Positions 1-33,029 of a stretch of DNA of 33,029 nucleotides are shown here, in pieces. Below the pieces are notes generated by a model. It made no database searches and was not told where the DNA came from. It saw only the letters and a list, made by a program, of their open reading frames with translations. Origin of the DNA: Campylobacteraceae bacterium (lineage in GTDB: Bacteria; Campylobacterota; Campylobacteria; Campylobacterales; Sulfurovaceae); NCBI GenBank assembly GCA_027056485.1, contig JALUKQ010000053.1:1-33029 (forward strand). The letters are read 5' to 3'. Numbering within the stretch: position 1 is the first letter of the stretch; the number at the start of each line of letters is the position of its first letter. A program made the translations under genes and the position numbers.

Positions 1-257
1 ATATTATTCTTATTGAGAAAAATTAATGAGATACATTTAATAAGTATAAATATTTTAAAAAATCTTTATTTACTTCAAATAAATAAAGTAAATGATTTCA
101 TATAAAGTTATAAAGTATATCGCCTATATTTCGGTTTTTACTCTAAAATAGACAGAGTTTTTCACCTTTTTCACATAGTGAATAACTTTTGATAATTTTT
201 AGTATATTTTTATAATTTTAGGTAGCAACTAAGGGATTTAGAGGCATAAAGTGGAGA
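1..257. other. Left-edge intergenic region without a gene
   Basis: I see no convincing reading frame with a ribosome binding site in this very AT-rich stretch. The only notable content is a group of sites resembling the DnaA-box form seen near dnaA: TTTTTCACC and TTTTTCACA around 158-175, and TTATTCACT read on the minus strand at 177-185. They are degenerate, and their meaning is uncertain in such AT-rich sequence. The gene to the left of the window is not visible. Confidence 0.4.
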
Positions 258-286
258 AAAGTAGAGTTTTAATTAAACTCTACTTT
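258..286. terminator. Hairpin downstream of rnj
   Basis: A perfect 12-base inverted repeat (AAAGTAGAGTTT and AAACTCTACTTT) with a 5-base loop sits 10 bases beyond the rnj stop codon. Read in the rnj direction (minus strand) the stem is followed by a short T run before CTCC, so it fits a modest intrinsic terminator. It is AT-rich and could work in both directions. Confidence 0.6.
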
Positions 287-296
287 AAATTAACTA

Positions 297-2399
297 TTAA
301 ACCATAAATACAACTGGAGTTATAATAGGATAACGTCTTTTTGTTCTAACGATATATTTACGAACTATACCTTGTAACTCATTTTCAATAACTTTTGATG
401 ATGCAATTTTACTTTCATCTGCATTAATTAAGAATGTATCTATAATGTTTTCAATTTCATGTGCAAAACGTTTATCTTCTTTATCTGGTACTAGACCATG
501 TGTTGAAATAACTGGCTTTCCTACAATTTTCTTTGTTGACTTATTAATCTGAACAGCAATATTAACAATTCCATCAATAGACAGTTTTTGTCTATCTTCT
601 ATGATGTCGAGTTTAATCTCTTTATTGTTTTGGTTATCAATAAAGCTTTTGCCTGTTTTAACTGTTTTTACTTTCTTTAGATATTTAGTAGATATCTCTA
701 TCTGGTCACCATCACTCATAAGTAAAATATTTCTCTTGTCAACACCACAGGCAATAGCAGTCTGTGCATGTTTATTAATATGATTGTACTCACCATGTAC
801 TGGCAAGAAGAACTTAGGCTGAACCAATCGTAAAATAAGTTTTTGCTCCTCTTGTCCTGCATGACCTGAAACGTGGATGTTTTCAAAATCTTTATAACGT
901 ACCGTTACACCAGCTTTTACAAGTCTGTTCATAAGTGCAGAGACAGAACCTTCATTCCCTGGAATAGCATGTGCTGAAATAATAATGGTATCACTTGGTT
1001 TCAGCTTAATATGTCTATGTTCATTGTTTGCCATACGAGATAGGGCAGCCATAGCTTCACCTTGAGAACCTGTTGTAACTACAAGCACTTGCTCTTCTGC
1101 ATACTTAGGAACCTCATGAGGCTCTATAAAATGTTTATCTGAAATATCTACATACCCTAGTCTTCTAGTAGTCTCAATATTTCTTTCCATTGAACGACCA
1201 ATAACACAGATTTTTCTACCTGCTGCTATTCCACGCTCCATCGCTTGATAGATACGGTGTGTATTTGACGAGAATGTAGACATAATCACACGACCCTTTG
1301 CAAGGTCAAATAGAGTATCAAATGTTTTACCAACTACGGCTTCACTTTTAGTAAATCCAGGGTTGTGTGAATTGGTACTGTCTGAGAAGAGGCAAAGTAC
1401 CCCTTTAGCTCCATAATGTGCAAAACGTTGTAAGTCCATGGTTTGATTGTCAATTGGAGTATGGTCAATTTTAAAATCAGCTGTATGAATAAATGTTCCT
1501 GCTTTACTTTCAATAGCTAAAGAACAAGCATCGACAATAGAGTGTGTGTTATGCATCCACTCTATTTTAAAACTACCTACATCATACTGTTTTCTTTTTG
1601 TAATATAGTTAAACTTATTCACATGCTCCATCAAACCATGCTCTTGAAACTTGTTCTCTATCATTGCCAAGGCTAATGGTGTTCCATAGATAGGAAACTG
1701 AAGCTCTTTAAACAAGTAAGGTACAGCACCAATATGGTCTTCATGGGCATGGGTAATAATAACAGCTTTTATTTTACTCTTGATAGCATGTAAATAAGAA
1801 AAATCTGGTACTAAAATATCTACACCATGCATCGTCTCATCTGGAAATGACATCCCCACATCAATAATAAATGCAGACTCATCATCTTCCATAACTGCCA
1901 TGTTACCACCAATCTCACCTAGTCCACCTAATGGAGTAAATCTAACTTTATTTTGATTTCCAACATCAATCTGCTTCCATGGATTCATTCGTAAGTCATT
2001 AACTTCTTGATTCTCTTTTATAGAAGCTTTTATGGCATCGCTTAATGGACCAGCAACTTGTTTTTTGCGTCCTCTTCCACCAGCATTCCTATTTGGTTTA
2101 TTTTTATTATTGCTTGATTTATTCTTATTTTGGTTTGGATTTGGTTTTTTATTTTGATTATTGTTACTGCTTTTATGTTGAGGCTTTTTAGCTGATACTT
2201 TTTTATTACCATCTACATCTTTATCTGGAACAATAACATTTCCATTTACCTCTTTTGGTTGAACCACCTTATTACCATCTGCTACTTTAGTAGCTGCTTT
2301 TGGTCTTCTATGTGGATTTCCTGCTCTTTTTGGTCTGTCAGGACGATCTCTTCTTTGTTTATTTTCTGATGAACTATTCGTTGTTTTGTTCTCTTCCAT
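297..2399 (-). CDS. rnj: Ribonuclease J with long basic N-terminal extension
   Basis: A metallo-beta-lactamase/beta-CASP ribonuclease of 700 residues, expected to act in the cytoplasm in mRNA decay and RNA maturation. The zinc-binding motif HAHEDH is at residues 217-222, after the strand ending in IIDVGMSFPDE; the beta-CASP part and the late SGHAGQEE and LPVHGEY motifs follow. Typical RNase J proteins have about 555 residues. Here roughly the first 140 form a Lys/Asn/Arg-rich, probably disordered extension, like the one known for Helicobacter pylori RNase J. That extension contains three 11-residue repeats with GN at 42-43, 53-54 and 64-65. The ATG start has AAGGA upstream. Its first 26 bases overlap the 3' end of rsmA, so the two are probably co-transcribed and translationally coupled. 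The same gene pair occurs in Helicobacter and Campylobacter. Confidence 0.96.
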   Translation of the reverse strand: MEENKTTNSSSENKQRRDRPDRPKRAGNPHRRPKAATKVADGNKVVQPKEVNGNVIVPDKDVDGNKKVSAKKPQHKSSNNNQNKKPNPNQNKNKSSNNKNKPNRNAGGRGRKKQVAGPLSDAIKASIKENQEVNDLRMNPWKQIDVGNQNKVRFTPLGGLGEIGGNMAVMEDDESAFIIDVGMSFPDETMHGVDILVPDFSYLHAIKSKIKAVIITHAHEDHIGAVPYLFKELQFPIYGTPLALAMIENKFQEHGLMEHVNKFNYITKRKQYDVGSFKIEWMHNTHSIVDACSLAIESKAGTFIHTADFKIDHTPIDNQTMDLQRFAHYGAKGVLCLFSDSTNSHNPGFTKSEAVVGKTFDTLFDLAKGRVIMSTFSSNTHRIYQAMERGIAAGRKICVIGRSMERNIETTRRLGYVDISDKHFIEPHEVPKYAEEQVLVVTTGSQGEAMAALSRMANNEHRHIKLKPSDTIIISAHAIPGNEGSVSALMNRLVKAGVTVRYKDFENIHVSGHAGQEEQKLILRLVQPKFFLPVHGEYNHINKHAQTAIACGVDKRNILLMSDGDQIEISTKYLKKVKTVKTGKSFIDNQNNKEIKLDIIEDRQKLSIDGIVNIAVQINKSTKKIVGKPVISTHGLVPDKEDKRFAHEIENIIDTFLINADESKIASSKVIENELQGIVRKYIVRTKRRYPIITPVVFMV

Positions 2400-3198
2400 C
2401 TATATTTTCCTTATTTAATTCATTATATAAGTGATGATACATAGATGTCTCAGCTTCATGAGGTCGAATGGTTGGGCTTACTTCTAAGCCCTGGAGCAAT
2501 GCTTCAATCTTATCTTTATCGTAATAATCAGCTAAATTTTTTGAAAGTTTTTTACGTGGTTGCTTAAAAGCAATCTTTAAAAAATCTTCAAATTTTTTGT
2601 CATCTTCACTACGACTTTTTCGTATTAAAAGAATAGAGGAGGTCACCTTTGGTGGAGGAACAAAATTCTCTGCACCTACATCAAAAAGTAATTCGCCATA
2701 ACCTACGGTTTGTGTTAAAACAGAAAGTCCTGAAAAAGCTTTCTCCCCCGGTATTGCAGAAAACTTTTGAGCAACCTCTTTTTGAACCATTACCAAAACT
2801 GATTGGCAATTTTCATCTTTTAATGCTTTTAAAATAATATTGGTGGCTATGTAGTAAGGAAGGTTCGCAACTAAATGATATTTTTCATCTAGTAAAGAGT
2901 TCCCCTCCCAACGCTCTAGCACATCTCCACAGTTAATAGTTAGCGTAGCCGTGTGGAGTGCTTCACTAAATGTATTCTGGAGATGTTCACATAATCTCTT
3001 ATCAACCTCAAATGCTGTGACATTTCGAGCTAGTATTAGCTCTTTGGTTAAATCACCTAACCCAGGCCCAATTTCTGCAACTCTTAAGTTGTCGTTGGGA
3101 ATCGATTGGATGATCCGTTTTATAATTGCGTCATTTTTTAAAAAGTTTTGACCATATCTTTTATTTGCAAATTCTGATAAATTTTCGATTTTTTTCAT
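2374..3198 (-). CDS. rsmA: 16S rRNA dimethyladenosine transferase RsmA (KsgA)
   Basis: This enzyme dimethylates the two adjacent adenosines in the 3'-terminal helix 45 of 16S rRNA using S-adenosylmethionine, late in 30S assembly. Of 274 residues, the N-terminal YGQNFL stretch, the SAM-binding GPGLGDL loop (44-50) and the catalytic NLPYY motif (112-116) are all visible, with a small C-terminal helical domain. I chose the ATG at 3198. The frame stays open to a TTG at 3207, which adds only three residues, and neither has a strong ribosome binding site (AAGTAAG lies upstream of both). Its 3' end overlaps rnj by 26 bases, which makes an rsmA-rnj operon. Confidence 0.95.
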   Translation of the reverse strand: MKKIENLSEFANKRYGQNFLKNDAIIKRIIQSIPNDNLRVAEIGPGLGDLTKELILARNVTAFEVDKRLCEHLQNTFSEALHTATLTINCGDVLERWEGNSLLDEKYHLVANLPYYIATNIILKALKDENCQSVLVMVQKEVAQKFSAIPGEKAFSGLSVLTQTVGYGELLFDVGAENFVPPPKVTSSILLIRKSRSEDDKKFEDFLKIAFKQPRKKLSKNLADYYDKDKIEALLQGLEVSPTIRPHEAETSMYHHLYNELNKENIDGREQNNE

Positions 3199-3207
3199 TT
3201 TACACAA

Positions 3208-3368
3208 TTCTTACTTATAGGATTCTTTTTATAGCCTATACTAGCTCTATAAAAAATGTTGGATATAATTCTACCATAAAAATACTTCTTTCTCTAATAT
3301 AATCACAAGCATGATATAGGGTCGGTTTACAGAGCATATTTTATGAGTAAGAAGTCATAAGGAATATA
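3208..3368 (+). promoter_or_regulatory. Divergent promoter region between rsmA and hisF
   Basis: This 161-base gap separates divergent genes. Two TATAAT hexamers on the plus strand, at 3264-3269 and 3298-3303, are good -10 candidates for hisF. No -35 box is clear, which is common for sigma-70 promoters in Campylobacterota. AAGGA lies just before the hisF ATG. I could not pick out the rsmA promoter with confidence. Confidence 0.45.
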
Positions 3369-4133
3369 ATGGAATATTTTGCAAAACGTATTATCCCTTG
3401 TCTCGATGTAGACAATGGTCGTGTCGTCAAAGGTGTAAACTTCGTAGGACTAAGAGATGCAGGTGACCCTGTTGAAGTTGCAAAGCGTTACAACATAGAA
3501 GGTGCAGATGAGATAACATTTCTAGATATTGGTGCTACCCATGAAGGTCGTGCAACTATTGTTGATGTTGTAAAAGAAGTTGCTAAAGAGGTTTTCATTC
3601 CTTTAACAGTTGGTGGAGGAATCAGAGAACTAAATGATATCTACAAACTTTTAAACGTAGGCTGCGATAAAGTAAGTATCAACTCAGCTGCCATTAAACA
3701 ACCTGAATTTATAAATGAAGGTGCAAAGCGTTTTGGTTCTCAATGTATAGTTGTAGCAATTGATGCTAAAAAAGTTTCAGAGAACAAATGGAACATCTTT
3801 ACGCATGGTGGAAGAAATGACACTGGTATTGATGCAATCGAATGGGCAAAAGAATCCTATGATAGAGGAGCAGGGGAACTACTAATAACATCTATGGACT
3901 CAGATGGAACTAAAGCAGGATTTGCAAATGATTTAAACTCTCATATAGCAGAGGTTGTCAACATACCTATTATTGCAAGTGGTGGAGCAGGAACCATGGA
4001 GCATATGAAAGAAGCATTTACAAAAGGTAATGCAGATGCTGCTTTGGCTGCTTCTATATTTCACTTTAGAGAAATAGATATCATGGATTTAAAACATTAC
4101 TTACATGACAACAATATACCAGTGAGAATATAG
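3369..4133 (+). CDS. hisF: Imidazole glycerol phosphate synthase cyclase subunit HisF
   Basis: HisF is the cyclase half of the HisFH heterodimer. It uses ammonia delivered by HisH to turn PRFAR into imidazole glycerol phosphate (histidine synthesis) and AICAR (fed to purine synthesis). The 254 residues match the family's usual length of about 253 and form one (beta/alpha)8 barrel. Visible are the start [16 protein letters not shown] with catalytic D13, the phosphate-binding VGGGIR at 81-86, and the second catalytic aspartate D132. The ATG is preceded by AAGGA. No hisH or other his gene is in the window, so the histidine genes are dispersed here. The next gene starts two bases after the stop. 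Confidence 0.97.
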
Positions 4134-4135
4134 TT

Positions 4136-4654
4136 ATGTTTATCTGTGCTGGAGAGATTGAAACTTTTGATTTTGCTAAACCAATGGGAATAGGGTTGAT
4201 TGATATCACCATCAACCTTACACGTTATTTAGAAAAAGAAAAACCTGCTTTTATTATGTTTGTTGGAACTGCTGGTTCTTATGGTAAACATAATGTTTTT
4301 GATATTGTTCAATCTAAAACAGCAACTAATATAGAGAATGGTTTTTTTAATGCCAATTCCTATACTCCTATTGATAATATGGTATCTGCATCTGAAGATG
4401 TTTCACGTGAAACAATTGTAAACTCTTCAAACTACATTACAACTGACAGAAGCTTGTCAAAGCATTACCTAAAAAAAGGCATAAGCATAGAGAATATGGA
4501 GTTCTTTGCCGTACTAAAGGTTGCCAAATTTTTTAACATACCCGTTGCTGGTCTATTCATCGTGACAAATCATTGTAATGAAAATGCACACAAGGATTTT
4601 GTAAACAATCATAAAAAAGCAATGCTTCGGTTAACAAACTATGTCAAACAATAA
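4136..4654 (+). CDS. Short purine-nucleoside-phosphorylase-superfamily protein
   Basis: Its 172 residues resemble the nucleoside phosphorylase/MTAN (PNP_UDP) superfamily. Visible are the phosphate/ribose-side strand ending in FVGTAG (about 42-47), the segment NSSNYITTD (96-104) and the ribose-binding motif ENMEFF (119-124), which corresponds to EMEG/EMEA of MTAN and PNP. The position of the MTAN catalytic Asp appears to be Asn in TNHCNEN (144-150), as in some phosphorylases. Family members usually have 230-260 residues, so the N-terminal part is short. The gene begins two bases after hisF and lies just upstream of rlmN, so it is probably in the same operon. It could be a phosphorylase, a hydrolase, or a divergent member without activity. 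The substrate cannot be told from sequence. Confidence 0.75.
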   Translation: MFICAGEIETFDFAKPMGIGLIDITINLTRYLEKEKPAFIMFVGTAGSYGKHNVFDIVQSKTATNIENGFFNANSYTPIDNMVSASEDVSRETIVNSSNYITTDRSLSKHYLKKGISIENMEFFAVLKVAKFFNIPVAGLFIVTNHCNENAHKDFVNNHKKAMLRLTNYVKQ

Positions 4655-4697
4655 GAAAGCAAACCTACAAACTTTAAACTATCAAAGAGGATAAAAG

Positions 4698-5777
4698 ATG
4701 AAAAGAGAAAAAAAACCATCTATACAAGACTACACAAGAGAAGAATTATCACAACTTATTAAACCTGCGTTTAGAGCAAAACAAGTTTACTCTTGGCTTT
4801 ACCACAAATATGTAAACTCATTTGATGAAATGAAAAACCTACCCCAAGCTCTAAAAGATGAACTGAAAGAGAAGTATAGAATAGAACCTCTAAAGATGAT
4901 TCGTAAAGAAAAGAGCAAAGATGGAAGTACAAAGTATCTTTTTGAATTAGAAGATGGAAATACAGTAGAAACCGTACTGCTTCTTATGAAGAAAAAACAG
5001 TTTAATAAGGATGGTTCAGTCAAGCATCAAGAGAAATATACTGTTTGTATATCTTGTCAGGTAGGATGTAAAGTAGGTTGTTCTTTTTGTCTAACAGCAA
5101 AGAGTGGTTTTATAGCCAACTTGACATCAGGTGAGATAGTTGAACAAATACGTTACATAAAAAAAGACAACAATATTGACGCAAATAGACGTCTCAATAT
5201 TGTTTACATGGGAATGGGTGAACCACTAGATAACCTAGATCCAGTTAGTCAATCATCAAGAGTTTTTGCTGACCCAGATGGTATGGCTATTGCACCACAT
5301 AGACAAACCATTTCAACCTCTGGACTTAGTACAAAAATTGTCAAACTTGGAAAAATGGAACTGGGTGTCAACTTGGCAATATCTTTACATGCTGTTGATG
5401 ATGAACTAAGAGAGAAGTTAATGCCAATTAACAAAGCGTATAATATACAGTCAATTATCGATGCTGTAAAAGATTTCCCTATCAATGATAGGAAGAGGGT
5501 GATGTTTGAATATCTTGTCATAAAAGATGTCAATGACTCTATGGATGCAGCTAAAAAATTACTTGCCCTACTCAATGGAATCAAATCAAAAGTAAACCTT
5601 ATTTACTTTAATCCTTATGGTGGTACAGATTTTAAACGACCTGAAGAGAAAGATATGTTAGCCTTTCAAAGCTACTTAACAAATCATGGTTTACACTGTA
5701 CGATACGTGAGTCAAAAGGGCTTGACATATCTGCTGCTTGTGGACAACTACGTGATAATGAATTGGAGGAAAAATAG
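4698..5777 (+). CDS. rlmN: Dual-specificity RNA methyltransferase RlmN (radical SAM)
   Basis: RlmN methylates C2 of adenosine 2503 in 23S rRNA, and in some bacteria A37 of certain tRNAs, which aids decoding accuracy. Of 359 residues, the radical-SAM cysteines are C124, C128 and C131 (CKVGCSFC). The two methyl-transfer cysteines appear as C117 and as C348 in the C-terminal DISAACGQL. GMGEPLDN is the SAM-contacting GGE-like motif. The N-terminal accessory helices (FRAKQVYSWLYHKY) are normal for the family. The ATG is preceded by AGAGGATAAAAG. A Shine-Dalgarno sequence for the following 30-codon gene lies inside the last codons. Confidence 0.97.
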   Translation: MKREKKPSIQDYTREELSQLIKPAFRAKQVYSWLYHKYVNSFDEMKNLPQALKDELKEKYRIEPLKMIRKEKSKDGSTKYLFELEDGNTVETVLLLMKKKQFNKDGSVKHQEKYTVCISCQVGCKVGCSFCLTAKSGFIANLTSGEIVEQIRYIKKDNNIDANRRLNIVYMGMGEPLDNLDPVSQSSRVFADPDGMAIAPHRQTISTSGLSTKIVKLGKMELGVNLAISLHAVDDELREKLMPINKAYNIQSIIDAVKDFPINDRKRVMFEYLVIKDVNDSMDAAKKLLALLNGIKSKVNLIYFNPYGGTDFKRPEEKDMLAFQSYLTNHGLHCTIRESKGLDISAACGQLRDNELEEK

Positions 5778-5870
5778 ATGGGTACTTTAGATATTGTAAT
5801 GATTATTTTTATTGTAATTGTTGTTGTTGTTTCTGCTGTTGGAGTTTATAAAGCATTGAAGGATGATTAG
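5778..5870 (+). CDS. 30-residue single-span membrane miniprotein
   Basis: This very short gene starts with an ATG directly after the rlmN stop codon and ends with TAG. The product begins MGTLDIVMIIFIVIV, continues as an almost unbroken hydrophobic helix, and closes with YKALKDD. It is therefore predicted to be a single transmembrane segment with a short charged tail. A strong ribosome binding site, GGAGG, lies nine bases before the ATG inside the rlmN coding end, which argues for translation coupled to rlmN. No family is recognised, and size alone makes automatic annotation likely to miss it. It could instead be a chance frame, but the good ribosome binding site, exact abutment and consistent hydrophobic profile argue against that. 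Confidence 0.7.
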   Translation: MGTLDIVMIIFIVIVVVVSAVGVYKALKDD

Positions 5871-5871
5871 C

Positions 5872-5973
5872 CGTAGGAGCGACCTCCGTGTCTGCCCTTT
5901 GCTTGCATAAAATAATGTAAAATGGTTTTGTTGACATATTAAACAAAGGGCAGACACGGAGGTCGCCCCTACG
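5872..5973. repeat. Inverted pair of dispersed palindromic repeat (locus A)
   Basis: The two 30-base arms, 5872-5901 and 5944-5973, are inverse complements with one mismatch and are separated by 42 bases. Each arm contains the unit GGGCAGAC-loop-GTCGCCCCTAC, itself a small hairpin with a 6-base loop. The same unit recurs at 10882-10973 and in degenerate form at 14065-14088. The element fills the gap between two convergent genes, abutting the miniprotein stop on one side and the pseudouridine synthase stop on the other, so transcripts from both sides would fold it. The layout resembles REP/BIME-like elements that are moved in trans. No transposase is in the window. Confidence 0.85.
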
Positions 5974-5974
5974 A

Positions 5975-6901
5975 TTATTTATAAAATAATCTTTTATCCT
6001 TAGGACAAATCTCCCCCTTTGCCTCACGAAAATCAACTCTAGATTTAATATGATAAGTTGCTCCATAAGGAAAATAGAGTGAATTTGCATGAAGCATAAG
6101 CCGTGTCGCACCTGTAGCTATAAACCTCTCATCATCACTTATTGTCATATCTAAGTATTTATCAGAATCTTCAAAAGATGTCCCATATATAGGGTCTCCT
6201 AATATAGGATGTTTCACGTGAAACAAATGAATTCGTATCTGATGTAATCTTCCTGTATATGGTTTACACTCTACTAAAGTTGTGTCAAGCTCTGCATCAT
6301 ACTCTAAAGGAATAAACTCTGTTTTCGCTGATTTACCTTCATCTGATATCTCTACCTTATGTTTACAAGTCGTGTAATCTTTACGAACAGATATAGACTC
6401 TTCTACCATAAAAGGTTCTTTTAACTCTCCTACTACCCAAGCCAAATAACTCTTCTGTATGTTTCGTTTTTCAAAAGAACCTTTTAAAAAACGCTCTGCA
6501 TCTTTGTGTCGTGAAGCTAAAAAAAGCCCTGAGGTCTCCATGTCTATTCTGTGTGTTCCATTAGCATTTTGTCCTGAGTGGGTTCGTACTTCATCCAACA
6601 TCGAATACTCAGTTGCCATAGTATTTGGATGAACTAAAACGCCAGAAGGTTTGTCAAAGACCAAAAAGTTCTTGTCGACAAATATCGGCTTAACACCTCT
6701 ACTCTTTGGTTCAAAATAAACAACTTCTATGTCACCTTCTATAATTTCACCTGTATAGTAAATGGATTTTCCATCAATAAGTATACGACCTTTGGCTATA
6801 AGACGTTGTGCCTCACCTTGTGTAAAGTTAAATTGTTTCATGATAAATAGAAAAGCTTTGGTTGGTTTTTCTACATGAAAAGGACGTTTAACGAATGGCA
6901 T
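5975..6901 (-). CDS. RluA-family 23S rRNA pseudouridine synthase
   Basis: This enzyme isomerises specific uridines to pseudouridine, most likely in 23S rRNA. Of 308 residues, an S4-like RNA-binding region spans about 15-62 (NFTQGEAQRLIAKGRILIDG). The catalytic domain follows, with HRIDMETSG (117-125) carrying the catalytic aspartate D120, and later GRLHQIRIHL. The length fits RluC/RluD-type members, but which uridines are modified cannot be assigned. Some bacterial paralogues act on tRNA. The ATG is preceded by AGAGGTGAAAAT, a good Shine-Dalgarno sequence. It diverges from purB across 77 bases and ends against the inverted repeat of locus A. Confidence 0.93.
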   Translation of the reverse strand: MPFVKRPFHVEKPTKAFLFIMKQFNFTQGEAQRLIAKGRILIDGKSIYYTGEIIEGDIEVVYFEPKSRGVKPIFVDKNFLVFDKPSGVLVHPNTMATEYSMLDEVRTHSGQNANGTHRIDMETSGLFLASRHKDAERFLKGSFEKRNIQKSYLAWVVGELKEPFMVEESISVRKDYTTCKHKVEISDEGKSAKTEFIPLEYDAELDTTLVECKPYTGRLHQIRIHLFHVKHPILGDPIYGTSFEDSDKYLDMTISDDERFIATGATRLMLHANSLYFPYGATYHIKSRVDFREAKGEICPKDKRLFYK

Positions 6902-6978
6902 ATTTTCACCTCTTTTTTACTCTAATTGGGTAGAATTCTATCATAAAAATCTGATACTCTTCACTAAGGAATTTAAAA

Positions 6979-8307
6979 ATGATAGAACGATACTCAAGAC
7001 CAGAGATGGCAGAAAAATGGACACAACAAGCAAGATATGATGCATGGCTAGAAGTTGAGAAAGCAGCTGTAAAAGCATGGAACAGATTGGGGCTTATACC
7101 TGATGATGATTGTAAAAAAATTGTTGAAAATGCTACTTTTTCAGTAGAGAGAATTGAAGAGATAGAAGCTATAACAAAACATGACTTGATTGCATTTAAC
7201 ACAAGTGTTAGTGAAAGTCTAGGAGAAGAGTCAAGATGGTTTCACTATGGTATGACAAGTTCAGATGCTGTTGATACAGGTGTGGCACTTCAGATGAAAG
7301 CTTCATTAGAAATCATTATTACTGATACAAAGATGCTTATGGAGTCTATTAAAAAAAGAGCAGAAGAACATAAGATGACACTTATGGTAGGACGTTCACA
7401 TGGTATTCATGGAGAGCCTATTACTTTTGGTTTAACCTTAGCAGTTTGGTATGATGAAATGGCTCGTCACTTAACAAACCTTGAACAGACAATGGAAGTG
7501 ATATCTGTAGGTCAAATCTCTGGTGCTATGGGTAACTTTGCACACGCTCCACTAGAACTTGAAGAGTATGCTATGGAAGAGTTAGGATTAAAACCTGAAC
7601 CATGTTCAAACCAAGTGGTACATAGAGACAGATATGCAAGATTAGCAACAGCATTGGCTTTAATGGCTTCAAGTATTGAGAAGTTTGCTGTACAAGTAAG
7701 ACACCTACAACGAACAGAAGTTTATGAAGCTGAAGAGTATTTTGCTAAAGGTCAAAAAGGTTCATCTGCAATGCCACATAAAAGAAACCCTATCCTTACA
7801 GAAAATATAACAGGACTTGCACGTATGATTAGAGCCTACGCAGCTCCAGCTATGGAAAACGTAGCATTATGGCACGAAAGAGACATTAGCCACTCTTCTA
7901 CAGAGCGTTTTTGGCTACCTGATGCATTTATAACAACTGACTTCATGATGCACAGAATGAATAGTGTCATTGCTAACCTAACAGTAATGCCTGAGAATAT
8001 GATGAAGAACTTAAACCTTACAGGTGGACTTGTGTTTTCTCAAAGAGTTCTACTTGAACTTCCTCTTGCAGGAGTAAGTCGTGAAGATGCTTACAGAATA
8101 GTTCAAAGAAATGCCATGAAAGTTTGGGAAGAGATTCAGCAGGGTAAACCTTCAACAAATGAAAAAGGAGAATCACTCTATCTTCAATATCTATTGGCTG
8201 ATGAAGAGTTAAGTGAATCGTTAAGTGAAGAGCAAATTAGAGAGTGTTTCAACTTTGACTACTATACCAAGAATGTAGACAAAATATTCGCTAGAGTATT
8301 CAAGTAG
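6979..8307 (+). CDS. purB: Adenylosuccinate lyase
   Basis: PurB acts twice in purine synthesis: it cleaves SAICAR to AICAR plus fumarate, and adenylosuccinate to AMP plus fumarate. The 442 residues are the usual size for the short bacterial form, a homotetramer of the fumarase/aspartase superfamily. The signature loop GSSAMPHKRNP is at 261-271 with the catalytic serine. The conserved histidine region GRSHGIHGEP is at 138-147, and the substrate-binding TSSD is at 93-96. The ATG is preceded by AAGGAATTTAAAA. The gene stands alone between the divergent pseudouridine synthase and nrdA. Confidence 0.97.
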   Translation: MIERYSRPEMAEKWTQQARYDAWLEVEKAAVKAWNRLGLIPDDDCKKIVENATFSVERIEEIEAITKHDLIAFNTSVSESLGEESRWFHYGMTSSDAVDTGVALQMKASLEIIITDTKMLMESIKKRAEEHKMTLMVGRSHGIHGEPITFGLTLAVWYDEMARHLTNLEQTMEVISVGQISGAMGNFAHAPLELEEYAMEELGLKPEPCSNQVVHRDRYARLATALALMASSIEKFAVQVRHLQRTEVYEAEEYFAKGQKGSSAMPHKRNPILTENITGLARMIRAYAAPAMENVALWHERDISHSSTERFWLPDAFITTDFMMHRMNSVIANLTVMPENMMKNLNLTGGLVFSQRVLLELPLAGVSREDAYRIVQRNAMKVWEEIQQGKPSTNEKGESLYLQYLLADEELSESLSEEQIRECFNFDYYTKNVDKIFARVFK

Positions 8308-8477
8308 TCATTCAACAAAAGGATAGGGCTTTGACCTAAAAAAGTAGGTTGAAGTTGAGGAAAGATATTATAATTAAATAAATTTTAAAAAATTAAATTA
8401 AATTAAAAACAATATATTTTAACATACATTAAAGAAAAAATTCAGTAATATAAAATAATTAGAACAAAGGAAGTTAT
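8308..8477 (+). promoter_or_regulatory. purB-nrdA intergenic region
   Basis: This 170-base stretch is extremely AT-rich toward nrdA. Near its left end a small hairpin (ACCTA, loop, TAGGT at about 8334-8350) could help end purB transcription, but it lacks a T run. Further right, several AT-rich hexamers could serve as a -10 for nrdA. AAGGAAG lies before the nrdA start. I see no clear repressor site. Confidence 0.35.
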
Positions 8478-10865
8478 ATGATAAGAGTTGTAAAAAGAAG
8501 TGGTCGAATTGAAACATTGGACATTACAAAAATTCAAAAACACACCTCTGCTTCAGTAGCAGGTTTAGAGAATGTTAGTCAGAGTGAACTCGAAGTTGAC
8601 GCGAATCTTCAATTTCAAGACATGATGAGTTCTGAAAATATACAGTTGACACTTATTAAGACAGCTGTTGACAAGATTGATATTGACAGACCAAACTGGA
8701 CTTTTGTAGCAGCTAGACTTTTTCTTTATGACCTTTATCATAAAGTTGGTGGTAACGTTGGTGGTATTAAAGGTGAACCATATTTTCATTTAAGTAAATA
8801 TTTTGAACGTGGAGAGCAAGAAGGTCGTATTTTACTTGGACTTAAAGAGAAGTATGACCTTAATGATTTAAATGACTATATTGTACCTGATCGTGATTTA
8901 CAGTTTAACTATCTAGGTATACGAACTCTTTACGATAGATATTTACTAAAAGATGGTGAGGGTAAACCTATAGAACTTCCTCAACAGCTATTTATGGGCG
9001 TTGCTATGTTCTTAGCTCAAAATGAGTTTGATTGTCAAGCATGGGCAAAAAAGTTTTATGACATCTTGTCAAAATTTGAGGTTATGGCTGCCACACCTAC
9101 CCTCTCTAATGCTCGTACACCTAGACACCAGTTGTCATCATGTTACATAGGTTCATCCCCTGACAACATCGAAGGTATTTTTGATGTTTACAAAGAGATG
9201 GCACTCTTGTCAAAGTTTGGTGGAGGAATCGGTTGGGACTGGTCACAGGTTCGTGGAATGGGTTCATATATAGATGGACACAAACATGCAGCAGGTGGGA
9301 TTGTTCCTTTTTTGAAAATTGCTAATGATGTTGCCATTGCTGTTGACCAACTTGGAACACGTAAAGGTGCTATTGCTGTTTACGTTGAGCCTTGGCATAT
9401 TGACATAAGAGATTTTCTCGACCTTAAGAAAAACTCAGGAGAAGAGAGAAGAAGAGCTCATGATCTTTTTCCTGCTTTATGGCTAAACGATCTATTTATG
9501 CAAAGGGTTCAAGAGGATGGACGATGGACACTATTTGACCCTTATGAAGTACGTGAGTTGACAGACCTTTACGGTAAAGAATTTGAAGAACGCTACTTAG
9601 CATTAGAGGAAGGTACAAGTAATATTACACGTGAAACTATCTCGGCTAAAAGTTTATGGAAAGAGATTTTACGCTCATACTTTGAAACAGGAAACCCATT
9701 TTTAACATTTAAAGATGCAGCAAATAAAGCTAACCCCAATAAACATACAGGAATCATAAGAAGCTCAAACCTCTGTACAGAGATTTTTCAAAACACTGCC
9801 CCAAACTATTATAAAATAAAATTGACATTTGTTGATGGTTCCATTACTGTACTAGAAGAGGAGGAGATGGTTACTGTTGATAATGGCATGACAAAACCTG
9901 CTAAGAAGATTACAGCACTTGACTCTATTGGAGGTAAACAAATTTGGATGGTTGACAAAGAACAGACCGATGGTGACACAGCTGTCTGTAACCTTGCATC
10001 AATTAACTTATCAAAAATCAATACTAAAGAAGATATAGAGAGAGTTGTTCCTATTGCTATACGAATGCTTGACAATGTTATTGACTTAAACTTTTACCCA
10101 TTGTCAAAAGTTAAAAAGACAAATGAAAAAACTCGTGCCATTGGTTTAGGTGTTATGGGTGAGGCTCAAATGTTGGCTGAGTCAAAAATAGTTTGGGGTT
10201 CAAATGAACACTTTCATAAAGTAGATGAAGTAATGGAGTCAGTATCTTACTATGCTATTAAATCATCATCTGATTTAGCTATAGAGAAAGGAAAGTACCC
10301 AACCTATGAAGGTTCAGAGTGGAGCAAAGGTATCTTCCCTATTGACAATGCAAATACAGAAGCTTGTAAACTGGTTGACCGTGGTGGACTCTTTGGTTAT
10401 ACACATGACTGGTTAGCACTTAAAGAGAAAGTAAAGAGTGATGGTATGCGTAATGGTTACTTGATGGCAGTTGCACCTACTTCGTCAATCTCTATCTTAA
10501 CAGGTACAACACAAGCAATTGAACCTGTTTACAAACGTAAATGGTTTGAAGAGAACTTGTCAGGTCTTATCCCTGTAGTTGTACCAAACTTGTCACCTGA
10601 TACTTGGGAGTACTACACTCCATCTTATGACCTTGACCAAAATGTATTGGTTAAAGCTGGAGCCATTAGACAAAAATGGATAGATCAAGGACAATCCCTT
10701 AACATCTTTATTACACTTGACAAAGCTTCTGGTAAATATCTCAATGAGATTTACATGAATGCTTGGAAGTATGGATTGAAATCAACATACTATTTAAGAA
10801 GTCAATCTCCTGAGGCTTCAAATGATATTGAAGACCGTTCTCAGGAATGTGTTGGGTGTCAATAA
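8478..10865 (+). CDS. nrdA: Class Ia ribonucleoside-diphosphate reductase alpha subunit
   Basis: NrdA reduces ribonucleoside diphosphates to deoxynucleotides together with the radical-bearing beta subunit NrdB, which is not in this window. Its 795 residues begin with an ATP-cone (about 1-90, VVKRSGRIETLDITKIQKH) that senses ATP/dATP. The active-site set is present: C222 (SSCYIGS) and C504 (DTAVCNLASIN) as the redox pair, C433 in NLCTEIF as the thiyl-radical cysteine, the tyrosine pair in KSTYYLRS, and the C-terminal shuttle cysteines C791 and C794 (CVGCQ). Between the radical loop and C504 there is an insertion of about 55 residues (443-498), which I recall as a feature of Helicobacter/Campylobacter enzymes. 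The ATG is preceded by AAGGAAG. The paired repeat of locus B lies just after the stop. Confidence 0.96.
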   Translation: MIRVVKRSGRIETLDITKIQKHTSASVAGLENVSQSELEVDANLQFQDMMSSENIQLTLIKTAVDKIDIDRPNWTFVAARLFLYDLYHKVGGNVGGIKGEPYFHLSKYFERGEQEGRILLGLKEKYDLNDLNDYIVPDRDLQFNYLGIRTLYDRYLLKDGEGKPIELPQQLFMGVAMFLAQNEFDCQAWAKKFYDILSKFEVMAATPTLSNARTPRHQLSSCYIGSSPDNIEGIFDVYKEMALLSKFGGGIGWDWSQVRGMGSYIDGHKHAAGGIVPFLKIANDVAIAVDQLGTRKGAIAVYVEPWHIDIRDFLDLKKNSGEERRRAHDLFPALWLNDLFMQRVQEDGRWTLFDPYEVRELTDLYGKEFEERYLALEEGTSNITRETISAKSLWKEILRSYFETGNPFLTFKDAANKANPNKHTGIIRSSNLCTEIFQNTAPNYYKIKLTFVDGSITVLEEEEMVTVDNGMTKPAKKITALDSIGGKQIWMVDKEQTDGDTAVCNLASINLSKINTKEDIERVVPIAIRMLDNVIDLNFYPLSKVKKTNEKTRAIGLGVMGEAQMLAESKIVWGSNEHFHKVDEVMESVSYYAIKSSSDLAIEKGKYPTYEGSEWSKGIFPIDNANTEACKLVDRGGLFGYTHDWLALKEKVKSDGMRNGYLMAVAPTSSISILTGTTQAIEPVYKRKWFEENLSGLIPVVVPNLSPDTWEYYTPSYDLDQNVLVKAGAIRQKWIDQGQSLNIFITLDKASGKYLNEIYMNAWKYGLKSTYYLRSQSPEASNDIEDRSQECVGCQ

Positions 10866-10881
10866 TATTATAGAACAACAT

Positions 10882-10973
10882 GGGCAGACACATCGGTCTG
10901 CCCCTACGGCTCAATATGTTTTTAAAATCTTTTAATCTATGCAACATGTAGGGGTAGACCAATGTGTCTACCC
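10882..10973. repeat. Inverted pair of dispersed palindromic repeat (locus B)
   Basis: Two 26-base units, 10882-10907 and 10948-10973, face each other and differ at three positions. They are separated by 40 bases. Each unit is a perfect hairpin: GGGCAGAC with GTCTGCCC around loop ACATCG on the left, and GGGTAGAC with GTCTACCC around loop CAATGT on the right. Each also carries a CCTAC/GTAGG tail. It starts 16 bases after the nrdA stop, and the long foldback may end nrdA transcription. Unit, tail and spacer length match locus A at 5872-5973. Confidence 0.87.
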
Positions 10974-11113
10974 TTTATTGTCAAAATATCCCAAAAACCT
11001 CATATTCTTCTCTAAAATCAAAAATAAGCCATTTTCGTAGTAAAATCAACCCATGGTATTCAAAAAAATAAAAAAGCTCTTATTTTAGCCCTATTTTCCC
11101 CTTGCTCTTTTGC

Positions 11114-11119
11114 TATAAT
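11114..11119 (+). promoter_or_regulatory. -10 element for ppnP
   Basis: TATAAT, preceded by TTTTGC, lies 30 bases before the ppnP start codon, in a gap that otherwise shows only AT-rich sequence after the locus B repeat. AAGGAAAAAA next to the ATG is the ribosome binding site. No clear -35 box is visible. Confidence 0.5.
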
Positions 11120-11149
11120 GTTTAAAAATTTAACAATATAAGGAAAAAA

Positions 11150-11458
11150 ATGAATTTTGAAAATGTAACGGTAGACATTGCAGGTAACAGTTATTTTGAC
11201 GGAGCTGTAACAAGCAGAACAATTCACTTTACAGATGGAAGCAGAAAAACTTTAGGTTATATGCAAAAAGGTGAATTTGAGTTTGGAACAGAGGCTGCAG
11301 AGCTTATGGAGATAACAGCTGGTGAATTAGATTATAAATTAGCAGATTCAAATGAGTGGATAAGTGTTAAAGGTGGAGAAAGTTTTAATGTACCTGCCAA
11401 CTCAAAGTTCCAAGTAAATGTAAAAAAGATTACAGACTACTGTTGCTCTTACCTCTAA
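11150..11458 (+). CDS. ppnP: Pyrimidine/purine nucleoside phosphorylase PpnP (YaiE family)
   Basis: PpnP is a small cupin-fold enzyme (formerly DUF1255; YaiE in Escherichia coli) that phosphorolytically cleaves a range of purine and pyrimidine nucleosides for salvage. The 102 residues are close to the usual 94. The family hallmarks are easy to see: VTSRTIHFTDGSRKTLG, GEFEFGTEA, MEITAGELDY, FNVPANSKF and the C-terminal DYCCSYL. The gene has its own TATAAT and ribosome binding site, stands alone, and converges with the unrecognised gene on its right. Confidence 0.94.
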   Translation: MNFENVTVDIAGNSYFDGAVTSRTIHFTDGSRKTLGYMQKGEFEFGTEAAELMEITAGELDYKLADSNEWISVKGGESFNVPANSKFQVNVKKITDYCCSYL

Positions 11459-11465
11459 GAAGTTC

Positions 11466-11496
11466 CTATAGGTGAGAAAGTTATTCACATCTATAG
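11466..11496. terminator. Imperfect hairpin between convergent genes
   Basis: CTATAG-GTGA and TCAC-(AT)-CTATAG pair around a 9-base loop, with one 2-base bulge. It lies between the ppnP stop and the end of the convergent 113-residue gene. There is no T run, so efficient intrinsic termination is doubtful. The loop and right arm hold TTATTCACA (11481-11489), the 9-mer found repeatedly beside dnaA, which may be chance. Confidence 0.35.
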
Positions 11497-11501
11497 AGAC
11501 A

Positions 11502-11843
11502 TTAACAGACCATCCAATTTTCCATTTTAAACACATCTTCTGTACAAGGCATACCTTTCCAACCATTAGTATCAAGATACATCATTTTTCCACCAAAGTA
11601 ACCTACCACATACATCTCTTTGTAAATAGGGTACATACCACCTGAAAACATAGCAAAAATATCTTCATAAGAGTTAGGATGCTCATAGTGTTCAAAGTCT
11701 AAAGAGTGCAAAACTATAAGTGCATAGTGAAGCATTTCATTTTTCATCATAGAAACAGATAAAACATAATAGGATGGGTAGGTTACGGATGGCTCTTCTA
11801 ACAGTTCAGAGACATAGAGCCGTTCTTTCTTTTTGTTATACAT
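11502..11843 (-). CDS. Unrecognised 113-residue protein
   Basis: I do not recognise this protein. It begins MYNKKKERLYVSELLEEP, has no signal peptide or membrane span, and is unusually rich in Tyr and Met. Aromatic/glycine patches such as FSGGMYPIYKEMYVVGYFGG and YLDTNGWKG suggest a compact beta-rich fold, but no motif ties it to a family. The ATG has only a weak Shine-Dalgarno match (TTAAG, well upstream), and a T-rich stretch precedes it. It lies downstream of the exported DsrE-like gene on the same strand with a 63-base gap, so it may share that transcript. Codon use looks like that of its neighbours, so it is probably a real gene. Confidence 0.65.
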   Translation of the reverse strand: MYNKKKERLYVSELLEEPSVTYPSYYVLSVSMMKNEMLHYALIVLHSLDFEHYEHPNSYEDIFAMFSGGMYPIYKEMYVVGYFGGKMMYLDTNGWKGMPCTEDVFKMENWMVC

Positions 11844-11906
11844 AAAAAAAGTATACTTAAGATATTCACATAAAACAAGAGATATGTCAAATTGTCATAT
11901 TTTCAA

Positions 11907-12383
11907 TTAAAAACTTATAATTTTTGCCTCAGACTCAAATACTTTTGCAAATATCTCTGTAGAAATCACCTCTTTAGCACCATCTATAAAGTCATCTTCA
12001 TCCAATCCCATTTCATTGGTATTAGCAGAACAGAGTTGAATAATTGCTCCACTTTTAACAGCCTCTTCAAGTAATGCTCTAGGTGTTCTGTCTTTAGCAA
12101 AATAAATATTTTGTTCACCATCTTTTAAAGCGTATTTAAGAGCATTAGCAGCAATAACTATTGTCACATCTGCACCTTGCTTAACTCCACTAAGTGCCAT
12201 ACCAAAGCCCATACCAGCAACTTGTAGGTCTCCATTACTCACAAAAACAACGAGTTTTTTTCCTGAAAGTGTTTTCTTCTTTTTAAGCATAGTTTTTGTG
12301 CTATTGGAATCTTTATTCTCTTCTGCAACAGTATAAGTACTTATAAACAATAAAGCACATAATAATATAATCTTTTTATACAT
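11907..12383 (-). CDS. Exported DsrE-like family protein
   Basis: Of 158 residues, the first 20 (MYKKIILLCALLFISTYTVA) look like a Sec signal peptide. A short charged linker follows, then a DsrE/DsrF/YchN-type alpha/beta domain from about residue 40: KKLVVFVSNGDLQ, GMGFGMALSG, DVTIVIAANALKYALKDG, a helix, then IQLCSANTNEMGL. The only cysteine of the mature part lies in LCSANTNEMG, where cytoplasmic DsrE relatives carry their sulfur-trafficking cysteine. Family members relay sulfur or reduce small partners. Export suggests a periplasmic role, for example in sulfur or redox handling, but no partner is next to it. It starts 50 bases after recJ on the same strand, with its own TATAAT (12402-12407) and AGGAGATTTAA before the ATG. 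Confidence 0.78.
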   Translation of the reverse strand: MYKKIILLCALLFISTYTVAEENKDSNSTKTMLKKKKTLSGKKLVVFVSNGDLQVAGMGFGMALSGVKQGADVTIVIAANALKYALKDGEQNIYFAKDRTPRALLEEAVKSGAIIQLCSANTNEMGLDEDDFIDGAKEVISTEIFAKVFESEAKIISF

Positions 12384-12433
12384 TTAAATCTCCTATGAAA
12401 AATTATATTATTTTCTTATAGATGTATCCTTAA

Positions 12434-14020
12434 TTAGATTATAATTTTTTCTACCATAAGTTGCAGTGTAACTCTATTGTTAAAATGATTTTCATTAATT
12501 CCATAAATTACGGAAACCACTTCTCCTATGTGAAAAACTTCTTTTGTCTTAAAGAGTACAGCTTGTTGAGTGACCCCATTATGTAAAAAAGTAAAACGCC
12601 TATGCTCTTTTTCTTTTCCCATTTCACTCACATCTTCTATAGTAACATCTTTGGTTATGAATTTTGGTCGTGGATTTCCTTGACCATAAGGCTCATAAGA
12701 CTTCATCATATTCACAAGTTTAAAGTCTATATGTGAAAAACTCAACTCACCTAAAATATCTGGGTCAAAAGATGTTTCATCATAATTTTCTAAGAGATAA
12801 TTTTGATTAATCTCTTTTTTTAATGCATTTAAGTTCTCTTTTGGTAAACTTAAACCAATGGCTGCATCATGACCACCAAATTTGTTGAGTAAAGGACGAC
12901 AGGGGTTAGTAATTTTAAAAAGATTACAGACATGAAAACTTCGCCCACTTCCTTTTAAGTCACCATTTTCACTCTGAGTTAAAATGATGGTCGGTTTTTC
13001 AAAACGTCGTCCTACTCTAGCAGCAACAATACCCACTACCCCTTCATGCCAATCATCACCAGCAACCACAATGACTTTATCATCAGGATTGACTAACACT
13101 AAGGCTTCATCAGTAATCTTTTGTTCTATGGCTTTACGTTCATTATTAAAATCTATAAGTCTCTCCAAACGTACACGTGCATCATAGATATTTTGACTGA
13201 GTAGAAACTCTACTGACCACTTAGCATCATCCATTCTTCCTGCAGAGTTCAGAACAGGTGCAATTTGAAAACCTATATCATCAGCAGATAATGCAACTTT
13301 ATCTAACTTTTCCATAAATGCTCTAATGGCTGGAAGTTGTGAACGATTTAGCAGTTTAAGACCAGCTGTCACCATGGCACGATTAATATGTTGCAGAGGC
13401 ATCATATCAGCAATAATAGCTATACTTACCAAGCCAAGGTATGACTTGATATCTACTTGACTGTTTAAAGCCTTGTTAAGCGATGCTATAAGGTACCACG
13501 CAATTTGTGCACCACATACTTCTTCATAAGGGAAAGTACAATCTTGTTGTTTTTGGTCAACTATAGCAAAAGCATCTGGTACGATTGAGGGTAAAAGATG
13601 ATGGTCGGTAATAATAAGGTCTATCTCGTGTTCTTTACATAACTCAGCTGCTCTTACAGCTGAGATACCATTATCAACTGTAATAACCAAGTCAAAACCT
13701 ACGACTCTAGGAATAAGGTTTTCGGATAGTCCATAACCATCGGTAAAACGGTTAGGAATAATCCACTCAAGCTCTACACCAATATCATTAAAAAACATTT
13801 TCATTAGGCTTGTTGAGGTAATACCATCTACATCGTAATCACCTATCAAAATAATTTTTTCACTTTGATGAATAGCTTGAACTATACGTTGGGTAGCTTT
13901 GTCCATATCTTTAAAGGTTGAAGGTTTCGGTAAGTCAGCTAGTGATAAAAAGCCTTCTTCTATAAAACGTGACTGTAGATGTTTTTCTATGATTTGTGGG
14001 TTTATTTTTTGATAAGGCAT
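12434..14020 (-). CDS. recJ: Single-stranded-DNA-specific exonuclease RecJ
   Basis: RecJ digests single-stranded DNA 5' to 3' in recombination, mismatch repair and rescue of stalled forks. The 528 residues are a little shorter than the Escherichia coli protein (577). The DHH phosphoesterase motifs are visible: DYDVDG at 61-66, the VDNG strand, and the name-giving DHH at 139-141 (ITDHH). The DHHA1 part with GRMDDAKWS and GGHDAAIG follows, then a C-terminal OB-like domain. It is downstream of pyrG on the same strand, as in Campylobacter, with a degenerate palindromic repeat in the 88-base gap. The ribosome binding site before the ATG is weak. Confidence 0.95.
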   Translation of the reverse strand: MPYQKINPQIIEKHLQSRFIEEGFLSLADLPKPSTFKDMDKATQRIVQAIHQSEKIILIGDYDVDGITSTSLMKMFFNDIGVELEWIIPNRFTDGYGLSENLIPRVVGFDLVITVDNGISAVRAAELCKEHEIDLIITDHHLLPSIVPDAFAIVDQKQQDCTFPYEEVCGAQIAWYLIASLNKALNSQVDIKSYLGLVSIAIIADMMPLQHINRAMVTAGLKLLNRSQLPAIRAFMEKLDKVALSADDIGFQIAPVLNSAGRMDDAKWSVEFLLSQNIYDARVRLERLIDFNNERKAIEQKITDEALVLVNPDDKVIVVAGDDWHEGVVGIVAARVGRRFEKPTIILTQSENGDLKGSGRSFHVCNLFKITNPCRPLLNKFGGHDAAIGLSLPKENLNALKKEINQNYLLENYDETSFDPDILGELSFSHIDFKLVNMMKSYEPYGQGNPRPKFITKDVTIEDVSEMGKEKEHRRFTFLHNGVTQQAVLFKTKEVFHIGEVVSVIYGINENHFNNRVTLQLMVEKIII

Positions 14021-14064
14021 GAAGATTATTCTTTCTTTAAAAAACTATTAACATTAAAAACATA

Positions 14065-14088
14065 GGTAGAGACATCGCTCTACCCTAC
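14065..14088. repeat. Single degenerate unit of the palindromic repeat (locus C)
   Basis: GGTAGAG and CTCTACC pair perfectly around loop ACATCG, followed by CTAC. The loop is identical to that of the left unit of locus B, and the CTAC tail is kept. Unlike loci A and B it stands alone. It lies between the pyrG stop and the recJ start, which are on the same strand, so it may weaken transcription into recJ. Confidence 0.7.
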
Positions 14089-14108
14089 AAATTATACATA
14101 TAAAAAAA

Positions 14109-15743
14109 TTATTTTTCTCTACTCTCTAAAGCTGTCTTAACAAAAGCCAAAATTGCAGGGTTTGGATTTTGTAGACGAGAAGTAAATTCTGGGTGAAATT
14201 GAACACCTAAAAACCAAGGATGATCTTTCACTTCAACAGCCTCTATTAATCCATCTGACTCACCTGTAATCTCCATACCATTTGATTCTAAAGCTTCACG
14301 GTACTTAGGATTTGCCTCATATCTATGTCGATGACGTTCAAAGATGGTAGATGCACCATATGCTTCACGGAGATTTGACCCCTCCTTTGTATCACACTCA
14401 TACTCACCAAGACGCATGGTTCCACCCATTGGTGATTTTGTGGTTCTTACTTGTCTTGAACCAGACGAATCAATAAATTCATCTATCAAAAAGATAATTG
14501 GGTTCTCTGTCTCTTCATCAAACTCTACAGAAGTAGCATCTTTTAGTCCCAATATATTACGAGCAAATTCAATCATAGCAAGTTGCATTCCTAGACAAAT
14601 ACCTAAAAATGGAATTTTATTTTCACGTGCATACTTAATAGCCTCAATTTTACCTTCAACACCACGTTCACCAAACCCACCTGCTACTAAAATACCATCA
14701 CAATCTATTAAGTAATGTTTTGCTGAGTTATTTACTATTTTTTCACTATCAACCCATTTTATTTCAACATCAGCATCAAGATTGGCACCAGCATGAATAA
14801 GTGCTTCTGTCAGTGATTTATATGATTCTTTTAAGTCTAAATATTTACCAACAAAAGCGATAGTTGTTTTCTTTTTAGGCTCAATGATTTTACGTACTAA
14901 ATCAGTCCATAGTTGCATATCTGGTTTTAAATTGCCTAGATTTAACTCTTTAGCAATAGGTTCCAAAATATCTTGAGCCATAAAATTTAATGGTACCTCA
15001 TAAATGGTTGGAGCATCAATGGCTTCAATAACAGAATTAGTTTCGATATCACAAGTATACGCAATCTTACGTTTAATATCTGATGGAATTCTCTCTTCTG
15101 CTCTTAAAATAAGCATTTGAGGAGTAATACCAATACGTCTTAACTCTTGTACTGAGTGTTGAGTAGGTTTCGTTTTTAATTCACCTGCAGTTCGAATATA
15201 AGGAAGAAGTGTTACATGAATATTCATAACATTCTCTTTTCCAAACTCATGTTTCATTTGTCGAATGGTTTCTAGAAAAGGCATACCTTCCATGTCACCA
15301 GTGGTTCCACCAAGCTCAACAATAAGAATATCTTTTCCATTACCAGCTATTACTATTCTCTCCTTAATCTCATTGGTAATATGAGGAACAATTTGTATCG
15401 TTTTACCGAGGTATTTACCTTGACGTTCATTTTCTATAACTGTTTTATAGATTCTTCCTGTAGTAAAGTTGTTATTTTGAGTTAATGAACTATCTAAAAA
15501 ACGTTCATAATGACCTAAGTCCAAATCTGTTTCAGCACCATCTTTAGTAACAAAAACTTCTCCATGTTCTAATGGTGACATAGTTCCTGGATCAACATTA
15601 ATATAGGGATCAAGTTTAAGAACACCTACTCTTAGACCAGAGTGTTTTAATAGTGTTCCGACACTAGCAGCTGTAATTCCTTTTCCGAGCGAACTGAGTA
15701 CGCCTCCTGTTACAAAAATGTACTTGGTTTCATTGGTTGGCAT
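14109..15743 (-). CDS. pyrG: CTP synthase
   Basis: PyrG makes CTP from UTP, ATP and glutamine-derived ammonia. Its 544 residues show the two expected domains. The N-terminal synthase (1 to about 270) has the P-loop [10 protein letters not shown] (K21) and the [12 protein letters not shown] region. The C-terminal class I glutamine amidotransferase has catalytic C383 in GICLGMQ with H517 and E519 in QFHPEF. It starts 17 bases after dnaN, with AGAGGAAAA before the ATG, so it is very likely co-transcribed with dnaA-dnaN. CTP made here is also the substrate of RfbF in the sugar locus, but no regulatory link is visible. Confidence 0.97.
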
Positions 15744-15760
15744 TAATAATTTTCCTCTTT

Positions 15761-16825
15761 TTATGCAATAATTGGCATAATAACTGTAATAAAGTTTTTG
15801 TTTTTTAAAACAAATGGTAATGTTGGTTCGTTTAATAGAAGTTCAAATTCATTTTCTTCTACTTGTGCAATAAAATCTAAAAGATATCTAGAGTTCACAT
15901 TGAGTGTAAATTCAGAATTTAATCCTGTATTTAATACAAGTTGATCTTTAGCCTCTTTATTATCTGCTGTTAAAGCTTCAAATATTATCTCTTCTTGAGA
16001 AAAGGTAAGTTTTATCTCTTGTGATACAGGAGTGACTTTTTTAATTGATTCAATCATCTCTTTTTTAGGTAATTTTATTGAAATTTTACTTTCATTAGGC
16101 ACAATACGTTGATAATCAGGATAATTTCCATTAATTAGTCTACTAAAGAAATAGTAATTTTCATTTTGAATAATTAAATTTGTATCATCATAATAGATAT
16201 CTATTTTGTTCATGAAAAGTTTTTGAATTTCTAAAATAGCTTTTTTAGGAATGATTAATGAAAATTCAAATTCATTTTGACTCTCCATAGTTGCTATAGC
16301 TAATCTTCTTGTATCTGTACCTACTAGCATAGTAGATGAATTTTTAATATCTAATAGTGCTCCATTTAATTCAAACTTAGGATTATTGTTATCTATAGCA
16401 GATGATATTTTTTTAAATCCCTGTATGAGATTAATAGAGTCTAAAGATATTTGTGGTTTATCTTCTATATTTGGAAAAGATGGAAAATTAGTTGGATTAA
16501 AAGTAGGTAGTTTATATTTAGTTCTATTTTGTTTTATAACTAAATCATTTTCTACTACTTCTAGAGTAATTTCATCGTTTAACATACGAATATAGTCTAA
16601 TAAGTTTTTTCCATTAGCTGTAAAGGAACCCTCTTCTTCAATAATTATGTTATTACTATTGATAACTAAACCTATCTCTCCATCTGTAGCTTTTATAGTA
16701 CATAAATCATTTTGAGTTTCAAAATAGATATGAGAAGTAATTTGACTTGCATCTTTTTTTTCTAAAAAAGGTTGCAAGTTAATCAATATAGATTCTATTA
16801 GTGGTTTTGTAACACGAATTTTCAT
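15761..16825 (-). CDS. dnaN: DNA polymerase III beta sliding clamp
   Basis: DnaN forms the ring-shaped dimer that tethers DNA polymerase III and other replication factors to DNA. The 354 residues fit the three-domain clamp and are typical for Campylobacterota (Escherichia coli 366). The family pattern is visible at the start ([20 protein letters not shown]), in the middle ([19 protein letters not shown]), and at the C-terminal end ([17 protein letters not shown]). The ATG has GGGAGATAAA before it. It lies downstream of dnaA across a 178-base gap that carries further DnaA-box-like sites, and leads straight into pyrG. gyrB or recF, which often follow dnaN, are not here. Confidence 0.97.
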
Positions 16826-17003
16826 TTTATCTCCCTATTTTTTATACTCTATATTTCTTTAATAAGTAGTGATAGTAGTAGTTGTTGTTGAAAATGTGAA
16901 AAACTATTTAAAAGTTAATAGTTGTGGTATTTACTTTTAAATTTTAGACTATTAGTTATTCACATCTTTTCACTTATTGAATTATATCTTTTTTTAGTAA
17001 AAA
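16826..17003. promoter_or_regulatory. dnaA-dnaN gap with DnaA-box-like sites (possible second half of oriC)
   Basis: This AT-rich gap holds TTATTCACA at 16956-16964 (plus strand) and TTTTTCACA on the minus strand at 16895-16903, one base off that form. It also probably contains a promoter for dnaN-pyrG. In Helicobacter pylori the origin is bipartite, with boxes on both sides of dnaA; this gap would be the dnaA-downstream half. The number of exact boxes is low, so this half is less certain than the one upstream of dnaA. Confidence 0.5.
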
Positions 17004-18341
17004 TTAATCACTTTTTGCAGAGTTTTCGTTTATATTATTAGCAAATTCTTCTAGTAATACTTTAAAGTTTTCATTTTCCTCGATGGTCTCATTTATTTTT
17101 TTCATGGCATGACTGACTGCAGTATGGTCTTTCATGCCAAAATATACAGCTATTTGAGGCATAGAGTTTGGTGTAAGATTTCTTGTAAGGTATATGGATA
17201 TTCGTCTCGCATTAACAACATCTTTGGTTCTTTTTTTGGATTTAATATCGGATAGTTTTACATTGAGTTCTTTTGAGACATGCTTAACGATATTATCTAT
17301 AGTAATATTGGCTTGTTTTTCAACCAGTTGGTCTTTAATCACATTTTGTGCAAATTCTAATGTGAGTTTTTGGTGCATTAGTCCAGAATAGGCGTTAAGT
17401 TTTATAATTACACCTTCTATTTCTCGAATATTATTACCCATATTTGCAGCAATGAAATTAATAATATCTTGATTGAGCGATATTCCATCTATTTCACATT
17501 TCTTTTGAATAATAGCAATTTTGGTTTCAAGTCCAGGTGGTTGAATATCTGCCATGAGCCCCCATTCAAATCTACTTCGCAATCTATCAACCAGTCCTGC
17601 TATTTTACTAGGTTGTCTATCTGATGTGATGACAATCTGTTTTTTTGCTTGATGTAGTTCGTTAAAGGTATGAAAAAACTCCTCTTGTGTTTGCTCTTTT
17701 CTACTTAAAAACTGTATGTCATCTATGAGTAGCACATCACATTCTCTAAAGTGGTCACGAAATCTATCCATGGTTTGAGAACGCAAGTGAGAGGTAAACT
17801 TATTCATAAACTGCTCAAATGTTGTATAGATAACTTTTTTACCTTCTGCTATCTGATGGTTTCCTATGGCTTGTATAAGGTGTGTTTTACCCAGTCCAAC
17901 ACCACCATAAAGGAATAGTGGGTTGTAGAGTGCACCTGGTTTTTCGGCAACAGATTTAGCTGTAGTATAGGCAAACTGATTTGAGTCCCCAACAATAAAA
18001 CTATCAAAAGTAAATGATGGGTTAAGTATGGTACTTTTTGTTTGATTTTTTTGGTCCACATTGGTTTTGTTTTTTTGACTATTGCTGGTTGTTTTTTTTG
18101 CTTTCCCAACCGAAATAATTACTTTAGGAGATATATTGTTTTCTACTTCAAATAGATGGGCAATTTTATCTTGATATTTTGTTTTAATCCATTTGGCAAC
18201 AAGCATATTTGGTGCATAAAATTGAGCTACATTTGATCTTGAAGCAGATTCATCATAATTTAAAGTTTTAATATATCGTTCCCACTCTTTATTGCTTATC
18301 TCTTGCTGAAGTTTTTTAAGTACTTTGTTTCCTATGTTCAT
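17004..18341 (-). CDS. dnaA: Chromosomal replication initiator DnaA
   Basis: DnaA binds its boxes at oriC, opens the duplex and loads the helicase. Of 445 residues, the N-terminal domain I covers about 1-80, a Lys/Asn/Ser-rich linker 80-105, and the AAA+ domain has the P-loop GGVGLGKTH (146-154, K152) and Walker B LLIDDIQ (D207, D208). The C-terminal helix-turn-helix carries the box-reading segment MKDHTAVSHAMKK at 403-415. The ATG has TAGG upstream. The divergent neighbour is ruvC, with the putative origin between them. DnaA boxes in its own upstream gap suggest autoregulation. Confidence 0.98.
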   Translation of the reverse strand: MNIGNKVLKKLQQEISNKEWERYIKTLNYDESASRSNVAQFYAPNMLVAKWIKTKYQDKIAHLFEVENNISPKVIISVGKAKKTTSNSQKNKTNVDQKNQTKSTILNPSFTFDSFIVGDSNQFAYTTAKSVAEKPGALYNPLFLYGGVGLGKTHLIQAIGNHQIAEGKKVIYTTFEQFMNKFTSHLRSQTMDRFRDHFRECDVLLIDDIQFLSRKEQTQEEFFHTFNELHQAKKQIVITSDRQPSKIAGLVDRLRSRFEWGLMADIQPPGLETKIAIIQKKCEIDGISLNQDIINFIAANMGNNIREIEGVIIKLNAYSGLMHQKLTLEFAQNVIKDQLVEKQANITIDNIVKHVSKELNVKLSDIKSKKRTKDVVNARRISIYLTRNLTPNSMPQIAVYFGMKDHTAVSHAMKKINETIEENENFKVLLEEFANNINENSAKSD

Positions 18342-18458
18342 TTAATAACCTAATCTTAATGTGAATAACTATTTGTATTTTAGCTAAAATCGGCTAAAAT
18401 ATGGGTTTAAAAGAGGGTGTGATAAAGATATTCACACTGTGAATAAAGGTGTGAATGA
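18342..18458. other. Putative replication origin (oriC) between dnaA and ruvC
   Basis: At least four DnaA-box-like 9-mers lie in 117 bases. TTATTCACA occurs on the minus strand at 18360-18368 and 18438-18446. ATATTCACA is on the plus strand at 18428-18436. TCATTCACA, the Helicobacter pylori form, is on the minus strand at 18450-18458. The middle two form a perfect palindrome, TATTCACA-C-TGTGAATA (18429-18445). Between the outer boxes is an AT-rich stretch with a direct repeat, GCTAAAAT at 18383-18390 and 18393-18400, exactly 10 bases apart, a candidate unwinding element. Position next to dnaA supports origin function. That is inference until cumulative skew or binding is checked. Confidence 0.75.
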
Positions 18459-18937
18459 AAATTTTAGGAATAGACCCAGGAACACGTAACTTAGGTTACT
18501 GCCTACTGGAATTAAATAGTAAAAAGTATACACTTATTGAGGCTGGTATACTTAAATTTAAAAAAAAAATATTAAAAGAGCAAATTTTAGAGATGAGTGC
18601 AGGAATAGACGCTATATTAGATGCTTATGAGATTGATGAAGTTGCGATAGAAGATATCTTTTATGCACATAATCCTAAGACTGTTCTTAAGTTAGCACAG
18701 TTTCGTGGAGCATTAAGTTTTAAAATACTTTTATCTGTTGGAAATTATGAAGAGTATACTCCTTTACAGGTAAAAAAAGCCATTACTGGAAATGGTAAAG
18801 CAACAAAGGAACAGGTCGCTTTTATGGTAAGAAGACTTCTACATATAAAAAAAGAGATAAAACCTTATGATATTACAGATGCTATGGCTATAGCAATTAC
18901 ACATGCACAAAGAGTTAAATTTTCAGGAGTTTTATAA
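18455..18937 (+). CDS. ruvC: Holliday junction resolvase RuvC
   Basis: RuvC cuts four-way DNA junctions symmetrically, working with the RuvAB branch-migration motor. The 160 residues are of normal length. The RNase H-like fold shows all four acidic catalytic residues: D7 (GIDPGT), E66 (AIEDIF), D139 and D142 (YDITDA). The region [14 protein letters not shown] is well conserved. The ATG at 18455 has AAGG six bases upstream. Both the ribosome binding site and the start codon lie in the DnaA-box cluster, and the box TCATTCACA spans the start codon. ruvA and ruvB are not in the window. Confidence 0.96.
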
Positions 18938-18945
18938 GGTGGTAA

Positions 18946-18968
18946 AGGGGTCATGTATATAGACCCCT
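18946..18968. terminator. Hairpin between convergent ruvC and L,D-transpeptidase
   Basis: AGGGGTC and GACCCCT form a perfect 7-base GC-rich stem with a 9-base loop. It lies nine bases after the ruvC stop, in the short gap to the convergent gene. There is no long T run on either side, so it may be a weak bidirectional terminator. Confidence 0.55.
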
Positions 18969-18989
18969 GAAATTGGATTGTGTGGTGTT

Positions 18990-20603
18990 TTATCTCTGAG
19001 ACGTCTGAATAAATTTATCATATTCATATACATCTTTTCTAAAGTGTGTGAGACCATTTCGTTTAAATACTGTAAAATAGGTTGTGTGTACAGGTAGACT
19101 CTCTGTAAAGTTTAATGTTACTGTTTTTAGAGTATTACGATACTTATCAATATTTTTAACATCTGATGCTTTAAGGCGAGATTTTAACACCTCTAGTAAA
19201 GCGAAAGGTTTTTCAAGACGCATACAACCTGAACTATAAACACGGTAACGACGTGAAAATAGTGATTTATTATCGGTATCATGTAGATAAACAGAGTATT
19301 TATTTGGGAACATAAATTTAACACGTCCTAGTGCATTATCGTCTCCTGGATATTGAACAAAACGGTATGGGATACTACCACCATCTTTATAGGGTAATAG
19401 TTTATCTACGGTAAAATTTTTAATCTCATTTGTATCTTTCCATCCTTTAAATGCATGAATATTATGCTCTTTTAAATAGTTAGGATGCTCTTGTAATGCT
19501 GGTATTAAATCTTTACGAACTAAGTTATCAGGAATATTCCAAGTTGGGTTTAATACCAAATATTTCATTGAAGAAGAAAATACAGGTGTTGGTCTAACAT
19601 CTCTACCTACAACAGCATTCATATGAAGAATTGACTCTCCATTTCTAAAGTAGTCCATGGTAAAGTCAGGAAGGTTAACTCTAATGTATTCATTTGGAAA
19701 TTTATCAGGGAATACCTTGAGCTTATCTAAATTGGTAAGAATACTTTGTACATGCTCTTTCATGGGTTTATTTAAGTAATAGACTGTAATTTTATCTATA
19801 GTATTATTTTGTGTTAGTTTAAAACGATCTTTATAACTACGTAATGCATTTAGCAAATCTCTATCAAATATATCTGAAGTATTATTTCTGTTTCTTAAAT
19901 CACCAGTAATAATAAGTCTTTGCTTAATATCAGATATATATGGGTATTGATCTCCAAATCTTAAATCTTTAGCATACTTAATACGCTTTAAACCACGAAG
20001 AGTTTTGTAAAATTGTAATGATTCTACTAAGTCTTGATGAAGTTTTGGTAGTGGTGTGATAGATTTGAAAAAATCATAGATATTTTCACTTGTAATAGCA
20101 GCAAAAAGTCTTGATGCACTAGGTGAAGTTTTTCGTACCATTTCCCAATTTGCTGTAATATCCTTTGACTCTTTTAGACCTTTAATTTTATCCTGTACCA
20201 TATCCCAGTCTGTGTCAGATTGTACAATAAAATTTGCTAAGCTTATATAGGCACGTGTTAATAAAATATCTAGAGTAGCCAAATCATTGGCATTGGTGTT
20301 TAAATCCATATTATCATTAAGAAGATAAGTATATTGTTCTATTTTACTTTGCTGTAAATCTTTATATTTATAATTAAAGTAAGGATCTTGTAGCGTTTCT
20401 CTTAATGTATTAAGGTTGCGTGCATGTCCTATCCATAATGGTCTGTTTTGATTAAGACTATAGAGTTGGCGTATAATATTTCTCTCACTACTATTTTGTG
20501 AAAGTTGATAGGGTTCATTGTTTATAATAGAGTTTAGCCTATTATCTAGTTGTGTTGAATAGAGTGCTGATAGCATCATGCTAAGTAGTAGTAAATATCT
20601 CAT
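18990..20603 (-). CDS. Murein L,D-transpeptidase (YkuD domain, YcbB/LdtD-like)
   Basis: This is a periplasmic enzyme that makes 3-3 peptide crosslinks in peptidoglycan or attaches proteins to it. From the ATG at 20603 the product has 537 residues. That start has GGGAGA at good spacing; a TTG five codons upstream is less likely. The first residues (MRYLLLLSMMLSALYS) are a signal peptide. A large helical scaffold follows with a peptidoglycan-binding-like stretch, then the YkuD domain with catalytic H441 and C460 in the SSGCMRL signature. Domain order and size match the YcbB/LdtD group rather than the small ErfK type. It is a single gene converging on ruvC, and a clear hairpin separates it from the membrane-protein gene upstream. 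Confidence 0.92.
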   Translation of the reverse strand: MRYLLLLSMMLSALYSTQLDNRLNSIINNEPYQLSQNSSERNIIRQLYSLNQNRPLWIGHARNLNTLRETLQDPYFNYKYKDLQQSKIEQYTYLLNDNMDLNTNANDLATLDILLTRAYISLANFIVQSDTDWDMVQDKIKGLKESKDITANWEMVRKTSPSASRLFAAITSENIYDFFKSITPLPKLHQDLVESLQFYKTLRGLKRIKYAKDLRFGDQYPYISDIKQRLIITGDLRNRNNTSDIFDRDLLNALRSYKDRFKLTQNNTIDKITVYYLNKPMKEHVQSILTNLDKLKVFPDKFPNEYIRVNLPDFTMDYFRNGESILHMNAVVGRDVRPTPVFSSSMKYLVLNPTWNIPDNLVRKDLIPALQEHPNYLKEHNIHAFKGWKDTNEIKNFTVDKLLPYKDGGSIPYRFVQYPGDDNALGRVKFMFPNKYSVYLHDTDNKSLFSRRYRVYSSGCMRLEKPFALLEVLKSRLKASDVKNIDKYRNTLKTVTLNFTESLPVHTTYFTVFKRNGLTHFRKDVYEYDKFIQTSQR

Positions 20604-20698
20604 ATCTGTATCTCCCAATAAGTTTTAAAATATGTATAAAAACTTAATTATTATATAATTTTTAGAGATATTTTAGCATAAGAGTAGAGGAAAAGAGA

Positions 20699-20723
20699 TT
20701 ACAACCTTTGAAAAAGGTTGTAA
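20699..20723 (-). terminator. Intrinsic terminator after the outer-membrane protein gene
   Basis: TTACAACCTTT and AAAGGTTGTAA pair perfectly over 11 bases around a 3-base loop, 14 bases after the stop codon of the beta-barrel gene. Read on the minus strand the stem is followed by TCTCTTTTCC, a T-rich tail. Confidence 0.75.
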
Positions 20724-20736
20724 TTTGAAGTTTTTC

Positions 20737-21381
20737 TTAGAATTGGTAACCAGCACCAACTGTAAGACCCCATGCAGATGGAACATCTGATTTTTCTAAG
20801 TAGTTAACAACATCTGTAAATACAGAAAGATTACCACCTAAACCATAGTCTAGACCAGCACCATAAGATAATCCAGTTTCAGAATCAGCTATACCAGCAA
20901 AGTTTGCCTTAGAAGCACCAATTAAACCATAAAGGTTAAGATTTTCCATAAGATCCACATTTGGCTTAAGGTAAGCACCAACTTGTTTGAATTTATTATA
21001 ATCATCATCCACTTTAGAGGTACCATAAGTACCTCTAAGCTCTGCACCTAAGTTATCCATAAAGTCATAACCAAGTCTACCTGTGAAACCAAGCTGTCTA
21101 TCTTGGTTATCTTCATCTGAGAAGAGGTTAGCTCTGTCATCGTTACCTCTTGCAGCGATATCTGTAATACCACCAGCAATGTAAAGACCTAGTGCTTCAG
21201 CTACAACAGGTGCAACTACAACAGGTGCAGCCTTAACAACAGGTGCAGGCGCAGGAACTACTACAGGTTCTACAGGAACCACTACAGTTTCTTGTTCAAA
21301 TACTGGTTCTATAATATCTCCACCAGCAAAACTCATACTTGATAAAGCAATAATTGCTACAATTGAATTTGTTAATTTCAT
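20737..21381 (-). CDS. Outer-membrane beta-barrel protein (OmpA-like barrel)
   Basis: From the ATG at 21381 this encodes 214 residues. That start has AGGAG upstream; a longer frame to 21456 lacks both a ribosome binding site and a signal-like start. The first 20 (MKLTNSIVAIIALSSMSFAG) are a clear signal peptide. Residues 32-64 form a Val/Pro/Ala-rich linker. The rest shows alternating strands typical of an 8-stranded porin-like barrel (LGLYIAGGITD, QLGFTGRLGYDF, LGAELRGTYGT, LNLYGLIGASKANF) and ends with YQF, the terminal aromatic used by the BAM outer-membrane assembly machinery. No peptidoglycan-binding OmpA domain follows. It is a single gene with its own terminator. Its precise role is unknown: structural, adhesive or small-molecule passage. 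Confidence 0.88.
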   Translation of the reverse strand: MKLTNSIVAIIALSSMSFAGGDIIEPVFEQETVVVPVEPVVVPAPAPVVKAAPVVVAPVVAEALGLYIAGGITDIAARGNDDRANLFSDEDNQDRQLGFTGRLGYDFMDNLGAELRGTYGTSKVDDDYNKFKQVGAYLKPNVDLMENLNLYGLIGASKANFAGIADSETGLSYGAGLDYGLGGNLSVFTDVVNYLEKSDVPSAWGLTVGAGYQF

Positions 21382-21648
21382 AATCGAAATCTCCTTAAAT
21401 AATAAAATATAAGTAATTATAGCACAAACTCTGTTATGGAATTCTTTAAATTTCAATAAATTAATTATAAAATTAAGGAAAATTTAATATTTGTTTAATC
21501 TTGTTATTTATTGTAATGATATTTTTTATATAAGTATTTGATTTGAATAATTATAATCTATAAATTAAAAGCAAATTTTTAAAAAGAGCCAGTTGTAATA
21601 TATTTTCGATATAATTCGCGTAATATTTATAGTATAGGAAAACTTTAC
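21382..21648. promoter_or_regulatory. Divergent promoter region between the barrel gene and typA
   Basis: This 267-base AT-rich gap holds no gene. For typA, TATAAT at 21610-21615 is a good -10, with a likely start of transcription about 25-30 bases before the ATG, and AGGA precedes the start codon. On the other strand, AT-rich sequence with repeated T tracts upstream of the barrel gene is consistent with a strong promoter, but I cannot fix a single -10. Confidence 0.5.
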
Positions 21649-23466
21649 ATGCAAAAAATCAAAAATATTGCCGTTATCGCTCACGTTGACCACGGTAAAA
21701 CAACACTTGTTGACCAACTTCTTCAACAGTCTGGAACTTACGCTGCACACGAAGAGGTGCAAGAGAGAGCTATGGACTCTAACGAGATTGAAATGGAGAG
21801 GGGAATTACGATTCTTTCTAAAAACACAGCGATTACTTATGGTGAACATAAGATTAACATTATTGACACTCCAGGTCACGCCGATTTTGGTGGTGAAGTT
21901 GAACGTGTTCTTAAGATGGTTGATGGTGTACTGTTACTTGTTGATGCACAAGAGGGTGTTATGCCTCAAACAAAGTTTGTTTTGAAAAAAGCGATTGGTT
22001 TTGGGCTTATCCCTGTAGTTGTTATTAATAAGATTGACAAAGATGGTTCAGACCCAGATAGAGTTATGGATGAAGTATTTGACCTTTTGGTTGCACTTGA
22101 TGCAAATGAAGATCAACTTGAATTTCCTGTATTGTATGCTGCTGCTAGAGATGGTTACGCTAAACATGAGATGGAAGATGAAAATAAAGACATGACACCA
22201 CTGTTTAATGCCATTATTGAACATGTTCCTTATCCACAAGGTTCACCAGATAACGATACTCAAGCACAAGTATTTACACTTGATTCAGATAACTTTGTCG
22301 GACGTATTGGTATTACACGTATTTTTAATGGTAAAGTTAAAAAAGGTGATGAGTATCTATTGGTTAAGGCTGATGGTTCTAAAACAAAATCAAGAGTTTC
22401 AAAACTTATTGGTTTTAAAGGTTTAGATAGAATTGATATTGAAGAGGCAGAAGCTGGTGATATTGTAGCGATTGCTGGTTTTAATGATATTGATGTTGGG
22501 GATTCTGTTTGTAATCCTCAAAATCCAGTAGCACTTGACCCAATGCATGTTGAAGAGCCTACACTTTCAGTTATTATGTCTGTAAATAATGGACCACTTG
22601 CTGGACAAGAGGGTAAGCACGTAACTTCTAACAAAATCAAAGAGCGTCTTGAAAAAGAGATGGAAACTAATATTGCAATGAGAATGGAGCCATTAGGTGA
22701 TGCTTCATTTAAAGTTTCAGGTAGGGGTGAACTTCAAATTGGTATTTTGGCTGAAAACATGAGACGTGAAGGTTTTGAGTTTATGTTGGCACGACCAGAA
22801 GTTGTAACTAAAGAGGAGAATGGTGTAAAAATGGAGCCATTTGAGCATCTGGTTGTTGATGTTCCAGAAGAGTTCCAAGGGGTTGCTATTGAGAAACTTG
22901 GAAAAAGAAAAGCAAATATGACTTCTCTTGCACCAATGCCTGACGGTACTGTACGTTTAGAGTTTGAAATTCCTGCACGTGGTCTTATTGGATTTAGAAA
23001 TGAATTTTTGACAGATACTAAAGGTGAAGGGATAATGAATCACTCTTACTTAGAATATCGAGCCTACTCTGGTACTGTTCAAAGTAGAACTCCAGGTGCA
23101 TTGGTCTCTATGGATGATGGTGAAGCTGTTGCTTTCTCTATCTTTAACCTTCAAGCTCGTGGTATTATGTTTATTAGCCCACAAGATAAAGTTTACTCTG
23201 GAATGGTTATTGGTGAGTCTGCAAGACCCGGTGACCTTGATGTTAACCCACTTAAAGGTAAAGCATTGACAAATATGAGAACATCTGGAGCTGATGATGC
23301 TATTAAACTAGTTGTGCCAAGAAAAATCACTCTTGAGTCTGCAATGGAGTGGATTGAAGATGATGAGCTTGTAGAAGTTACACCAATTTCTATAAGAATT
23401 CGTAAGAAATCACTTGACCCAGTTGTAAGAAAAAGAGCAGCTAGAGATAAGAAAAACTCTAAATAA
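21649..23466 (+). CDS. typA: Ribosome-associated translational GTPase TypA/BipA
   Basis: TypA is an EF-G-like GTPase that binds the 70S ribosome and helps 50S assembly and stress or low-temperature adaptation. The 605 residues match the family. The G1 motif AHVDHGKTT is at 11-19, followed by the switch region ERGITI, G3 DTPGH, G4 NKID, a beta-barrel domain II, and the two alpha/beta domains with [10 protein letters not shown] and the characteristic C-terminal domain ([12 protein letters not shown]). There is no EF-G domain IV. The gene has its own promoter and ends in a strong hairpin. Confidence 0.97.
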
Positions 23467-23476
23467 TTTTTTCACT

Positions 23477-23502
23477 AAATGGAGTAATTTTTTACTCCAT
23501 TT
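23477..23502. terminator. Bidirectional intrinsic terminator after typA
   Basis: AAATGGAGTAA and TTACTCCATTT form a perfect 11-base stem with a TTTT loop. The right arm runs on into more T residues, so this is a good typA terminator. It ends one base before the stop codon of the convergent flippase gene, which it probably also serves. Confidence 0.85.
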
Positions 23503-23503
23503 T

Positions 23504-24937
23504 TTAACTTTTTAGTTTAGAAAAAAGTATTTTTATATTTCCATATTGAAAATTAATCAAAGCAGCATAGACAGCTACTCCAGAAATAATCATTAAAGTT
23601 AATCGAATTATTTGAGTTTTTATCTCTTGGAAAAGTAAAAAATCTAATAGATGAATAGTTGACCCCATAAGTAGAGATATAAATAGTACTGGAATAATCG
23701 TTTTTAATCCCTCTTTGACACCCAATCCAATTTGCCCCCAAGAAATTTTAAATACAGGATAACTTATTAGAATATTTGTTATCAGATAAGACGTAGCAAC
23801 ACCATTCACACCATATGATAAACCTATTATAAATCCAATAATTGTAATAACTGTAAAAGCAATACCAATTTTTAGTTGTAAATCAGTATTTCCTTTAGCT
23901 TTATATATAGCTCCTGTGGTTGTGTAGATAGATCGAATCATTCCTGATGGTGCCAATATGATAAGTAATAGTGCTAGTCCTTCCCATTTATCTCCAAAGA
24001 GTATATCAACTAAAACTTCTGCAGTTGACATTAATCCTACCATAATAGGGAATGCTATTAATGATATGTAAAATATTGCATGTTTATAGACTTCTCTAAA
24101 TTTTGCATCATTGTTTTGTAGTTTGGAGAATGCAGGAAAAAGAACACGCATAAGAACTCTGGATATATTTTGTAATGGATAGAGCATGATTTTATATGCT
24201 ATGCTATATATACCCAGTGCTGAAGCTGATAAATACTTTCCTATAAGAAAACTGTCTGCTTGAGTTGAAAAATGATTAATAATTTCAAAAGCAGAAAGAT
24301 TTGCTGTGTATTTCCATATATTTTTAATCTCATCTAAGGAGAAACTCCATTCTGGTTTCCATTTGGAATAGTACCAGAGCATAATAGTAGCTATAATGGA
24401 TGTACTTAAAGTTTGGGTAATAAGACTATAAACACCCATACCATAGTATGCAGAAATCAGACCCAATATAAGACCAATTAAAACAGATAGACTTTCAGCC
24501 GTACTGATACTTTTAAAATCCATATTTTTTTCTAATAATGCTTTTTGAACCAACATAAACGACATAATAATAAAATTTAAAGATATTAATTTTAATAAGA
24601 GCTCAAGTTTTGGGATTTCAAAAAAAAGACTTATGGATGTTGAAGAGAGTATTAGAATAAATGAGAGTAGGAGACCTGTCATAAGATTAAAATAAAAAAC
24701 ACTAGATAACAGTAGTTTAGATGGCTTTTGAGTATGTACAATTGCAGCTGTAGTTCCCATATCTCCAAAGATAATTAAGAAACTATTGAAAATCATAAGA
24801 ATTGAAAAAACTCCAAAATCTTCAACAGAGAGTAGTTTCGCAAAAATTACAATACTTATAAGTGAAAGAATTTGTCTAAATATATTTGCTATAGCAATCC
24901 ATTTAACGCCTGTAAGAACCTGTTTTTTTAGTTTCAA
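23504..24937 (-). CDS. MOP-superfamily polysaccharide flippase (WzxC-like)
   Basis: A 477-residue integral membrane protein, almost entirely hydrophobic, with an estimated 12-14 membrane spans. It starts KKQVLTGVKWIAIANIFRQ and has the early motif FAKLLSVEDFGVFS, both typical of Wzx/WzxC-type exporters of undecaprenyl-linked glycans (Polysacc_synt family). The start codon is TTG, because an in-frame TAA, the stop of the upstream glycosyltransferase, lies only one codon before it and the next Met is far inside. TAGG is the probable ribosome binding site. It is co-directional with the glycosyltransferase, so the pair likely adds a sugar to and translocates the same lipid-linked repeat unit. The polymerase and ligase are not in the window. 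Confidence 0.9.
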   Translation of the reverse strand: MKLKKQVLTGVKWIAIANIFRQILSLISIVIFAKLLSVEDFGVFSILMIFNSFLIIFGDMGTTAAIVHTQKPSKLLLSSVFYFNLMTGLLLSFILILSSTSISLFFEIPKLELLLKLISLNFIIMSFMLVQKALLEKNMDFKSISTAESLSVLIGLILGLISAYYGMGVYSLITQTLSTSIIATIMLWYYSKWKPEWSFSLDEIKNIWKYTANLSAFEIINHFSTQADSFLIGKYLSASALGIYSIAYKIMLYPLQNISRVLMRVLFPAFSKLQNNDAKFREVYKHAIFYISLIAFPIMVGLMSTAEVLVDILFGDKWEGLALLLIILAPSGMIRSIYTTTGAIYKAKGNTDLQLKIGIAFTVITIIGFIIGLSYGVNGVATSYLITNILISYPVFKISWGQIGLGVKEGLKTIIPVLFISLLMGSTIHLLDFLLFQEIKTQIIRLTLMIISGVAVYAALINFQYGNIKILFSKLKS

Positions 24938-24940
24938 AAA

Positions 24941-25846
24941 TTAAAACCTACTAATAATTTTACGAACAACAACTCTTCTTAATAAAAGAGGGTTTCTAAT
25001 TAGTTCAGAGATTATAATACTTTTAATCTGTTTATGGTGTTCTTTTTTTTGTAATAGTGTATAATAAAAAATCCATGGTTTAGACTTTAACCGTGTAGAA
25101 AGTGTAATAAGTTGATGAATCTCTTCATCACTTACTTTTTTAAAGAAATGTCTAAAGGCATCATCAACTTCTTCTCTGGACTTAGCTGCTTCAGATGGAG
25201 AAGTAGAAGCCCCCACTCGCCAAAGTAGCATTTCATCAGTCATTTCAAATCTAAAACCTTTCATTGCCATGTATATCATAGATGTAAAATCAAATGGACC
25301 TGGTTTTGTAGTATCTATAAATCCACCTATATTTAATAGTGACTCTCTACTGTATAATGTTCCAGAAGGTGCTAGTCCACCATACATCATGCCTAATGGT
25401 GCAAACTCACCAACAACAATTTGATTGTAAGAAAAACCAGCTTTTTTAATGTAGTTTGTAGAGTAGTCTCTAAACATACTATTCCCCCAAAGAACATACT
25501 TATTAGGATAGTTTCTCTCTTGGACTTTTTTGTAACATAGTTGAATAGCATTTGGCTCTAATGCATCATCTGAGTGACAAAAAATGATATATTTCCCTTT
25601 AGCATTCTCTAGACATACATTATGATTTTCTAATAATGTAACTGTTTGAGGATTATTTACTATACGTATTTTATCATCAGTAAATTGATTGATTACCTCT
25701 TTTGTACCATCGGTACTTGCATTATTTACGATCATAATTTCATAGTTTATGTCTGTATTTTGATTAAGAGATGATTCAATGGCTTTGTTTATAATTTTTT
25801 CGTTATTGTAAGTTGGTATAGCGATGGTAAAAAGAGTATTATTCAT
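24941..25846 (-). CDS. Family 2 glycosyltransferase
   Basis: Cytoplasmic GT-A fold transferase of 301 residues that adds a sugar from a nucleotide donor to a growing glycan. The start FTIAIPTYNNEKIINKAIES, the donor-site strand IMIVNNASTDGT, and the metal-binding HSDD (DxD-like) motif near residue 93 are standard GT2 marks. The C-terminal part has basic and aromatic clusters but no clear membrane span. Donor and acceptor cannot be told from sequence; the CDP-sugar genes next door make a deoxyhexose donor plausible. It leads into the flippase with TAA-TTT-TTG at the junction. Confidence 0.92.
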   Translation of the reverse strand: MNNTLFTIAIPTYNNEKIINKAIESSLNQNTDINYEIMIVNNASTDGTKEVINQFTDDKIRIVNNPQTVTLLENHNVCLENAKGKYIIFCHSDDALEPNAIQLCYKKVQERNYPNKYVLWGNSMFRDYSTNYIKKAGFSYNQIVVGEFAPLGMMYGGLAPSGTLYSRESLLNIGGFIDTTKPGPFDFTSMIYMAMKGFRFEMTDEMLLWRVGASTSPSEAAKSREEVDDAFRHFFKKVSDEEIHQLITLSTRLKSKPWIFYYTLLQKKEHHKQIKSIIISELIRNPLLLRRVVVRKIISRF

Positions 25847-26078
25847 AGGTTATTCCTGAATTTATTATATTAAAGTTTTTGTATTCTACCAAGCTTTCAC
25901 TGTATATGAATTTAATCATAAACTTAAAACAGTAAATAATAAAATAAGTTCTATTTTATTATTAAAAAACTAAAATTTTAGACTAAACATAAGAAAATAA
26001 ACTGTAGAATTATTTTTATAAAGTTTTATGCTTTAATATTAATATAATAAAATAATAATTTTTTAATTAGGAGTAATA
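25847..26078. promoter_or_regulatory. Divergent promoter region of the glycan locus
   Basis: This 232-base gap is extremely AT-rich, with runs of A and T, and has no gene. It must hold promoters for the glycosyltransferase-flippase pair (left) and the rfbF operon (right). A TATAAT-type hexamer lies about 35 bases before rfbF (26043-26048), and AGGAG precedes its ATG. No operator-like palindrome stood out. Confidence 0.4.
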
Positions 26079-26858
26079 ATGAAAGTAGTACTATTAGCAG
26101 GTGGGTTCGGCACAAGAATTAGTGAAGAGTCAGATCTTAAGCCAAAACCAATGATCGAGATAGGTGGAAAACCAATTTTATGGCACATAATGAAACTATA
26201 TTCACATTATGGTTATAACGATTTTGTAATTTTACTTGGGTATAAAAGTTATGTTATAAAAGAGTATTTTGCAAATTATTTCTTACATCAAAGTGATGTA
26301 ACAATTGATTTGAAAAATAATAATATGGAGATTCATAATAACTCTAGTGAACCATGGAAAGTTACTTTGGTTGATACTGGACTCAACACCATGACCGGTG
26401 GACGTATTAAAAGAGCCCAAAAGTATATAGGTGATGAAAACTTTATGCTTACCTATGGGGATGGTGTTTCAGATGTTGATATTAAGAGTTTGGTAGAGTG
26501 TCATAATGCACATGATAAAGCTATTACCATGACTTCTGTTCAGCCAGAAGGACGTTTTGGTGCTTTAGATATTGAAAATGGTAACTCTGTTAAGAGTTTT
26601 ATCGAGAAACCAAAGGGTGATGGTCACTGGATTAATGGTGGTTTCTTTGTCTGTAGTCCAAAAGTATTTGATTATATTACAGAAGGTGATGAGACAGTAT
26701 TTGAACAAGCTCCTTTGGTAAACTTAGCTAAAGATGGTGAGATGATAGCCTATAAGCATACAGGTTTTTGGAAGCCTATGGATACATTGAGAGATAAAGT
26801 TAAGCTTAACGAAATGTATGATAGCAATAAGGCACCATGGATTGTATGGAATGCATAA
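26079..26858 (+). CDS. rfbF: Glucose-1-phosphate cytidylyltransferase
   Basis: RfbF (also called DdhA or AscA) makes CDP-D-glucose from glucose-1-phosphate and CTP, the first step to CDP-linked deoxyhexoses. The 259 residues match the family at about 257. The nucleotidyltransferase signature LLAGGFGTRISEESDLKPKP is at 5-24. PMIEIGGKPILWHIMKLYSHYG follows, with LTYGDGVSDVD, EKPKGDGHWINGGFFV and GFWKPMDTLRDK further on. The ATG has AGGAG upstream. It opens a plus-strand operon, and its last codons overlap the start of rfbG by eight bases. Confidence 0.95.
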   Translation: MKVVLLAGGFGTRISEESDLKPKPMIEIGGKPILWHIMKLYSHYGYNDFVILLGYKSYVIKEYFANYFLHQSDVTIDLKNNNMEIHNNSSEPWKVTLVDTGLNTMTGGRIKRAQKYIGDENFMLTYGDGVSDVDIKSLVECHNAHDKAITMTSVQPEGRFGALDIENGNSVKSFIEKPKGDGHWINGGFFVCSPKVFDYITEGDETVFEQAPLVNLAKDGEMIAYKHTGFWKPMDTLRDKVKLNEMYDSNKAPWIVWNA

Positions 26859-27948
26859 TCTATTTAATGGAATTTATAAAGATAAAATAGTTTTATTAAC
26901 TGGTCATACAGGATTTAAAGGATCTTGGATGGCATATTGGTTAACTCAAATGGGTGCTAAAGTAATAGGTTACTCACTTGAAGCTCCAACCAGTCCAGCT
27001 CATATAGAGCTTTTAGATTTAGATATCATCTCTGTTATTGGTGATATTCGAGATCAAGAAAAATTAGATGCTACTTTTAAAAAATATCAGCCAGACATTG
27101 TCTTTCATTTGGCTGCTCAACCTCTTGTGCGACTCTCTTATCGTGAACCAGTTGATACCTTTGAAACAAATGTTATGGGGACTATAAAAGTTTTTGAAGC
27201 GAGTCGAAAAACTTCTTCTATAAAAGCAATTGTTAACATTACTAGTGATAAAGCCTATGAGAACAAAGAGTGGATATGGGGATATCGTGAAAATGATCCT
27301 ATGGGAGGATATGACCCATATAGTGCTTCTAAAGGCTGTGCTGAATTGGTTGTCAACTCTTATCGTAACTCTTTTTTTAACCTTTCAGACTATAGTTTAA
27401 AACACAATATTTTACTTGCTAGTTGTCGGGCTGGAAATGTTATTGGTGGAGGTGATTGGGCCCAAGATAGATTGATGACTGATATTATGCTCTCTGTCTC
27501 TTCAGGAAAAGAGGTGCATATACGAAGTCCTCATGCTACACGTCCTTGGCAACATGTTTTAGAACCTCTTAGTGGATATCTGCTTATTGGTCAAAAGTTA
27601 CTCGAAGGTAAAAAAGAGTTTGCAGAAGGCTGGAACTTTGGTCCAGAAAATGAAGGTTCTATTACAGTACAAAAAGTAGTTGAATCGATTAAAAAGCATT
27701 GGGATAAGATTGAGTATAGACTTGATGAGCCTAAAGATAAACTACACGAAGCGAATTTACTAAAACTTGATTGTTCTAAAGCTAATATTTTATTAAATTG
27801 GAAGAGTGTATGGAACAGTGATATGACTTTTGAGAAAACAGTTATTTGGTATAAAGAGTATTATCAAAATAGTAGCATCGGAACATTAGAAAATTTACAA
27901 ACTTATATTAATGATGCCCGTAAAAAAGATTTAGTATGGACAAAATAG
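26851..27948 (+). CDS. rfbG: CDP-glucose 4,6-dehydratase
   Basis: RfbG (DdhB) uses NAD to convert CDP-D-glucose to CDP-4-keto-6-deoxy-D-glucose. From the ATG at 26851 it has 365 residues, the family's usual length (about 359); an ATG further upstream at 26818 adds only non-conserved residues. Visible are the Rossmann TGHTGFKG (17-24), HLAAQPLVRLSY, the ITSDKAYEN segment with the catalytic T131, and YSASK with Y157 and K161. ATGCATAA at the junction serves as both its start and the end of rfbF, so the two are translationally coupled. Confidence 0.95.
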   Translation: MHNLFNGIYKDKIVLLTGHTGFKGSWMAYWLTQMGAKVIGYSLEAPTSPAHIELLDLDIISVIGDIRDQEKLDATFKKYQPDIVFHLAAQPLVRLSYREPVDTFETNVMGTIKVFEASRKTSSIKAIVNITSDKAYENKEWIWGYRENDPMGGYDPYSASKGCAELVVNSYRNSFFNLSDYSLKHNILLASCRAGNVIGGGDWAQDRLMTDIMLSVSSGKEVHIRSPHATRPWQHVLEPLSGYLLIGQKLLEGKKEFAEGWNFGPENEGSITVQKVVESIKKHWDKIEYRLDEPKDKLHEANLLKLDCSKANILLNWKSVWNSDMTFEKTVIWYKEYYQNSSIGTLENLQTYINDARKKDLVWTK

Positions 27949-27994
27949 TAGATTCTATAGATATAAAAGTTGAATATAATATTAAGGGTTAAAG

Positions 27995-28891
27995 ATGAAA
28001 ATTGTTATAACAGGGGCAACAGGATTTGTTGCAAATGCTTTAGTTAATAGATTGATTCAAGAGAATCATGAGGTTTATGCTATTGTTAGAGAAGAGTCTA
28101 ACACATCATCGATATCAAAAGATGCTAAATTATATGTTGATAATGGTGATAGTCATGCATTAAATAACTTCTTTGCCAACGTTAATCCTGATGGTGTTGT
28201 CCATTTGGCTTCTTTAGTCTTAGTAGAGCATACTACAGATGATATTTTCCCTCTTATTAATTCAAATATCTTATTTGGTACACGTCTTTTAGAAGCAGCT
28301 TCTAAAAGTAATACCAAGTGGTTTATCAATACAGGAACATTTTGGCAACACTATAATAATGAAGATTATAATCCTGTAAATCTCTATGCAGCAAGTAAAG
28401 AAGCTTTTGAAGTGATGGCAAAGTACTATTATGAGACACAGGGTATTGACTTTGTTACACTTAAACTCAATGATACGTTTGGTGAGGGTGATACACGAAG
28501 AAAGATTTTTAACCTATGGCGTGATTTAGAAAAGAGTGGTAAATCATTAGGGATGTCTCCTGGTGAACAGATAATAGATATATCATATATTGAAAATATT
28601 ATAGATGCTTATAGTCAACTAATCGAGAATATGAATGTTGATAATAAACACAAATATAATGGAAAAAGTTTTTCTCTTAATGCTGATGAACGTATGTCAC
28701 TTAAAGCGTTATCAAAAGTATATGAAAAAGTCACCAACTCAACACTTGATATTGTTTGGGGAGAGAGACCTTATCGTGATAGAGAAGTGATGGTTCCTTG
28801 GGATAAAGGAGAGGTTGTTCCAGGGTGGAAACAGAAAATTCCTTTAGAAAATGCTATAGCTAGAGTGATAAACAGTGAAGAGGAGAATTAG
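27995..28891 (+). CDS. NAD(P)-dependent sugar epimerase/reductase (extended SDR)
   Basis: An extended short-chain dehydrogenase of 298 residues with Rossmann motif TGATGFVA (7-14), HLASLV, the active-site Thr in INTGTFWQ (113-115) and YAASK (Y131, K135). Placed straight after rfbF-rfbG, it most likely reduces the 4-keto group of the CDP-6-deoxy sugar, as RfbJ/RfbS-type reductases do, but a 4-epimerase role is also possible. The ATG has AAGGG upstream. The 46-base gap after rfbG is the widest in this operon and contains a TATAAT-like hexamer, so an internal promoter is possible. Confidence 0.85.
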   Translation: MKIVITGATGFVANALVNRLIQENHEVYAIVREESNTSSISKDAKLYVDNGDSHALNNFFANVNPDGVVHLASLVLVEHTTDDIFPLINSNILFGTRLLEAASKSNTKWFINTGTFWQHYNNEDYNPVNLYAASKEAFEVMAKYYYETQGIDFVTLKLNDTFGEGDTRRKIFNLWRDLEKSGKSLGMSPGEQIIDISYIENIIDAYSQLIENMNVDNKHKYNGKSFSLNADERMSLKALSKVYEKVTNSTLDIVWGERPYRDREVMVPWDKGEVVPGWKQKIPLENAIARVINSEEEN

Positions 28892-28894
28892 CAG

Positions 28895-30181
28895 ATGAGT
28901 AGTAATAAAACAGTTGTATTGGGTGCTGGAATTTCAGGGATTTCAGCAGCATACCATTTAGGTTTAAAAGGTTTTGATACCACCATTTATGAAAAAGATA
29001 ATGATTGGGGAGGTCTTTGTGGTAACTTTACCATTAATGGTTTTAGATTTGATAAGGCTGTACATCTCTCTTTTGCAAAAAGTGAATATGTACAAGAACT
29101 TTTTAATAAATCGACAGAGATTAATAGACATAAACCTGAAGCCTATAACTATTATAGAGGTTCATGGTTAAAACACCCAGCTCAAAATAATTTGGCACCA
29201 TTAGATGTAGAAGAGAAAGTAAAAATCATCTCTGATTTTATTAAAAATGATGGTGTAGAGCATACTATTACCAATTATGAATCATGGCTTAGAGCTCAAT
29301 ATGGTGACTACTTTGCAGAGAATTTTCCTATGGCTTATACCCGTAAATATTGGACAGTTGATGCAGCTAAACTCTCTACAACTTGGTGTGGAGCTAGAAT
29401 GTATCAACCCAATATAGAAGAGGTGTTGAGAGGTTCATATACTACAGAAACACCCAATACTTACTATGCAAATGAGATGCGATATCCTAAATATGGTGGA
29501 TATAGAAGCTTTTTAAATTCAATGGAAGAGAAGTGTACTATTGAATTAAATAAAAAAGCTATTTTTATTGACCCTGAAGAGCAATATGTTGAGTTTGAAG
29601 ATGGAACTAAAGAGAAATATGATCATCTAGTTTCAAGTTTACCTATTCCATATATAATCAAATCGTTAAAAAATGTGCCTACTGAAGTAGAGGTAGCTGC
29701 AGAGAAGTTATTCACATCTTCTGTTGCCATTGTCTCTCTTGGTTTTAATAAACCTGATTTAGCAGAGTATTTGTGGTACTACATCTATGATGAAGAGTTT
29801 CTACCAGCACGTTGTTATTCACCAAGTATAAAATCTGCTGATAATGTACCTGATGGTTGTAGCTCTGTTCAATTTGAAATTTACTTTTCACGTGAAAAAG
29901 CTCTCTCTTTAGAAGGTGATGATTTAATTAATCATGTCATTAGCAAAGGTATAGCAATGAACCTTTTTAAAGAAGAAGATATTGTGGTGAAAGATGTACG
30001 TATTCTTCCTTATGGAAATGTGGTTTTTTATGAAGGTATGGAGGCTGATAGAAAAGTAGTTGATGATTATCTTGATACTTTAAATATCTATAGGGTAGGA
30101 CGTTTTGGAAAATGGGAATATTTATGGACAGATCAAGCCCTTTTAACAGGTAGAGATTTAGAGATTGAAAAAAATAGTTAA
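28895..30181 (+). CDS. FAD-dependent UDP-galactopyranose-mutase-like protein
   Basis: A 428-residue flavoprotein of the NAD(P)-binding/FAD (amine-oxidase-like) type. Residues 10-15 (GAGISG) and the acidic residue after the second strand (E33) bind FAD; GGLCGNF (39-45) follows. Later features resemble UDP-galactopyranose mutase and relatives: YYRGSWLKHPAQNNL in the substrate-site position and the C-terminal VGRFGKWEYLWTDQAL. Mutases of this group convert pyranose to furanose forms of nucleotide sugars. Automatic tools may call it a protoporphyrinogen oxidase, which the context does not support. GAGGAG lies upstream, and it starts three bases after the SDR gene. I infer it acts on the CDP-6-deoxyhexose made by its neighbours, but a redox role is also possible. 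Confidence 0.75.
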   Translation: MSSNKTVVLGAGISGISAAYHLGLKGFDTTIYEKDNDWGGLCGNFTINGFRFDKAVHLSFAKSEYVQELFNKSTEINRHKPEAYNYYRGSWLKHPAQNNLAPLDVEEKVKIISDFIKNDGVEHTITNYESWLRAQYGDYFAENFPMAYTRKYWTVDAAKLSTTWCGARMYQPNIEEVLRGSYTTETPNTYYANEMRYPKYGGYRSFLNSMEEKCTIELNKKAIFIDPEEQYVEFEDGTKEKYDHLVSSLPIPYIIKSLKNVPTEVEVAAEKLFTSSVAIVSLGFNKPDLAEYLWYYIYDEEFLPARCYSPSIKSADNVPDGCSSVQFEIYFSREKALSLEGDDLINHVISKGIAMNLFKEEDIVVKDVRILPYGNVVFYEGMEADRKVVDDYLDTLNIYRVGRFGKWEYLWTDQALLTGRDLEIEKNS

Positions 30182-30190
30182 AGGGTTTAT

Positions 30191-30601
30191 ATGAAACTAG
30201 AAGATAAAATTGAAATCATTGAAAGAAAAAAACTAGGAGATACCCGTGGATGGTTTATGAAGGTTATAGATGGTCATGAAAAGGGGCTACCTTCTCATAC
30301 CGGTGAAATATATTTAACCTTTGCCTCTGGAAAAGCACAAGTTAGAGGTAATCATTACCATGATAAAGCAAAAGAGTGGTTTACCCTTTTGCAAGGTAAA
30401 GCTGAATTAAAATTGATGGATATGGATACAGAAGAGATTATAACAATCGATATTTGTGCTGAAGAACCTAAAACTATTGTTATACCTCCTAATATAGCTC
30501 ATGCTTTTTATAATCCACAAGAAGAGCCATTTTTACTTCTGGCTTATACAGATGAGTTATATGACCCAATAGATACTATACCTGTTGCACTCTATTCTTA
30601 A
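30191..30601 (+). CDS. RmlC/WxcM-like sugar-nucleotide cupin
   Basis: A single-domain cupin of 136 residues. LGDTRGWFMKVI (15-26) resembles the start of dTDP-4-keto-rhamnose 3,5-epimerase. VRGNHYH (51-57) with H55, H57, E62 (KEWF) and H104 (PPNIAHAFYN) resembles the WxcM/FdtA and CapF C-terminal cupins. Members epimerise or isomerise keto-sugar nucleotides, or sometimes act without a metal. Here it would fit a 3- or 5-epimerisation of CDP-4-keto-6-deoxyglucose before reduction. AAAGGG precedes the ATG. It is the last gene of the operon, and the stop is embedded in a hairpin shared with the opposite strand. Confidence 0.83.
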   Translation: MKLEDKIEIIERKKLGDTRGWFMKVIDGHEKGLPSHTGEIYLTFASGKAQVRGNHYHDKAKEWFTLLQGKAELKLMDMDTEEIITIDICAEEPKTIVIPPNIAHAFYNPQEEPFLLLAYTDELYDPIDTIPVALYS

Positions 30602-30616
30602 ACTTTTAAGAATAGA
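30591..30616. terminator. Hairpin at the end of the CDP-sugar operon
   Basis: TCTATTCTTA and TAAGAATAGA form a perfect 10-base stem around AACTTT. The stem includes the last codons and the stop of the cupin gene and sits just before the end of the convergent SGNH-like gene. It is AT-rich and without a long T tail, so it is probably a modest bidirectional terminator. Confidence 0.5.
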
Positions 30617-30621
30617 AAGTT

Positions 30622-31584
30622 TCATAAACCTTCTCTTTTATCTATAAATTTAGCTATCGCTTCAGCTGATTTTTTACTACCTTTATCATTAAGATGTGAT
30701 CTATCAGCAAAATACTTATCCGTTAATTGTAATTGTTTGTGTAGGTTTAATATTTCACCATGATTAGATAGAACTACTTTACTGCTATTTTGTTCAAAAG
30801 AAGTCAATATATTATCAACGTCTTTATATTTTTTTAGAAGTGATGCTCTATAGGGTTGAATGACAAAATAAAATTGCATATCTTCTTTTTCTACTTTATT
30901 TACCATTCTCCAAAGAGATTGGTAACTCTCTTTTATAGGTTTATTTCTATGGGGGTTTTCCCATCGATCTTTTATAATGTCATCACCATAAATATTTAAA
31001 GGTACACTTCCTGTATGATCAAAGTCTAAAAACTCAAATGTTCTGTTTGTAAGGTGATTTTTTTTCCATCCTCGGTCATGTTTATTTACTATAATAAAGT
31101 TTTTAAATGTAAAAAAACCATATTTTAGACTCATATTATGCTCTCCGAGTTCAATATATTCTTTTATAAAGTCTATATTATAGTTTTCAAAAACTGTAGG
31201 TAGTGCAAAGTCAGGAAATTGTGCAGAGTATATAACCCTTTTAAGATTTGGAAAGAGAGACCGGAGTTCTAATAGTTGTTCTACTTGCATGGTATTTAAA
31301 CCAAATCCTGAAAGGTTTAATGCATGTTTTACTTTGATAGATTTCTTTTCTAGAACAACACCTTGTACATTGTTTAGACCTATTGATGAACCGAGAATTA
31401 AAGTATCTATGTTATTTCGGTTAATATTGTCTCTAATAAATTGAAATTTTGCATCTACTGAGATACTATGTACCAATGGTATAGCATAGTTTTTTGCATA
31501 TAAATAGGTATATATATAGATAGTAGAAAGTATTGCAAAAAGAAGTGAAAAAAGTATTTTTAAATAGTTTTTGTAGTTTAACAT
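30622..31584 (-). CDS. Membrane-anchored SGNH-hydrolase-like protein (acyltransferase partner)
   Basis: Of 320 residues, 8-30 form a single N-terminal membrane span, with the rest probably periplasmic. The body has a GDS-type block (LILGSSIGL, Ser at 66/67) and a C-terminal D-x-x-H (DRSH, 294-297) followed by LNDKGSKKSAEAI, the usual Ser/Asp/His layout of SGNH esterases or acyltransferases such as AlgX/AlgJ and their relatives. It starts 11 bases after the MBOAT stop on the same strand, which fits the frequent MBOAT-SGNH pair in which the MBOAT exports an acyl group and the SGNH protein places it on a glycan. The exact substrate is unknown. Confidence 0.8.
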   Translation of the reverse strand: MLNYKNYLKILFSLLFAILSTIYIYTYLYAKNYAIPLVHSISVDAKFQFIRDNINRNNIDTLILGSSIGLNNVQGVVLEKKSIKVKHALNLSGFGLNTMQVEQLLELRSLFPNLKRVIYSAQFPDFALPTVFENYNIDFIKEYIELGEHNMSLKYGFFTFKNFIIVNKHDRGWKKNHLTNRTFEFLDFDHTGSVPLNIYGDDIIKDRWENPHRNKPIKESYQSLWRMVNKVEKEDMQFYFVIQPYRASLLKKYKDVDNILTSFEQNSSKVVLSNHGEILNLHKQLQLTDKYFADRSHLNDKGSKKSAEAIAKFIDKREGL

Positions 31585-31595
31585 AGCATCTCTTC

Positions 31596-33029
31596 TTAAA
31601 AATTAAAATAGATAAATTCACTTTTTCTAGATAATAAAAATATTGAAAGAAAAAGTAAAATAGTTGAGGTTAAATAGAAGTAGTTTGGTTTAAAACTATC
31701 TTTCCATTCCATAGAGTTCTTAACGAATATAACGCCTATAAATGCTAATATTAACCATAGTAAAATAAAGGGATCTCTATAAATTTCTGTAAGCCATCCC
31801 CCTCCAAAAGTCACTCCTAGCCCTTTTAGTGCAGTAAATTTTGATTCAAAAGAGCCTGGAAGTATTAATGTACCAAAAAACATACCATGTAAGACTTTTA
31901 GTGCATCATCAAACTCTTTTGCACGAAAGAAAACCCATGCTATATTAATAAAGTTAAAAGTAATAAACCAAGCAACTATACTATTAAGTTTAAATCCAAG
32001 GGATTGCCATAGTCTATGAATAACCAATACTGTTCCATGTAATACACCCCAAAAAACAAATGTCCACCCAGCACCATGCCAGATACCACCCAAAACAAAT
32101 GTAGCAAATAGGTTAAAGTATGTTCGACCCTCACCTTTTCTATTTCCACCTAGTGGTATATAGATGTAATCTTTTAAAAATCTTGAAAGTGTGATGTGCC
32201 ATCTTCTCCAAAAGTCTTGTATGGAAGTTGCCTTGTATGGTGAGTTAAAGTTAATAGGTAGTTTTATGTTAAAAAGCAATGCAACACCAATCGCCATATC
32301 TGTATAACCAGAAAAATCAAAATAGAGTTGAAAAGTATAGCTTAATGATGTAATCCATGCCAACATCATGTCTAATTGTTCTGTTGTATCAAATCCTCTT
32401 GTAGCCCAAATAGCAAAGGTATCTGCGATAGCAACTTTTTTAAATAGACCCATGGAAAATATAAATAGACCCAGTGCAATATTATGATAGTTTTTAATTT
32501 TATTTTTGACTTTAGCAAACTGTGGCATCATCTCGGAATGGTGTACAATCGGACCAGCAATTAGTTGAGGGAAAAAGGTAACAAATACTGCATAGTTTAA
32601 AAAATCATACTCTTTGGTTTCACTTCTATAGCTGTCAACCAGATAAGCAATCTGTTGAAAAGTGTAAAAACTAATAGCCAAGGGTAAAAGAAGATGTAGC
32701 AATGGAATATGTGTTCCAAAAACCATATTGAAGTTTTCAATAAAAAAATCATAATATTTAAAGTATCCTAAAAGTAATAGGTTTAAAGTGATACCTATTG
32801 ATAATAGGGTTTTTTTGTTATAATGTTTTTTAACTTTTTGATTTTTTGAAAGTTCTCTTCCTAAACTATAATTAAATAGCATAGATGCAATAATAAGAGG
32901 TAAATAAGCAATACTCCACCAACTATAAAAGAAAAGAGAAGCAAAGACTAAGAATCCTTTTGATGCTTCAGTTAAATGTTTTTGATTGAGATAAAAGTAG
33001 ATAAAAAAAGTTATAGGTAAAAATAAAAA
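31596..33029 (-). CDS. MBOAT-family O-acyltransferase (AlgI-like), 5' end cut by window
   Basis: The frame stays open to the right edge, so the start codon is outside. 477 residues are visible, and by comparison with AlgI about ten N-terminal residues are missing. A much shorter gene from the ATG at 32882 would lose the first conserved spans (FLFLPITFFIYFYLNQKH, LFFYSWWSIAYLPLI), so I reject that start. The MBOAT marks are FDFSGYTDMAIG, FWRRWHITLSRFLKDY, IPLGGNRKG and GGIWHGAGWTFVFWG, which holds the conserved histidine. About 11-12 membrane spans. The family passes acyl groups across the membrane for O-acetylation of exported glycans such as alginate or peptidoglycan. With the SGNH protein and the flippase locus, decoration of a surface polysaccharide is likely. 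Confidence 0.92.
   Translation of the reverse strand, partial: FLFLPITFFIYFYLNQKHLTEASKGFLVFASLFFYSWWSIAYLPLIIASMLFNYSLGRELSKNQKVKKHYNKKTLLSIGITLNLLLLGYFKYYDFFIENFNMVFGTHIPLLHLLLPLAISFYTFQQIAYLVDSYRSETKEYDFLNYAVFVTFFPQLIAGPIVHHSEMMPQFAKVKNKIKNYHNIALGLFIFSMGLFKKVAIADTFAIWATRGFDTTEQLDMMLAWITSLSYTFQLYFDFSGYTDMAIGVALLFNIKLPINFNSPYKATSIQDFWRRWHITLSRFLKDYIYIPLGGNRKGEGRTYFNLFATFVLGGIWHGAGWTFVFWGVLHGTVLVIHRLWQSLGFKLNSIVAWFITFNFINIAWVFFRAKEFDDALKVLHGMFFGTLILPGSFESKFTALKGLGVTFGGGWLTEIYRDPFILLWLILAFIGVIFVKNSMEWKDSFKPNYFYLTSTILLFLSIFLLSRKSEFIYFNF

Follow-up and report, generated by a model that had tools for sequence, protein, structure and literature searches.

REP sequences are among the commonest bacterial repeats, and to our knowledge little has been described of how REP pairs change after their insertion. 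Small inversions are familiar at hairpins in plastomes, where a short stretch between inverted repeats can lie one way round in one genome and the other way round in a relative. Among the systems closest to the locus described here, 24 families of GTAG REPs are presented in the consulted part of PMC3733652, where it is given as a rule of thumb that the spacers of tail-to-tail (TT) pairs are variable and those of head-to-head (HH) pairs conserved. REPs lying in frame between the HuH and Y motifs are a known feature of the TnpA-REP proteins of subclass 2.4 (PMC6006769, in the sections available), and other TnpA-REP proteins are described as binding the folded single-stranded form of the REP strand, with the GTAG being important, and as cutting nearby (PMC8266576, in the part consulted).

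The window, which is the whole stretch of 33,029 nucleotides analysed here, is contig C53 of a 2.48 Mb draft genome (G000) that is 87% complete. G000 shares its family with G048, recognised from identical match positions as the assembly of Nitratifractor sp. S142_10, and thus falls in the same branch of Campylobacterota (Sulfurovaceae). Locus B within this window consists of two hairpin units of 26 bases each, 40 bases apart, with arms of the GTAGGGGYAGACCRATGTGTCTRCCC type (Table 1); on re-measurement the unit length, coordinates and spacer agreed with the initial annotation. Dinucleotide shuffling gave a chance expectation of 0 for the repeat, with a match in 0 of 100 shuffles. Folded as single-stranded DNA, both units take the form of GTAG, an 8-bp stem and a 6-base loop, with z-scores of −5.0 and −3.3 for the single units and −6.3 for the whole dimer, and in both arms the base of the stem is made of three G-C pairs beside the GTAG foot. 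Each unit is a palindrome with an unpaired GTAG at one end and is repeated in the genome, as is characteristic of GTAG REPs, and the locus B units are REP (GTAG) sequences. An Rfam scan of the window gave no match.

Table 1. Coordinates of the REP pairs of the window and of the genes flanking locus B.
Feature	Position	Strand	Remarks
Locus A, REP dimer of a different class, head-to-head	5873..5972		Arms GTAGGRGCGACCTCCGTGTCTGCCC, 50-base spacer
nrdA, ribonucleoside-diphosphate reductase subunit alpha	8478..10865	(+)	Dimer begins 16 bases past the stop codon
Locus B, REP unit, C-type arm GTAGGGGCAGACCGATGTGTCTGCCC	10882..10907	(-)	GTAG foot at the right (inner) end
Locus B, spacer (40 bases), a member of the conserved tail-to-tail family	10908..10947	(+)	Inverted in sister genome G088
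Locus B, REP unit, T-type arm GTAGGGGTAGACCAATGTGTCTACCC	10948..10973	(+)	GTAG foot at the left (inner) end
ppnP-like, pyrimidine/purine nucleoside phosphorylase	11150..11458	(+)	Downstream of the dimer; Pfam PF06865, 126.8 bits

The GTAG feet point inward at locus B (TT) and outward at locus A (HH), the latter being the direction taken by the feet of REPINs. Loci A and B had been annotated as having the same architecture; with feet in opposite directions and different arm sequences (GTAGGRGCGACCTCCGTGTCTGCCC at locus A, GTAGGGGYAGACCRATGTGTCTRCCC at locus B), the architecture is therefore not shared. The spacer of 42 bases assigned to locus A was obtained only with TTTG/CAAA taken into the arms, the distance between the 25-base arms being 50 bases. 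The gap that holds locus A adjoins a gene for an RluA-family pseudouridine synthase and is a re-used or replaced REP site. The orthologues of positions 5870–6010 (L348–L375) contain REP-like hairpins whose classes and orientations vary among members of the genus. In genome G044, a fused short palindrome GTAGGTGTGACCGTGTCACACCTAC (L416) stands where G000 has a head-to-head pair, as a central deletion of such a pair would give. A head-to-head REP class GTAGGTGTGACCATGTCACAC, with a similar spacer of its own, was seen at L417, L427, L402, L446 and L431, sites at which sister genomes carry units of the locus B or locus A class. Elsewhere in the window, two copies of GATGTTTCACGTGAAACAA lie inside open reading frames (4397–4418 and 6208–6229); this sequence resembles parS, a chromosome-partition site.

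A collection of all copies in G000, as had been proposed, gave 13 units at up to 3 mismatches, against 0 for a reversed-pattern control; these are almost always single, with locus B as the sole pair among the 13. Relatives were also found in related genomes, with units at up to 2 mismatches in 26 of 100 genomes of the family and a maximum of 85 in one genome. The exact unit pattern, with 20 fixed bases and two stem pairs left free, was present in at least 120 stretches of public bacterial genomes belonging to many phyla. With a pairing filter applied, and in loci selected because they contain a unit, orientations in 120 stretches were counted as 55 HH, 40 HT and 19 TT. A literature search with the unit sequence gave nothing on bacterial repeats, as judged by title.

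The two units of locus B differ at unit positions 8, 14 and 23, and positions 8 and 23 are stem partners (C-G in one unit, T-A in the other), exactly as annotated. The accompanying claim that pairing in the stem is kept while the sequence changes was borne out by strong covariation at pairs 8–23 and 12–19. For 92 units from 80 loci among the pan-bacterial matches listed, both of the stem pairs left free were complementary in 89, compared with a mean of 37.9 and a maximum of 53 in 5000 shuffles. Within the genus, 154 units were compared (150 listed of 185 matches, including none from G044 and nine of the 15 from G000, and four further G000 units), with pair 8–23 being T-A in 71 and C-G in 70, and pair 12–19 being C-G in 81 and G-C in 69. 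The 69 distinct sequences among these showed Watson-Crick pairing in 57 at pair 8–23 (31.6 when shuffled, maximum 49) and in 66 at pair 12–19 (33.5, maximum 50), figures to be read with the caveat that kinship among sequences can beat shuffles even without structure. Pairs 5–26, 6–25, 7–24 and 11–20 are nearly invariant and therefore uninformative on covariation. Two-sided changes at separate stem pairs would be hard to explain without structure.

Tail-to-tail pairs, sought with the pattern CCCCTAC-N14..44-GTAGGGG, were found at 48 sites in 12 of the 34 genomes of the genus, with one palindromic site in the reversed control; one of the 48 places (contig C154 of G088) lacks proper arms. Spacers were 40–42 bases long in 23 cases, 38 in one and 18–29 in 24, with none at 14–17 or 30–37, so that the proposed preference for a length near 40 was recovered together with a second mode at 18–29. 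By eye, 20 of the 23 spacers of 40–42 bases form one family, the other three being from G075. Arm polarity in this family is fixed in 15 members, where TTCAAT marks the end that bears the C-type arm and GCAACAT/GCGACCT the end with the T-type arm; it is reversed in one member and unclassable in four. The alignment of the window spacer with each of five family members tested (from G027, G103 and G088) was better than all of 2000 shuffles, whereas three spacers of other types (from G091, G107 and G075) aligned with it no better than shuffles. Genome G027 alone carries nine TT pairs, with spacers of 41–42 bases that have sequence in common. Inverted REPs whose joining spacer has a preferred length or sequence are thus present, as in BIMEs and other REP dimers, and because the spacer is conserved and the polarity fixed, the pair behaves as one BIME-like unit. 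Such a pair may be the mobile form, an idea weakened by the finding that nearly all units of G000 are single. Neither an empty site nor excision of a doublet was found. On contig C269 of G088 (L386/L307) a locus B-family spacer is flanked on both sides by arms of the locus A class, and the arm class can therefore change under a constant spacer.

The site behind nrdA, a gene located in 27 of the 34 genus genomes, carries the dimer in G000, G110, G044 and G088 and one degraded unit in G103. No unit was found behind nrdA in the remaining genomes where the site was readable, the comparison being uninformative for G091, G105, G107 and G100 because the gene end was not located. The nrdA–ppnP gap of G027 is shorter as a whole, and no clean empty site for the dimer was seen among the genomes compared at this gap. 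At least four related genomes inherited locus B in place, and no recent movement of this copy was shown.

When locus B was compared between G000 and G088, the spacer was found to be 39/40 identical in the inverted orientation and 14/40 in the direct one, and between G110 and G088 the inverted match was 40/40. The flanks of G000 and G088 are collinear, with 91% identity over 200 nt on the left and 88% over 137 nt on the right. In G088 the right arm is a hybrid with a C-type inner half and a T-type outer half, and the left arm is entirely T-type, which on these sequences needs one or more changes beyond a flip. Locus A is likewise inverted in G088 (48/50 inverted against 34/61 direct), with 162/204 and 166/203 aligned columns identical in its flanks. 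Dimer sites were matched by their flanking DNA, and those with a related dimer in at least two genomes were regarded as comparable. Opposite spacer orientations were observed at three of the eight comparable sites (A, B and the L388 site). Of the eight, loci A and B were the first examined, and the remaining six were found by looking for additional cases. At the L388 site, G103 and G027 match at 35/43 inverted and 28/42 direct. Opposite orientation at the L379 site is suggestive between G091 and G044, whose spacers are short, and undecided between G103 and G091, and the same orientation was found at L377, L381, L383 and L382 (the last with one flank well matched). For five of the 16 reference dimers, namely L387 (which is paired with L382), L390, L392, L393 and L396, no two-flank counterpart was found in another genome. 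The comparison, drawn from draft assemblies and not from reads, suggests that the segment enclosed by the locus B hairpins can turn around in place.

A linked Y1-type transposase had also been predicted. Six Y1 matches were detected in G000; none was recognised as belonging to the RAYT clade that accompanies such units in relatives (...QWFKTMTTNEYI...WQRNYYEHIIRNE...), where the genes are flanked by units and contain them, and no locus B-type units were found in the flanks of the G000 Y1 loci examined. In G027, of the same genus, HH and TT pairs lie alongside the RAYT gene, one with the conserved 41-base spacer, and the gene has one unit of the locus B REP class in frame, the units of this genome being mostly a GAG/CTC variant of the GAC/GTC unit of the window. 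The prediction thus holds beside such pairs in this sister genome, with no cognate RAYT detected in the 87% complete G000. The RAYT scored 64 bits with NF047646 (below its cut-off of 80) and 30.2 bits with PF01797 (cut-off 23), and matched TnpArep of PDB 4er8 with an E value of 8.5e-4. In a subset of the clade's matches amounting to 45 distinct ORFs, a unit lies between HUH and Tyr in 23 and two or more do so in 14; for 11 ORFs in this set either HUH or Tyr was unmapped and units were not countable as internal, L158 and L162 among these holding in-frame units. A unit was present within 400 bases outside the ORF in 22 and in any position in 32. Across 100 family genomes, units occur in six of the ten with the RAYT (E ≤ 1e-15) and 20 of the 90 without it, a modest association (Fisher p 0.018). 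In G045, G043 and G033, the RAYTs of this clade accompany other unit classes or none of the locus B class. No clade RAYT was found among the Y1 loci compared in G044, G088 and G091, which hold 29, 31 and 22 unit copies, and with none in G000 either, the link to a RAYT therefore rests on relatives. The presence of REPs inside RAYT genes was considered as a novelty and rejected, being already described in the available sections of PMC6006769. A Y1-type frame with many in-frame GTAG-type repeats was also observed at L142 (887–1825).

Locus B is very probably a tail-to-tail GTAG REP heterodimer, BIME-like and of the RAYT/TnpA-REP group-4 (subclass 2.4) type, that is ancestral behind nrdA, has been inherited there and can flip in place. 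The hairpins, their covariation, the conserved spacer and polarity, the RAYT linkage in a sister genome, the orthology and the inverted spacer are features of the sequences compared; the cleavage and spread by a RAYT, and the manner of the flip, we infer. As far as the subclass 2.4/RAYT group 4 REPtrons are covered by the sections of PMC6006769 available, the likeness extends to long canonical REPs with a GTAG foot and three basal G-C pairs, to REP-flanked RAYT genes with in-frame REPs between HUH and Tyr (here in relatives only) and to a scattering over phyla; the difference is that such a gene was not detected in G000. Neither a conserved TT spacer nor a spacer inversion like that of locus B was found described in those sections. 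The GTAG REP families with HH and TT dimers in the consulted part of PMC3733652 share the GTAG foot, complementary stem changes, heterodimers, TT pairs, spacers mostly of 20–100 bp and positions after genes. Its rule of thumb differs from the locus B family, in which the TT spacer is conserved, and its text as covered, figures apart, does not contain the string GTAGGGG. As in REPINs (PMC3116915, in part) and the BIMEs of E. coli, an inverted REP pair and its spacer constitute one unit and singlets are read as remnants, but the feet of locus B lie inside, unlike those of REPINs, and singles predominate in G000. The small inversions of plastomes, so far as the material consulted describes them, are similar in having a stretch in either orientation and different in concerning organelle DNA with no REP or RAYT.

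Each arm would act as a single-stranded DNA hairpin, its GTAG foot recognised by a TnpA-REP-type protein, and the REP strand would here as well be bound in single-stranded form and cut near the GTAG. Dimers may have spread in this way in the past. Locus B would have been placed behind nrdA in an ancestor shared by at least four related genomes, with inheritance since then. Recombination or replication template-switching between the arms would then turn around the spacer and the inner arm halves, a route that is most likely because the two arms are inverted repeats. The two flips in G088, where no clade RAYT was detected, argue somewhat against a role of the RAYT in the flip itself.

The hairpins could instead be kept as RNA structures, serving as a terminator or stabiliser at the nrdA 3′ end or in the intergenic region, with the spread of the repeat being incidental. 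The retention of the dimer in four genomes just past the nrdA stop codon would fit such a role, as would several single copies that by eye also directly follow stop codons and the fact that the hairpins stay intact when the spacer flips. A terminator, however, needs neither a conserved GTAG foot nor a conserved spacer, and the unit is absent from the nrdA site in other genomes. A scan for terminators and promoters found nothing on the nrdA strand that accounts for the element, the sole terminator-like match being on the minus strand, opposite nrdA (one found, shuffle mean 0.3), and an RNA role is regarded as very unlikely to explain the locus. Movement of the units by a Y1 transposase of another clade in G000 (L003–L006) would draw on the six Y1 matches of that genome and on the many units of G044, G088 and G091, in which no clade RAYT was detected; it is given an equally small chance, since the GTAG hairpins that flank the other clades belong to other classes (GTAGGTCGGG.., GTAGGGTGTAGACC.., GTAGGGTGCGATTG..).

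The orientation in G088 might also stem from an independent insertion in the opposite direction at a favoured site, with no inversion in place. Different REP classes are held in different species by the intergenic site of locus A and at at least four of the 16 reference dimer sites (L378, L383, L386 and L388), and sites are therefore re-used. The locus B spacers of G088 and G110, however, are fully identical when inverted, whereas other family members give 30–35 matches over 40–43 columns and a shortened member 21/42, and the hybrid right arm of G088 between unchanged outer flanks is as exchange within the arms predicts. Such a second insertion is accordingly thought unlikely, and inversion in place is preferred.

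It is this flipping in place that is the unusual part, the element being otherwise of known REP type; a literature search on REP dimer inversion, judged mostly without full texts, returned nothing recognisable. From several sites in draft genomes, the chances appear about even that REP dimers of the locus B family are frequently invertible in place, through exchange inside the inverted hairpin arms that reverses the spacer together with the inner halves of the arms, with later changes restoring the pairing of the arms. If so, REP dimers would be natural flip elements, and the mixed C-type and T-type arms would reflect flipping and re-sorting that took place repeatedly. Sites at which sister species differ in the orientation of a shared dimer may offer a direct handle on whether local inversions are promoted by REP hairpins, and the occurrence of one unit across many phyla, along with RAYTs specific to clades, may serve as a natural test set for REP recognition.
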